Positions 1-64,000 of a stretch of 64,000 nucleotides of DNA are shown one piece after another (position 1 is the stretch's first letter; each line of letters begins with the position of its first letter). Under the pieces are notes generated by a model. It did no database searches. It saw nothing but the letters and a program-made list of their open reading frames with translations, and was not told the DNA's origin. The stretch is taken from positions 124,001 through 188,000 of the forward strand of contig JAKTTT010000022.1 in the NCBI GenBank assembly GCA_030581615.1. Reading direction: 5' to 3'. Origin of the DNA: Alloascoidea africana. Taxonomy: Eukaryota > Ascomycota > Alloascoideomycetes > Alloascoideales > Alloascoideaceae. The position numbers and the translations under genes are program-made.

Positions 1-674
1 TGAAAAGTTTTTCCAAGGGCTACCTGGCGGGTGTATGGGTGTTTTATTCGAGATGCCAAATCATAGCGAATTGCCCTGTTAATGACGGTGCAAATCTAAA
101 TGCTATTTAAACGAGATGTTTGACGTTTAATGGGCATAGCATGTACCTTGATGGCATGTTAGTTATAGGTAGAATTTGGTTGGGCTGAAGTTTCGAGCAA
201 CTTCCTCAGGACCTAACTGTGTCATCAATTGCACATGTTTGACTCCATGTCCAAGATTGTTCTTCGTCGTTCGGTGGCATTTTTTTCAAAGATAGGGTTT
301 TGTATTTTTATTTCACACATAGGTTTCTTTACATAACGCTTAGAGCAGAGGGCTGAATAATGTGTGGCTACTTTACTCGTCTTGACTCAGCAAAGGATGA
401 CAAAACTCATCTCGCAGCCGCACCTTCGTCAGCATGAGGTAAGCCATGATAGTCATCAACATGAAAACGTCAAACGGGTATAAAAGGTCCAAAAAATCCC
501 ACCTCTTTTGATTTCACTTCAAAAAACTACAATTCAAATCCAGCAAGTAAAATAGAGCGCCAAATTCATCTTAGCCTTTATTTTTACACCAAGTTTTCAG
601 CATTTTCATCGATTGTAGTAGCCTACTCATCACACTTACCAAACCTAATCAAACAGAAAACAGCAAAAGCAAAA
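1..674. other. Non-coding left edge and pirin promoter
   Basis: No reading frame of note. The distal part is mixed sequence with T-runs. The proximal 130 bases are A/C-rich, as in yeast 5' leaders, and run straight into the pirin ATG. The only promoter element I can point to is the TATA box at 479-486. Confidence 0.5.
479..486 (+). promoter_or_regulatory. TATA box upstream of the pirin gene
   Basis: The bases read TATAAAAG, an exact yeast TATA consensus, about 190 bp before the pirin ATG. An A/C-rich leader follows. The assignment rests on sequence and position only. Confidence 0.45.
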
Positions 675-1583
675 ATGACTTCTGCAACTGCAACAACAAC
701 AAACTTGGCTCGTACTGTTTACAAAACGGTTTTTGCCAGAGAGGTTTCAGAAGGTGCCGGTGCGAGGGTACGCCGATCCATTGGTACCATGGGCATGAGA
801 AACTTTAGTCCTTTTCTATTACTAGACCACTTTAACGTTGCCCCAACTGCTGGTTTCCCTGATCATCCACATAGAGGACAGGAAACAATTACATATATGC
901 TGGATGGGCAAATGGCACATGAAGATTTCACTGGTTCTGCTGGTGTACTGAATCCTGGTGACCTCCAATTCATGACAGCTGGGCGTGGAATTGTGCATGC
1001 TGAGATGCCAGTGAAGGAAAATGGCGACAAGCATGCTATTGGGATGCAACTTTGGGTGGATCTACCACAGAAACTTAAGGAATGCCAACCTCGATATAGG
1101 GATTTAAAGTCTGAGGAAATTCCAATAGTGAAGCCAAATGACAAAGTCACGGTTAAAGTCATCTCTGGCGAGGCCTATGGTGTTAGCTCAGTCAAGGATT
1201 TGGCTTACACACCAGTGGTATACTACGAGTATAATATCAAACCTGGTGGATCTTTTCAGCAAGAAATTCCAGCCGATTTCAACGCTTTCTTATATCTGAT
1301 GAAAGGCTCTCTTGAGATCAACGACACAACATATGACCAGTTCACAAATGTTTTTTTCAAGCAAGACGGTGATGCTGTCTTTGGAAAAGTACCAGAATCT
1401 GCTTCAGAGAATGCCCAATTTGTGCTAATTGGTGGCCAAAAGCTGGACCAACCCATTATTCAATATGGACCTTTTGTTGAGACATCTAGGGATCGAATTA
1501 TGAAGGCTTATTCAGACTATCAGAACTTTTCAAATGGATTTGAAAGAGCGCTAGGATTTAACAGCAAGATTGGAAGGGGATAA
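675..1583 (+). CDS. Pirin family protein
   Basis: A 302-residue cupin protein of the pirin family. Pirins are iron-binding nuclear or cytosolic proteins; some have quercetin 2,3-dioxygenase activity and others act as transcription cofactors. The metal site is fully visible: His64 and His66 in PDHPHRG, and His108 and Glu110 in GIVHAEMP, matching the human pirin ligands. The N-terminal cupin domain covers about residues 20-130 and the C-terminal pirin domain about 175-290. Length is close to human pirin (290). The ATG is the first in frame and follows an A-rich leader. The gene converges on the RS-rich gene, with 183 bp between stops. Its physiological role in yeast is not shown by the sequence. 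Confidence 0.93.
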   Translation: MTSATATTTNLARTVYKTVFAREVSEGAGARVRRSIGTMGMRNFSPFLLLDHFNVAPTAGFPDHPHRGQETITYMLDGQMAHEDFTGSAGVLNPGDLQFMTAGRGIVHAEMPVKENGDKHAIGMQLWVDLPQKLKECQPRYRDLKSEEIPIVKPNDKVTVKVISGEAYGVSSVKDLAYTPVVYYEYNIKPGGSFQQEIPADFNAFLYLMKGSLEINDTTYDQFTNVFFKQDGDAVFGKVPESASENAQFVLIGGQKLDQPIIQYGPFVETSRDRIMKAYSDYQNFSNGFERALGFNSKIGRG

Positions 1584-1766
1584 CTTGCTCTATACAGTCA
1601 ATCTCTACTTTCCTTCTAATGGTGCTTATAATTTTATTGTTTCCTATTTTATAGTTATCTTGTTTTGTCTTTCGTTTACTACAGTGTATGGGCATTTAGG
1701 GTAGAATAAATTACACATTTTTGGCCATAACAATCATATACACTAGGTTATGCTCGAGCAATTAGT

Positions 1767-2696
1767 TTACTCAAGTTTCCAAGAAGCTGGTTGAAACACA
1801 ATGGAACTTTCATTTACCACCTTTCCCTTGTCCCATTCTCTTTCTCCTTTGCTATAGACAGGCCAGTCAGAATCCCAATTGTTGTTATATTTACTGTCCT
1901 TTTTCGTCTCATTTTCATTGGAAACTGAGCCAACGGCAGCGTCATGATATTCCCCAGTATCTTTAGAAGCGTCATAATCATTCCTAAAATGGTCATCTAT
2001 TGTTGTTCCCTGCTCTTTTGAACTGCCAGAAACATGGCCTCGACCTTTTTCTATTATTGGATGCTCTTTCGCTTCGAAGTCTCCTTTAGCATTAGTTCTG
2101 CTGCTAGATGCGCCACCTTTTCGTTTGTACTCATGTTTTGAGACTTTTGTTTGATGTCGATCATGGCGCGAAACTCTCTTGTAGTCCTTTTCTGAATGTC
2201 CTTTTGAATGTGAGCCACGCCGCGTTCTTGACCGTTTATGGCGATGCCGTCGAGAATCTTCAGACAGGTCGCTATCCCTAAGTAAATCTCTCTCCAAAGT
2301 TCTAGAGCTATTCCTTCTTCCATGCCTGATTTCATCCTTTATCCTATCCCCATCTCTACGCCTTTTTGAATAGTTTTCTCTATCTTCCCCGTCATATCTC
2401 CTACGTCTCTTCTGTAGTTCGTCATAAGCTTCGGAACAATTTTCACTCGTAGTACTTGATAAAGATCCATTTCCATTCTCAAGTAGTGATTTGTTGAAAG
2501 AGTTTGTGTTCCTTACAAGCTTTCTGAGGAATAATGTATTGGGCCGAATGCCATCTTCTCGTCTTTGTGTTCTTTCTGACTCGTCAAAAACACAAAGGCC
2601 GTCTTTTTTATACTTTGCTGATACATTGGCTGCATCTTTTTTCAGTAGCTCCACTATTCGTCTGTCGTCATCTGTCTCGAATATAAAGTCGCTCAT
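1767..2696 (-). CDS. RS/basic-rich protein, possible splicing-associated factor
   Basis: A 309-residue, highly charged, low-complexity protein. The first 75 residues are the most ordered part and contain RPNTLFLRKLVRNTNSFNKS, an R-P-N-T-x-F-L...R-x-T-x-S-x-N motif that I associate with fungal RS-rich proteins annotated as splicing-related; this is from memory and weak. Residues 90-230 are dominated by R, K, S, D and H (for example RRHRHKRSRTRR), typical of nuclear speckle or spliceosomal proteins. A short conserved-looking tail contains WDSDWPVYSKGEREWDKGK. It is divergent from the S-formylglutathione hydrolase gene, sharing a 463-bp promoter region. The single ATG at the end of the open frame is the only sensible start. 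Function is inferred from composition only. Confidence 0.7.
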   Translation of the reverse strand: MSDFIFETDDDRRIVELLKKDAANVSAKYKKDGLCVFDESERTQRREDGIRPNTLFLRKLVRNTNSFNKSLLENGNGSLSSTTSENCSEAYDELQKRRRRYDGEDRENYSKRRRDGDRIKDEIRHGRRNSSRTLERDLLRDSDLSEDSRRHRHKRSRTRRGSHSKGHSEKDYKRVSRHDRHQTKVSKHEYKRKGGASSSRTNAKGDFEAKEHPIIEKGRGHVSGSSKEQGTTIDDHFRNDYDASKDTGEYHDAAVGSVSNENETKKDSKYNNNWDSDWPVYSKGEREWDKGKVVNESSIVFQPASWKLE

Positions 2697-3088
2697 GCTT
2701 CAAGTACAGTTTCAGTTTTCAGTTCAAGCATTGAAGCATCTTGTTGTTGGCAGCGTAAACACCCGTACACCTTCAACTAAGAGTGCTGAAACTTGGGATA
2801 TTTGGTCCAATTTTGGAACCTTATCGAAAAAGTTGAGATTCCCTATTACAAAAGTTGCTCGAACCCGTTCGTCTTTGAGCTGTCTCGACAAAGTAAAGCA
2901 GAAAATGTGGGATCGCTTGGTAGATTATCATCAGAGAGACTGGATTCTACTGGTCAGGTTACCCTACTTAGTATCACATGATATGATACTTGTCATCATG
3001 TTTCAATCCTGACTAATGTGGGTTTGCTAGAAATTACCGTTTTGGGATAGAGAATCCGACAACAACCCCTCCATAGTTTATCTCCCGG

Positions 3089-3096
3089 TATAAAAG
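3089..3096 (+). promoter_or_regulatory. TATA box of the S-formylglutathione hydrolase gene
   Basis: The bases read TATAAAAG, 64-71 bp before the ATG at 3160, a typical yeast distance. It lies in the 463-bp divergent gap at 2697-3159 between this gene and the RS-rich gene. I see nothing else in that gap. Confidence 0.6.
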
Positions 3097-3159
3097 CGTT
3101 AGGAAAATCTCAATTCAATTATCATTCTTAAACTTTTCCGAGGACTGATATAATCGACA

Positions 3160-4056
3160 ATGGCTTTGAAAGTAGAGGCAACCATTGCCAATTTTGGCGG
3201 ATCACTTCTTAAGCTAAGCCATGAGTCAGCTACAGTTGGCACAAAGATGGATCTCAACCTCTATCTTCCAAAGAAGGCATTTGAGAAGACTGCTGTGGGC
3301 AAAATACCGGTCCTTTTCTATCTCTCGGGGTTGACTTGTACGGGAAACAATTGTGCAGAAAAGGGGTTTTTGCAACCTTGGGCTGAGAAGTATGGTCTTG
3401 CAATTGTCTATCCAGATACTTCCCCTAGAGGGCTCGGCCTAGCTGGCGAAGACGACTCCTGGGATTTTGGAACCGGAGCTGGATTCTACATCAATGCAAC
3501 AAAAGAGCCATATGGTAAAAATTATAAAATGTACGACTACATTACTGAAGAACTGCCACAGATATTGTTTGATACTTTCCCTGCTTTGAATCCAAGTAGA
3601 GTATCCATTACCGGACACTCCATGGGAGGGCATGGCGCACTTACACTATTTCTGAAAAACCCAGGAAAGTACAAATCCGTGTCCGCATTTGCACCAATTT
3701 CTAATCCTATCAACTGTCCCTGGGGTCAAAAGGCCTTTTCCGGCTATTTTGGAGAAGATGAGGTGGCAAAGACGCTATGGACCCAGCACGATGCAACGGA
3801 GTTGGTTAAATCCTATGCCGGTCCAACGCCAAAGATACTGATCGATGTGGGTACAGGCGATAACTTTTATATCAACAAGCAACTGCTCCCGGAGAATTTC
3901 ATCAAAGCTGCGGCAGAGTCTACATATAAGAATAACGTGGAGGTTCGATTCCAGGAGAATTATGACCACTCTTACTTCTTTATTTCCTCATTTGCAAAGG
4001 ATCATGTTGAGCATGCTGCAAAGTACTTGGGACTATTGGATGGAGAGATATCTTGA
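3160..4056 (+). CDS. S-formylglutathione hydrolase (esterase D family)
   Basis: A 298-residue alpha/beta hydrolase that cleaves S-formylglutathione to formate and glutathione in cytosolic formaldehyde detoxification. The catalytic triad can be placed: Ser154 in GHSMGGHGA, Asp234 in DVGTGDNFY and His270 in NYDHSYFF. The family block LSGLTCTGNNCAEKGF (about residues 57-72), which carries the conserved cysteine region, and PDTSPRG are present. Length equals that of S. cerevisiae YJL068C (299). There is no intron. It converges on the pyridoxal kinase gene with 240 bp between stops. The TATA box at 3089-3096 suggests an inducible promoter, which would suit a detoxification gene; that last point is inference. 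Confidence 0.96.
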   Translation: MALKVEATIANFGGSLLKLSHESATVGTKMDLNLYLPKKAFEKTAVGKIPVLFYLSGLTCTGNNCAEKGFLQPWAEKYGLAIVYPDTSPRGLGLAGEDDSWDFGTGAGFYINATKEPYGKNYKMYDYITEELPQILFDTFPALNPSRVSITGHSMGGHGALTLFLKNPGKYKSVSAFAPISNPINCPWGQKAFSGYFGEDEVAKTLWTQHDATELVKSYAGPTPKILIDVGTGDNFYINKQLLPENFIKAAAESTYKNNVEVRFQENYDHSYFFISSFAKDHVEHAAKYLGLLDGEIS

Positions 4057-4296
4057 CTATATGGCAAACTATGATATTTGTCAAAGCATAAGTCATTATA
4101 CATCTAGTATCTATGCCCTCCTAGTTAGGGACTGAACTGACCCGGTATGCTCTTAAAAAGTAAAAAAAAAAATACAATCGTTCATGATAGTATAGTCTCT
4201 GAAGCTTGGAATTTCTATAGTTGTAGCTTCTAAGCCTCTGTTGCCATCTATCAGTTTCAATCTAGATGCATTCGGCTGATTTCTAATGGCACGCTC

Positions 4297-5355
4297 TCAT
4301 CCAGTATGATCTTCTGTCCGAGAAGGATAGATATACGACACTTCAAAAGGACTCTCCTTTGAGGCATACAAATCACGGCACTGAACAATCTGTAGCTCAC
4401 AGTATTTCATAGTTTCAGCAGATCCCATCATCGTCTTTGAAATCCCATTCTGCTTTGTCACTTTGTGTGTTGCGTCAAGTACTTTGGATACTACTCCAAG
4501 AACTTCACCCAGGGCTTTGGCTAGAGGCAGGTCTTTCGAGTTCGGTAGTGTTCCATTCACATTATTGGCCTGATCGTCAGCTTTATTCCCCAGGAACTGA
4601 CATCTATATTTGTAAAAACGATCCACGAGTAGAGCAGCAAACAGATCTCCTGTTCCCGTAAAGTAAGAATCAATACAGGGAACCTGATATCGGAACAGTC
4701 GTGCCTTGCTATTGGTATCACAGGTTGATCCAACCACACTGATAAACTTCTCGTTTGTGCCCGCTTGGTTTCTCGAGTCATCTATTTGCTCACCCTCGGG
4801 AAAAGTGTCACAGCTCGAGATAACCACATTGGCAACTCTGAACTTTCCATGTAACTCGTTAATCACATCTTGTAGCGTTTCCCAAGACGTAATTTTCATC
4901 CCCGTAATCAACTCAGCTTCAAACTGATTTGGAGTGATTATATCGATCCCACCTTTTAACAAGACCTCTCTGTAAATAGGAATCACATCGTCTTTGACAT
5001 AAAGCTTCCCACAATCTCCCATGACAGGGTCTAAACACCAAACGGCGTTAGGTCGTCGTCGTTTGACTGAACGGCACATTTCACCAACCTGTTCCACTGA
5101 ATCCCCACCAGGAATATAGCCAGTTAACAGAGCATCATATTCCACTCCAATAGCCTCTAGTCCCTCGTAAATTTCTTTTATTTCGTTGGCAGAGGTTTGG
5201 GTTCCACTGACAGAACCATAGCCTGTGTGATTTGAGAAATGGACCGTGTTGAATGCATCAACATCCCAGCCTTGACACTGAAGCGGGAACGTTGCTGCTT
5301 TGTTTCCAACATAGCCGTGGACAACATGAGACTGAATAGAAAGAAGGTTTGGCAT
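4297..5355 (-). CDS. BUD16: Pyridoxal kinase
   Basis: A 352-residue ribokinase-superfamily enzyme that phosphorylates pyridoxal, pyridoxine and pyridoxamine in vitamin B6 salvage in the cytosol. The N-terminus MPNLLSIQSHVVHGYVGNKAATFPLQ is the family hallmark for substrate binding. VWCLDPVMGD (about residues 105-114) and the anion-hole/catalytic motif GTGDLFAALL (about 235-244, with catalytic Asp in GTGD) follow. A low-similarity stretch near residues 180-225 is a lineage-specific loop. Length fits fungal Bud16/Bud17 (312-317) with that insertion. I use BUD16 as the family name; I cannot separate it from BUD17. Confidence 0.93.
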   Translation of the reverse strand: MPNLLSIQSHVVHGYVGNKAATFPLQCQGWDVDAFNTVHFSNHTGYGSVSGTQTSANEIKEIYEGLEAIGVEYDALLTGYIPGGDSVEQVGEMCRSVKRRRPNAVWCLDPVMGDCGKLYVKDDVIPIYREVLLKGGIDIITPNQFEAELITGMKITSWETLQDVINELHGKFRVANVVISSCDTFPEGEQIDDSRNQAGTNEKFISVVGSTCDTNSKARLFRYQVPCIDSYFTGTGDLFAALLVDRFYKYRCQFLGNKADDQANNVNGTLPNSKDLPLAKALGEVLGVVSKVLDATHKVTKQNGISKTMMGSAETMKYCELQIVQCRDLYASKESPFEVSYIYPSRTEDHTG

Positions 5356-5567
5356 CCTGCTTAGCCTGGAGCTGGTTCAGTGCCGTCTTGTTTCGAGAAA
5401 GGGTGGGTATGATTCACCTCGCTGGGGAGCAGCACCATGGCAAAAATTACCTGTGCTGATTACTACTGTTGTGCAAAACGCAAGAAAGAGCTTAAGCATA
5501 AACCTTTTCCACTTTCCTTCCATTATTAATTATTACAAGTCGTTTATACACATCTCTATATAGCTCT

Positions 5568-8500
5568 TTAAAGGTTCAGTAAATCTGGCTGGGAATTATG
5601 CTTTTCCTTAAATGCAGTTTCAGCCAGTTCATACAGCTTGGAAAACTCTCCACTCTTCTGACACATCGCTCTGAAAATCGAATTCTCATTAGACATCAGC
5701 ACATATGGGTGGTCATACTCCACTAGACAGCCCTTATCGAGGACCAGAATCTTGTCATAATCAATAACCGTCTTCAGTCTATGTGCAATGGTGAGAATAG
5801 TGCTATTCACAAACTCATGTCTGATTGCCTCTTGAATTTTTGCGTCTGTTTCATAGTCAATCGATGCAGTAGCTTCGTCCAAGAGCATAATCTTTGGAGA
5901 CTTTAACAATGATCTCGCAAGACAGAGCAGTTGTCTTTGACCCTGTGATAGATTTAAACCGCCATCAGAAACCATATAACTGAGATTCAAGAACTTGTTT
6001 ACATTTGTTTCTGATTGAGTTTCAGCATGGTCCTCTACTATCGTTGTCGAAGTCAAAATATCTTTGGTCTTTCCATTTTCATTCGTTACAACCGGCGTAG
6101 AACTCTTTGCTGGAATCTCATCTATAAGGTTTACACGCTTTAAAACTTCAAAAACTTTTTCATCTGAAAACTCTTCAAAAGGGTCAACATTTGAACGAAT
6201 AGTGCCGTTAAACAAGGTCGGATCCTGGGGTATAATGGTCATTGCTGATCTCAAGTCTTTTAGACCGATTGAACTGATATCAACACCATCGATTACTATG
6301 CTTCCAGTTTCAGGTTCCACAATCCTGAAAAATGCCGTAATCATTGTTGACTTGCCGGCGCCCGTCCTCCCCACTATTCCAATGTTGGCGCCAGGCTCTA
6401 CATCAAATGTCAAGTTGTGAATGACAGTTGGAAGCTCTGGAGAGTATTTAATAGACACATCCTTCACTTTTATTTCTCCCTTTTCAGGCCACGACTCTCT
6501 TGGTGTTTTGTCCGGAACGTCGTACGAAGGCTCTTGCTCAATCTCTAGGTATTCCATGACTCGTTCCACCGAGTTCATGCTCACTTCCAAATCGTTCAAG
6601 GTCTGGATAATCCCTCTGAGTGTACTGTTCAAGCCCTGGGCATACTGAATCGCAATTCCAGCAAGACCAGCATCTAATCGGCCCATTAACATAAGGGAGG
6701 AAGTGCAAACAACAATAGCCGCTCCCACAAAACTTGTTCTAACGTTGAACCAATACTGAGTTGTAGACTTGTAATAGCTCACTCTATTGTTCGTATCAAC
6801 CTTCTTAATGTTTGACCGGATGAATCTTCTCTCATCTCCAAATGCCCTAATTGTATAAATACCATGCAATGTGTCGCTAAATTGCTGATGGATTGGACTT
6901 TGAGTATTTGAGGAGATTCTTTTCAAATCTCTAGAAGTGGACATGAAGCAGGTGCCGACATACCAATAAAGCGCAAAGATGAAAACAGACAAGACCAAAA
7001 ACGGAGGAGAAATTGCACTAACAACAAAAATAGTGGTAAAACAAGAGAGAATAACACCGAGGACAGAGTCAAAGCTAGATGCAATTGTATCCAAGGAGGT
7101 GAAGTCTTTTGAAAAACGATTGGTGATGCGACCGATTGGCGTAATCTCGAAGAATCGGATCTTCGCCCTGAGGATTGTGCGGAGAAGCTTTCTAAAGATA
7201 TTGCTCGAAGCGACCAGAGAAGAATTGCTAACTAGTAGCCAATGTGAAGCACTCAGTACACAGGTGACGAGTCCAATAGAGCAGTAAAATAAAAGGTAGT
7301 ATAGTTGAGAGTGTGTGGCTGGATTGTTTTCGTCATGGACAGTCCAGACCCTAATCCACCAAGAGGACAAAAACCCAGTGAGTTGAACACTAATCATCAA
7401 GAACACAATTGGGATAAAATAGTACCAAGGATAAAAGGAAATATACTTTGCATAAACTGAGAATGCAACACGGCCTTCGGCCTTCGTTTCATCCTCAACA
7501 ATTTTCCCATTCTTTTTCTGTTTCAGCTCTAATTTTGTCTTTGAACTGGCCGAGCTTGGGGTTACAGTTCCATCGTCAAGAGTGTCTGAGGATTTAGAGG
7601 AAGATTCTTGCCTTTTGCTTTCAGGGTCGACCAGAACATCCTGGGAAAGGCTTCCATTTGATATTAGGGTCTCGATGTTTCCTTGAGCTTTCAGTTCTCC
7701 ATTATCCAATAAAACTACCCATCCTGCTTTTTGAACACACAGGGAAATGTTGTGTGTAACAAGCACGCATGTTCGGTTCTCCATTATCGGTCCAGCCAAT
7801 GCATTGTCATAAATCAGAGTAGCTGTGTGTGAATCCACAGCGCTTAAACAGTCATCCAAAAACACATACCGAGCATTTGAGTAAAGTGCCCTTGCTAACG
7901 AAACGCGTTGTTTTTGACCTCCAGAAAGAGTTATGCCTTTTTCTCCAATTTCTGTTTCAACACCAGCTTCGAGCAGTTCCAAATCTTTTGAAAGTGAAGT
8001 CGCTTCCAGCACCTGGTAAAATCTTTCTTCTTGGAATGGAGCACCAAATAAAATATTCTCCCTAACTGTTTCGTTTATCAGCCAGGGTGACTGGGCTGCA
8101 TAGGCAATTGATTCTGTCAAGCCAGTTGTTTTATCTGGGGTAAGATCCTCTCTAGGATCGCAAGTGGGTAGATAAATCCGCCCTTCTATCAAATCCATCT
8201 CTCCGAGCAGCGCCATTAGTAAAGAAGTCTTTCCAGATCCAGTTGGCCCTGAAACCACATTCAAAACGCCGTCCTTAAAATCAACAGTGATATGACGAAG
8301 TTTGAAAACGGTTGGATCAGAAGCATCCCAGGAAAGTGTAGCATCTTTGAGACCAACATTGGGGGCGTTTATCGCTCTAGGTTTGCTCAGTTGGTCGTAT
8401 TTGGTGGTGTTTGGTTCAGAGATAAAGTTTTCAATTCTTTCCAACGAGACTTTGCCATTCAAGACAAAATTCAATATACCGGTAATTTGGAAAAGAGGAT

Positions 8501-10484
8501 TTTTCAGTTGATCAAGCAAAGAAAGAGCAGTAAAGGCCAAAGGAGTTGTCAACTCTTTCTTCATGATAAAAATGTAATAGAAAAAAGACGCAAAGGCAAT
8601 AACAGCTTCTGTAAAGTAAAACATTAGATAGAGGGGCAAGAAGATGTAGTTTATCTCTTTTTCACTATCCACCTCCTCGTCTCTTGCTTTGTTCACTTTT
8701 TCAAAAAATCGATCTTCCCAAGCGAAAAACTTTACAATTCGAATTGATTGGAGCAATTCATTAACCAATTTGAGTTTTGTGTCTTTTTTAGTCATCATTT
8801 TGAAATACGCTTTGTGAACTCTTGCGATAATAAGACCCTGAATTGGCATCAAAAGCACCGCGACAAAAGCACCAAAAAATGCGCTCCATCCCATTAAATG
8901 ATACAACAAAATGATAGCAACTGTAACCTCCAGCAAGCAAGTAATCAAAGAAAAGAGATAGGTTCCAACGCCAGCTACCATAGCTGCATCGGTTGACATG
9001 AGGTTGAGAATCTTGCCCGTATCTGCTGCCTTATTTTCTTCGCCACTCTCACTAGGAGATTCTTGGGCGTCGCCCTCAGAACCTTCAGCATCTTCTTTAT
9101 TCTTCTTTAGTGAATTAATTGTTTTGATACGAAGCGTCTTGTTGTAAATTTCCCCAATGACAACCGATTTCAAGTCCATACTTAGTTTCATACCGAAGAA
9201 CGAAAGCTGAGTCGTTATGATAATGCTGAGAATACTGGCTATGAACATGAGAAGAACATAGAGCCATGCGACATTTACAGAAACGCTATTACGATCCTGG
9301 ATGTATTCGAGGATGGCTTTAATGAGTAAAACCGGGGCAAAGCTGAGAATTGTTTCAATCAGAGATAACAGTGTTTGCAGAACAATTGAGACGTAGAAAA
9401 ACTTGAGCAGTCTCCATAAAAGTCTCGAGCCCGGTAAAACCTTGGAGAATTTGGCAAGTACAGTCAGAGGTTGGTTCTGGAGTTTCATATCTAAAACATC
9501 TTCCAAGTTTAACGGCCTTGTAGCTCCAAGCGCGAGAAGGCCACTCATCCAGCCAAACCCAATTATCGAGAATATACTGCTGTTTGTTTCCGGGGATGGT
9601 GGTATTTCATCCCTAGTGGCGATCTTGTTTGGACGATCTCCAACTTTCAATGAAAAGTTTACAACAAAGAGCACTGTCAGGATAGATGTGGTTGCCCAGT
9701 TGTTTCTGTCATTTGGAGTTGGATGTATCCACACAGACCTTAAAATGAAAATCGATACAACCCATTCCGAGGCATAGATGAGTGTTGCGTGGGTCCATAA
9801 CGAAGGAAGCTTTTCATTCGCAATGCTCTTTGGGAAAACCAGTCTGACACCAGCAAGAATCAACAGGTAAGACCAAAGAGAGATCTGGGCAATGACAGGT
9901 TTGGTAATCTGTTGCTTGGAATTGAAAATGCTTAGAGAGAGTAATACAAATTCAGAACAAACCAATAGAACCTCCAACGCAAATGCAGCTCTTTGAAGAG
10001 GCGACCGAGTAACCAATTTGATGGTTGGCACATCTACAGAGGATTTTGAAATATCGAAATGGTCTCTCTCAATCTCTTTGCCATCGGCAGTTTGGTTTTC
10101 CGTTGTGGCGCCATAAGAATTTGAGCTACTCAGAAGTGCTTCTTGCTCCGGTGATTTAGAAACAATATCTTCGAGATCCTTCTTCCCTGTTCGGAGCCTG
10201 TAGAACTGAATTCCGAGCGCGATAACCGAGACGAGGACAAGCACAAGCGGATACAGAGTCTCCAGATACGTTACTTTAAAGCAAGGCGAAAAGTCGTCGA
10301 CCACCCATACTGGGCATCCGCCTGTAGAAGAATTTGACTTTTCAGTTGTGAAGAAAGTGTTCGATGAGGATTGCAATAATGCAAATGGGAAACCCAGAGA
10401 ATGTGGAGTCAGGAAACTAGAGTGAGGTCCTCTTTGTCCAGCCACGACATGCCCCTGAGATAGTAAGTCAATATCCCTATTCAT
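5568..10484 (-). CDS. ABCC-type full transporter, Ybt1/Vmr1-like
   Basis: A 1638-residue ABC transporter with the layout TMD0-TMD1-NBD1-TMD2-NBD2, as in yeast vacuolar ABCC pumps (Ybt1, Vmr1, Ycf1). Hydrophobic segments from about residue 70 to 280 form the extra N-terminal TMD0. NBD1 has Walker A GPTGSGKTS near residue 745, signature LSGGQKQR near 851 and Walker B FLDDCLSAVD near 870. The Asp-Asp here is the usual degenerate NBD1 of ABCC proteins. NBD2 has Walker A GRTGAGKST near 1370, signature LSQGQRQ near 1510 and intact Walker B LLDEATASID near 1529. About 40 extra residues lie before the NBD2 signature, which I recall as a trait of the Ybt1/Bpt1/Vmr1 branch. Vacuolar location and glutathione-conjugate or bile-acid-like substrates are inferred from the family. 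It is intronless. The 212-bp gap to the pyridoxal kinase gene shows nothing distinctive. Confidence 0.92.
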   Translation of the reverse strand: MNRDIDLLSQGHVVAGQRGPHSSFLTPHSLGFPFALLQSSSNTFFTTEKSNSSTGGCPVWVVDDFSPCFKVTYLETLYPLVLVLVSVIALGIQFYRLRTGKKDLEDIVSKSPEQEALLSSSNSYGATTENQTADGKEIERDHFDISKSSVDVPTIKLVTRSPLQRAAFALEVLLVCSEFVLLSLSIFNSKQQITKPVIAQISLWSYLLILAGVRLVFPKSIANEKLPSLWTHATLIYASEWVVSIFILRSVWIHPTPNDRNNWATTSILTVLFVVNFSLKVGDRPNKIATRDEIPPSPETNSSIFSIIGFGWMSGLLALGATRPLNLEDVLDMKLQNQPLTVLAKFSKVLPGSRLLWRLLKFFYVSIVLQTLLSLIETILSFAPVLLIKAILEYIQDRNSVSVNVAWLYVLLMFIASILSIIITTQLSFFGMKLSMDLKSVVIGEIYNKTLRIKTINSLKKNKEDAEGSEGDAQESPSESGEENKAADTGKILNLMSTDAAMVAGVGTYLFSLITCLLEVTVAIILLYHLMGWSAFFGAFVAVLLMPIQGLIIARVHKAYFKMMTKKDTKLKLVNELLQSIRIVKFFAWEDRFFEKVNKARDEEVDSEKEINYIFLPLYLMFYFTEAVIAFASFFYYIFIMKKELTTPLAFTALSLLDQLKNPLFQITGILNFVLNGKVSLERIENFISEPNTTKYDQLSKPRAINAPNVGLKDATLSWDASDPTVFKLRHITVDFKDGVLNVVSGPTGSGKTSLLMALLGEMDLIEGRIYLPTCDPREDLTPDKTTGLTESIAYAAQSPWLINETVRENILFGAPFQEERFYQVLEATSLSKDLELLEAGVETEIGEKGITLSGGQKQRVSLARALYSNARYVFLDDCLSAVDSHTATLIYDNALAGPIMENRTCVLVTHNISLCVQKAGWVVLLDNGELKAQGNIETLISNGSLSQDVLVDPESKRQESSSKSSDTLDDGTVTPSSASSKTKLELKQKKNGKIVEDETKAEGRVAFSVYAKYISFYPWYYFIPIVFLMISVQLTGFLSSWWIRVWTVHDENNPATHSQLYYLLFYCSIGLVTCVLSASHWLLVSNSSLVASSNIFRKLLRTILRAKIRFFEITPIGRITNRFSKDFTSLDTIASSFDSVLGVILSCFTTIFVVSAISPPFLVLSVFIFALYWYVGTCFMSTSRDLKRISSNTQSPIHQQFSDTLHGIYTIRAFGDERRFIRSNIKKVDTNNRVSYYKSTTQYWFNVRTSFVGAAIVVCTSSLMLMGRLDAGLAGIAIQYAQGLNSTLRGIIQTLNDLEVSMNSVERVMEYLEIEQEPSYDVPDKTPRESWPEKGEIKVKDVSIKYSPELPTVIHNLTFDVEPGANIGIVGRTGAGKSTMITAFFRIVEPETGSIVIDGVDISSIGLKDLRSAMTIIPQDPTLFNGTIRSNVDPFEEFSDEKVFEVLKRVNLIDEIPAKSSTPVVTNENGKTKDILTSTTIVEDHAETQSETNVNKFLNLSYMVSDGGLNLSQGQRQLLCLARSLLKSPKIMLLDEATASIDYETDAKIQEAIRHEFVNSTILTIAHRLKTVIDYDKILVLDKGCLVEYDHPYVLMSNENSIFRAMCQKSGEFSKLYELAETAFKEKHNSQPDLLNL

Positions 10485-11643
10485 TTCAATAGAGAATGAA
10501 GAGCTAATGCTTCCAGTGTGAAGAAGAAACCAGGACCTTCTTTCTTTTTCAAGTTGAGTTCAGGTGGTTTGTAGTAAAAAACACTCAGTGAGTCCAACAG
10601 TATGCCTTACTACAACTGTCAAGAAAAAAATTATATTCAATCAAGACGCCGGGTTTACCGAATTGATACCCGAACAAGTAGTCTAAGAGATTTGAAGCCA
10701 CTGAACGCGCTTATTCCAAACTGGCTTTCGCTTTGCATTTAAGATTGGCTCTACTATATGGCGGATTAAGTGTGTAAATCACGAACCGGGCCCAGATAAG
10801 CCCCAATATGCCGGAACTGGCGAAAAGATATAGTCTAGTTTGGGGAAATGGGAAACGTAAAGTTGCTACTTTTGAACGGCACAGCGGTTATCAGAACGAG
10901 AAAAAGTGCCTTCTGGATTATTTAGGAAAACGTGAAGAGATGGTATTTCCTTTCTCATTTCAGGTGCAAGGATTGCTAAAGGGACAGGCATACTCCAACC
11001 TCTTTTAAGGTCTGCAATCCCAAAGTGGAAACACAGTGAAACAAGCTTCGTTTTTTCTTATTTTGGCCCCTACGTGGTAATTCAGTCTGTTTCAAAAGAA
11101 CCACCGAAAGGAAATTTATCACACGGGGGCTGATAATGCCCTAAAACATTGGCCAATTGGTAAACTATAAGGTTCTTAAGGCATCAATGGGCGGCAGCAA
11201 GTAGACCAGAACTCTCCATATCCAACCTAAAAGATGACGCCCTTACGATGTACTTGAGCTTTTTGTAAGACGTAACTGACAGAAATATGGGATCAAACTC
11301 AACAATTCTTCAGTTCGAGGCGCTACTTGAGATAATGCACAGTGGCTTTAACTGGCTGGCTCAAGACCAGTATCTACGCCGCTCGATGAAGATGGCTCAA
11401 TCTGCCAATTGTTCACTAGTAACTTTTTTCTATTTCTACAGAATTGCCAGTCTTATTAGTAGTAACAAAAATTTATGCCGAGGAGAATACAAAAGAAAAA
11501 AGATCAAATCCGAACACTCCTAGTTGAATACACAAAACCGTAACGCTGCGATCAAAACTACACTTCTTAAGCAAGTTTTACCTACCATTGCAGAATTACA
11601 CACTGTTTGTTTTTCAGCCTTCCAAATTACCAGTCCATACTGT
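10485..11643. other. Intergenic region, no gene supported
   Basis: Lies between the ABC transporter start and the RPS11 stop. It contains only short chance frames of up to 78 codons, with no recognisable motif or splice pattern. The part next to the transporter presumably holds its promoter; I see no defined element. Confidence 0.4.
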
Positions 11644-12407
11644 TTAAAACTTTTTGAACTGTTTGGATTTTCCAGTAGCAGAGGAGACTTTGAGCACATT
11701 GAATCGAACAGTCTTTGAAAGTGGTCTACATTGTCCAACAGTGACCAGATCGCCTTCCTCAACACGGAAAGCAGGTGAAACGTGTGCAGCCAAGTTTTTG
11801 TGTCTCTTCTCGTATCTGTTGTATTTAGGAATATAATGTAGATAATCTCTCCTGATGATTACAGTTCTGTGCATTTTTGTAGAGACGACAACTCCTGACA
11901 GAATTTTTCCACGGATAGAAACCTCTCCAACAAAAGGACACTTTTTGTCAATGTAATGACCACTGATTGCATCTTTAGGAGTTTTGAATCCGAGACCAAC
12001 ATCTTTATACCATCTCTTGGTACGCTTGTTGATTTTGGCTTTTCCGTTCTGGAAAATATGGGGTTGCTACATGAAAAAAGGGTTAGTATTTCTGTTTTCT
12101 AGTGAACAGCGATGGTATGGGAAGGCTGGCGTTTAAAAAGCAATTACAATTCAGTACGATTCGTGCTTAAAAGTGTCGCAAAATTGTTTATTAGCTTTGT
12201 AAAGCAGAACATGAGTTGAATATTAATGTCTTTGCTTTATAATATGGCCGACAATTAAGTTGCAGATACTTTTCAATCAGATCTAGTATTGTGTATCCTG
12301 TTCACCCCTCCATTTTGCACCTTGTTTATCCATTGAATAAAATTTTCAAAAATGATACATGCCTTCTGGAAAGCTCGCTCGGATTGAACCGTTAATTCTG
12401 TAGCCAT
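11644..12407 (-). CDS. RPS11: 40S ribosomal protein S11 (uS17), spliced with a GC-AG intron
   Basis: Ribosomal protein of the small subunit, 155 residues, in two exons: 12407-12363 (45 nt, [15 protein letters not shown]) and 12066-11644 (141 codons, starting [20 protein letters not shown]). The joined protein matches the yeast Rps11 pattern without a gap (AFQK/QPHIFQ), and I recall the S. cerevisiae intron after the same codon. The 296-nt intron (12362-12067) has a perfect TACTAAC branch site at 12082-12088 and acceptor TGTAG. Its donor reads GCATGT instead of GTATGT, so this is a GC-AG intron. No other donor keeps the protein in register. The upstream region carries the Tbf1/Cbf1-like composite at 12521-12540. 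Confidence 0.95.
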
Positions 12408-12520
12408 TTTCCCTCAAAGTCCTGTGCTTTTATTAATGTTCAAGGCATGAAAGTCTTGAATTGTATTCGTAGTTGCTGGTTCTATATTTACCCTTGGTAT
12501 CAGAGTTACACATTTTCACC

Positions 12521-12540
12521 AGCCCTATTTATATCACGTG
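12521..12540. promoter_or_regulatory. Composite Tbf1-like plus Cbf1-like site, RPS11 promoter
   Basis: The bases read AGCCCTATTTATATCACGTG, 114-133 bp upstream of the RPS11 ATG. AGCCCTA fits the Tbf1 core (ARCCCTAA) and TCACGTG the Cbf1 E-box. The same 20-bp layout, 17 of 20 bases identical, lies upstream of RPP1 at 52425-52444. Tbf1 and Cbf1 are known regulators of ribosomal protein genes in Candida albicans. Confidence 0.65.
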
Positions 12541-12632
12541 GATAGAATAATACAGAATCTGAAGGATTACCCTGAATTGGGCTCTTGTAGATAGCTCATA
12601 GCTACCCAAAGTGCCAACTTATATCCTTCAGG

Positions 12633-13673
12633 CAACCATGAAAAGATCCAAGGATCACAATAACACTCCCTAACGGGGAGAAAAAAAACCAAGATAAAAC
12701 AGTCAAACTCCTAGGAGTTTGGTTCGACGAGAGGCTTCGCTTCCAGAAGCAGGCCAACACAACCGCAACAAAGGTCAAACAAGTAACGGCAAAGATTCAG
12801 CAGCTGGCGAAAGTAAGTAGAGGCATAACAGGCGGAGCAGTACTCAGGCAAGGCATGCTTTCTCCCGGGGGCACTCTATGGGATTGAAGCATATGAAAAG
12901 CATGTCACAAAAAAACAAATATCAGTCCTGACAACACAGCAGAATCAATGCTTAAGACTAGTCCTAGGAATGATGAAGGCCACACCAACAGAAATGCTCA
13001 ACATTGAAAGCAGGTGTCCACCAATTAACCATATGATCGACGAAACTTTAAGCAGAAGGATGGGCCGTTTCTTCACGAACACGGCACCAAACAACCCGGT
13101 CCCAACAGTGACGAACCAAATTATGAGAAACAAAGCCATAGATCAAGTATCAAAAGGAATACAGAAAGTCCAGGAATCCACAGGAACCTTAACAGACTCG
13201 ACCATAGAGTAAATATTCCACACATTGATATTTTGCGGGTCATTTTCCTTCATCGTATCCTCCGTCCATGCTGTTGCTTGCAAAGAGTGTTGGAAAAATG
13301 CTTTCTGAAAAAAAATGAAAGAGCAGTGGGGCTCGGAAGGTCTAAGAGAATCAACAATCATCGAACAATGGTGAATTGGTCAACAAAATCCAAAGAACTC
13401 ATACTGGGGAATGCCTTCAGCAAACCGAAATCAGTGGTCTCCGCTTTATCTCAACTCCTGAGTGGAGTAAGCCTGGTAGACATCAAGTACAAAAGAATCC
13501 TCAAAAAGGAACTAGTAGAGTGCGAAAGTAGGTACGAAAGTCCCAGAACTGATCATGAAGTGCGAGATTGCCCAAAGTGGCAGCACCTTCGAGAGAGGTA
13601 CAGGATCAGGCAATCCAGCACTATGAAGGAATTATGGGAAAATTCCGAAACAGAAAACCTAATCGAGGCTTAA
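12633..13673 (+). pseudogene. LINE fragment A: 5'-truncated reverse transcriptase C-terminal half
   Basis: Plus-strand remnant of a non-LTR retrotransposon ORF2. It opens in the late RT/thumb region (KLLGVWFDERLRFQKQA), then reads LYGIEAYEKHVTKKQI, continues with LVLGMMKATPTEMLNIESRCPP (about 12952-13020), and ends with a zinc-knuckle-like tail, C-x10-H-x4-C, followed by PKWQHLRERY. The fragment is broken by at least two frame changes (a G-run near 12865 and a stop near 13210). Truncation at the 5' side is usual for LINE insertions. Clade is uncertain; the tail resembles Tad1/I-like elements. No poly(A) or target duplication is evident. Confidence 0.8.
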
Positions 13674-13992
13674 ACATTGGTTCTGCTGTGTTGTCAGGAC
13701 TGATATTTGTTTTTTTGTGACGTGCTTTTCATATGCTTCAATCCCATAGAGTGCCCCCGGGAGAAAGCATGCCTTGCCTGAGTACTGCTCCGCCTGTTAT
13801 GCCTCTACTTACTTTCGCCAGCTGTTGAATCTTTGCCGTTACTTGTTTGACCTTTGTTGCGGTTGTGTTGGCCTGCTTCTGGAAGCGAAGCCTCTCGTCG
13901 AACCAAACTCCTAGGAGTTTGACTGTTTTATCTTGGTTTTTTTTCTCCCCGTTAGGGAGTGTTATTGTGATCCTTGGATCTTTTCGTGGTTG
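12633..13992. repeat. 324-bp inverted repeat (LINE palindrome)
   Basis: Arm 1 is 12633-12956 and arm 2, its reverse complement, is 13669-13992, with a 712-bp spacer. I count 5 mismatches over 324 bp (about 98.5% identity), all transitions. Both arms include the same disrupted G-run. Arm 2 starts at CTTAA, which is also the end of fragment A's reading frame, so the join shows a 5-bp microhomology. Confidence 0.9.
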
Positions 13993-14300
13993 TCTAATGG
14001 ATATCCGTTGAAACATTGGGCCATAGTCAAAAGCCGTTTCGTTTTCCTGTGCCCGTTGGTGGTATATTTTGATTGCCAACTGGAGTGGCCAGGATATCCA
14101 GACAATTGCCCTTGTTGTGTGTTGCTTTGTCGGGCGTATTCCTTACTTCGAGCTCATGCCTTTCGAGTAAGTCTTTTATTTTTTCCGATCTTTGTTGTCT
14201 TTGTTGGTCGTTTGTCTCTCTTGCTGTACCACTGTTGGTGCCAAGTGTTAAATTTGCCTCCAATTACTCCCTGGAACTGGGATATCTGTTGAATTAATTA
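13669..14300 (-). pseudogene. LINE fragment B: endonuclease end joined to RT C-terminal part
   Basis: Minus-strand copy from the same LINE family. From about 14263 to 14085 it encodes the endonuclease C-terminus (LLERHELEVRNTPDKATHNK, then GNCLDILATP). It then jumps directly to the late RT region (FDYGPMFQRISIRQPRKDP and KLLGVWFDERLRFQKQA), so the RT palm domain, expected to exceed 1 kb, is missing. The last 324 bp are arm 2 of the inverted repeat. The deletion join lies within roughly 14040-14090. Confidence 0.8.
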
Positions 14301-15025
14301 GACAACATTATGCAACAGAGAAACTCATCCCGAATCACGAGGGAGAATAAGAAAGAGATATAGTGGGAATCAGGATCAAACAAAAACAACAAAACAACAA
14401 AGTATATATAGCCCCAAAAGGATCGACCCCCGAGAACTCTTCGAAATCCTTGGAGTTATTAGAACAACACCTGGACCAACAGCACCAATTTTAGGAAGTA
14501 ATCGGAGGAGACATGGCACCATCAGTGGTGCAGCAGGAGAGACAGAAGACTAACAAAGGTCGGAAAAAAAAATTTATTCGAAGGGCATGATATGGAAGTA
14601 CGGAGCATGTCCTACAAAGGCACACACAACAGGGGCAACTGCTTAGAAATTCTAGCCACTTCCAAGGCCATCACTCATACACGGAAATCCAACATGCAGT
14701 ACCGCCAACTCACGATAGTGCCGAAAAAAGCCAAGAACAGATCAGGAACCGTCGCCAAGATGGACTTTGACAATACGGATTGGGTTCAGGTCAACAACAA
14801 CATCAGCCAGTGGAAATCAAAGGAAAGAATTCGGAACAAAGAAGAGTTAAATGTAATGGCGACCTTGTTCACCGCATTCGTAATCAAAGCAAAACTAAAC
14901 AGCTTCTACCCTCGAAAAAGAGATCACGGCGTTCTCCAAGCGCTAGTAGACTTAAGGTTGAACATGCCTACGACCAATTTCTGAAGGCCAAGGAAACAGG
15001 GACGAACATTGAACAAAACGTGTAG
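14300..15025 (+). pseudogene. LINE fragment C: endonuclease domain
   Basis: Plus-strand copy of the endonuclease region, head-to-head with fragment B. Readable parts in order are IVGIRIKQ, VYIAPKGSTPENSSKSLELL, EVIGGDMAPSVVQQERQKTN, then GHDMEVRSMSYKGTHNRGNC, which aligns with HELEVRNTPDKATHNKGNC of fragment B. It continues into the linker to RT (NSFYPRKRD) and stops at about 15025. It is interrupted by stops and a frame change near 14940. It is more diverged from B than the palindrome arms are from each other, so it is an independent or older copy. The left boundary is approximate. Confidence 0.75.
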
Positions 15026-15372
15026 ATATTAGTTAGCTATTATTGGGTGCATAGGTGGAATAAAAGAAGTTTAAAGCTGATAAGAATAAAACGGGGCTGA
15101 AGAATTTAGGCATTTGGTCTAGTTTTCTCAATTTCGTGTTCTTGTGGTAATAGAAAGCTTTAAAAAGGGCTAGCGAACCCCGCCAAGGTCCCTGGTGAGA
15201 CAGGAATATATGCTATCATATTGCTTTATAAATTTCATTAAAATAACCAAAGAATCTGGGAATTGTTTGTTACTAGATAGATAGATATATAAATAGACAA
15301 TCGAGAGTTCCAGTTCTCAAACGCATTAAAAAAAACATTCCCTTGCCCCTTATTTCCATTCCATGTTTCAAA
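15026..15372. other. Gap between LINE remnant and BXI1
   Basis: AT-rich, with a short GATA run (TAGATAGATAGATATATAAA near 15274). No gene or further element was found. It forms the 3' flank of the Bax-inhibitor gene. Confidence 0.4.
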
Positions 15373-16173
15373 TTAGTTGTCATTCTGGCCATTTAGTATT
15401 CTCAAAATAGAGAGAAACAAGTTGATAATGTCAAGATAGAGCGAGATTGTTGCTGCGATTTCTTCTTCTGGGTGGAACTTGTTCATAATCGTCTGTGTAT
15501 CAACCATAATGTACAAAGAGAAGAGTATAGCACCTCCAAAGCCAAGCGCCATCTCGAATCCGCTGTTAAAGGGGAGGAACATGGAGATGAATCCCATTCC
15601 GATTAAGACCCAGAGTCCAGCACCAAGGTATCCGTACATGCCGCCCAAATCGTACTTTGTCTGGAAAGCAAAGATTGTCATTCCCGCAAACACAAGGGCC
15701 GTAATAGAAATGGCCTCAATCACAATTCGAGTTTCATACAGCGATGAGACGACACCAACGGCCCAGCTCTCAGCCAAAGTGAATGCAAATAGAAAAAAAA
15801 GGTTATGGGGGTAGGATCTTCGGAAGTAGAAAGCACCGATCATGAATCCAATACTTCCAAAGAGTGATACAAACAGAAGCCATACATTTTGCAAAGCCCA
15901 TTCTTGGACCCCTGGGATACAATTGATTCCAACTCCGGCTAGAGCCGTGAGTCCCAATTGCAAAAACAGAAGCGTGTAGACTTTTCTAATAAACGCATGT
16001 CTAATGGAAATATGGCACTCGGCGACATTTGTGGAATACTTGAAATCATCGGGAACGTTGTCATACTCATCGCGGGGTGGAGCATTGGCATTACCACCCA
16101 TCAGCGGCGCACCAGAGCCCTCGTTTGGCTCATACAGTGGTGGTGGTTGGGTATATTCTGAAGGAGCAGACAT
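15373..16173 (-). CDS. BXI1: Bax inhibitor / TMBIM family membrane protein
   Basis: A 266-residue seven-span membrane protein of the Bax-inhibitor-1 family (yeast Bxi1/Ybh3), found in ER, vacuole or mitochondria and linked to calcium homeostasis, the unfolded protein response and cell-death control. The N-terminal 60 residues are soluble and proline-rich (YTQPPPLYEPNEGSGAPLMG), followed by the family start IRHAFIRKVYTLLFLQLGLTA. The C-terminal segment contains LYIMVDTQTIMNKFHPEEEIAAT and ends ISLYLDIINLFLSILRILNG, the family signature including the acidic di-Asp calcium region. The frame is open nine codons upstream but without an ATG; the ATG at 16173 gives the usual MSAPSEY start. Confidence 0.93.
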   Translation of the reverse strand: MSAPSEYTQPPPLYEPNEGSGAPLMGGNANAPPRDEYDNVPDDFKYSTNVAECHISIRHAFIRKVYTLLFLQLGLTALAGVGINCIPGVQEWALQNVWLLFVSLFGSIGFMIGAFYFRRSYPHNLFFLFAFTLAESWAVGVVSSLYETRIVIEAISITALVFAGMTIFAFQTKYDLGGMYGYLGAGLWVLIGMGFISMFLPFNSGFEMALGFGGAILFSLYIMVDTQTIMNKFHPEEEIAATISLYLDIINLFLSILRILNGQNDN

Positions 16174-18166
16174 GTTTTTGGATATAGAATAGATTTCCAC
16201 GCCGTCGTTAGTTAGTCAGTTAGCTGAATCAGAAGAAACGCTGAGTTCACAAATACAAGATCTAGAGATTGAGAATCGTGATTGTGGCGAGGGTAGTGAG
16301 GATGTTTCAGCCTGGCCGGGTAGCTCCGGCAAGGAGGCAAGGAGGCAGCGAAGCAGCGAAGCAGCAATTTTTGGGTTCATTTCCCTTCCAAGGCGGGTTT
16401 TTCAAATACTTGTGTATTAGAGATAAAGGTGGCCACCGGCTGGCTGTTGTAACAGTGGCAATAGGCTCTCCTGTATCCAACAGATGTGAATGTGTGCAGA
16501 AGATGATATTTGAATCGGTTAAAAGGGGTACCGCGATTGATCTTGCTTGTGGAAAATGGTCTACAAAACAAAATCTCTGCAAGCTTTCGTCATCGCCAGT
16601 CAGCAACGATATCATACCACATATTGTGTGTAGTGTAGTAGTATAAAACGTAGATTCTGTCCGGGACTTGAGAAAAAGAGAGTTTCTACGCTAGCTTTTT
16701 TAGGCGTCTGGAAGAGGCTAGGTGAACCCAAACAGGCACAAGTGGAAACTCAATTGGGACCGAAAATACCCCATGTCTATATGCTTATAGAAGGTTGTTT
16801 TCTTTTTGGTCTTGTGTAGTCCGGGATTTCCCCAAATGGAGAACAATCCGTCAAACTCCGTAAAATTTTCTCGGGTTTTTCATTCTTGCAGGGAAACAGA
16901 TCAAAAGTTTAACAGTTTTTATTATTTTTCTTCTCATAATCAACTTGTGTAAATCATAGCAAATTTACGTTCAGATAAAGCTACAACTGAAAATGCGAGA
17001 AAAAAAGAAACGCTAGCAAGCTTGGTTTAAAATAACCCTTTGATTATCCACCGCGCGCCTTCCAGACAAGTCAGCGTCCAATATGTGTCGGTGGTGGTGA
17101 GGCTACATGATGCTGATGCTCTTATCTGTGGTGATGTCCTTGCTTTGGTCTCAATCTTGCTAAAGCAGCTTGACTTGGAGGCCACATCGCACACAGACAA
17201 ACAGGCATACAGTACTATGCTGGTACTTTTTCTATTTCATTCAAACGTTTGCAATGATGGCCAACGTTCCAGGTTCGGTCAGGGAGCGTGTCTCGGTCTC
17301 AGCTCAGCCAGAGACTCCTGAGACACAAGTACAGATCTAGACCCTTTATGTGACCAGCTGTCCTGGCATGGAGGCTGTGGTTTGAATCAGGCACGATTCT
17401 ATTCTTGGCCCATTTCTGTTTCTGTTTCTACTTCTTATCAGTTAGTTGGCTAGACAAGAACTTTTCAAGCGACCTGTAACCCTTAAATCTTGGCCTACTT
17501 TACAGCACCACCAGCACATTATTGATCTACTGAAGAATCGTGTTGTAAAATGCAATGTCATGTTTCCAGACGCACACGTCCAAAGCATACATGAATAGAA
17601 TAGAGAAGGCAACTTTGTGGGGTAGCATGTCACTTCATTACAATTAGTTATATTTTTATTATCATACGACTTGAATGGGGGATACAAAATCAAAGACTAG
17701 CAACAAATAGAGACAGTAGGATATAATAGTAGTGCAAACAACATTAAGGGAGAAACAAGAAAAAGAAAAAGAAAAAGATTAAGCATTCAGACCCGATCTT
17801 CAAATGCGGACAGTTTTTAAGTTAGTACCAATATACTAACCCCCAACCAGTATATACGGATACTAAGACAGAGCAAAAAAGAAAGAATCTCGCAAAGTAT
17901 TCGTTAGAAACAAGGGGTAGTAGTAGGATTTCATTTATCATCATCATTTGTTTATTTTCTTTTCTTTTCTTTCCGTTCTTTAATCCTGTTAAACATGAAG
18001 ACATACAAATCAACCGGGCAGGATCATCACCATAAAAACAACATAGGATACAGGGGTGTGAATTTTTTTTTTTTCCTTCTTCGACTTTTTCAAAACTTTG
18101 GCTAACCAGTAGCAATACAATTGTGTGTTTGTGTGTATATATGGGTATCAAAGAATATGATGATCA
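16174..18166. other. Long intergenic region, no gene supported
   Basis: About 2 kb between BXI1 and the glutaredoxin gene, holding the BXI1 promoter and the glutaredoxin 3' flank. Frames reach 125 codons but show no motif and overlap on both strands. Simple repeats occur: GAGGCAAGGAGGCAGCGAAG around 16334 and an AGAAAAAG run at 17759-17777. Confidence 0.4.
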
Positions 18167-18748
18167 TCAAGGTGTTCCTGTACCGGTTAGACGCTTAACA
18201 CGTAGTCGGTTAGCACCCCATTTTATAAACTCGACGCTTAATACGCCCTCTTCATGAAGTTCCTTCATTTCACTTGCGCCTCCTCGTGAGACGCCGGATA
18301 TGAAAATGTTTGGTACAGTATCTGTGTCTGTGGTTTCAGCAAGGTACTCTTGTAGTTCAGCGCCATGGGGGTGTTTATCGAGTTCAACTACCGCTGGAGG
18401 TGGGATGATCTGATACTCCTTTGTCAGTAGAGTCTTGACATAGGCAGAATGTGGACAGAAAGATTTGCTAAAGATGATGACCGAAGAAATTGTCATGATT
18501 TCGTTAAACTCTTTTTCAGGATCAAACGGTTCTCCAGGAGTGTTTGTGAGGTCTTTACCCTCTGAACCCATTCTCCGTGTACTGGACTCCAGGTCCAGTC
18601 GTACTTGGGACTCATCACTCTCTGCGAATAAAAGAGCATTGTTTTTCCGGATATTTGAAAAAAAGACATAAACTATTAAACAGAGGACGACTGTAATGAA
18701 GCCCAATCCAAGACTCCTATTCTTTTTTGATGGTGCTTGTTTTGACAT
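18167..18748 (-). CDS. Membrane-anchored monothiol glutaredoxin, Grx6/Grx7-like
   Basis: A 193-residue single-span type II membrane protein. Hydrophobic residues about 14-31 (LGFITVVLCLIVYVFF) form a signal anchor after a basic N-terminus. The lumenal part has a spacer, then a glutaredoxin fold from about residue 85. The active site is FCPHS (Cys98), a monothiol site comparable with CSYS/CPYS in yeast Grx6/Grx7, followed by VELDKHPHG, TVPNIFI and GGASEMKEL, the glutathione-binding parts. Grx6/7 act in ER/Golgi redox control. The ATG at 18748 is the first true ATG in a frame that runs open a little further upstream. The CPHS variant is unusual. Confidence 0.9.
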   Translation of the reverse strand: MSKQAPSKKNRSLGLGFITVVLCLIVYVFFSNIRKNNALLFAESDESQVRLDLESSTRRMGSEGKDLTNTPGEPFDPEKEFNEIMTISSVIIFSKSFCPHSAYVKTLLTKEYQIIPPPAVVELDKHPHGAELQEYLAETTDTDTVPNIFISGVSRGGASEMKELHEEGVLSVEFIKWGANRLRVKRLTGTGTP

Positions 18749-20010
18749 TGTTGTTCTGGTTGGTTCACAGTTCAATAAGGAAGGAAGGAAGGGGGAAGAA
18801 AAGTTTGTGGTATATATAAAGTATGGGTATGTCTGGTGTTGAAGCTGACACAGGAGTTGTGGTAGATAAGGTCTATAATTAGTTCAGGTGGCGGTGTTCC
18901 ATTCCATTCAGAATAGGAGAAGAGATCTTGAAACAGTCGCTGTAGAAATGGGAGACGATGGAGAGGTAAAAAAGAAGAGAGAGACGCAGATGTGGTCGTA
19001 TGGGCAAGAAGCTTCCAACTTATAAGCTTTCTGCCCCAGAGCACCGCGCCTAAAACGACAGACAACAGGTGGTTACCCGGACCGCGCTAGCTGCACCCGG
19101 CCCAGGCCTACGCGGGTCGCGTGAACGGGTCCCGGCAAGCAGACACGGACACGGGTTACGCGGTCATGCGTGTGGTCAGGCACTGTCCTGCAGTCCTGCG
19201 GTAGGGTGCGTCAAACCGGGTAACTCGCAGCTTTACCAATCACGCTGGCGGCATTCGAGATTTTCAGGTTTCGAGCCCTGGAAGCAGGAAGCTAATGGCA
19301 GCTGCCTGGTTTTTAGCAAGCGTCAATCTCAATCTCTATCAGACTGGTTTTTTGGGTTCTGTGTCTGTGTCTGTGGCTGTAGTTTGATTTCCATCGGCGT
19401 CTCCAAAATCTCGATCTTGTTCTTGATCACTACTGTCCGATCCGTGCTCGGCGTTTCCCGCTCTCGCTCTTCTCCAGTCAAAACAGACCACAGGTACTGG
19501 TACTGGTACTGACACTGCTGCTGGACATTGAACTAGGGACCCAAAGCTACACTAAAACTAAAACTAGAACTAGAACTAGAACTAGAACTAGAACCAGAAC
19601 TACTGTATAACAAGATCCAAATCTATACCTGGGTCCAAATCCAGCATCAGTACCAATGCCTCGGACGCATTCTTGTTTCGAGAGTTTTCCACTGCGTAGT
19701 CGTCCATTTGCCTCAACTCCTGTCATTTCCATTGTAGTCGGCTTCTGAGTCCCCGATGACTCTTACTCTTACTCTTACTCTCCCGTCTCACACCCACACT
19801 GCCATTTCGCCGGTAGACGAATCGCCCATGATGAAATTTGTCCCTGTGCCTTTCTCTCCACAGACACCCCAACACTCCACACAATCAATCCCCCGTCCCT
19901 GTGTGTCTTGATCCCAGTACAAGCCTCGAGTCCAAGTCCTTCAGTCTCAATCCCAATCCTGGTCACAGCTCGCGAGATATAGACCCCCGGAAGCACCCCG
20001 GAAGCCGCCT
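18749..20010. other. Divergent promoter region of glutaredoxin and MDV1
   Basis: Contains TATATATAAA at 18811-18820, about 65 bp from the glutaredoxin start (TATA-like on the minus strand), a GC-rich patch at 19070-19260 and several short tandem repeats: GGTACT at 19496-19510, the hexamer array at 19551-19600 and CTTACT at 19760-19780. Reading frames here are repeat- or GC-driven and I do not accept them as genes. Confidence 0.45.
19551..19600. repeat. AACTAG hexanucleotide microsatellite
   Basis: A short array, first ACTAAA then about five units of AACTAG, ending in AACCAG. It lies 411-460 bp upstream of the MDV1 ATG. Confidence 0.8.
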
Positions 20011-22125
20011 ATGACAAACTCCTTCAACCCTCCTCCTCCACATCCTGCCCATAGAGTGGCTCGACCAAGACAACGACGAACAAGACTTGGTTTAGGCTCC
20101 GGAAGAGCCCCCTCTGAGATTTTCCGCTTTCAGTCCGTCCGCGATATCGAATACAAAGCCTTGACAAGGCTTCCTGAACAACTCCTTTACACTCTTCCCC
20201 CCTCAGATTCGACTTTTTCGCTTTTTCAAGGCTTTAATGCGGCAATCCCCTTGATCAATGACATTCTAAAATCCTCCGCTTTCAACGACTTTGACAACCA
20301 TCAACAACAATCTCAGAAACTCCTCGATTATTACCCAACCCATGGTGATCAGGGACCCCTTGCGGACTACGACACCCAAAGCCCTGTAGACTCACGGACA
20401 ATATATCGCACAAGGTCTGCTAAGAAGCTAAAAGGCTACAAAGCCGATATTGGGGTAAAGCTCGACCTATTGGAGGTCAGAAAGGGTCTTGCAGCTAGTG
20501 AAATCGGGGAGATTGATGCAAAAATCGCAAAGCTTCAAAACATGAGGGATTTGGTCTTTGACAGAGTGGCGAAATTGGAGCAAGAGGAAATGATGTTGGA
20601 AGGACATATACCCGAGATAGAAACCAGGCTGGAAGAAATACGCATGTACGGATTGGATGAAGATGAGGATGAAGACGAGGATGAGGAAGCCCAGGTTGAT
20701 AATGGACCAAAGGACTCGGCCAAAAACAAGAAAACCAAAACCAAAACCAAAATTAACAGTAAAAATAAAAATAAAAAATCGCATGCAAAAAAACCCAGTA
20801 GTAGTCAATACCTGGGAGAAGAGGACTTTACAGAAATCTACGGTGATAATGCTATGGAGGACGGTGCCGAGCCGAGCACCGAATTTCTTTCAAAATCCGT
20901 ATATGGCAAATTACAATCCCAGGCTCCGAAAAAGTTCCAAAAAAGAGCTCAACCTAGGAGAAGAACCAATCCAACTCTACAACAGTATTATGAACCTGGT
21001 AGTGAAATCGCCCTGTTCAAAGCACACCAGGACTCAATTAGCTGTTTTGATTTTGATCTGCCCTTTGGAACTCTGGTGACTGCTTCTCTCGACAACACCG
21101 TCAAAGTGTGGAATCTAGGAACTGGAGCCGGAGCAGCAAATACAAATGCAATTGGAAGAGGCAGAATGGTCAAGTGTAGCGGCTTGCTCGAAGGACACAA
21201 TGCTTCCGTACAGTGTATACAAATGGAAGACAACATTGTTGTTACTGGATCTGCCGATGCTACTCTTAGACTGTGGGATCTACGAAAGCTGGTGGAATCC
21301 AGCATCGCGCCCTCTCAGTCACACAGAAGCTCCATTAGCGAACGAACCGATTCCTCTAGTGAGAGTAGTGGAGAAGATGCATACACGGACTTTGACGATG
21401 ATGATGATGATGAAGACTGCTGTCTCAACGTATTTGAGTCCCACGTTGACGAGGTCACAGCTCTTAGCTTTCATGACTATACCCTCGTCTCTGGTTCCTC
21501 AGACAAAACAATTCGTCAGTGGGACATGCAAACTGGCAGATGCTATCAGACGTTGGACGTTCTCTGGGCTTCTGCCCAGCAAATGACAGGCGCTGCGGTC
21601 GATGAACCACAGTTTCTCAGATCCGTTGAAGAAGCATCGTTATCTGCTTCCTCAAAGAGTAAAAATGTCCATTTTATCGGAGCGCTACAGTGTTTCGATG
21701 CTGCTTTGGCAAGTGGTACGGCAGATGGCATAGTCCGACTCTGGGACTTGCGGAGCGGCCAGGTCCAGCGTTCTCTCGTCGGCCACACTGGCGCTGTTAC
21801 AAGTCTTCAATTTGATGATCGTCATCTGGTCACAGGGAGCTTGGATCGAAGCATACGAATTTGGGATCTGAGGACCGGTGCCATAATAGATGCCTTTGCC
21901 TACGATTCGCCGATCGCAAACTTGCAGCTTGATGCACGGAGAATTGTTTGTTCAAACATGCAAAACACTGTCAAGATTTACGACCGAGACGAGGAGAGAC
22001 ACTGGAGTTGTGGACCTGGTGTTGCGGAACCATCATCCGCCTCTGTCGTTCAGTTTGTAAGATACAAAGAAGGATACCTAGTTGAAGGCAGAAAAGATGG
22101 GTTTATTGGAACTTGGGCTTGTTAG
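20011..22125 (+). CDS. MDV1: WD40 mitochondrial fission adaptor, Mdv1/Caf4
   Basis: A 704-residue adaptor that bridges Fis1 and the dynamin Dnm1 on the mitochondrial outer membrane during fission. The domain order is that of Mdv1 (714 residues in yeast). Residues 1-110 form the N-terminal helical extension that binds Fis1. A predicted coiled coil spans about 145-212. An acidic run (DEDEDEDEDEE, 216-226) and a lysine-rich linker follow. WD40 repeats run from about residue 331 to the end (AHQDSISCFDFD, VWNLGTG, LRLWDLRK, IRQWDMQTGRC, VRLWDLRSGQV, IRIWDLRTGA). An Asp-rich insertion (DDDDDDED) sits between blades. The ATG at 20011 is the first ATG of the frame; the frame stays open a little further upstream without one. 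It could be the only Mdv1/Caf4-type protein of this yeast. Confidence 0.93.
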   Translation: MTNSFNPPPPHPAHRVARPRQRRTRLGLGSGRAPSEIFRFQSVRDIEYKALTRLPEQLLYTLPPSDSTFSLFQGFNAAIPLINDILKSSAFNDFDNHQQQSQKLLDYYPTHGDQGPLADYDTQSPVDSRTIYRTRSAKKLKGYKADIGVKLDLLEVRKGLAASEIGEIDAKIAKLQNMRDLVFDRVAKLEQEEMMLEGHIPEIETRLEEIRMYGLDEDEDEDEDEEAQVDNGPKDSAKNKKTKTKTKINSKNKNKKSHAKKPSSSQYLGEEDFTEIYGDNAMEDGAEPSTEFLSKSVYGKLQSQAPKKFQKRAQPRRRTNPTLQQYYEPGSEIALFKAHQDSISCFDFDLPFGTLVTASLDNTVKVWNLGTGAGAANTNAIGRGRMVKCSGLLEGHNASVQCIQMEDNIVVTGSADATLRLWDLRKLVESSIAPSQSHRSSISERTDSSSESSGEDAYTDFDDDDDDEDCCLNVFESHVDEVTALSFHDYTLVSGSSDKTIRQWDMQTGRCYQTLDVLWASAQQMTGAAVDEPQFLRSVEEASLSASSKSKNVHFIGALQCFDAALASGTADGIVRLWDLRSGQVQRSLVGHTGAVTSLQFDDRHLVTGSLDRSIRIWDLRTGAIIDAFAYDSPIANLQLDARRIVCSNMQNTVKIYDRDEERHWSCGPGVAEPSSASVVQFVRYKEGYLVEGRKDGFIGTWAC

Positions 22126-23764
22126 AATTGGTCAGGGATTGTAACCGTCTTTCAACAACAAGAAGCATTTTGGCATTATAAATTCTTCTTCTTCAAAAAC
22201 GGAAGAAAAAAACAATTGCATTTTTACCTTGTTTTTTTTTTTTTCTTTCTTTCATAATCTTGAAACATATTAGCATTCACATTTAGAGCATTCATTGCAA
22301 ACTAAAACAGAAAACAAATTTGAAATGGATATCATAGTAGCCTACACGCCTTTGTTGATCAAAGATTTGTCCCACGACCAGATGCAATAAGATTTAGAGT
22401 TGCAAACCTAAACCAAGGAAGATACATAACAAGCAAAACAATAAAGTTTTGACGTTTGTTCGATGTGTATTCAAAAGTGTCTAAACCTAGTGCTAATCGC
22501 TCGAGAGCGATGAGATGACAAACTATAAACGTATCTAGCTGGCTAAAGCACACGATGAAAAAGGTCATTCATTCATCACGACTCAAGGTCTTTTTTTTTT
22601 GAAGGAATTTATAATCGCGCGTAACAAAAGTTTGAAGAATATGGCTCGGCAACGGTACGTTCTCCGGGTTATCGAGCCGCGCTCAACCGATGCGTACGCG
22701 TCACGCGTTTCTTCACATCTCCATTACTTTTTTTACAGTTGTCTGTGCCTAGAACAAGATAAAATTACCGGAGATTAATATGGTCTCATGACTAATGCCA
22801 GATACTTCATCTCGTGTGCTGTTTCTTTTTTTCTTTTTCAATTGTGCATTTGTTTGTTTGAGTAAAATGGCATGCAACTAAGAGTAAGGGTCCTGCAATA
22901 CCATTATCGTCACACATGAGAAGTACAGGTGAGGAACAAACATTTCTTTTAGAGTTTGGTTCAAGATCTGATTTGAATCAAAAATAATTTGATAATTTTA
23001 ACTCGTGGTAAAAAACGTTCTATCCTGGATGATAGAATCAAATCTAGGAGGTCCAACAGGTTAAAACCAGTTTCTCCAATAAAACTAAGGAGCTTCAACC
23101 AAATTAGCAATTTTTCCAGGATTTCATTCAGTAGTTACTCTTTTACATTTAGATAATCATTTATTTAACACTTATAGTAGCTATCGTTCATCCCCAATAT
23201 AAAAAGTATCTTGTTCTAATCCACTGTTTTGCCGCCACATTTCCAAGAAAGATTCACAAAAGAATGCTCTCTAGAGATTTAAGAACAATTTGAACTAACG
23301 GAACTTGGAAAATCTAGTAATGGAGAGAGATAAACTACAATACGTGTTTTTATAAAAGAAACTAGACAGCCAAAGCCACCAAAACCAAAACAAAGATTTT
23401 GTATAAAATCCTCATCATTCTCCTAATTTTGGTTTCAAGGAGAGCATAAAGCACTGAATTCTGTCTGTCAATGTGGTTAATAATTCAAGCCAACCAATAT
23501 TTAGCATCACTTTTGAATTGCTCTCCAGATGGGGTTGACAGTATCAACTTGTCCAGCCTCGGAAACCAAGCCAAAATTCGCCGTGATATCCGGGTAATAA
23601 CACCACATACATGGTAAGCTGTAAGAAACCCCAGTCTATCCAACTTTGCCCTGGCTTGCAAGAAAGCACATTTGCCAACAAGATCTCGGTCAGTCCAGAG
23701 CAAATTGCAACGCGATTTACTGATTCGAAGTCTTTTTTTTTTCTTTTTGTGATAGTACCTTGTA
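22126..23764. other. Intergenic region, no gene supported
   Basis: About 1.6 kb between MDV1 and the CCDC90-type gene. AT-rich, with T-runs near 22231 and 22590 and a short GC-rich patch at 22658-22705. No motif-bearing frame and no RNA gene recognised. Confidence 0.4.
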
Positions 23765-24937
23765 ATGGATCGATTTCCTATAAATGTTTGTTTCAATCAT
23801 TCGATAGCGAAAACCCCCATATCAATGGGGATGGGGATTTCAAGAAGAATGAGGGGGTTGCCAAAAACAATATCAATGCTGATAGGAGGCAGAGAGTTTC
23901 ACGGTTCAGGAACCAATTGTAGGAATCTGCAACGGCGGTTGCAATATCAAAGAGGATCATACCTTGAAAGTGGCAATTTTGTGGCTCAGGATATAAAATT
24001 ACAGAATGTAACGGCGATACCAATGGCGAAAAGGATGATTAGTTCAAGCCAAAAGTTTGAGAATGATCCAACATTAAATACAACTGAATACAGTACAATA
24101 GAAGATATGGAGGGTAAAATACTTGGAGACAATTTCGAGATGAAGACCTCGGCACAAGATGAAAAGGGCCAAAGTGAAAATGTGGAAACAAACGATTCAA
24201 ATCAGGAAAAGGAACGAGCACGTCAATATTACTTTGATTCCCTCCAAGTCCATAAACAACTTATTGCTGCGAAATACACAGATACACAGGCAGATGTAAT
24301 GATGGAGGCATTGTCCCAATTCTTAGCAGCTCATTTAAAGAACTGTGAGGAAAATAACATTCATAAAACAACATGGGAAAATGAGGCATATCTTTTTGAA
24401 GCAGCACAATCTGAGCTTCGAACAGAGGTTAAAACTCAAAGAGAACAGCAGTTGTCCTCATTGACTACAGACCTTGCACTTCTTGAAAGAGACTATCAAT
24501 TATTGCGTGATGAACTTGAGGACTCGGTAGATAGACTTAGAAAAGACATCGAGATGGATGTGAACGATCAAAAAAGCACGACAAAGCTCGAGCAAAAAGC
24601 CATGACAATTCGAATACAGGAGGTGGACAACAAGATTACAAATAAGATTAACAGTGGTATTAAGAGTGATATTGAAGCGTTACGATGGCATTCCACTAGT
24701 AGAGGGCTTTTGGCTATTCTCATATCTGTAATTTCCATGATTGTTGCAGTTTCGCTCTCATCAAAGGAAAAGAAGAAAAATGCAGGTACCACTGGTCCAA
24801 GTTCTTCTGGTTCACAGGCCACAGAGCCCTCGAGTATATCAACAGGAACACCAACAACAGCAACGGTTTTGACTACTCCTACCTTGATAGAAGGCGATAG
24901 ATTCTCAAATCCAACAACATCGGGTGAACAGACTTGA
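23765..24937 (+). CDS. Mitochondrial coiled-coil protein, CCDC90/Fmp32 family (DUF1640)
   Basis: A 390-residue protein of the CCDC90/MCUR1 family (yeast Fmp32), inner-membrane proteins implicated in complex IV assembly or calcium uniporter regulation. The N-terminal 60 residues are basic and hydroxylated (ISRRMRGLPKTISMLIGG), fitting a mitochondrial presequence. The family head domain is YYFDSLQVHKQLIAAKYTDT (from residue 155) followed by DVMMEALSQFLAAHL. A long coiled coil covers about 205-305, and a single membrane span GLLAILISVISMIVAVSL lies near 313-330. A low-complexity Ser/Thr tail of about 55 residues follows, longer than in relatives. Met residues at 21, 23 and 29 are possible alternative starts. 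The protein is longer than Fmp32 (207) at both ends. Confidence 0.82.
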   Translation: MDRFPINVCFNHSIAKTPISMGMGISRRMRGLPKTISMLIGGREFHGSGTNCRNLQRRLQYQRGSYLESGNFVAQDIKLQNVTAIPMAKRMISSSQKFENDPTLNTTEYSTIEDMEGKILGDNFEMKTSAQDEKGQSENVETNDSNQEKERARQYYFDSLQVHKQLIAAKYTDTQADVMMEALSQFLAAHLKNCEENNIHKTTWENEAYLFEAAQSELRTEVKTQREQQLSSLTTDLALLERDYQLLRDELEDSVDRLRKDIEMDVNDQKSTTKLEQKAMTIRIQEVDNKITNKINSGIKSDIEALRWHSTSRGLLAILISVISMIVAVSLSSKEKKKNAGTTGPSSSGSQATEPSSISTGTPTTATVLTTPTLIEGDRFSNPTTSGEQT

Positions 24938-26246
24938 GTTGGGCATGTTACACAATGATATTGATAAAAGCTTGTTTATTGCTTTCCATATTACTCAAAC
25001 TTGTATTCTTATGATTCAAGATTATCTTTAGAAATGCATAACATATTAAAACATATAAAAAATGAAGCAATAACTTTTTTTTATTCTTGCTGTGTTGTGC
25101 TTGTTTCCTCTTCTTAGAATAACACAATGACTGATCTAACATGCGCTAGACAACAAACTCTTTAAATGGCGGTTTTGATCCATTGAATTGTATGAGAAAT
25201 GATATCTTTGTACAAACTTATACAACTTACATCTAGCGTTCCATTTTTTTGAACAGATCATATTCTGTTTTTTTAATCAAATTGAAACCTAGAAATATCC
25301 GTTAAAGATTCTAATCATCGCGTTTAGGTAATAGAGCGATGACGCCTCCAAGCTATTCGAATACTTACGAGGTTCTTGACTATATTAATTGCTTAGATGT
25401 TATTCACTTGAAGTATCATCCAGAAAACGTGTAATTGAGAACAATTTCTTTCCTTAACAATCACAAGATTAAATGACTATGGAACTAATGAGACTTGCTA
25501 CTTTTTGTTCCCCTGCTAATATTGCGACCCAACTTTAAAAGAGTTGCTTAGTTCATCTACTGGGCGTGATTATCATGGAATGTAGTCGTAGGCTATATCT
25601 GCTTGCAACATAATGAACTCAGTTTTGAACTACTGAGATAAGAAAGGGAATATGGAGCTTCATATACACGACTATCAACCCAAAGTCAAGATCTCTGGCG
25701 TGTATAATTCCGACAATTTTTTTTCAGAGGACACTACAAAGCATATCAGAAATGAAAGTAGACCTGATTAAGTACATCAAAAATCTGTTGAAGAATCTTT
25801 GAAGGATAGAGTGGGTGGAGTAAGGAAAATATATCTGAAGTCATTTACCCAAATTAGAAGGATTTAAATGCATTCTATATATACCAGCAAATATAGAGGG
25901 GTAGGCAAGCTTGTGCAAAGATAAAAGGATAATGTTTTGTTACTGTGTAAATCTCTGAAAATAATGAGCATAATTAGGGTATTACGTGGTTTTGGAATAG
26001 AACATTAACACATTATCACCCAGATACATCCACCCAAGAAAACTAATATGAACATGAATCATCTGAAAGACTATTCAAAACAAGGATACTGCTGCCATCT
26101 TTTGAGAAATTCAAATAAAAATAAGCAACTCATAATGGAAAATCCCAAAGAGAAGTTTCAAAGAAATGAAAAAAAAGATTGAAGAATATCTTTAAGATAT
26201 TATAACAGAAGTAAATTTGACAGCCCATTTTTTTCCAGAAAAATTA
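24938..26246. other. AT-rich intergenic region up to tRNA-Ser
   Basis: About 1.3 kb, AT-rich, without coding potential. Nothing recognised apart from ordinary A/T tracts. Confidence 0.4.
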
Positions 26247-26328
26247 GGCACTATGGCCGAGCGGTTAAGGCGAAAGATTAGAAATCTTTTGGGATTTTCC
26301 CGCGCAGGTTCGAGTCCTGCTGGTGTCG
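26247..26328 (+). tRNA. tRNA-Ser (anticodon AGA), copy 1
   Basis: An 82-nt type II tRNA with no intron. The acceptor stem GGCACTA pairs with TGGTGTC (two G-U pairs) and G is the discriminator. The D-arm GCCGAGCGGTTAAGGC, anticodon loop TTAGAAA (anticodon AGA), long variable arm TGGGATTTTCCCG and T-loop GGTTCGAGTCC are all present. It resembles yeast tRNA-Ser(AGA) closely. A TTTTT run follows at 26332-26336, suitable as a Pol III terminator. It is identical to the copy at 51688-51769. The CCA end is not encoded. Confidence 0.97.
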
Positions 26329-27725
26329 AATATTTTTGTTTTCTGTGGTATTAGTTAATGTTCCTTTTTTTAAGTAGAAACTGCACTAGTTTTACCATTC
26401 TTTTTGAGAGCTTGTTTCCTGAGAATTAGCTCAACACCTAAAACCGTTCTAATTTTTTACAACTGGGCCAACATGACAAACTGCCAAGCGCCGTATTACC
26501 AAGATGGCCGCTCGACACCAGAGTAGAGAAAGATGTATGACGAAGCTTACAAAAAGGTAGCGAAGCAAAACCAAGTTCTTACTGGAATTGGCATGCTCCA
26601 ATCGTCTTCTGGGTCAATAAGAATGAGTGCTTATGCAATTGGCCAAAACCACGCCAAAAAAACGAGCTAGCGTGAAATGAATTAGATGGACGATGGGATG
26701 CATTGTTACGTTGAATGAATACTTACAGATTCGGGATACAAAAAGATCCGAGAAGATGGAGGCATAAGCATAAATAGTAAGCGTGTATTGAAAGTTATAA
26801 CTGATTCCCTTTTGGTTGATTGTAGTTGTCGAACTCCGAGTATGTTCAAGGCATTCTCTGATCCAGTCATGTTGGAAAATCTAGGTTCGTCGTCATATCT
26901 TCTTAAGCTTCAGGGATCTGAAATGCCCATTTATGTTCTTCCGCATCTGCAATGCTAAGTTTTCCAATTGAACATGGCTACTTAGAGGGAGAAATGTATT
27001 AAACTAAATGTATTAAACTAGCAGATGGAATAGTTGAGGAAGCAGCGGTACTATAGATTTCCCTTTGAATTCTTATGCACCTGTTGCATATTGTACATCC
27101 GGAAAACAAGGACAAAAATCCTGAATACTATATTTTTTAGACTGGAACAAAACTCTCAATCTCCAGACCTGCTGTCAAACATCATCGGAATCAATAATAA
27201 ACCTGATGGGTAAGAGAGAGAGATCGTGTTGTGAAATGCTTACTAACATTCCCCATGTGCTCTCAATGAGATAATCCCTAAGGTCGTTATGGAGCCTGTT
27301 CTCACTTGATGGTTAAACTCCAACTCACCAAAGCTTACTAATTTTCACTCATAACAGTAGTTCGGAATCTGAACAAACAGAGTTAGCAACAATCTGAAGA
27401 CGAAAAACAATCCAGAGACTGACCAGGTATCTCATCAGTCCGGGGGGTAGATGCAGTGTTCAATATCCAGTTCCTACAGATATTCAACTTTGGCCGCCGG
27501 TTCTGACGGCAGAAGATTAGGCCCGGAATGAAAAAGAAGGTTTTACTGGCGGGATGAGATGGTGATGAGGTCACGCATTACTAAATAAGGGCACCTAACT
27601 GAACCGGCCGCTACCGGTACTCGGCACCGAGGTAGTATATTAAAGAGTTCCTACCCCAGTCACTTTTTATCCTTTTCTTTTCTCCACCTCCATAAGCTAA
27701 AAGCATTCCCCAAAACTAAAGAAGA
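26329..27725. other. Intergenic region, no gene supported
   Basis: About 1.4 kb. Contains a tandem duplication of ATGTATTAAACTA (26993-27020) and a TATA-like TATATTAAA at 27636-27644, about 82-90 bp before the next ATG. No gene seen. Confidence 0.4.
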
Positions 27726-29039
27726 ATGAAATTCTTCAAATGGAGCTCACCTATACTGCTAGCCATTTTTGTGCAGCATCTGGCATACAGTTTAGGTCTG
27801 GTTATTCCTAACTCCGATATTTTCGGTGTGCGCCAAGATCAGAATGAAAGGATCCAACCTCAGGGTGACCAGGACCCAAACCCATGGTGGGGACTGTCTT
27901 CAAATGTAAGGGTTGAGAATCCTTCCAGAGTTTATCAGGAGAAGGAGAGTGAGAAAATGTATCTTGATGCTGGCAAACTGGGTCTATTCTCTTCATTGGT
28001 AAGTAATTTTACAATATGAGATGTTCATTTCCGGTGTTGAGATTAACAATAAACAGAGCATTGACTTTGGTGTTAGAAAAGATGTTAATGGCAAAGAGGA
28101 AGAATTGTTGGTGTTTGTGAATCGAGTAGCCAAGGTCAATGATTATACCAGACCAGGTCGCCTGATAGCAGAACTGTTGATTCAATATGTAAGTGTCCAA
28201 ATGCTAGTTGCTCCTCCATCTAAAGCTCAGCGCTAATCGTATTTTCTTGACTTTTGTTTGATGATCCTTAGCAATACAGTTTTGATACGTCAAGGTCTTT
28301 GAAAATCAATTCGCATGATCATCCATTACCTCTACAATTCCATCCAACTCTCACCCGCACGAGTTCGAAGTTAATGGTGTTTGACGATAGGTTGGAGGAA
28401 GAAGTTCCACAAATTGTCGAGGCATTGAAGAATAGTGATGAAATAGAGAAGCTACCTGCGGTAATTTTGAATATCGAAGTGGTAGCGCTCCCCAGCTCAG
28501 AACTAGATCAACAGTATACAAGAAATGGCCATCTTGAAGTTCGATTCGACAAGTCTTTGGATTCTGAAGGAAAACTATTATATTCGGGGTGGAAAAAATC
28601 TCCAAAATCGGGAGAAATACAAGAAGATAACATACTACTTGTCCTGCAGTTAGATCCTACAATCAGTAGTACATCGAACGAAGATGATGATGGTGAAAAG
28701 ATACAGAAAGAGAAGGCTATGGATCAGCAGCTTTCCTCAGTGTCCAAGCAACCCGTCTCCATTGCAAAACGGTTCAAGTATCATGTGTTTGAGTTCCTGA
28801 CAGAAGACTTAAAGATTGGAGATATCACGGCGACTGTTTCGCTCTGCTTGATCCCAATTTTTGGGTTCTTTTTATTGCTTGGAATTGCAATAATATTTTG
28901 CTGCGTTATACTAGGAGATTGCGTAAGGTGCACACGGATCATGAGGAAGGATAGAAGCTTTTGGTCTTCTGGTCTCAACCTCGATTTAGATCTTGAAGCG
29001 CTAAAAGTTGATAATAGTGGCGAATCCAAATACTCTTAG
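27726..29039 (+). CDS. Orphan type I membrane protein, three exons
   Basis: I do not recognise this 390-residue protein. Exons are 27726-27998, 28057-28188 and 28272-29039, all phase 0. Both introns begin GTAAGT; the first (58 nt) ends AACAG after a GATTAAC branch-like site, the second (83 nt) ends CTTAG. Splicing joins three open frames into one protein, which supports the model. A signal peptide covers about residues 1-23 (ILLAIFVQHLAYSLG). The lumenal or extracellular part runs to about residue 315, with a charged stretch DEDDDGEKIQKEKA-like near 270. One span follows (SLCLIPIFGFFLLLGIAIIF and CCVIL, about 322-347), then a short cytosolic tail. A secretory-pathway or surface role is inference. 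Confidence 0.8.
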
Positions 29040-31432
29040 CAATGCAATCCTATTGTGCCACTTGCTGTTTTTTTCGAGAATCGATATCTGGTCATGAAAA
29101 AGGCATTTGTTATGGGAGCAGAAATTCGCCAGCCACCCTACATTTCCCTGTTACAGCATGTTCAGACTGTGTGATTACTAGATCATCTTCAAACAACAAT
29201 ACCCTCTGTTAATCTCTGATTCCTTGATGTCCATATTATTTTCCTCTGCTGATTATACGGTATTGCTTATTTCATACATCCTTTTTGATACCTTCTATTG
29301 TTGCGGTCTCCGTCGCTCTTCCCAGCCACGGCTTCCTTCTGTTCTCATATCCTTCAATTGTTCATTTGACTTTCCCGTATTCTTACTGCTGTATTTTTAA
29401 ATCACTCGCTGAATTGTTCCCTCTTTACCAACCATTTATGCATTCACTCTTTAGAAACGACTGATGATTATTTCATGATTTTACTCTCTTTATTGGTTAG
29501 GTTCAAGTTATGTTTTGTGTTATGTTCCTGTTTAATTAGATTAGTCTGCTCTTTGCAATTGAATTCGCTCGTTATCTCACAAAGTTGTAGTATCGTATTT
29601 ATTTGACAGGAACAAAGATTTTATGTAAATAGAATTCATAAATCCTTTAGATCGAAGTTGACCATCTAGTCGATAGCTTTTCAACGGCTTTCATTATATT
29701 GTTTTGCTTAAGCCCTACAAAGTTTGAATCGCCTACGAAAAACTGAACTTGAACCTACACATTTCATAGAGAAATGATGCTTTCGATTCTGTATCTAAAA
29801 TAACTTGAAATGCTGATCATTGGAGTTCAAGAATATTCCGGGAGTAGTCGCAAGACGTCCACCTCTTGAATGATATATTCTTTATACGTTGATTTTAGTA
29901 CTCCGTAGTTTAATTCTTTCAAAGAAACGAATTAAATAGATTGATAGTAGGTATAAATAGATTTAAAATAACAAACTTTTGAGATGTATTGAATTTCAAA
30001 TGAGTAAAAAAACGGCTCTCAAGAAACGTGAATAGAATTACAGACTTAATAACCATTATGGCCAAAGGTCACCTTTTATCCATTTTGTAATGTCTAATTC
30101 ACCAGACGGGGCGTAGGAAAGGCTTGGAGTCATTGTCAATGGCATCCAATTAATACCCCTTTTGCTAACCTATTGTCAATATAATATTTGATAGGAATCA
30201 ATGCATATTAGCCATTTCTCGCAAACCTTCCATTCCAGACATACATTGATTATCCATTTATTGCTACCTTAAGTTAGTTTTCGATGTTCAATCTAACATA
30301 ACTACTAGAAGAGAAGTCAGTAGAAAATCACAGAAAAAAGTGTCAAAGGAATAATTCAAATAGAAAGGTTTTTCTCAAAACCTCGAATGAAGGATTCATG
30401 ATTATAGTAACAAATTACTGCGGACTCATTAATGGATTCAAAGGCATTCATGTTGTAAGCAAGGCACTTGGCCATAGGTTGGCGAGAAAATAGATTAATG
30501 TCAATGCGAAACGTAAATTTCACATTCCCTCCTATAGCTAGGCTTGTCTAAACGTTGAGAAACAATGATATATATTTTCTTCTTTGACCAATATACATGA
30601 CAGGAGTAGGCTTATCTGTTCCGCTTGGCAGCATACTGTTTCTAAAACCAGACATGCCTCCTTTTTTGGCAGGTAATTGACGTTGACATTTTCATGCAGA
30701 GTAGATTGACCAAACAAGTGCGCGTCATGGAGATTTCTCCAACAGGCTCTTCACGACAATGCCTGTTTTAACTATAACAGACATGTTTTGCATGATGAGG
30801 GTCCAATTATCAGATCTCTGTGGGAAGTTTTAACCCCCCAGTCCATAAAAATAACCAAAGTCGGCGTCGCAACCAAAGTGGCTGTGAGACATGAAAAACT
30901 TTAGCCAAGAACTCCAGAACGTGGAACAACTCAGCGCTATATTGCATTTTTAGCTTAGATTATCCCGGACAAATATCGTTCTAACAACCAAGTATTGTAA
31001 TATTCTCTCCTTGTTGTTCGCCTCGGTCTCCAAACTACAAACAGAACTTTAAAACCGCCCTACTTGAGGATTTGAAAGGCTTTTCTGTCCCAATGATCTC
31101 AATAGTTGCCAATAATATCGGAAATGGAACAATTATGAGCTCAATTGAGACCTGTTATAAAATTAGCAATATCCTTCTTTATTGCCGAATCTTAACTTCT
31201 CTTATAAGCCTAAGCTAGCTTTAGAACTGATTGGCAACTCTTTCTCCTTTGATCAAGAATCTTTGCACTTAACGAGTCCTTCTTTACAAGAGATTCAAAG
31301 ATAAACACTAAAATTGCACATTCCTTTGGAGGAACAGATTCTAATAGCAACAATCAGTTTCAATCATTTTACTCAACCTCAACAATATACTAAAAATCTA
31401 ACACAAAAACCTGCAGTTTCTATTCACTCTAC
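29040..31432. other. Long AT-rich intergenic region
   Basis: About 2.4 kb upstream of the aspartyl protease gene; no frame of note on either strand. The last 120 bases are A/C/T-rich as in yeast leaders. A long upstream region is common for regulated cell-surface genes, but I see no defined regulatory motif and no sign of a centromere or tRNA. Confidence 0.4.
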
Positions 31433-33823
31433 ATGAAAATACAATTCTTACCAGTTTTGGCGGTAGCTGGTCTATCTGCTGTAACAAAGGCTTTGCCTCT
31501 ACCTTTTTTAAATAGTCATGAACGACGTTCTTCAGAGAGCTCTCCTGGCTATATTCACTTACCTCTTACTCAGAGAACAGTTTCTGGATCTAGTTTGAAA
31601 CGCAGAACAACTTACACTGGTATTCTCGAAAATGACATCTGGGAATACATGGCCACTTTGGAAATGGGTACTCCTTCACAAAGCGTCGAAGTGAGAATTG
31701 ATACCGGTTCAAGTGACTTGTGGATATTCAAGGCTGGACTTGAGGGAATCGACGAGAGTCTCACTTTTGATAGCTCTCAGTCATCGTCTTTTAGCGACAA
31801 TGGCACTGATTTCCTTATCAACTATGTTTCAACTACTGTTAATGGCGAGTGGGGTACTGAAACTATTCAATTCGCAGGTGCTTCTATTAAGCAACAAAGC
31901 TTTGCTCTCGTTGATACCGTCGGCGACCTGAAGGAAGGTGTTTGGGGAATTGGCTTTATGGATAACGAAGCTAGTGATACCCAATATGTAAACTTCCCGC
32001 AGAACATGGTCAATCAGGGCTATATTTCACGAAATGCCTTCTCATTGTTTTTGGACAACATTGACACCGATCAAGGATCAATAATTTTTGGCGGTGTGGA
32101 TTCTAGCAAGTATACTGGATCTCTTTACACTGTTCCCATCACTGGCTACCCCAGTTTTGCAGTTGAAATTTCCCAAATGACTCTTGGTGGAAACGTTGTT
32201 GGCAGCTCATTTGATGCTATCTTGGACACTGGAACTTCTTTAAATTATATTCCCGAAGATAGCGCTTCTGCTATCGCTTCTGCAATTGGTGCCACCTGGG
32301 ACTCAGAGGTCAAAGCCTATCTAGTTAAAGATGATCCAGGATATGACCTAACGTTCAGTTTCTCTGGTGCAGAGATTACAATGCCAAGTTCAGAGCTTTT
32401 GATGAATGCAGAAACATTTGGCATCTATGATGATGAGGTCAATTACGTTCTTATGGTCTTCCCCAATACACTAGTAAACAACTTTAATCTTCTTGGTGAT
32501 CCTTTCCTAAGATGTGCCTATGTCGTATTTGATCTAGATAATAGAGAAGTTTCTTTTGGCCAGGCCAATTGGGAGAGCACTACTTCTTCTATTACTGCCA
32601 TCACTGACGAAATTCCTGGTGCTAAACCAGCTCCTGGTGTCTCGGATTCTGATTCTTCAAGTTCTGCTTCTGCCTCTTCCTCTGCCCCAGCTTCAACATC
32701 AGAATCCACTCCCACTTCGGATTCCGTCTCTTCTGAGTTGACTCCCACCTCAGATTCAGCCTCTGCTACGGCATCAGATTCCTCTTCTGTTCCAGATTCA
32801 GCCACTCAAAACGGTCAGACAGAAAGTGCTGGCATTACCAATTCAGCCAGCTCTTTCAGCACATTGTCTCCAAAGTCTTTTAACTCTACACTATCTGCAT
32901 CCACTGAACTTGTCGTAACTTCCACCAGAGGATCTTACAATACCACAGTTGTTTCGTCAGTTGAAGCTGGACGTACAACAGCAATTCTTACGGTTACAGG
33001 AGGCGAAAAACAGGATGACGAACCAACTGTGACTGAGCACACTACTGAGCCTGCTCAACAAACGGAAACCGAAGATCTGTTTAGCATACTACCAGTTGAC
33101 ACACACGAAGAGAAAGGATTAACCTCTAATGCACAGCCAACTCCAGAAGCAACTACCAAGGCCAATGATGCTATAGAAGGTCCCAAAGTTTCCATTGTAA
33201 CAGTCGTGGTAACATATGGAGAACAGCCTGTAACGTTGACTGCACAATCTGCCAAAGTCACTTCTTCCTCTAGTATTTTGACCACCAGTTTGGCTACCGT
33301 CACCAGCGTAGTCAAACAAACAATAACCTCGAATGCAATCGTCACAGTTACAGAGCTGATTTCTGCTCCCGTTACTTCAAATGCAATTGTTACTGTAACT
33401 CACACAGCCAAGAATACAATTACTTCGAATGAAATTGTCACAATAACAGTAACTCTGGATAACACCATTGCTACCACTACCTCAAACTCTGTTGTTACTG
33501 TTGTAGACACAGTGAACGAAGTAGCTACATCCAGGACCATTGTTACAGTTTTCCAGACAGTCACAAGCATTCATGAAGTCACTACCTACCAACCAATTGT
33601 TACAACCTCTCTTGCTACGCTTACTGTTACAAGCTCCGGATATGTCCCGACGTTGGTAACTTCTACCGTTTTGGAACCTGTTCAAAGTGGAAATTGGACA
33701 AGCCCACAGCATAGCGCAATATGGAATTCTACATTTGGTACTGATAATGAATGGAACAACTCCAACTCCAGCATCCCAAGCCCCAGCGCAAGCCTATACC
33801 CTATCCGATTAAGAGGGCTCTAA
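31433..33823 (+). CDS. Yapsin-like secreted aspartyl protease with Ser/Thr-rich stalk
   Basis: A 796-residue pepsin-family (A1) protease. A signal peptide covers residues 1-19. A short propeptide ends at the dibasic site LKRR (55-58), as in Kex2-processed yapsins and SAPs. The two catalytic aspartates are Asp90 in IDTGSSDLWIF and Asp265 in LDTGTSLNYIP. The protease domain ends near residue 385 (NREVSFGQANW). A long Ser/Thr-rich region (about 395-770) follows, ending in repeats built on TSN-x-[IV]VT[VI][TV] between about 630 and 700. Such a stalk normally precedes a GPI signal, but the C-terminus (PSASLYPIRLRGL) has no hydrophobic tail. It is probably glycosylated and wall-bound or secreted. 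Intronless. Confidence 0.92.
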   Translation: MKIQFLPVLAVAGLSAVTKALPLPFLNSHERRSSESSPGYIHLPLTQRTVSGSSLKRRTTYTGILENDIWEYMATLEMGTPSQSVEVRIDTGSSDLWIFKAGLEGIDESLTFDSSQSSSFSDNGTDFLINYVSTTVNGEWGTETIQFAGASIKQQSFALVDTVGDLKEGVWGIGFMDNEASDTQYVNFPQNMVNQGYISRNAFSLFLDNIDTDQGSIIFGGVDSSKYTGSLYTVPITGYPSFAVEISQMTLGGNVVGSSFDAILDTGTSLNYIPEDSASAIASAIGATWDSEVKAYLVKDDPGYDLTFSFSGAEITMPSSELLMNAETFGIYDDEVNYVLMVFPNTLVNNFNLLGDPFLRCAYVVFDLDNREVSFGQANWESTTSSITAITDEIPGAKPAPGVSDSDSSSSASASSSAPASTSESTPTSDSVSSELTPTSDSASATASDSSSVPDSATQNGQTESAGITNSASSFSTLSPKSFNSTLSASTELVVTSTRGSYNTTVVSSVEAGRTTAILTVTGGEKQDDEPTVTEHTTEPAQQTETEDLFSILPVDTHEEKGLTSNAQPTPEATTKANDAIEGPKVSIVTVVVTYGEQPVTLTAQSAKVTSSSSILTTSLATVTSVVKQTITSNAIVTVTELISAPVTSNAIVTVTHTAKNTITSNEIVTITVTLDNTIATTTSNSVVTVVDTVNEVATSRTIVTVFQTVTSIHEVTTYQPIVTTSLATLTVTSSGYVPTLVTSTVLEPVQSGNWTSPQHSAIWNSTFGTDNEWNNSNSSIPSPSASLYPIRLRGL

Positions 33824-34371
33824 AGCTCAATTTAATGATTTTTTCATAATCCCGAGCCATATGAAGCTCTTAGAATGAAATATTAGTAATGCCATCTTAG
33901 ATCGGTTTGAGGCTGATCAAAAATCGAAACCAAGATTTGCGAGAGCTCGATAAACACTGGTCAGAGAGTGTCATATTAATTCTGTTTTGTTTTGGCTTAG
34001 TGCACTAAACGGTACCAGAATGATCTATCTTGGTTTTCTTCTATAGTTTTGTATTGTATCTCTGGATTGTCTTTTTATGTTCAAACCTTTCACTAATCAT
34101 CAGCCACCTCTTCTTAAGCTTAGCTTAGCAAATAAACATCTTTGATATCTCTGAGTTTTATTTTTATTCTATATTTAAAATTAAATGCCCTTTATTTTTA
34201 AAAATTGCAACAATTGACTCTGTATTGAACTTTAGGAAAGAGCAGAGCTCTCACTAGTGATCTAGCAGGCATTATTGTCCAAAAGGGAAGACTTTGAAAG
34301 AATCATCACAGATCGCATTAGGCCATCAGGTAAAATATCCATATTTAGTCTATACTATGTACAAGAAATAT
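33824..34371. other. Convergent 3' flanks
   Basis: 548 bp between the stops of the protease and Dug1 genes. AT-rich, with AATAAA-like and TATTTT tracts near 34130-34200 consistent with 3' ends on both strands. No gene. Confidence 0.4.
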
Positions 34372-35934
34372 CTATTCTTTTTCGGAGTCAAGCGCTGCAA
34401 CATAGTGGAGATAAGCGCCGAGTGTTTTTGTACCCTCAATGTAATTACTAACGTTTAACTTTTCATTAACAGAATGAGCACCATCATCACCTCTCCCCAT
34501 GGGCAAGAGCAGTACACTTGTTTTCAATGCTTCTTCAAAAGTCAAAGTGATAGGAATGCTTCCTCCTTCCCTCGTCAAATCAGGCTCCACGCCCCATACA
34601 GCTTTTGTAGCATGGCGGGCAGCTGTAAAGTTGAAGTTGTCCGGATTTGTGTACCAGTATGCTCCATCATGAACTAACTCTACCTCAAGTTTGTTCTTTG
34701 AATGGAGACCGGCAAAAACACTTTTAATGTAATCAAACACAAGCTTGTCAAGTTTACTCGACTCGATATTCGGCACTGTTCTAATAGAGAACTTCCCAAT
34801 CACCCGGTGAGGAATAACAGTTTTGGCACCACCTGCTGAAAATGCACCCTCTATCCCATGTAATGAGAGTGAAGGATACCGCCATCTACCCATTAAAGTC
34901 TCTTTGGCAGTTTCAAAAAGATTGGAATTTGAACCCGTTGCTTCATTCAACTCTGAGTTTTCAAAATGTATCTTTTCATAGATTTGACTTTCTTCTGAAG
35001 TCACAGGCGCGACCATTTCGTAAACCCCAGGAATCTGAATATTCCCATTTGGAGAAACCAAATTGGACATGACGTGTATCAAGTCCGTCATTGGTTCAGC
35101 CACAACACCACCAAATAGCCCAGAGTGCAAATCAGCAGCGGGACCTTCTACAGAAACTTGGTAGTAGTTGCAACCCCGAAGGCCATAGGTCAAAACTGGA
35201 TGCTTTGTGCCTAGCCAGTAGTTATCCGAAATACAGACGGCGTCAACTCCTTTAAAATATTGTGATGCCTCACTTTTGACCAAACCATCTAGGCCAAGCG
35301 ATCCACTCTCCTCCATCCCTTCCAAACAAAATAGTAAATTAACCGGAAGTTCCAGTTGGGCCTCTTGATGTGCCTGAATGACGTTCAACCAGCCCATCAC
35401 GGGCCCTTTATCATCTGTAACACCTCTACCAATCAACTTTTCTCCGTCATTGACCAACAGAAAAGGATCACAAGGCCACCCGTCTTCAATAACTGCAGGT
35501 TGGACATCATAATGTCCATACACTAAGATTGTTTTCTTGGAGTCGTCTGAGCCAAATCGAGCCAAAATTATAGGAGGCAAGCTCAACTCTCGATTGGACG
35601 TCGAAGGCTGTAATCCCAGATCCTTGATTTGAACATCTTGCGCTTTTAAATTCTTCAACTCTTCTGTCAAAAATTCTGCCATCTTGAACACCTGTGGGCG
35701 TAGCGATTCATCTCCTGATACAGAGGGAATAGCCACTGCATTTGTCAATCTTTCTAGGAACTTTGGTTTTAAGCTGTCAATTTGGGAAAATAAAGGTCTC
35801 AGCGCCTCAGGTTCTTTTACTGATGCTGAAAGTGGGGATACATGGACATGCCTTTTCAAACCATATTTATACAATTGAACTTTAGGGAGCTTGTAACGAA
35901 TTCTATTCGGCTTGGGACATATACTTCTCCACAT
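34372..35934 (-). CDS. DUG1: M20 metallodipeptidase, Dug1/CNDP type
   Basis: A 520-residue M20 family di-zinc peptidase. Dug1 (481 residues) is the Cys-Gly dipeptidase that finishes glutathione degradation. Metal-site motifs are present: GHYDVQPA (His141, Asp143), GVTDDKGPV, LFCLEGMEESGS with the catalytic and metal Glu pair, and near the C-terminus GDDGAHSVNEKL with the last His. The dimerisation-domain motif GPAADLHSGLFGG is also present. It differs from yeast Dug1 by an N-terminal extension of about 38 residues (MWRSICPKPNRIRYKLPKVQ...), basic and free of acids, which could be a mitochondrial presequence; the next in-frame ATG lies well inside the domain. Location in mitochondria is therefore possible but unproven. 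Confidence 0.9.
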   Translation of the reverse strand: MWRSICPKPNRIRYKLPKVQLYKYGLKRHVHVSPLSASVKEPEALRPLFSQIDSLKPKFLERLTNAVAIPSVSGDESLRPQVFKMAEFLTEELKNLKAQDVQIKDLGLQPSTSNRELSLPPIILARFGSDDSKKTILVYGHYDVQPAVIEDGWPCDPFLLVNDGEKLIGRGVTDDKGPVMGWLNVIQAHQEAQLELPVNLLFCLEGMEESGSLGLDGLVKSEASQYFKGVDAVCISDNYWLGTKHPVLTYGLRGCNYYQVSVEGPAADLHSGLFGGVVAEPMTDLIHVMSNLVSPNGNIQIPGVYEMVAPVTSEESQIYEKIHFENSELNEATGSNSNLFETAKETLMGRWRYPSLSLHGIEGAFSAGGAKTVIPHRVIGKFSIRTVPNIESSKLDKLVFDYIKSVFAGLHSKNKLEVELVHDGAYWYTNPDNFNFTAARHATKAVWGVEPDLTREGGSIPITLTFEEALKTSVLLLPMGRGDDGAHSVNEKLNVSNYIEGTKTLGAYLHYVAALDSEKE

Positions 35935-36698
35935 AATGCATAGACAAGATATTGGAATATGGGGAATTCAAATTCAATAAGTATCCTCTTAACTGAACAA
36001 GCAAAGGAACAAGCACTAGACAGCACCCTTGCCGATAGTTCACCGACCTGAGGATTATGAGAGTGATGATATTCTACAACTGGTTGTGGTTTTGACCAAA
36101 TGAGAGAGACTCCCATCTAAGGAGGGTTACCCCCAGGCATTTTGGCTATGGCTCCTTCCACAATTATAGCTAACATTGACAAATGGCCTATCAAGAGCTG
36201 GTAATGAAGTTGGCTTATTTTCAGTCTGTTCGTTTCTTTTGGACTACACAGGATGTTTGTGATCCTCTACAATTGGAGAGATCACTATTCACTACAATAC
36301 ATACAATCTGCAAGTGTTTACTGTATCCGTTGAGGGGTTTATATTAATCTAGTTATAAGAATAAAACAGAAATGATAAACAAGCAATAGTCGACAAAAGC
36401 TTTGTAAAAACCATATTCGTAACAACAAAACCGTGGGCAAAAATAAAAAAATCAAAGCAGACATATAGATATACAGCCGGAGCCAGTCTCTGAGTGGAAG
36501 GTTTGAAAGCCATCAATATCTAATAAAATAGATGATGAAACATTTAACAAGAAAATGCAGTTGAGGCAATAATCATTAAAACTTTCATAATAAAAGAACA
36601 ATGGGTGAGAGGGGGAAAAGACATTTTGAGAGGAAGCTCCTTTTTAAGAATTTTTCTTTTACTGTATCCCAATTTAATGGTGCAACCATGAGAATAAC
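35935..36698. other. Intergenic region between SAH1 3' end and DUG1 start
   Basis: 764 bp. Holds the DUG1 promoter and the SAH1 3' flank; the SAH1-proximal part is A-rich. No gene or clear motif. Confidence 0.4.
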
Positions 36699-38048
36699 TT
36701 AGTATCTGTAGATCTCACTCTTGTAGGGACCTTCAATTGGAACACCAAGGTACTCAGATTGAACAGGAGTCAAAGTGGTCAACCTAGCACCCAAATGATC
36801 CAGGTGGAGCTTGGCAACAGTCTCGTCCAAAATCTTGGGCAAGACATGGACGTCAACACCAAATGAACCAGATTTGGCAAATTCAACAAACTTCTTGTGG
36901 AATTCAGCATCTTTGGACTTGTAAAGTGCAATCTGGGCCAAGACCTGGTTGGAGAACGAGCAGGACATAACGAAAGAAGAGTGACCTGTGGCACATCCCA
37001 AATTAACGAGACGGCCCTCAGCCAAAAGAATAATGTGTCTTCCGTTGTCCAACAAGTATCTGTCAACCTGAGGCTTGATGTTAACGACAGACTTGGCGTT
37101 GGCCTTGATCCAAGCAACATCAATTTCAATATCAAAATGACCAATGTTACAGACAATAGCATCATTGGGCATCTTGATGAAGTGCTCACCAGTAATGATG
37201 TCACGGCAGCCAGTGGTGGTGACAAAGATCTGACCAATAGAAGTGACATCGTTCAGGGGTGCAACCTCATAACCAGAGACAGCAGCCTGAAGAGCATTGA
37301 TAGGATCAATCTCAGAAACAATAACACGGGCACCCATTCCACGGAGAGCCATGGCACATCCCTTTCCAACGTCACCAAAGCCAGCAACAACGGCGACCTT
37401 TCCGGCGATCATAACATCAGTGGCCCTCTTGATTCCATCGATCAAGGACTCACGGCATCCGTACAAGTTATCAAACTTGGACTTGGTGACAGAGTCATTG
37501 ACGTTGATGGCTGGAACCTTGAGCTTTCCATCCTTCAACATCTTGTAAAGGTGATGTACCCCTGTGGTAGTTTCCTCGGAAAGACCAAAACAGTCCTCGA
37601 GCATTTCAGGGTATTTCTCATGAACCAACGAGGTCAAATCACCACCGTCGTCAAGGATCAAGTTCAGTTTCTTTCCATCCTTGAAAGAGAACAATTGTTG
37701 CTCAATACACCACAAGTACTCCTCCTCGGTCTCTCCCTTCCAGGCGAAAACAGGAACGCCAGCAGCTGCAATTGCGGCAGCAGCATGATCCTGGGTGGAG
37801 AAAATGTTACACGAGGACCAAGTGACTTCGGCACCAAGAGCAACCAAGGTCTCAATCAGAACAGCGGTCTGAATGGTCATATGCAAACAGCCGGCGATCC
37901 TAGCACCTTTCAATGGCTGGGCTTCGGCGTATTTGTGACGGATCTGAATAAGACCGGGCATCTCGTTTTCGGCAAGTTCAATTTCCTTTCTGCCGAAGGC
38001 AGCAAGGCTGATATCGGCGACCTTGTAAGTAGCAGCTGGAGCACTCAT
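36699..38048 (-). CDS. SAH1: S-adenosyl-L-homocysteine hydrolase
   Basis: A 449-residue cytosolic enzyme, same length as yeast Sah1, that splits S-adenosylhomocysteine into adenosine and homocysteine and so sustains methylation. The full family pattern is present: [35 protein letters not shown], the catalytic block [11 protein letters not shown] and [14 protein letters not shown], the NAD-binding glycine motif [13 protein letters not shown] near residues 219-231, and the C-terminal [11 protein letters not shown]...[17 protein letters not shown] that reaches into the partner subunit. The strong bias to C/G-ending codons such as AAG and GTC suggests high expression. The open antisense frame is a shadow of this bias. 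A CACGTG at 38399-38404 lies upstream. Confidence 0.98.
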
Positions 38049-38719
38049 TGCAGATAAAAGAGTCCGAACAAGAGAAAACGAGGTGAGTGAAGAGGTTCAA
38101 GAGTAATACCAGGGGTATATGAGAAGGGAAAAAGGAATGGAGTTGAAAAAAAAACTGCTAAAATACTGAAAACCCGGCCGGGTAATTAAAAGCATGGAGC
38201 GATCTGCCAATAAACCGCATTCAAAGTACGAATTACTAGTGGAGAATGAATTTTAAGGGGACAAATACCTAGCCCTTGATCTCTACAGTGAATTAATCGA
38301 GATTCCTGATCAATGTCTTTTCTCGGTTTATGGTAACCAAAGAAAACGGCTTGTGAACAGATCTTTGGACTCTGCGTGTATTGTGATCTCGAAGAAAACA
38401 CGTGCTTGCGAGGCACCAACGTTGAGTTCTCAAAGTGGAATAGCCGACCAAATTGGAAACTTCAAAATAGCAGCTCTCACTCACTCTGAGTAGACAAACA
38501 GAAAAGATCAAGATTTATTCAAGTTTAGTAGCCTAGGTAAATCAAACAAGTTGGAATAAATACCAAGAATATTTTTCTAAGCGATAACTTGTATTTATAA
38601 TCTTTTAAAAACCTTACAGTACCATTATCCAATTGCTTCTCCCGAACCAGATCCAATCCATGTTGGATCAAAGGGAAAAGGACAGTAACGCTTATGGACT
38701 CTAGAAACAAAATCACCAC
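38049..38719. other. SAH1 promoter and ARC35 3' flank
   Basis: 671 bp between two minus-strand genes. It contains the CACGTG at 38399-38404. Short overlapping frames here carry no motif. Confidence 0.4.
38399..38404. promoter_or_regulatory. CACGTG E-box upstream of SAH1
   Basis: A palindromic CACGTG lies 351-356 bp upstream of the SAH1 ATG. In yeast, Cbf1 (sulfur/methionine regulon) and Ino2-Ino4 (phospholipid regulon) bind such cores, and SAH1 belongs to methyl-cycle metabolism. A 6-bp palindrome can occur by chance. Confidence 0.3.
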
Positions 38720-39789
38720 TTAAACTCTACTTTCAAATCTCCTTCCGGTGGCAGTCTTTCTTTCCTTCTCTGCGTTCTCTGGCTTTGCTCTATTCAAGAC
38801 TTTCAAAAACTCACTGACACGGAAACGCATTCTGGAGTGCATATAAGCCTTGGAACATTTGATGTGATAGTGGAAGTAATCTCTAAAAGTTTGGATATGG
38901 CTAATGCATGTTTCTCTTCTCTGTGGCGCCAAGTGACGAGGGAACAGAACTAGAAGCATGTTAGTGATTCCATATGGAAACAAGATAAGGGACGATAGTC
39001 ATACCGAAAGTGATGAACCCAAGGTCATCAGAGGCCCTAACTCCAGGGACATTACGGATCTCTAGCGGGGGTTCTCGATGAGAGAACAAGACCTGGGGCG
39101 CATTTTGAATAGCTCTTCTTCTAGCGTCGACAAACTCCTACATTCCACCAGTTAGTCAAAAGTCCGCTCTGTCCTAGCAATTCTCTGGTACTTACTTGCA
39201 AAAAAACCTTTCCAAATATTCTGTCCGTTTCATCCTTGAAAACAGTAGAAAAGATAACTGTTACTCGGTCGTGAGAAGGCTTGATAAAGATTGATTCCTC
39301 ATCCCTATAGTGAATAGCCATAACCTCAACACCGGAATCTTCTGGAGCATAAAGATCCAATGCCTTGCTGCTTGCCTCTGCAGCCAGCTCATCAAATTTA
39401 TTGAATGCCAGAGCAAAAGGTGCTGCAAGAGCATTTCTCTTTAATAGTGCAATTTTATCAATAAGGGCAGTTCTTTCCTCCAATGTGTCTGGGAGATTCT
39501 CCAAGTCCAGAACCAATGAAAAGTTGTAACCTGGTTCTGGAGGGTTCAGTTCATATTTGCCATATTCTTTTCTTAATGTTTCATGGACACCGTATTTCTC
39601 CAAATCCTGGAAACATTTGATATACAAGGAGATCACAATCTTCGTTTTGGACTCTGGGGTTGAAATATGAAAGGTGACCTTGTCAAAATCCGAAATGATC
39701 TGATCCAGGGAGATTGGACTCGCGTCAAAAGCCAATCGTTCAGTTAGAATTGACTGAATCAGTAAATTGTGATATTGGAGTAAAAGCAT
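38720..39789 (-). CDS. ARC35: Arp2/3 complex subunit ARPC2 (p34)
   Basis: A 318-residue core subunit of the Arp2/3 actin-nucleating complex. Three exons: 39789-39196, 39137-39005 and 38949-38720. Intron 1 (58 nt) has donor GTAAGT, branch GACTAAC and acceptor TGTAG. Intron 2 (55 nt) has donor GTATGA, branch CACTAAC and acceptor TCTAG. The joined protein begins [20 protein letters not shown] and, across the junctions, reads [26 protein letters not shown] and [21 protein letters not shown], exactly the ARPC2 order. It ends [20 protein letters not shown] ... [11 protein letters not shown], the conserved C-terminal helix. Human ARPC2 has 300 residues and yeast Arc35 342. Divergent from RSM19. Confidence 0.96.
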
Positions 39790-40163
39790 TGTTTGCGTCT
39801 ATGATATGTGATATCTTGCTTTTTGTTTGGATTGGATTTGGCAATGTCGAACAAAGGTAAACTCGCCACAATTAGAAATACGGATCTGTTCCTGCAAATT
39901 GAAGAGTTTGGATTTTTTTTAAAAAATGCCTTCCTTCTATTTCCCCCCTAGATCCAATGACCGCAGGAAGATATCCAGTTGAGTAGAATAGTGTGTTGAG
40001 CTGTCCTCACAAAGTCAGGATGGCGGCTCTGCCTCCTCCTGAATGGGCCCGGGCGCAGCGTTCCGAAACTTCCGGGAAAATGGGTCAAATCAACTCTACA
40101 CTCACACGCCAAAGGGGAAAAGATCAACTTGACCACCATTTTGGAGCCAGACAAGATTATATA
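39790..40163. other. Divergent promoter of ARC35 and RSM19
   Basis: 374 bp. Includes a short GC-rich patch (40020-40080) just before RSM19. That patch is in frame with RSM19 and has upstream ATGs, so a longer RSM19 start cannot be wholly excluded. Confidence 0.4.
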
Positions 40164-40536
40164 ATGAGACCCGCTTTGCGATTACTGAAAGGCCGATCGG
40201 CATGGAAAGGTATGTGAGGTTGTCAACAGTTTTTGTTTTCTCCATCCTACAGAGAAAAATTCTATCAGAGTAACTAACCCTTGAACTTGAATAAAAAAAC
40301 GAATAGGTCCACATGTTGTCCCATTGCCAGTGGCTCACGCAATAAAAACAAACACTCCAGTTCGAACGAATGCAAGGAGTTGTACAATCTTGCCACAGTT
40401 TGTTGGCGTCAAGTTCCAAGTACACAATGGGAAAGAGTACGTTCAGTTCGAGGTCACTGAAAACATGGTTGGATATAAACTTGGGGAATTTGTGCCCACG
40501 AGAAAGCGATTCCAATACGGCAAGAACCAGAAATGA
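40164..40536 (+). CDS. RSM19: Mitochondrial ribosomal protein S19 (uS19m)
   Basis: A 91-residue mitochondrial small-subunit protein, the same length as S. cerevisiae Rsm19. Exons are 40164-40209 and 40307-40536. The 97-nt intron has donor GTATGT, branch AACTAACC near 40272-40279 and acceptor ATAG. The joined protein starts [29 protein letters not shown] and continues [40 protein letters not shown] and EFVPTRKRF, the S19 signature region. The intron splits a Gly codon (phase 1). In-frame ATGs exist upstream (for example at 40020), but the chosen start gives the family length. Confidence 0.95.
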
Positions 40537-41063
40537 TTCAAGTTGAGGAAAGATGAGAAAAAACGAACCGACATTGTATATAAATTGAGAGTTGGAATTG
40601 GTGCATTCAATTATTCTCAGATGATAGACAGGTGGAGAACTGCCTAAATTTTATAATATACTGTTTTAACATTCATGCTCAACTACAGTATTTATCATGG
40701 AACTAACTATCCAAGAGTGGCCAATAAAATGATGATAGAATGAGGTATCTCCCACTGTAAGGTATGACTTGTAGACATGGGGAATTTTGGGCTTGGTCTT
40801 CTCGTCATTTCTCAAATCTTAGTTCTCACTGTTTTTTGGCCGCAAAGAAATCCACCCACTCTGCTACCATGACAAATAGGCAATCAACCATTCCCACTTG
40901 CTTTCCAATCTATCAATTTGTCTGGTGAGCTCAAGTAAATGTTTATCAATTTGTAAAACTTTACAAATTTTTGGTTGGTGTGTCAGAACACCCATACGCC
41001 CACACTCATATAGACCAGTCAAGGTCATCTCTTGTCTTCTTTCAACATGATGTGAGAGAAGAG
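40537..41063. other. Intergenic region, RSM19 to the Es2-type gene
   Basis: 527 bp. The last 90 bases are in frame with the downstream gene but contain no ATG in that frame. Nothing else recognised. Confidence 0.4.
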
Positions 41064-42308
41064 ATGGAAGAAGAAGAATACATACGGAAAGCTCAAGAAA
41101 TAATTAAAAGAGATTATTTTACCGCTCCATTATGCACATTAATATCCTCTTCTTCGTTGGTCTCTGGTTCAAAGAATGAGCCACAGACGCACTCACAGTC
41201 ACAGTCACAGTCACAACAGTTGGGCCAATATAAAAATGGCAGATTTCTAGATGATTTTTTCGCAGAGGTTAATTCCGAGGACAATGTATCATTTGATCAG
41301 ATTCTTAAAGATCAAAAGATAAGGAAAAGAGCAACCGGTTCTCATTTTTATGATGCATGTGAAAAAACGAATGAAAAGTCAAAAACAGCAAAACTTTTGG
41401 GAATGGGGATACATGATAATGACAAACAATTGAATGCAGCGCAGTTACGTATTGAAGATGGAAAGCAAAATTTTCAACAGAAACGAATAATGTCTAGTGG
41501 ATCGGGTTTCATCGGTACAAAAAAGTACACGGGGGAACCGGAGAGCGTTCAAGAAGCAGGGCCAACAGATAGTGGCAACGACCAAGAAGGATCATCAGCA
41601 GATATGATGGCACAACGACTAGAAGACAAACGACCAAGTACACTATCTTCATGGGAAGCAACACCCAAGAATTCTCTCATGTTTCATCCAGATGCACATA
41701 AAAGTGGGCTTGGAGAGGAACAGATTAAGAGTCAGGCACGACGAGAAATCGTCAGAGAGAACGTCCATGTTCAACAGACACGGACTCAGGAGCTACAACG
41801 GGCAAGAGCAAAAAGACAAGAAAGGATAGGTAACGAAATAGTGGAGATTGATGATAATGGAGAGCCGACAGTGGATGGCTACACATTTATCGACCCTGCT
41901 TCAGTTTCCAAAGAGTTTAAAATCCAGGATCAGACCCACCGTGAACAACTACACGACAGGCTGGTAGAGCAAAGAGCGAAAAGGAGGAAACAACTAAAGG
42001 AGCAAACCTGTTCAAGCAAGGTTATTTCTGGAGGTTCCACCACCAGTACACCCACATCACCTTTTGAAACACCTTTAAGGGCAAAGTCAAGACTTCAATC
42101 TCCAGCGTCTGTTCGGCTATGGGGGAATATATCAAAGAATGCTCAGAATAGGACTGGAGCAGCGATGTTAACGCCATTATCAAAACTACAACTGGCAGGA
42201 GACCGATCTTTACCATTAATACGATCAGGAGTGGCATCTGAGACCGGCTCACCTCGAGTGTTCACAATTAACCATAATGATATTAAAGTTAAAAAAAGAC
42301 AAAGATAG
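41064..42308 (+). CDS. Es2/DGCR14 family spliceosome-associated protein
   Basis: A 414-residue nuclear protein of the Es2 (DGCR14; S. pombe Bis1) family, which associates with the spliceosomal C complex. Family blocks in order: EEYIRKAQEIIKRDYFTAPL at the N-terminus (like EDYVEGLSKIIQRDFFP), FLDDFFAEVNSEDNVSFDQI near residues 60-80, the Trp-containing block STLSSWEATPKNSLMFHPDA near 190-210, DGYTFIDPASVSKEFKIQD near 270, and the basic HREQLHDRLVEQRAKRRKQL block. A SQSQSQSQ run comes from a CAGTCA hexamer array near 41200. The frame is open 31 codons upstream without an ATG, so I start at the first ATG. Confidence 0.88.
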   Translation: MEEEEYIRKAQEIIKRDYFTAPLCTLISSSSLVSGSKNEPQTHSQSQSQSQQLGQYKNGRFLDDFFAEVNSEDNVSFDQILKDQKIRKRATGSHFYDACEKTNEKSKTAKLLGMGIHDNDKQLNAAQLRIEDGKQNFQQKRIMSSGSGFIGTKKYTGEPESVQEAGPTDSGNDQEGSSADMMAQRLEDKRPSTLSSWEATPKNSLMFHPDAHKSGLGEEQIKSQARREIVRENVHVQQTRTQELQRARAKRQERIGNEIVEIDDNGEPTVDGYTFIDPASVSKEFKIQDQTHREQLHDRLVEQRAKRRKQLKEQTCSSKVISGGSTTSTPTSPFETPLRAKSRLQSPASVRLWGNISKNAQNRTGAAMLTPLSKLQLAGDRSLPLIRSGVASETGSPRVFTINHNDIKVKKRQR

Positions 42309-43134
42309 GAGTGGTGTGTGTGTGTGTGTGAATTGACGATTTCTGTTTTTTTGCTCATTGGAACGGTTTCAAGATAATACTGGTAATTATTATCAAGCAA
42401 TCCTTGCGCAGGTTGTTGTTGAATTGGATTCAAGTCCAATTGTCCGGATTATCCGTCCAGATTCCTCATCAGTCTACTGCTCATGATCATGATTGTAAGG
42501 CATGTGCAAAGATGAGAAAAAATATTGTTGTGTACACACCTCCATATATCAAGTCGCATAATAGGAAGAGATTTGAGAGACATGTCACAATCTGCAAGAT
42601 TGGTATCTTTATTGATGCTTTAATCTATTTTCGTGTCCTTATTATCAGAATCCGTTGTGGGGGGTTTAACCATTGAAGGATGAATCATATCAGTAGAATC
42701 TCACTATTACTACTACTACTACTAGTCCTCTTGGTAACCGGAAATACTGTATAGATACAATTTCTTCTTATGTATTTTAAACGTACAAAATATGAAATAC
42801 AGGTCCAAAAGCAGACAAATTAAATAAATGATAAGCATGGACCGGTTGGAGGTTAGATTTAAGAGATAAAGTATTGGGGGGAAATGTAAGGGGAAATAAA
42901 AACTAAAACTAAAACTAAAAAAGAGAATGAGAATGAGAAAAAAAAAAACACAAGAATACAGTAAAATCCAGATTCAAACAATAAAGTGGTATGTTAAACT
43001 GATAAATAGACAATTAGTTGGATCGATCGATGGGGGCGGGATCTAAAACTAAAGAATATATTTCTCAAATACTCAAATCAAGATGAAATGTAGAGCTCAC
43101 ACTCACTCACACATTCTTGATAGGGGAGGTTTTA
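42309..43134. other. Convergent 3' flanks with microsatellites
   Basis: 826 bp between the stops of the Es2-type gene and the 6-phosphogluconolactonase gene. Contains a GT array (about 42314-42331), a TAC array (42705-42722), AACTAA repeats (42899-42918) and a GAATGA run. A 90-codon frame near 42404 lacks an ATG start and is not supported. Confidence 0.5.
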
Positions 43135-44295
43135 TTAATATTGTGTACCTGATTTTTCACCATTATCAGTAGAGTCTTCTGGAAGTGGGACCAAGTACTT
43201 GTATTTTTTCTTTGTAACGAGCACGTCGGTCAATGCTTCATCATCAACAAACCAACTTACTCTTCCTGCTGCGCCTTCGTTTACAATGCTACTGGGCAGA
43301 CCCTTTTCAGGTCTTTCCATGATAGTTTTCACCACAGGAGCCTTGACGGCACCTTCAACAACAAACGTGACTCGATGAGCATGGCAAATGACCGGAACAG
43401 TCAGAGAAATCCGCTTCGAGATTGGAGGAGGAGCATCCTCGACAGGAACGACCCAGGCCAGATCTTCCCTCAATGCAGGAGAATTGGGGAAAAGCGAGCA
43501 AATGTGACCATCTGGGGCACAACCGAGCAGTAATAGGTCAAACATGGGCAACTTTACAGAATCCTTTGCAGCGAAACCCTTAATCAAGGTTTTTTCATAG
43601 TCATTTGCAGCTTCATGGGGGTCGGATATCAGGGATTCGTCAAGGTGGTAGACATTCGGCTTCTCCTGATCTGGTGGGATCAGATCCAGCAACTTGCGTT
43701 TTGCCAAACCATAGTTGGACTGGGGGTCTTCAAAAGGGACCAAGCGCTCGTCTGCGAAATAGATATCCCATTTGCCCCATTGTACATCTGGTCTGGCAAG
43801 TAGGCCCTCATTTAAAACCGAGATCAAAGAGCCTCCGGAAAGGCCAATTTTGAATCTTTTTGAGTAGTTTTTTTTCTCTTTGCTCTTGTTTCGTTTCAGT
43901 TTGGAAGAGGACGAGGAAGACGAGGAAGACGAGTGGCTCGATCCTGATATAGGGGGGGCATTGGCCGTGGAGTTGGGAGCATTTCTAGGTGGTGAAAAGG
44001 GCTCTCCGCCCGCGGCAGCGCCCGCGGCCGGGTCCTGTGAGGCGGAATAGGCTGTTGCCGAGCTCGCGGATATGAATTGGGGCGAATGAGAGGCGGAATT
44101 GGGGGTTGAGATGGCGGATCGAGTCGAATGATGGTGTGTCCGAGAGTGCGATTGGGATCTGTGGTGGCCGCCCAGGAGAGGCTGTGGTGACGGGGCCAGG
44201 GCGGCATTCTGGGCCGCTATGATGTGGTCGGCCACGGCCTGTGCGACGCCCGCGAACTCGTGGAAGGAGTAGATGGCAGGCACGGTGGTGGTCAT
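43135..44295 (-). CDS. 6-phosphogluconolactonase-like protein (Sol family)
   Basis: A 386-residue protein of the NagB/6-phosphogluconolactonase family, the second step of the oxidative pentose phosphate pathway in the cytosol; yeast paralogues are Sol1-Sol4. Conserved blocks are FKIGLSGGSLISVLN, WDIYFADERLVPFEDPQSNY and LLLGCAPDGHICSLFPNSPA with the catalytic His. About 100 Ser/His/Ala-rich residues (about 40-135, including ten serines in a row) are inserted after the first helix. Yeast Sol1/Sol2 also carry a Ser-rich insertion here, and Sol1/2 lack clear lactonase function, so activity is uncertain. The start is the first ATG. It is divergent from the LMBR1-domain gene with only 163 bp between starts. 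The 5' third is strikingly GC-rich. Confidence 0.9.
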   Translation of the reverse strand: MTTTVPAIYSFHEFAGVAQAVADHIIAAQNAALAPSPQPLLGGHHRSQSHSRTHHHSTRSAISTPNSASHSPQFISASSATAYSASQDPAAGAAAGGEPFSPPRNAPNSTANAPPISGSSHSSSSSSSSSSKLKRNKSKEKKNYSKRFKIGLSGGSLISVLNEGLLARPDVQWGKWDIYFADERLVPFEDPQSNYGLAKRKLLDLIPPDQEKPNVYHLDESLISDPHEAANDYEKTLIKGFAAKDSVKLPMFDLLLLGCAPDGHICSLFPNSPALREDLAWVVPVEDAPPPISKRISLTVPVICHAHRVTFVVEGAVKAPVVKTIMERPEKGLPSSIVNEGAAGRVSWFVDDEALTDVLVTKKKYKYLVPLPEDSTDNGEKSGTQY

Positions 44296-45260
44296 GCTGT
44301 GCTGGTGAGGAAGAGGAGAGGAGAGGAGAGGAGAGAAGAGAAGAGAGGGCGAGAGATAGGAGGAGCAGTGGAGGGTGGCGACTGGCCGGGCTCGCTCGCC
44401 TCGCAAACCGCCCAAACCGCCACCGCAGCTTCACCAGAACCACAACATCGCGCATGTAATGGTAAGTGTCGACCCAACGAGTACGAGTGTATGGCCGTGA
44501 CTAACCTGCCAGTGGCTGCCAGTGGCTGCCCGTGCTCGTCTGCTTCGTAGTGACCGCGCTGGCCGCGACCCAGGCCGTGCGCACCTTCATCCGGATCCGC
44601 CACACGCCGGCGTACGTGTCGGCGTGCCTGGTGCTGGCCATCTTCATCCCGCTGTCGGTCGTCGTGCTGCTGCCCATCGACCTGATGTCGGCGACGTCGT
44701 CGTCCGCGGCGTCGCCGTTCTTCCTGTCCGCGGCCGCGAGGCTCGTCGTCTGGCGTGTGTACTACTGGCTGGCCTTCTTCCTGACGTGGGCCGTTCTGCC
44801 CATTCTGAACAGCTATGTCTCGTCCGGCCAGCGGGACCCGCGGCTCAAGTTCGCAGAGGCGCTCCGAGAGAACGCCAAGTTCCAGCTCATGATGTTTGCC
44901 CTGGGCGCCGTGGGGCTGGTCTACGTGATTCTGTCCTCGGGGCTCTCGTTCGTGGCGATCAAAGACCTCGCCATCGCCCTGTCGCACTGCTATGCTCTGG
45001 TGCTGGCGCTCTGGCTGATGGCCCACGGCCTGGTGAACGTGCCCAGACGCCACTGGCTCAACTCGCACAACGGCCAGAGACTGCTGCTGCTGTACAAGAA
45101 GGTGCCCGGCTTGCACGACTCCTACACAGACTCCAGGATCCAGTACCAGGAGCTGGCCGCGGAGGTCGCCTGCCTGGCGCCGCTGAAAAGCAGCTCAGGC
45201 GAGTTCCGGCCCTGGATCGAGGAGCTCGTGGACTCCATCCCGCGAGAGTACCTTTCAGCT
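43900..45260. other. GC-rich block spanning a divergent gene pair
   Basis: About 1.3 kb around the shared promoter at 44296-44458 is much richer in G and C than its surroundings. It covers the first third of the 6-phosphogluconolactonase gene and the first 250 codons of the LMBR1-domain gene. Third codon positions are mostly G or C within it and return to mixed use downstream in the same genes. A GGAGAG purine run marks 44311-44345. Confidence 0.75.
44454..44459 (+). promoter_or_regulatory. Start-stop uORF overlapping the LMBR1-domain start codon
   Basis: The bases ATGTAATG hold an ATG followed directly by TAA, and the A of that TAA is the A of the main ATG at 44459. If transcribed, ribosomes that start at the first ATG stop at once, next to the true start. 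Whether the mRNA includes it is unknown. Confidence 0.5.
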
Positions 45261-46541
45261 GAAGCTTCAGCTGCTTCTTCAGCTTCAGTCACCTCTGCGA
45301 CTCTGTCGAGAGAATACATGGCCACGCTGACGAAAAGACTCAGACAGATCGAGTACAGGTTCACGGCGGCCCATTCGCAATGGCTCAAGACTGTGAACGA
45401 AACTAGCAGATTACAGGATATTGTAACCTCCAAGAATGAGGGTTCCCACTCTCTCAGCTTTCGCCATGCCGAGTCAAGACTGAATCCAAAGGTAGCCTTC
45501 ATCCACTACAACTATCTCGTCCCCCTGTTGAAGAAGCTCTACGCTGTGGTGTTTGGCATGGCGTCAATCACTCTGATCTGGTCCGAGCTGACCCACTCGA
45601 CTCGTGTCTCCATAGTCAATCTCATCATCACAAACACCAACGGGTTTCTACAGCAGTCCATATCCATGGCAATTCTGGCTTACATGTGTGTTTGTGCCTT
45701 GGTCAGTCTCTCCCGTATCAACATTTTCAACGTCTACGCTTTGGTCTACAGACACTCGGATCCGGCCTCTGCTCTGTGGTACTCAATGTATGCCTGTAGG
45801 CTCACGGTTCCCCTGTGCTACAATTATCTTACCCTTTTAAAGACAAGAGACTCGGCTTTTGAGGATTTTCTAGGAAAGAGTATTAACCTGACACCACTGG
45901 GCAAATACTTTAACGATTGGCTGCCTAGACTGATTGTGATCCCAATAATATTCACTGTATTCCAAGTCTATGACAAAGTTAAACACTCTCTTGGCTTTGG
46001 ACTCTCGTTCTTGGACGATTTTGAGGAAGATTCGGATTTCGAAAATAACTCTGCGGAGACCCCCACCCCCATGGGCTTTGATGAGATACGAAATAGAGAG
46101 TTGGCTATTGTTAACGAAGGGAGATCTCTTGTTGAAAGAGAGTTGCAGAATAGAGATCGATCTCCAGCCTTTGAATCTGTTAGAGACTCTTCTTCAATAT
46201 TGCCCCATCATGAGAACAATGTCTGGGCTCGTTCAAACCTTTCAGGGAATAGCACTGAATATGGATCATCTGCAATTTCTAGAGAAGGTCAAACAGGAAG
46301 AGGAAGAGGAAGAGGAAGGCAACTGGGGAATTCTCTTGCAAACCATCACGAATCCTCATTGTTTGAATCTATTTCTGATACTTTTACATCTGCAGGCACA
46401 ACATTATCCTCTTTGTTTCACAAGATTAAGCCAGAGCATCGTGGGACAAGAACAAATTGGAACAGCGATGATCGTGCTCCGAATCTCCAAGATATTGATT
46501 CCGATGGTGATGAAGAAGAAGGGGGAAGACTACTCGTTTAA
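44459..46541 (+). CDS. LMBR1-domain multispan membrane protein (LMBD2-like)
   Basis: A 673-residue membrane protein of the LMBR1 family; LMBD2-type proteins are poorly characterised and linked to receptor signalling or trafficking. Exon 1 is only the ATG (44459-44461). Intron 44462-44522 has donor GTAAGT and branch TGACTAAC; exon 2 starts at 44523 (WLPVLVCFVVTALA). Without this splice there is no in-frame ATG for the first membrane span. About nine spans are visible: four or five in residues 1-170, a soluble central segment (180-330) with a helical region, then spans near 345-500. The LMBR1 motif region reads LIWSELTHSTRVSIVNLIIT, and LINIFNVYALVYRHSDP-like sequence follows. The tail is acidic and Ser-rich with a GRGRGRGRQ run. 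Confidence 0.87.
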
Positions 46542-47623
46542 TATGACAATGGAAATGGAAATAGAAATGGAAATGGACATGGAAGCTACAAACTGAAGGG
46601 TGTTGATAGCGGTTGTTGAATTTTACGCATTTTGATTTTAGACAATATGGTGGGTCTTTAGTGTAAACAACACTATTAGTCTAGATACTTATAGAATCTT
46701 TCTACTTTAATATGCTTTAAACAATGATAATGGTTGGCACCATCACAATTGGGATCGATTCTTGAAAGGGCATATCATTAGCTTATTGATCTAGCTGCTT
46801 AATGATATATATATTTATTAACTACAAAAAGGATGATCATTGCAATAAGCTCTCTCGTAGTCCAAATAAAAAGATATGGTAGAATCCATTCAGCGAAAAG
46901 CATCATCATCATGAGCTCGATGTTACAAAATCTTTTCCCGACTGAATCATCTGAGTAATTCTTTGAAAATCCGAAACTATTTAATGGAACTGTTGGTTTT
47001 AGGAAAAAAAGTGGAAACTGCTGGACTTGTGTGGTTGATGTGTTCCTCCAACAATTCGAAAAGCTTCCAATGCGTCGTGCTACCACCACCACTGACACAA
47101 AAGCAAAAATCTACAAGTCAAACTTTCAAACACAGCGCTTGATAAATTTTAGCCAAATACTTAAAGAACAGGTTTCAAAGACCAATAAATTAGGTGTTTT
47201 TTCCATGTTCCTGGACATGTTCTCGGATAATCCTTTTTGTGTTTTTAACGTGGGTCATGCACTAGCCAGATGAGATGGGCCCGGAGAATTAAAGATGCTC
47301 TCCAACATTGAGGAATCTCCAATTGTTCCAATCACCCCTGGTTCAAGTGTTTTTTTTTTCAAAGGGTTATTTCCTATCTGTTCGAGTTTCTCCTCGTACC
47401 TATAACAGTTCCAACACAACAAGGATAGACTAAACATTCAACCAATTTCTACATTTTTAAAGTTTAGGAAAGATCCAAGAGATATGTATTTAAGAGATGG
47501 AAGAATTCATATCTTCTTCTCAACTACACCCTACTCTGTATTACCCATTCTGAACTTCTTTGAACCATTCCAAACCACCCGAGCCCATTCCAACCCATTT
47601 AAAACCTGATATCAATTCCCAAG
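46542..47623. other. Intergenic region, no gene supported
   Basis: About 1.1 kb. Contains an ATGGAAATGG-like repeat just after the stop (46547-46582). Short overlapping frames on both strands near 46800-47270 start without ATG and show no family motif. Confidence 0.4.
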
Positions 47624-48559
47624 ATGAACACTTTCAAGCATGGTCACGAATTTTTGGAAGCGCCGAGCTATTTGCAGCATCCTATCGACCAGGTGCACCC
47701 AACTGAAACTCCAATGAAAGAGATGATGAGGGAGATAGACGAAATGCTCGAAGAATTGAATTATAATCCATCTAAGAGAATCGACAAATCAGAATTAGAA
47801 CCATCTTCAAAATCAAGTTCGATTTCTTTCACAACTCTGGCAGAAATGGACCACTCAACTACCCCGGACTGCTCATCCATTTACTCAAGCATAAGCTTCG
47901 AGTCCTGTTCGCCAACCATCCAATGCACCGAAGAGAGGCCAGCCTTTGGTTTTCGAAATGATTACATCGACCTATGCTGCCGCTCAGATGACTATGATAC
48001 GAGAAATGTTGTCAAGCCGGTTATGAAGTCCCCACACAAAACGCAAATATTTGAGCATAGTTATGAACAAGAGGAGTATCACGGCAATAACGGACAAAGT
48101 CATTCAGTTGATCAGCATTCTTCCGGTGACAGCATGAGTAACTCGAGTCTAATAGCAGTCTTGTCCATGGATATGGATTTCAAACCTGAGCTACGACCAC
48201 TTGATAAACAAGAAACAAAATATTACTATGATAATCAAGAACGCTTAGGTGAGCAGTATCCTTCTGTTGACAGTATGAGCGGCTCAAGCCTATTAGCAGT
48301 CTTATCTATGAGTTTGGACTCCAAAACAGAACAACATGCTGAACCACAACCCAATCGGATTTACAGTATGGCAAAGCACTTGAGATGGGCAGTTCCCACA
48401 AAAGCGCGGAAACATCTGAGGAGCAAAAGTTTCTACCAAAAAGATGAAACAAGACAACAACAGAACGATGAGAAACATTTCGGTGATTCTCGCAAAAGAT
48501 TTGTGTTCAACCGGTTACATCGTAAAGTAAGATCGGTTTTTAAGAGACAGACACTCTAA
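47624..48559 (+). CDS. Orphan acidic, Ser-rich protein with basic C-terminus
   Basis: Not recognised; 311 residues, no signal peptide and no membrane span. An acidic N-terminal helix (MKEMMREIDEMLEELNY, about 31-47) is followed by Ser-rich disorder with SSIYSSISFES. An internal duplication is clear: SSGDSMSNSSLIAVLSMDMD near residue 167 and PSVDSMSGSSLLAVLSMSLD near 213. The last 70 residues are strongly basic (KARKHLRSKSF, RKRFVFNRLHRKVRSVFKRQ). The architecture (acidic, phosphorylatable middle, basic end) resembles the product at 59815-60612. The ATG is preceded by an A/C-rich leader and the frame is long and single, so I accept it as a gene. A regulatory or nucleic-acid-binding role would be guesswork. 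Confidence 0.68.
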   Translation: MNTFKHGHEFLEAPSYLQHPIDQVHPTETPMKEMMREIDEMLEELNYNPSKRIDKSELEPSSKSSSISFTTLAEMDHSTTPDCSSIYSSISFESCSPTIQCTEERPAFGFRNDYIDLCCRSDDYDTRNVVKPVMKSPHKTQIFEHSYEQEEYHGNNGQSHSVDQHSSGDSMSNSSLIAVLSMDMDFKPELRPLDKQETKYYYDNQERLGEQYPSVDSMSGSSLLAVLSMSLDSKTEQHAEPQPNRIYSMAKHLRWAVPTKARKHLRSKSFYQKDETRQQQNDEKHFGDSRKRFVFNRLHRKVRSVFKRQTL

Positions 48560-49984
48560 ATCAAAAAATCAAAAACATGAATCCAAAAGGAAAAAAAAAG
48601 GTCAAAAACCAAAAAGCAAAAAAACATTCAAAAGCAAACACAAAAATCAAAAAAAAATCAAAAAAAAAAATATGAATTGAATTTCCCGTTTTATAACTAG
48701 TATAAGAAAAAAAAATCCCGCGAGACCTTCCGCGGTGTCAAAGCAAAAACGGGGTCATGGCAGCTTGTCTGTCGGCGAGTCTTCCGCCGAAATCAGAACA
48801 TTTCCGTCCGACTCCATTTTTAAGCCATATATATGTATATACTTTTTCCTATAATCTAGCCTCTCTATTGGGGAATTGAGTTTTTAAAGTAGTTTTAGTT
48901 TGTAGTCCATTCTCCACTGTTCCCCCATAAAAAGCCTTCTTCCATTTCTTCCTTTTCCAGTTGGGAACCCAATAACTTATTCCCCAAAATATTGATTTTT
49001 AGATTAGCTGTAATAATAATGTTGTGATTACTGTGATGTTCAAAATCTGCTATTGCCATTTTTCAAAGTCTATTATAGAATTGTTGTTCTGTACAGAGTT
49101 TATAGTGATTAACATAATGGTTGTTCATTGGTAATCTTATCTCCTTCACTAGAGCAGACAAGTGGTCTTTATATAAATGACAACTAAGAATATTTCAAGG
49201 AGTCCTATTGACGTTGAAATCCTCAGGTATTGTCACTGGTGGCCATGCCAATAGATGACCGATTTCTATCACTTTTTCGGATGCTATGATCCTTGATAAG
49301 ATACTAGATGGGTCAAGTATATGACAAAGTCCCGTTTACCACATTTTGGCACGTTTTTTTCTTCTTCTTCTCTTGTCAAGCAAATTTTTCTTTCGTCTAA
49401 AGGCTCTCCTATTAACTATGTACACTTTGACCTCGAGGATTCTCCAATTGTTCTGGTTAAGGCCGGCTTGGATCAAGGGGATAATGGTTTGTTATCAATT
49501 ATTTCAGTTAGCTTTACTGGTGCTGCAATTGGCAGTATCTACCAGTTTTTGTCCTACCTTTATTGGTTCTCTGCAGACGTGTTTCTTTAGAAAGAACCTT
49601 CAAGAACAGTCAGATGATCTTCAAAAATTTAATATAACAGATTGCCAATTCCATCTAGCAATAGAAATGCTACCAAAACTCCATTTTTCTCGAGATAAAG
49701 AAGACAACCACATATTACGAAAAGATACTATGAAACAATTTCCAAAAAAAAACATGAATCATTAATATCGTTGACTTAAAAATGGATTGCGTTAATAAAT
49801 TTGTTTGAAACGGGGTTCAAGAAGCTTCGATTTGTTTGAAATGTTAAATAAATAAGAGCATATAGAACCGGATCTTTTAACCATCAAATTTCTTAACAGA
49901 TGCAAGAATTGTGATTCTTACTCTTTGTTCTTTTCTACAAGTTATCTAAATGCACATTTGATGTACCAAAACCACAACCCAAAA
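48560..49984. other. A-rich flank and non-coding region
   Basis: The first 150 bases after the stop are nearly all A and C (repeated AAATCAAAAA). Two overlapping frames at 49321-49765 (89 and 139 codons) have T-rich, hydrophobic content without motifs; I do not call them genes. A 17-bp sequence at 49904-49920 is repeated inverted at 50198-50214. Confidence 0.4.
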
Positions 49985-50046
49985 GTTCAGGGCAGAGGTT
50001 CTGTTCTCTTATAAACATCTGTGAAAACAGAACCTCTGCCCTGAAC
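49985..50046. repeat. Perfect 21-bp inverted repeat (hairpin, 20-nt loop)
   Basis: Arms 49985-50005 and 50026-50046 are perfectly complementary. The arm core AGAACCTCTG also occurs in the outer end of the adjacent pogo-like element's right inverted repeat (51645-51662). A wider 17-bp inverted pair (49904-49920 and 50198-50214) flanks it, off-centre. Looks like a small palindromic or MITE-like element. Confidence 0.85.
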
Positions 50047-50505
50047 TCTCAAGTGTATGGCTCAGAAGACTAACAATAAGTAACTTAAAGAAGAAGAAAA
50101 AGAAAACTAAGAATACAAACAAAGTTCTATTTATACTATTTGGTTTCAATCTCATTATTACACAGATTCCTGAATATACTGAGCCTTTTGCTAATAATAA
50201 GAATCACAATTCTTATAGAAACAGTGTAAGAAAACCTACTGAGCCAGGTCCTCTGGATGTAATGTTACTTCAGAGTATGCATCCATGTGGCACGAAGTTT
50301 TGGTTTGAAAGAGAACCTGCGCCGTGGTAGCATCTTCAGTAGCAAGATCTCAATATTCGATAAAAAGAGTATCGACGTTATTTTAGGTATATTTAGCATA
50401 ATGTATAACGTACTTTATATGCGAACGAATCACATATGCGAGCGAATCACTTTCCACAACCTATCTTAATATAACAGACAATTAAAACACAACCACAATA
50501 AAAAT

Positions 50506-50826
50506 CTACTCGCTATTACCCTTATCTGAATCTCCAGACATTTCTGTATCTTCTGTACCAGTCCGCGAATTATGACCAGTTTTCCCGCAAGTACGACATC
50601 GCCGAACAGCCACCGCAGCTCGCCTCGACCGATCACCAGATTGCCTTGTTTCATGAGCTACCTGCTTATCCACCTCCTTCCGAGCTATAAAGTCTTGACC
50701 TTCCCCTACAGAAAAGGCTCCTCCTTGCCGTATGCGTGTCTTTTTGGCCCTCCGGCGCTTGCTAAGTCTCTCATTAGCCTCGCGAAGTGACTTGTTCTCA
50801 GCACCCAGGAGGGCCATCTGGTGCAT
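50506..50826 (-). pseudogene. pogo-like transposase, C-terminal fragment
   Basis: Encodes the tail of a fungal pogo/Fot1 transposase: MHQMALLGAENKSLREANER, then LSKRRRAKKTRIRQGGAFSV and the zinc-knuckle-like RCRTCGKTGHNSRT. The bases just upstream (50827-50882), in the same frame, still read SIYEAVDKIVKGTQSF, the usual lead-in to this tail. The stop of the N-terminal fragment separates the two parts. Confidence 0.85.
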
Positions 50827-50863
50827 AAAAGACTGAGTTCCTTTAACAATCTTGTCAACAGCT

Positions 50864-51451
50864 TCATAAATTGATGTTGGAGAGCTGTTCTAGTGTCGGG
50901 AAATTCGATCTTTGATGTAGGCAGACTGTGAAGCGACTTGTGGAAGGGTCTATGGTGTCGAAGAGACCCAAGCTGTAGAAATCCGCATCAGCAACACCAT
51001 ACTTGGCTCTCATATTCGCCACAAGCCCAAACCACAAGCTTATCGCATGTGGATCTTTGCATTGGGTCCTCTGGTAGTCGCATGCGAGATTAAAGCGTGT
51101 CTTGAGCTCTGGTTGTCGCTTGACGAAGTGTGTAGCCCAGTGCTTCCCAACGCGTCCGCCCTCACGCTCTGCGAGCAGGAGATAGGCCATATCTTCAACA
51201 CTAGAGAGGCGGGGAGAAAATCCTCGGATATCAAGGTCAAGAATGAATTTGACTAGAGTCTCCTCTTCTAGCAGACTGCAGCTCATTGAATTGGCAGGAG
51301 TATCAGCGCGAGCGCGGGTCCCACTCATTCTAGTGCGTAAGATTGTTTGAGTGACAGAGTAGATCTGGGCTGCTTTCCGGATGCTAAGTGTTGGGTCTTG
51401 TTTGATAGTCTGGATTGCAAGGAAGAGATTAGCTTTAGAATTTATATTCAT
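50864..51451 (-). pseudogene. pogo-like transposase, N-terminal DNA-binding part
   Basis: 195 codons from an ATG. Residues 8-45 form the psq-type helix-turn-helix (AIQTIKQDPTLSIRKAAQIY), and 60-125 the CENP-B/Tc5-type second DNA-binding domain (EEETLVKFILDLDIRGFSPR ... GKHWATHFVKRQPELKTRFN). The frame then passes directly from ADADFYSLG into a short tail, so the DDE domain is absent. The DNA-binding half could still be translated. Confidence 0.85.
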
Positions 51452-51687
51452 GTTGATTTGGCTGAGAAAAGAACATATGAATGGGGAGGTTAGGTAAAAC
51501 AGGAGAAAGTGGAACGTTCGGTGGTGTGGAACGTTCGCATGTGAACTACGTTATACATTATACTAAATATACCTAAAACAACATCGCTATTTTTCTTATC
51601 AAATATGAAGATCTTGCTAGTATAGATGCTACCTAACCTTACATCCAGAGGTTCTGATTCAGTAGGAAATTTAACAAAGAAAAATTA

Positions 51688-51769
51688 GGCACTATGGCCG
51701 AGCGGTTAAGGCGAAAGATTAGAAATCTTTTGGGATTTTCCCGCGCAGGTTCGAGTCCTGCTGGTGTCG
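51688..51769 (+). tRNA. tRNA-Ser (anticodon AGA), copy 2
   Basis: Identical over all 82 nt to the copy at 26247-26328, with the same immediate 5' bases (AAAATTA) but different sequence beyond. Anticodon AGA, long variable arm, no intron. A TTTCTTTTT tract follows at 51771-51779 as terminator. The pogo-like element ends 25 bp upstream. Confidence 0.97.
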
Positions 51770-52666
51770 GTTTCTTTTTAGCTTTTATTTTTGCTCTAAT
51801 CATCTTTACCTCAATCTGAGGATAGTAAATTTTTGAATAATGAGGGCTTTACGCATTTGTCCTGATAAATACTTTGATCGGTCAGCTCCACCGTTCCATA
51901 ATATGTTGACACTCAAGGGAACAATAGTAAACCACTCAAAGTAGCTGAGCCAATTGATATAGTGAACTTGAATATGGAAATGCAATTTCCTATACGAATC
52001 TCTAGACCACTGGGCGGATCTATTTTGAAAGAGTTCGTCTCTCATTGGAACTTTAAGATAGCTGCTCCTGATGAACTAATAATCTGGAAAGACAATTGTA
52101 TATGAGCACAAATGAGGGAAGGAGGGGTGGGTCTAACAATTGATGTCAGAATGATGTAGGAGAAACTCAATTTCAATCTCCAATAGTTAAATAGATCAAG
52201 GTTCTCTTGAGCAGTTATACGTTATCCCTTCAAAGAGCGTTATTAACACATGGTTTCTAAATGATAGAGAAGTTACACAGATGCCTCTATAAGCTTTGTA
52301 ACCGAAGGCACTTTGCTCACGCTCATCTCTTATTTCACCAACAATCCAATACATTTGCAAATCATCTCTAATCAGATTAGTTCAACACAACCATTGATGT
52401 TACCCTGCTTTTTCGTGGATTGGCAGCCCTAACAATATCACGTGCACAAGAAAAGTTGAGCTTCATAGTTTTACCCATTTAGGAAACTGAGTGGGACTGA
52501 GATTACTGTATTAGGCGATGATTTGTGAAAGACATATCAAACACCCATTCAAGTTTCTATACTTTCAGCACCTGTAATTCAATACAGTTTCTTGATTCAA
52601 GGAATAGTCTGCTTCTAATCTAGCTTAAATCGTGATTATTCTAATCAACAATCTCAACAAGAAAAC
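51770..52666. other. Gap between tRNA-Ser and RPP1, with the RPP1 promoter
   Basis: About 900 bp. The first 570 bases hold nothing recognisable. The last 240 bases contain the composite site at 52425-52444 and an A/C-rich leader before the RPP1 ATG. Confidence 0.45.
52425..52444. promoter_or_regulatory. Composite Tbf1-like plus Cbf1-like site, RPP1 promoter
   Basis: The bases read AGCCCTAACAATATCACGTG, 223-242 bp upstream of the RPP1 ATG. It has the same boxes and spacing as the site at 12521-12540 upstream of RPS11; only the three bases after AGCCCTA differ. AGCCCTAA is a full Tbf1 consensus and TCACGTG a Cbf1 core. Relative to the gene, its orientation is opposite to that at RPS11. Confidence 0.7.
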
Positions 52667-53066
52667 ATGTCTGCCGAAAATATTGAGTCCTCTTTGGCCT
52701 ATGCCTCTCTTATTTTGACCGATGCTGATGTCGAGGTCACCTCCGAGAAATTGCAAGCCTTGACCAAGGCCGCCAATGTTCACATTGACAGCGTATGGAT
52801 TAACAAGATTATAATGTTGTATTACCACATTTATTAATGATTCTGTGTTTTTTTAGATTTGGGCTGATATTTTCGCCAAGGCTTTGGAAGGCAAGAACCT
52901 CAAAGACCTCCTTTTCAACATCTCTGGTGGCCCAGCTGTTGCTGCCCCAGGTGCAGGTGCCGCCGGCGCTGCTGGTGACGATGCCGCTGCCGCTGCTGAA
53001 GAGGAAGCCGAGGAGTCTGAGAAGGAAGAGTCTGATGACGATATGGGATTCGGACTGTTCGACTAA
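52667..53066 (+). CDS. RPP1: 60S acidic ribosomal protein P1
   Basis: A 111-residue stalk protein of the large ribosomal subunit that, with P2 and P0, recruits elongation factors. Exons are 52667-52792 (42 codons, [20 protein letters not shown] ... NVHIDS) and 52857-53066 ([20 protein letters not shown] ...). The 64-nt intron starts GTATGG, a weak donor, and ends TTTTAG. The joined protein has the helical dimer domain, the Ala/Gly hinge ([20 protein letters not shown]) and the invariant tail [30 protein letters not shown] marks P1 rather than P2. Confidence 0.97.
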
Positions 53067-53611
53067 GAAGGATGTTCAGCTGTGGAAGGATGATTGTGAT
53101 TAGGCATAATATACACTCAAACGGTCTATTAATTGTTTGCAATTGAAAACAAGAGAGAGCATTCAAGCAGTAACTGAATATACAATATGGCACAAAGCTA
53201 TTGATATAGTTCTATTGTTATGAGTTTATGTGTATTTTATTCTTACCCACAAATCAATGTAGTAGTAATGTAACATCCCAAGTAGTAAATGGGTTTACTC
53301 TCAAAAGACAGGAAATTCTTTTGTACCCCAAATGCTTGGTATTTTGCTACCAAACCTATTTACTTATGGCACTGTGTGCTGGAGAGAGCCATGGGACTTG
53401 GCGGTGGTGGAGGTTTTGCGAAAATAAGCGCGTCACCCTCTCTTGAACCAGCACGCGTCCTACACCTGAGTGCTCTAATCTACAAGACTATCATCCTTTC
53501 ATATATATAGTCGATTTGGCATTACAATAATAATCCATCATTGTACTCGGCCGCACGATCATCATTTATTGGAAACAATTGATACAGGAATTCGAAAGTA
53601 AACCCAAATTT
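53067..53611. other. Intergenic region with a TATA-like element
   Basis: 545 bp. TATATATA at 53503-53510 lies about 102-109 bp before the next ATG at 53612. The downstream frame is open 11 codons above its ATG without another ATG. No gene. Confidence 0.4.
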
Positions 53612-54814
53612 ATGATGCTCGCTAAAGTACCAAATGAATTCACCTCACTCAGGATATCCCCAACCTACAATGGCCCATCTGATACTAAAGCTTTGCTTGA
53701 ATCAAAGACGACAAATGGCACAGCTTCTAAAGAGCTTGAAGCTCCTGATGATGCTACTTTAGCACCTTCCACCGATTCTTCTATTTTACATGACAGCATA
53801 GAAAAGGAATCATTTGAAGCATCTACCATGGTTGACACGAGCGAAAGTCTGGAAGAGAAGTCAAGCATGTTTGATTCGGATAATGAGAGCCTATCAAGGA
53901 AACAAAGTGACCACAATCCGCGACCCAGAGCGTATTCACCTGTCGCCTCTATAAAGCCTCAATTTTCAAGTATTTTAAAAGGTTCAAACTCCATGTCGAT
54001 CTCAAATGAAAGAAGCTCGTCCCATATGCTCTTGTCTACAGTTTCTGAAATCCTGAGCAAGCTTTCAAATCGTAAAACTGATTCTAACCATACACAGACG
54101 GACAAGTTAGAGACAGAATGGACCAATCTTAAAGATGAAGAGATCCGGAACCTTGATATCGAGTCTCTTAAAAAGAAGGTTATGGAGGCCAGTAATGTAA
54201 TCACTAATTTGGAATGTAGTCTTGGAAACAGCAAGAAAATTGCATCGCGTTTACAACTACAAAGCAAGCTCCTATCAATACAAGCACATGAGACACTACA
54301 GAGATATGAAGTTGAGCATAACCTTGTAAAGAGGGAATCAGAACAACTACGGTTACGAGGTTACAAGGAATCTTCCGTGATCGGCACAGATGGTGCAACA
54401 AATATAATTACACAGGCAAGGCAACAAGAGAAAGAAAATACAATGGTTTTAAAGCAAGACTTGAAAACGATAAACTCAAAATTAAAGGTGTGTCATTCTA
54501 CTCTTAAAGAGAAACGCATTGAAATCACACATCTGAAGCAAGAGTTGTTGAAAGCAAAGACTGCTAGTAAGGCAACATCAGACTATTCAGAAGATATACG
54601 GAAACGAAACAGAGTTGAGAAAAGTACGCGTTTCGAAAATGGTAACGATGATCGAAACATGTTGGAGACGCTGGGCATATTGGCAAACGAGTTTTTAGGA
54701 GACGATTCACGACGCAACTCTCAAGATCTTTCGCAACCGATTGATGCTTTCGATGCCAAAATGAGCTTCAAGAAACGACGAATAATACCAGCGGCTGCAA
54801 TCAAGGAATTCTAA
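53612..54814 (+). CDS. Ser-rich coiled-coil protein, unrecognised
   Basis: A 400-residue soluble protein. Residues 1-170 are disordered and Ser/Thr/Asp-rich (for example STDSSILHDSIEKESFEAST). Residues 180-330 form a predicted coiled coil (LDIESLKKKVMEASNVITNL, NSKLKVCHSTLKEKRIEITH). A short helical motif follows, METLGILANEFLGDD-like (LETLGILANEFL), then a basic end SFKKRRIIPAAAIKEF that could be a nuclear localisation signal. The layout recalls fungal nuclear coiled-coil proteins such as the Fkh1 partner Fdo1, but I cannot claim that match. I take the first ATG; Met2 (MM) is equally possible. Convergent with the next gene, 95 bp apart. Confidence 0.75.
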   Translation: MMLAKVPNEFTSLRISPTYNGPSDTKALLESKTTNGTASKELEAPDDATLAPSTDSSILHDSIEKESFEASTMVDTSESLEEKSSMFDSDNESLSRKQSDHNPRPRAYSPVASIKPQFSSILKGSNSMSISNERSSSHMLLSTVSEILSKLSNRKTDSNHTQTDKLETEWTNLKDEEIRNLDIESLKKKVMEASNVITNLECSLGNSKKIASRLQLQSKLLSIQAHETLQRYEVEHNLVKRESEQLRLRGYKESSVIGTDGATNIITQARQQEKENTMVLKQDLKTINSKLKVCHSTLKEKRIEITHLKQELLKAKTASKATSDYSEDIRKRNRVEKSTRFENGNDDRNMLETLGILANEFLGDDSRRNSQDLSQPIDAFDAKMSFKKRRIIPAAAIKEF

Positions 54815-54909
54815 ATACTTGTATAATTGTAGGTTTAATGCGATTCTTTACGTATACTCTATCCAAACACTCAGGCTCATATTCAGAGATACTACTTTTT
54901 TTCATGCTT

Positions 54910-55668
54910 TTACTCAAGAATAGGCAAATCAGAGCCCTTAGCCTTCTTTTTCAGGCCTGCCAACTTGTCGTATTCACCACTCAAGATTCTCTCAACAATT
55001 AGTGCATCTCGCTTCTTCAACTCTTCAGGTGACAGCTTAGATTCGTCAATAGAACCTGGCGCCTCGCTAAACTTCTCATTCGCACGTACGCGCAATTCTT
55101 CCATTGCCCATTCTCCGATTTCGTTATGATCTTTGAATAGACCAACACCCAGCAACAAGAGCATAGCCGGAACATAACCAAAGTACATGATCTTTTCCCA
55201 TCCTTCGCTCTGTCCTTCACGCACAATTCTCCAAGAGATCTGACCGGTCTTAGGGTCTTCGTAAGGAACTTTATCAAGTATAGCTTTTCCGCTATCGACG
55301 TAGTCTTTCAAGTCGGTCATATTGTCTAACAAGAGGGCATGCTGCTCTTCGGATAATTTAAAGTAGTCTATAATCGAAAACCTCTTTTGTTTTCCCAGAA
55401 TGCTGAGAGCAGCCACTTCCTGTAATTCGCCATCGCTGGGGACTCTAGGTGTTCCATCGGGATTCTGGTATATTCTTCCTACTCCTGGTAGACTGTCCAA
55501 CCTTTGCCGGATATCTTTCTCCAACGTCTCAGAAAAGATCGAGAAGCCTGGCGATGGTGCGATCTTGACCGAGGCACTGCTGTTTATCTTTGCGCTCTGT
55601 GTGAACGCACGACTCAGAGAGCCCGGTCCTAACCTCAAAAGCTTTAGCGATTGATTGGGTCGAAACAT
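54910..55668 (-). CDS. Mitochondrial single-span membrane protein, possibly complex I ESSS/NDUFB11-like
   Basis: A 252-residue protein. The N-terminus (MFRPNQSLKLLRLGPGSLSR) is basic and amphipathic, typical of a mitochondrial presequence. A soluble segment of about 140 residues follows. One membrane span lies near residues 165-180 (YVPAMLLLLGVGLF) within GWEKIMYFGYVPAMLLLLGV and GLFKDHNEIGEWAMEELRVR. The pattern W-E-x-I-x-Y-x-G before the span and D...I-x-x-W-A-x-E-E after it resembles fungal ESSS, a complex I accessory subunit, as I remember it. If right, this yeast keeps complex I. The large N-terminal domain is not typical, so the call is tentative; mitochondrial location is more secure. 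Confidence 0.6.
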   Translation of the reverse strand: MFRPNQSLKLLRLGPGSLSRAFTQSAKINSSASVKIAPSPGFSIFSETLEKDIRQRLDSLPGVGRIYQNPDGTPRVPSDGELQEVAALSILGKQKRFSIIDYFKLSEEQHALLLDNMTDLKDYVDSGKAILDKVPYEDPKTGQISWRIVREGQSEGWEKIMYFGYVPAMLLLLGVGLFKDHNEIGEWAMEELRVRANEKFSEAPGSIDESKLSPEELKKRDALIVERILSGEYDKLAGLKKKAKGSDLPILE

Positions 55669-55870
55669 GGTGCAAAACAGCCTTTGAGACGATATGGAAA
55701 GAGTCTATGAGCGAGATGCCAGTAAGAAGAAAATCGAGCGCGATCATTGGGCGAGCATAACCGCACAGCCGTTAGCCCAGATATGTACTTACACCCATAC
55801 ACCCTCCATCTGATGGCAGTAGGCAAAAGTCATTTATCGTCTCTGAAGCAAACATTCACAGTACAACAAC

Positions 55871-56407
55871 ATGGATCAGAATGATGGCGGCAAACGGATA
55901 CATAAATTCACAGCTGGCTCGAATGAAATTCGGGCGCGCGAGAAACGGCTGAATCTTACTGAAGATTTGAACAAAACAATGATTGTAGCGCCAGGCTCAT
56001 CTGTTGGGATACGAGGCAAAGGAGCAGGTTTCTACTGTGAAATATGCAATTTAACTTTTAAGGACAGTTTACAATGGGTGGACCATTTGAATAGTAAGCA
56101 ACACTTGTATGCCATGGGGCTAACAGATGTTCAAAGACGATCAACGTTAGAGGAAGTAAAACAGAGGTTAGAGTTTCTGGTAAAACAGCGGGATCGGGAA
56201 AATGAAAAACTGTCTTATGATGTTGTCAAACGAATTGATGAGAGACGGAAGTTTCTTGCCGAACAGGAGCGATTAAGAAAAGAGCATAAATTGGAGAAGA
56301 AACGGAAAAGCAAACAGAATAAAAGACTGAAAGTGGACGATAAGCCAGAGAATAGTATACATGCAATGATGGGGTTTTCTGGGTTTGGCACAACCAAACT
56401 CAGTTGA
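55871..56407 (+). CDS. SNU23: U4/U6.U5 tri-snRNP component Snu23 (ZMAT2)
   Basis: A 178-residue nuclear splicing factor of the pre-catalytic B complex. The matrin-type C2H2 zinc finger is GFYCEICNLTFKDSLQWVDH with Cys56, Cys59, His72 and His78 (LNSKQH). The flanking helix LEEVKQRLEFLVKQR and the basic stretch KLEKKRKSKQNKRLKVDD follow. The extreme C-terminus MMGFSGFGTTK is the conserved Snu23/ZMAT2 ending. Length sits between yeast Snu23 (194) and human ZMAT2 (199). The ATG follows an A/C-rich leader (CAGTACAACAAC). It lies head-to-head with the mitochondrial gene, 202 bp between starts. Confidence 0.96.
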   Translation: MDQNDGGKRIHKFTAGSNEIRAREKRLNLTEDLNKTMIVAPGSSVGIRGKGAGFYCEICNLTFKDSLQWVDHLNSKQHLYAMGLTDVQRRSTLEEVKQRLEFLVKQRDRENEKLSYDVVKRIDERRKFLAEQERLRKEHKLEKKRKSKQNKRLKVDDKPENSIHAMMGFSGFGTTKLS

Positions 56408-56745
56408 CATGATCCACCATGGTCATTTTAGCATTTTGGGAACGATTAACGGATTTATTGTTCAACACTTGTGTATAGGTATCGATGGGTTTCAAAGGAG
56501 CATTGCTTTGTACTGAATCCTATTTAATTGTATGATTAGCCGGATTTAATACCCCATGTCATTAATTTAACCAAGCATCAGGATTCAACAGGTGTACTTT
56601 GGGATTTATGAAGAGATTGGCAACTTTGAAAGAGACTAGTAATTATATCACTATGTAGAGGGCTCTAGTAGTAAAGCACGCATTTCTATGTACAGAAGAG
56701 GTTTTGGACCCTTACACTTTTATGACGGTCAAGATTAGCCACTGG
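56408..56745. other. Convergent 3' flanks
   Basis: 338 bp between the stops of SNU23 and the Ura6-like gene. AT-rich; no element seen. Confidence 0.4.
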
Positions 56746-57687
56746 TTATTTTTTCTCTAATCCCAATCTAGTCTTCAACACCTCTTGAATGCTGTGGTAA
56801 GTAGAATCAATATCTTTACTTGCATCAATTCTGGCGACTTTGCCCACGGCGTTAAAATAATGAATGCATGAGCTGTTGATACTATTTTCTAGGTCCAATC
56901 TTCTTGATACAATCTCATTTGATATTCCAGGGGAGTCTTTCAACAATCTTTCAGCCAATACATCGGTAGGACAATCCAAATGCAAAACCAGAGAGGACAC
57001 TGCGATATCTTCTTCGAATTTAAAAGTTTGATCAAGCTTTTTGGGGAATCCGTCAATTATGAACTTGGTGCATCCTGAGTTGTAATGCTTTCTCATTTCT
57101 GGTTCAAGAAGTTCTACAGAAGCATCGTTGGAAGCAAACACTTTTGAGTCTATAAGTTTTCTGTACTTTGAATTCGGATCTTTAGCCTCTCGCTGCACCA
57201 TATCCGGAAATGAAATATGAGCGAAACCGTAATCTTTTGCTATTCTATCACATTGTGTTTTTTTGCCCGACTGAGTCCCACCTATGACAAAGATGACTGA
57301 TACTGTTCCCTCAGGAAAAGCCAACTTCTTTCGTTTGAGTGGATCACTGTTTGAATCCCACCGTTCTTCGATAGTAACTGATGTCGATGGGGGTGCTTTC
57401 TTGTCTAGATTATTTGATGCTAGAGCAAATAAACCACTAATAACAACAGCTGCCAAGAAAAAATATCGTATAGGAGGAACATCATCAGCTTGCCTTCGTG
57501 GGGGTTTTGGTTTAGTGGAGGCCTGTCGTAGTTGAAAGCTCTTGAAGGTATTATTCGTAACTCGGGGCATGGCAAAGTTAGAATGAAATGAAGACAGAGG
57601 TCGCGTCCCTAGCCACCGAGGAGAAATCAGCGAGGCATTACACAGCTTTCTTCCAAGGCTTCTTGACAAGGAGAGTGTATTAAACAT
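56746..57687 (-). CDS. Divergent Ura6-like nucleoside monophosphate kinase with mitochondrial membrane anchor
   Basis: A 313-residue protein. Residues 1-70 are rich in R, S and L with few acids (mitochondrial presequence), followed by one span near 74-91 (RYFFLAAVVISGLFALAS). The rest aligns with UMP/CMP kinase Ura6 (SVIFVIGG..., KFIIDGFPKKLDQTFKFE, LVLHLDCPTDVLAERLLKDS). The P-loop reads GGTQSGKKT (136-144) where active enzymes have GGPGAGKGT, and the lid region GISNEIVSRRL lacks the Arg-x-Asp-Asp of GR.DDN. Activity is therefore doubtful. Many fungi have Ura6 with a mitochondrial-type N-terminus, so the fusion itself is not unique. It may be a membrane-bound pseudokinase or a diverged paralogue. 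Confidence 0.85.
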   Translation of the reverse strand: MFNTLSLSRSLGRKLCNASLISPRWLGTRPLSSFHSNFAMPRVTNNTFKSFQLRQASTKPKPPRRQADDVPPIRYFFLAAVVISGLFALASNNLDKKAPPSTSVTIEERWDSNSDPLKRKKLAFPEGTVSVIFVIGGTQSGKKTQCDRIAKDYGFAHISFPDMVQREAKDPNSKYRKLIDSKVFASNDASVELLEPEMRKHYNSGCTKFIIDGFPKKLDQTFKFEEDIAVSSLVLHLDCPTDVLAERLLKDSPGISNEIVSRRLDLENSINSSCIHYFNAVGKVARIDASKDIDSTYHSIQEVLKTRLGLEKK

Positions 57688-57902
57688 GGAGAATACTTGA
57701 ATGTATCTATTGGAGGAGGCACCCTATCAACGGTGTAACACCATGGTACGCGACATACCGAGAGTATATTTCAGACCTTCAGCTTCAGAATGAGATCATG
57801 CTCTTTAGTTCTTGGGTTTCTCTGTGCTCTTTTCAACAACATGGCCTTTAGATTTCTTTCTACAGAAATAGATATTTGTGGTTGAAAATGCTAGTAGAGC
57901 AT

Positions 57903-58502
57903 GTCACGGTGGTGCTCAAGCTACGGGCACTTGCCTGTAACCAAACCCTCGATTACATAGTCACTTTCTTTTAAAAAGCTCTTTCTTTTGATAGATAATG
58001 TTGCAATCCAATTCCATGGGAATAGCAATAATCATTCTAATAACATTCAGGCTGATCTTGACAAGATATGTATGTGCAGATTAGCAGGGGGATCAGTCAA
58101 CCCTGTTTGGAGACTAATGTTCAATTAGAGAATATTGAGAGTGAAACTGCAATTCGAATAGAATATAGATTGAACAATAAGTATCTAATTGTGCAAAACG
58201 TTATTAACAGCGTTCAAGATCTAACGAATATTATCAATGAATATTTCCTAAAGATTAGCATAGTAATTCCACTATCTTGGGATTCAGAAAGTTTACATGA
58301 GTTAGATTTACTTGTTGATAATTCTACAATTAGATATTATGCAACTGTTGGCCCAAGACAGCAGCATAGAACCCAAGAATTCGACAATGTAGGTCTAATT
58401 GAATTGTGAAAGTATCCGTCAAAAGTAAGAAATAAAAGAGAGTGAGTATGTGATCGAGTGTTGGTTACAGGTAAGTGCCCGTAGTTTGAGCACCACCATG
58501 AC
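57903..58502. mobile_element. 600-bp element with terminal inverted repeats
   Basis: The outer 41 bp (57903-57943 and 58462-58502) are inverted copies with 3 mismatches, all transitions. The core reads GGTGGTGCTCAA then CTACGGGCACTT. Similarity continues inward another 30 bp at about 80% (CTCGATTACATAGTCACTTT versus CTCGATCACATACTCACTCT). No clear target duplication is seen. It encloses the small ORF at 58068-58409. Family not recognised; probably a non-autonomous DNA transposon. Confidence 0.75.
58068..58409 (+). CDS. Small ORF inside the TIR element, function unknown
   Basis: 113 codons from an ATG, filling most of the space between the terminal repeats. The product (MYVQISRGISQPCLETNVQL ... 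IVIPLSWDSESLHELDLLVD) has no signal, span or motif I know. AT-rich codon use and no distinct promoter. It could be a chance frame or the remnant of a longer transposase. Confidence 0.35.
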   Translation: MYVQISRGISQPCLETNVQLENIESETAIRIEYRLNNKYLIVQNVINSVQDLTNIINEYFLKISIVIPLSWDSESLHELDLLVDNSTIRYYATVGPRQQHRTQEFDNVGLIEL

Positions 58503-59814
58503 AAAAAGCCCTCTAGTCCAGAGAGTTGTGTGGAAAAGATACTCCCTTTCACAACGAGGAGCATCTCATCTTAGGAAACCTTGAACGGCGACAATGGATG
58601 TACGACAAAAGCATATTTTTGAGGGGTTTTGGGCTACAGATCAAACAGAATGAATCACTTCAATTCGTTTCTAGTTAAGGTCTCAATTGGATTTCCTGGT
58701 TCAATCAAAAATAAACAGGGAAGCGATTTTGGGGCAGACTTGATTATTTTGCAATTACATTGGAAAATAGGAAGGCAGCGCTATTGAGAGTTTCTTTTAG
58801 CCCTGGTGAGATGAATTGAAAAGATGGAGTAGGCTTTGTTGAGGCAAAAAATAAAAAATGCTTTTGGGTACGCAGAGCGGAGCTGGATTTCCAAAGCACA
58901 AACGCAAAACGAGAGAAAAAAACCAGACATTTTGACATTTTGGAACAATTAGTTACTTTCGACACGGCGCTACAAGCAGAAAAGAATGAATAATTATTCA
59001 AGATCAAATTGGAAGCTTTCAAGGCTATAGCGGGGATTTAAAATTTTTAAATGTGTGTGTATCACCTTTGTGTTTTTAAAGTGCTACCTATCTATCAACA
59101 AAGAATCCAAAGACTTTTCTATAAGCATGTAGCGAGCGAGAAATGGCCTTATAAATATCAAAAACAGATGAGAAATGGCATGAAAAGGCAAAGTAACTTG
59201 AACTTCAAGAAAGAAAAATGTGCAGGACTAGTTGCAAAAAGTAGGAACCTGTAGATAATAAACACATACCATATTGTGTAATCCATGAAGTAAGGTCGTT
59301 TAGCTACAAGACAGCCAGAGCGCTTACAAAACAAAATTTGGCAAAGTTTATTTAAATGTCAAAGAAACAAGAAAGTAGTTTGAATTCCATCTTCGGGGCC
59401 CCGAGTGTTGTCTCTAAAGAGTTTTCTTGTTCCTTGGTTATGTTCAGCAATGCGATTTGACGCAAGAAAAGAACCAGATGTTGCCCTCTCCAAGGAAAGT
59501 TCAACATATCTTTCAAACCTGGAGCTATTTCCATGAAAAAAAAAAGATATTTCCCAAAATAAAAAAGATGTAATTAATGCATCAATGCAAGAACAAAAAC
59601 AAAAGAACTGAGGACTGGAAAGAAAGGCTGGTTTGATTTAAAGTTTTCATGCCCCCACAATTTATTAAACCTTCCAAATCTGAAGTTAAAACACTTAACA
59701 ATGAACTCGGAGAAGTCAAAAAAAAAAAAAAGACAGGGGGACACTTCTCTTCTTGTTCTATACTTTTTACTCTGGAACTATTTTGTAAATATCTGAACAG
59801 GCTAGCATCTTGAA
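58503..59814. other. Intergenic region, no gene supported
   Basis: About 1.3 kb between the TIR element and the orphan acidic gene. Short frames near 58744-59022 and 59051-59254 lack motifs, and the first also lacks an ATG. Poly(A) run of 13 at 59720-59732. Confidence 0.4.
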
Positions 59815-60612
59815 ATGTTCAAACAAACCATTAATTCCAATAAAGAGTCTCCCTTGGGCCAAGTTACAGAGGTGTTCATAGGAATCGATCCAACGCTTGA
59901 GGATTACGAAGACAACGACACTGGGCTAACCAATGAGTTAAGTTTGCCACCGTCCTCTACGACAATGATTGATTCATTACCGAACGTTGAACAAGTCCCA
60001 TCACACGGTTCATCGAGTTATTCCTCGGATTTCAGGCTCAGCTCGATCTCTTTTAGTCATCTCAGTACGGACAGTTCTCTGGTAGGACTTTACGATGTTG
60101 ATGACACGAGTAGCGACTACGGAAATGATAATGAGGGTGTAAATGATATTCAAGAACAAAACATGGAACTGACTGGTAACTATGGAGAAAACGCTCCGAT
60201 CGAGCTGAATGAGTACAGAAGGATGGAAGAATTCCACTATGAGGAGAGCAGCCTCAGGTTAACCAATCAAGCCAGTATCTCGAGCATTTACTCCGTTTCC
60301 TCCGTAGGGACGGAATCAGACACTTTAGTCCGGGACTCCCTAAATAAGTTTGACAGATGGGTAGTATCCACACGAGATCAACCCATGACAAGCAACAATA
60401 CCGAAATGGTTTACGAGATGCAACACGTAGAGAACCGGCCTCCCGGTTACTTTTACAAGAAAGGGGTTTGCCAGCGTCTGCGTGAAAAGATAAGAGCCAT
60501 TTGGGAGAGAGTTCGGCCTCATACACAAAGGAACGAAAACACAAACTCCGGAAAGCCGAAAAAGGCAAAACATCAAAAAATCAAAAGTGTGAACTCATTT
60601 ACCTGTTTTTAA
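59815..60612 (+). CDS. Orphan acidic, Ser-rich protein with basic C-terminus (second)
   Basis: Not recognised; 265 residues, soluble. The first 130 residues are acidic and Ser-rich (IDPTLEDYEDNDTG, SSYSSDFRLSSISFSHLSTD). The middle has ASISSIYSVSSVGTESDTLV, similar to SSIYSSISFES in the product at 47624-48559. The last 70 residues are basic (CQRLREKIRAIWERVRPHTQ, KPKKAKHQKIKS) and end in CF. Size, order of charge and the SSIYS motif suggest the two are distant relatives or at least the same kind of fast-evolving protein. Clean ATG and a single long frame support a gene. Confidence 0.65.
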   Translation: MFKQTINSNKESPLGQVTEVFIGIDPTLEDYEDNDTGLTNELSLPPSSTTMIDSLPNVEQVPSHGSSSYSSDFRLSSISFSHLSTDSSLVGLYDVDDTSSDYGNDNEGVNDIQEQNMELTGNYGENAPIELNEYRRMEEFHYEESSLRLTNQASISSIYSVSSVGTESDTLVRDSLNKFDRWVVSTRDQPMTSNNTEMVYEMQHVENRPPGYFYKKGVCQRLREKIRAIWERVRPHTQRNENTNSGKPKKAKHQKIKSVNSFTCF

Positions 60613-62558
60613 AGGGGGAGGGAAGACGAGACACCCGCGCAAGTTACAGCAAGACATACACCAAAAGCTGTGAACTGGACCCAATCCCATATTTCTATTT
60701 AGCTGTATATTATTTGTATACTATTCTGTTTTGATTTGACCTCTTACGGGTAATTTGATATGGCTTTATAATTCACTTTTGTGGCCAAAAGGGTTATGGC
60801 CACTGGCCAGGGTTGTTTATCTATCTAGATATCCGCTGATAACCTTTCATTCTCAACACTTCTTATGTAATTATTCTACTCTCCGGGACTTAGTTTAACA
60901 GGGAAAAACTAGAAAAAGATTTTGTATGGCGGGACATAAGCCCCGAGTTCTGAAACCGCCCATGACGAACCGGATCAGATAGCCAGCCCGGTCAAAACAG
61001 GGCTCGTCGCTTGTGACTAGGCGGTGATAAAGGCGGAGGCTACGTGATTATCACCAGTTTAACCATTTTGGAAATCAATGAGAGTGTGAATGCTTTTTCT
61101 ATCCATATAGCTAGATCGCTCAGAGGTTTTGGAAGCGCCCTTCGATTAAAAGCAGGAGTATTTTTAAATGCAGACAGTAACGTTTTCCGAACGTTGAACT
61201 TATGGTGTTGCCCTAGATGCCACTGCAATTTTTTCTTCTGAGGGACTCGGAGTTTCAGTGAAGCTTCCACAAGCTACACCGGAATTTTGTAGTCAAAGAC
61301 ACCTCCAACGGTTAGGCTGAATGGTGACTGGAGAGTGTGCGTAGCAAAAAGTGATGGGCTGGGAATTATGTGGGAGTAAACCTGGCTTGCTGGGAAAGTG
61401 TGCTAAATGTTTGAGGAGTTCTGATTATTTCACCACCGACCTGAGTGCCTAGACAGATGGTACACAGAGTCGAACGTATTGGACAGGTGAGGTACCTGAC
61501 TTCTAGCAGAGAAGGCAGCATTGGGCCTTTACAACTACCGCGTAGCCTTGATCCTTTATGCGATCTTCCCATATAAGCGTGTTGTTCAGAGCACGAGTGA
61601 ATCCCCTAAGCATTCATATTAGATAATTGGTTTTTAAATGAAAACAGTCTACGCACAGTGTCTGGAGAGCATTATCTTTTTGCCGCTCTTGAGCCTCAAT
61701 TATTAAGGGCACGATGCAGTCACAATTGAATGACCACAAGCATGCCTTTGGGCAGGATTAAGGAAAGTGGTGGGCAATAATTAGATAGATCTTGGACTCA
61801 CTATGAGATCAGACCGAACCGGATGACCGATCACAGCAATAATGCGCCAGCCTACCCAGTTACACCACAAGATGATCAATTTTTTTTTTTTTTCATTTTT
61901 GGTCTTCATTTTAGCAGGATAGACAGTATGAAATTTATAGCCTGTGAAACGAGAGCCAGCCCAAGTTTGAGTTTCGGGCTCTTCGTGGAGGCACTCAACC
62001 CTAATCCATTTTGGGATGCCCCGGCCAGCTCACCATCGCAGCAGGGTCTTCCAGCCCTCGCGGAGTGGCCTCATGGGCCCACGCCCCGGCCACCACAGCC
62101 GTCAGGGCCGTCAGAGCCGTCAGACCTGGAGACGGTTGGGTCTTTCGCGACCCGCTGCTGCCAGCCGATCTGGGATCTGCGATTCGACTATACGAGGAAG
62201 CTGGGCTGGCGGCCGCGGAACGTGACCGGCGCGGTGCCTGTTCTCATGAAACGAAATTCACACTCTGTTAGCTGGACCCCAGCGCTAGTGGCAACGAGAA
62301 AACCTCCAGCAGGCCAGGTCCAACTCTTCTTCATCTCTGCTCCTGCGAATGCTAAGGCCTCTGCTCCGTCCGACAAGCACATCTCAGCTCTGAATTTCCT
62401 GGTGCCCGCGCGCAATCGACCCAGCCAGACCATTTGTCAGTATTTATGTTTTCTTATTTCCCGTTTCGTTCAGCATACCGCTTGGAACCCCCGTCTAACT
62501 TCTTCTCTGGCGTAGAACTTTTTTCGAATCTACTGCTGGAAAAGCCACATTTGTTACA
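60613..62558. other. Intergenic region including a GC-rich patch
   Basis: About 1.9 kb. The region to 61870 shows no gene. A run of 14 T lies at 61879-61892. A GC-rich patch at about 62016-62250 includes a GCCGTCAGA-type short tandem repeat. A 230-codon frame crosses both (61823-62515) but reads through the T-run as poly-Phe and has no motif, so I do not accept it. Confidence 0.4.
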
Positions 62559-64000
62559 ATGGCCCTACAGCTGCTACTACTGCTTAGCACCATATTCACA
62601 AACATTATAGTGGGTGTAGTTAATGGAATCATTGGCTACCTACTACTGAGGCACTTGAAGAGAGGATGCCAGATATATCATGGTGATCAGCTAGCCACCT
62701 GTAATAAAAATCAACAAGACAGAGTCGTTAGGATAATAAGCGAATTTAAAGAGTCCGAACTCATCAACAAGATTGTTGAGGCGCTAGATAAAAGAGACTC
62801 TGAAAAAGACATTAGGGAAAGCGATCAAAAGGATACTTCATTATCCCCAGCAAGCAAGCTCCAAGAAGAATACTCATCGAAGCATGCCTCATCAACTCAA
62901 GGCATGGCTGAAGAGCTTACCGAGCCTTCTCTGCCAGATGCCCCGTTCCCTCATGCTTACGATACTGAAGCCTCAATGGGGTTCAGAGACGATAAAGGTA
63001 TGTGAGACTATCTATCAACAATACAAGACACTGATATGCAGTTACAAAATCCAATCTATTCAATTTCATTTTACTAATTCCCAATGTCCATCAATTTCCC
63101 ACTTTTTGTAGATTTCCGTAATGAGAGTCTAGAGAGAGACTCTTTTATGAGTCAACTTTTGTCGCCTTACTCTGTGCCTACCACAAGCATGGGCATCAGT
63201 GCTCAGGCACTTCAATCAAGAACATCTGACCAAGAATACAATTATTACACTTCTAATGAATCAGATACAAATACAAACCAACATTACAACAATATGCAAA
63301 ATGAAAGTGGTAACTATGAAGTGGCTGAAAGCACGTTTAATTATCGGTTTGCTTCAAGTTTAGAGACAATTCTTGAAGAAGAAGAGGATATCAGTGGAAG
63401 CGAAAATGAGCAAAGACCGACTGTAAGATATCAAGGAGATGAATCATCAACTCAAAATAGAAACACTATTCCTGTTCAAGAAGCTTTTCCAACATCATCA
63501 GTTCCTTTTTCAAATCAAATCGACATGGAAAGTCGTATCCCCAATCTAAGCAACACAACGCTAGCAGATTACGTTTCTTCTGAAGATTCAACCGCTGAAG
63601 ATGAAGAAGAATTTTACAGAGATTCGCTAGTTGAAAATGACAACAATAGGCAACAATTTAGCCAACAACAAGATAGTATGTCAGCGGAACAAGGCCAACT
63701 AATAACAGATACAATATCGCCAACCGCAACTCCTGTAACAATAACACCTCCCATACCATCTTTAATTTCAGAAACAAGTGGTATTCCAATTCAAATCACA
63801 TCTGCAGTGCCATCTAATTCGCCTTCCAGCTCTCAGCGGAGCTCTGGTTCTGATATATCGATATCGCATTATCAGTCAGCTACACAAATTGACCAATTGT
63901 CGAATAGAAGCGGCTCACAAGGAGATGTGCACTCATCATCTTCTTCTGAAGTCGATCCTAGCGCATTTCCTTTAAATTCTTCATCACATTCGTCTCTCGG
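62559..64000 (+). CDS. Orphan N-anchored low-complexity protein, spliced, runs off the window
   Basis: Not recognised; at least 442 residues, incomplete at the right edge. Exon 1 is 62559-62997. The 114-nt intron has donor GTATGT, branch-like TACTAAT at 63072-63078 and acceptor TTGTAG. Exon 2 starts at 63112 and is open to the last base, which strongly supports the splice because exon 1 alone stops within nine bases. Residues 1-30 form a signal anchor (LQLLLLLSTIFTNIIVGVVN plus GIIGYLLL), followed by basic RHLKRG. A charged helical part (residues 45-90) and a long Ser/Thr/Gln/Glu-rich disordered region follow (SSLETILEEEEDISGSENEQ). Likely a membrane-tethered protein with a cytosolic tail; function unknown. 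Confidence 0.75.

What the first reader, a model, noticed from the sequence alone, without database searches (positions are those of the whole stretch)
12521..12540. Same 20-bp Tbf1/Cbf1-like composite upstream of both cytosolic ribosomal protein genes
Upstream of RPS11 (12521-12540) and RPP1 (52425-52444) the + strand reads AGCCCTA, three variable bases, then ATATCACGTG. 17 of 20 bases agree, with identical spacing but opposite orientation relative to the two genes. The boxes fit Tbf1 (ARCCCTAA) and Cbf1 (TCACGTG), known ribosomal protein gene regulators in C. albicans. The fixed spacing suggests joint binding, possibly the main ribosomal regulon module of this yeast.
Basis: partly seen in the sequence, partly recalled or inferred. 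Interest (0 to 1): 0.7.

Follow-up and report, generated by a model that had tools for sequence, protein, structure and literature searches.

The report
Paired control sites at ribosomal genes
In this fungus, two short DNA control sequences sit side by side at a nearly constant distance in front of many genes for ribosome parts and at few other places, which points to a two-protein switch that helps to turn those genes on together.

Summary
In detail: both 20-base copies are where stated, 17 of 20 bases agree, and they lie 113 and 222 bases upstream of the RPS11 and RPP1 start codons. It extends genome-wide. AGCCCTA followed within 0-30 bases by CACGTG occurs at 38 distinct places in 23.2 Mb, 28 of them with a gap of exactly 7 or 8. 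Of those 28, 26 lie upstream of cytosolic ribosomal protein (RP) genes. Of 85 RP genes found by protein alone, 25 carry a near-exact copy within 1.2 kb upstream (about 0.4 expected); among the last 20, located after the motif scan, 7 do. "Main module" is too strong: with one mismatch allowed, 11 of 35 RP genes have the composite, 9 of 34 have an inverted repeat TAGGGC-N3/4-GCCCTA, and 17 of 35 have either. The genome encodes one Tbf1-like, two Cbf1-like and two Rap1-like genes. Tbf1/Cbf1 control of RP genes is known from Candida albicans; the rigid half-site/E-box spacing and the N5 rather than N6 inverted repeat look like a variant. Binding and cooperativity are inferred, not shown.

The parts
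12521..12540 (+). composite element, gap-7 class: AGCCCTA (Tbf1-type half-site, 12521-12527) + TTTATAT + CACGTG (Cbf1-type E-box, 12535-12540); 113 bases upstream of the RPS11 ATG; motif strand opposite to the gene (the majority arrangement, E-box distal)
52425..52444 (+). composite element, gap-7 class: AGCCCTA (52425-52431) + ACAATAT + CACGTG (52439-52444); 222 bases upstream of the RPP1 ATG; same strand as the gene (the minority arrangement)
12363..12407 (-). RPS11 exon 1 ([15 protein letters not shown])
   Evidence: translation; tblastn
12067..12362 (-). RPS11 intron, GC-AG type (gcatgt ... tactaac ... catgtag)
   Evidence: read; splice sites inferred from protein continuity
11644..12066 (-). 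RPS11 exon 2 with stop codon
   Evidence: tblastn 77.8% identity over 144 aa
52667..52792 (+). RPP1 exon 1
   Evidence: splice site inferred
52857..53066 (+). RPP1 exon 2 with stop codon
   Evidence: splice site inferred

Best explanation
The 20-21 bp composite is a cis-regulatory module of cytosolic ribosomal protein genes. The Tbf1 homologue most likely binds AGCCCTA as a telobox half-site through its Myb domain, and a Cbf1 homologue (bHLH dimer) binds CACGTG. The two site centres are 13-14 bp apart, a rigid geometry that suggests contact or cooperative loading on DNA. The complex would then keep the promoter open and recruit the RP co-activators (Fhl1-Ifh1, TFIID), as Tbf1 does with Fhl1-Ifh1 in C. 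albicans. The element occurs in either orientation but mostly has the E-box on the side away from the gene. It serves a subset of RP genes; others carry an inverted repeat of the same half-site (TAGGGC-N3-GCCCTA), some carry both, and about half of those sampled carry neither. Shown: sequence, spacing, association with RP genes, and presence of genes for the candidate factors. Inferred: binding, cooperativity and activation.
For: (1) Spacing: 38 distinct places of AGCCCTA-N0..30-CACGTG, 12 at gap 7 and 16 at gap 8; P about 1e-25 against uniform gaps. (2) Gene association: 26 of the 28 gap-7/8 places lie upstream of RP genes, against 2 of the 10 other distinct places, 2 of which (C55, C113) I did not examine. 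(3) The association falls as the motif degrades: GCCCTA+CACGTG 34 of 40 at RP genes, GCCCTA+other CAYRTG 4 of 9, GCCCT(not A)+CACGTG 7 of 17, both degenerate 1 of 33 (lower bounds, since not every neighbour was examined). (4) From genes to motif: 25 of 85 RP genes located by protein alone have it within 1.2 kb upstream, about 0.44 expected. For the first 65 genes: 18 upstream, against 0 in the stretch 1.2-2.4 kb downstream and 2 in a stretch 5 kb upstream. (5) Later test: of 20 RP genes located after the motif scan, 7 had a hit from that scan upstream. (6) Factors: a Tbf1-like protein with a TRF domain (E 3.4e-57) and a telobox matching solved TBF1 (E 4.7e-27), and two Cbf1-like genes. (7) Precedent: Tbf1, assisted by Cbf1 at some loci, runs RP genes in C. 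albicans (PMC2834713, passages and section 11).
Against: With one mismatch allowed the composite is still absent from 24 of the 35 RP genes, so it is not required. In 14 of 34 RP families with two located copies only one copy has it, and in 16 neither has it. C. albicans Tbf1 is reported to need a palindrome, whereas 16 of 25 composites match a second half-site in three of six positions or fewer. The Pfam Myb score of the Tbf1-like protein (22.1 bits) is just under Pfam's cut-off of 24.4. The genome also has two Rap1-like genes. No binding or expression data exist here, other bHLH or Myb proteins were not excluded, and no related species could be compared.
Confidence: 0.8

Rival explanations
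1. One or both boxes are read by other factors: the E-box by another bHLH protein (Pho4-, Ino2/4- or Tye7-like), or AGCCCTA by another telobox or Myb protein.
For: CACGTG is a general bHLH core (recalled). The half-site is GCCCTA rather than the CCCTAA of the C. albicans palindrome. In the gap-7 class only 6 of 12 composites have the T in front of CACGTG that Cbf1 prefers (preference recalled). Other bHLH genes were not searched for.
Against: In the gap-8 class T precedes CACGTG in 12 of 14 and ATAT is favoured (10 to 12 of 14 per position), which fits the Cbf1 flank as I recall it. The telobox query found one gene with E below 0.001. Tbf1/Cbf1 is the documented pair at RP genes in C. albicans.
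Confidence: 0.13
2. The two sites bind independently and the spacing reflects descent: copies of an ancestral promoter in duplicated RP genes.
For: 34 of the 43 RP families located by protein have two copies and 4 have three.
Against: The element occurs in 36 different RP families, counting the three better motif classes; I saw no sign that these promoters are copies of one another, though I did not align them. Spacer sequences vary, and both orientations occur (33 opposite, 12 same). Only 4 of 34 two-copy families have it in both copies.
Confidence: 0.05
3. The spacer is a TATA box: in RPS11 the minus strand reads TATAAATA across the spacer, so the element is a core promoter with flanking sites.
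For: TATAAATA is present at 12526-12533 on the minus strand, and the gap-8 class favours ATAT before CACGTG.
Against: RPP1's spacer (ACAATAT) is no TATA box, the gap-7 class has no fixed spacer sequence, both orientations occur, and the distance to the first aligned codon varies from 109 to 654 bases.
Confidence: 0.03

Closest known systems
Candida albicans Tbf1/Cbf1 ribosomal protein regulon (Hogues 2008, not seen, recalled; Lavoie 2010, PMC2834713, passages and section 11 seen)
   Same: RP genes carry Tbf1-type CCCTA sites and Cbf1-type CACGTG sites; genes for both factors are present; Cbf1 assists at only some loci.
   Different: Here a single half-site stands at a fixed 7-8 bp from the E-box. 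The passages that I saw describe a strict TTAGGG-N6-CCCTAA palindrome for C. albicans Tbf1, and average distances between factor peaks, but no fixed Tbf1-Cbf1 site spacing. The inverted repeat here mostly has N5 (TAGGG-N5-CCCTA).
Rap1-Mcm1 fixed-spacing grammar at yeast RP genes (PMC6173580, passages seen)
   Same: Two RP regulators with preferred spacing between their sites, explained by cooperativity; Mcm1 sites near Tbf1 sites in some clades are also mentioned, at varying distances.
   Different: Different pair of factors; spacing there peaks at 54, 65 and 74 bp, here at 7-8 bp between boxes.
S. cerevisiae Tbf1 sites (PMC2834713, passage)
   Same: Half-sites without a strict palindrome are used.
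   Different: There clustered TTAGGG with no orientation or spacing rule, and RP genes are run by Rap1.

Membership tests
C. albicans-type Tbf1/Cbf1 RP regulon | Tbf1-type site enriched upstream of RP genes | tested here: met
   GCCCTA in 16 of 28 RP promoters against 9 of 91 window tiles (these 28 are the genes that no motif hit had already brought in, so the set is depleted of carriers); 34 of 47 against 6 of 59 in a set enriched for carriers
C. albicans-type Tbf1/Cbf1 RP regulon | Cbf1-type site enriched upstream of RP genes | tested here: met
   CACGTG in 24 of 47 RP promoters (set enriched for carriers) against 1 of 59 tiles; in the depleted set of 28, CACGTG in 5
C. albicans-type Tbf1/Cbf1 RP regulon | Tbf1 and Cbf1 homologues encoded | tested here: met
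   one TRF+telobox protein and two bHLH proteins; one of the two Cbf1-like proteins was scanned with Pfam; orthology was not tested with a tree
C. albicans-type Tbf1/Cbf1 RP regulon | Strict TTAGGG-N6-CCCTAA palindrome | tested here: not met
   exact inverted repeats here are TAGGGC-N3-GCCCTA (N5 between TAGGG and CCCTA) at 7 of 9 genome places; 16 of 25 composites match a second half-site in three of six positions or fewer; the exact C. albicans palindrome itself was not searched genome-wide
C. albicans-type Tbf1/Cbf1 RP regulon | Tbf1 and Cbf1 occupy RP promoters in vivo | not testable with these tools
   needs ChIP
Rap1-type RP promoters of S. cerevisiae | Rap1 site (ACACCCA core, recalled) enriched | tested here: not met
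   11 of 47 RP promoters against 8 of 59 tiles, P 0.15; a diverged Rap1 specificity was not tested although two Rap1-like genes exist
S. pombe Homol-D type RP promoters | CAGTCAC[AG] (recalled) enriched | tested here: inconclusive
   9 of 47 against 4 of 59, P 0.052

The most novel reading that the evidence does not exclude
In this lineage Cbf1, docked at a fixed 7-8 bp, takes the place of the second Tbf1 half-site. A heterotypic Tbf1-Cbf1 composite and a homotypic Tbf1 inverted repeat would then be two alternative ways to anchor Tbf1 at RP promoters, and RP gene copies would gain and lose either form freely after duplication. The data allow this, but the two forms are not mutually exclusive: the inverted repeat (one mismatch) is in 3 of 10 composite promoters and 6 of 24 others in the 34 promoters read (counted by hand).
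Probability: 0.35. Interest if true: 0.68.

Novelty: new variant of a known kind. Interest (0 to 1): 0.5.

Why it matters
Ribosomal protein regulation is a well-studied case of rewiring in yeasts (Tbf1/Cbf1 in C. albicans, Rap1 in S. cerevisiae). A rigid Tbf1-Cbf1 composite in a genome that also encodes Rap1-like proteins would be a cis-level sign of direct cooperation between the two regulators. It gives a precise spacing rule that can be tested by reporter or by structure, and a set of duplicated RP genes in which one copy has the element and the other does not: natural test pairs for what it contributes.

Tried and rejected
An attempt to name by Pfam the retroelement-like stretch beside RPS11 failed on stop codons and was not repeated. 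The count of the exact inverted repeat is not above its reversed-pattern control (18 rows against 26); only its spacing and its places argue for it. The organism was not identified; no related genome was held, so conservation between species was not tested.

Rows dropped before counts: the places C63:55313, C43:24908 and C15:121063 (weak, more distant or ambiguous) were left out of the 85 genes, and exon pieces of one gene were merged; two overlapping rows were merged to give 38 places. RPS19 (C86) appears and was counted once. One search scored only 19 of 73 candidates, so the 85 genes are a sample of the RP genes. The control tiles are 59 or 91 stretches of this window, not annotated promoters. 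The 47-promoter set is enriched for motif carriers and the 28 promoters are depleted of them; the 35 genes together are the motif-blind set (34 read in full; RPS5 on C39 is known only from its exact hit).

Full report
OBSERVATION. RPS11 runs on the minus strand: exon 1 ([15 protein letters not shown]) starts at 12407, 113 bases from the element, and an apparent GC-AG intron follows. RPP1 runs on the plus strand from 52667, 222 bases beyond its copy. In the window these are the only two convincing cytosolic RP genes and the only two TCACGTG. The exact 17 specified bases occur twice in the 23.18 Mb genome, both times here. The same 17 bases with up to 3 mismatches gave 35 rows against 24 for the reversed pattern, a weak excess; the informative form is the two boxes with a free spacer.

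GENOME SCAN. The window belongs to a 138-contig assembly. AGCCCTA followed by 0-30 bases and CACGTG gave 40 rows against 10 for the reversed pattern. They are 38 distinct places, because two pairs of rows share an E-box. Gap lengths: 12 places at 7, 16 at 8, three at 9, two at 18, and one each at 3, 5, 19, 24 and 28 (duplicates merged by hand). With 31 possible gaps, 28 of 38 at two of them has P about 1e-25. The opposite half-site orientation, TAGGGCT-N0..30-CACGTG, gave 19 rows against 11, none at gap 7 or 8. Eight of the 19 have gaps of 15-17, and all eight contain a second GCCCT about 8 bases from the E-box (read by hand), so they are inverted repeat plus E-box.

WHICH GENES. The two exceptions (C60, C74:84484) show no RP gene in about 1.1 kb on either side. 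Of the other 10 distinct places two are at RP genes (RPS15 at gap 18; the second RPL12 at gap 19), two (C55, C113) were not examined, and six showed none; the gap-3 place lies by a cytochrome c gene (read from its translation).

FROM GENES TO MOTIF. To avoid choosing by motif, I located RP genes by protein only: 85 genes of 43 families. In one search only 19 of 73 candidates were scored, so this is a sample of the RP genes. GCCCT-N8/9-CAYRTG has 99 genome places against 22 for the control. Of the 85 genes, 25 have one within 1.2 kb upstream, leaving out hits degenerate in both boxes; about 0.44 are expected, counting all 99. For the first 65 genes, 18 had a hit upstream, against 0 in the stretch 1.2-2.4 kb downstream and 2 in a stretch 5 kb upstream. 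The last 20 genes were located after the motif scan: 7 of 20 have a hit (RPL25 twice, RPL37 twice, RPS18, RPS24, RPL32). By motif quality, hits at RP genes are 34 of 40 (GCCCTA+CACGTG), 4 of 9 (GCCCTA with another CAYRTG), 7 of 17 (GCCCT then C, G or T, with CACGTG) and 1 of 33 (both degenerate), all lower bounds. In the three better classes 36 RP families have a carrier.

ANATOMY. The motif strand is opposite to the gene in 33 cases and the same in 12 (P 0.0025; not all sites are independent): the E-box usually lies on the far side. The median distance to the first aligned codon is 412 bases (range 109 to 654); introns can lie in between. The gap-8 class has a preferred spacer ending ATAT before CACGTG (11, 10, 11 and 12 of 14 per position); the gap-7 class has no fixed spacer and T before CACGTG in 6 of 12. 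A second half-site on the left (TAGGGC, at most one mismatch) is present in 5 of 25 held exact composites, about 0.24 expected; 16 of 25 match it in three positions or fewer.

NOT UNIVERSAL. In the 35 genes, the composite with at most one mismatch is in 11. The inverted repeat TAGGGC-N3/4-GCCCTA with at most one mismatch is in 9 of the 34 read in full; 17 of 35 have either and 3 of 34 have both. Background is 0 of 59 window tiles and 0 of 141 shuffles for each (the 35-gene counts are taken by hand from its table, RPS5 on C39 from its exact hit). Genome-wide the exact inverted repeat has 9 places, 7 with a spacer of 3; 7 of the 9 lie at RP genes located here, and 2 were not examined. The reversed pattern is at least as frequent (26 rows against 18), so it is the spacing and the places that argue for it. 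Reb1-like CGGGTAA is mildly enriched (12 of 47 against 4 of 59); Rap1-, Mcm1-, Fhl1- and Abf1-like patterns (all recalled) are not. Of 34 families with two located copies, 4 have the element in both, 14 in one and 16 in neither, which is what independent gain and loss at a rate of 0.29 would give (about 3, 14 and 17).

FACTORS. The genome has one Tbf1-like gene (C4: TRF domain, E 3.4e-57; Pfam Myb 22.1 bits, just under the cut-off of 24.4; telobox matching solved TBF1, E 4.7e-27, and solved telomeric factor trf1, E 1.1e-27), two Cbf1-like genes (C28, C2) and two Rap1-like genes (C46, C16; 40 and 39% identity over about 105 residues).

LITERATURE. In C. albicans, Tbf1, assisted by Cbf1 at some loci, controls RP genes; Tbf1 is said to need a TTAGGG-N6-CCCTAA palindrome and to bring in Fhl1-Ifh1 (PMC2834713; passages, section 11). 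PMC6173580 (passages) reports fixed spacing of Mcm1 to Rap1 at RP genes, and Mcm1 sites near Tbf1 and Rrn7 sites in other clades. PMC6510891 (passages) reviews Tbf1/Cbf1 motifs in C. albicans and Y. lipolytica. PMC2897762 (passages) describes a shift from Cbf1 to Reb1 as general factor, and PMC5123246 (passages) the Rap1/Tbf1 substitution. In searches and these passages I saw no description of a fixed 7-8 bp Tbf1-Cbf1 composite. The library lacks most subscription papers, and I have not seen the original C. albicans study, so this does not establish that it is unpublished.

CONCLUSION. The element is real, strongly tied to RP genes and spacing-constrained. The most likely mechanism is joint binding of Tbf1 and Cbf1. 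Its carriers are a sizeable minority of RP genes, not the whole regulon.

Noticed in passing
window 12067-12362 (- strand): The RPS11 intron appears to start with GC (gcatgt) instead of GT and ends tactaac...catgtag, a GC-AG intron in an RP gene (inferred from protein continuity).
   Followed up: partly
window about 12690-13650: Just beyond the RPS11 promoter lies a broken stretch that reads like the 3' part of a LINE-type retroelement (my reading of the sequence; the Pfam attempt failed).
   Followed up: no
L042 (G000:C17:414818): An AGCCCTA-N3-CACGTG place lies by a cytochrome c gene; Cbf1 is known upstream of respiratory genes (PMC2834713, passage).
   Followed up: no
G000:C33:44453-44488 (L006, L052): A two-sided arrangement AGCCCTA-N9-CACGTG-N7-TAGGGTT shares one E-box between two half-sites, with no RP gene seen nearby.
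   Followed up: no
G000 (85 RP genes located): Of 43 RP families located, 34 have two copies and 4 three; Cbf1-like and Rap1-like genes were also found twice while a Tbf1-like gene was found once, which suggests widespread duplication or hybrid origin.
   Followed up: partly
window 26247-26328 and 51688-51769: Two tRNA-Ser(AGA) genes with equal Rfam scores, one about 650 bases upstream of the RPP1 element.
   Followed up: no
47 RP promoters: CGGGTAA (Reb1-like, recalled) is in 12 of 47 RP promoters against 4 of 59 tiles, a possible further RP element.
   Followed up: partly
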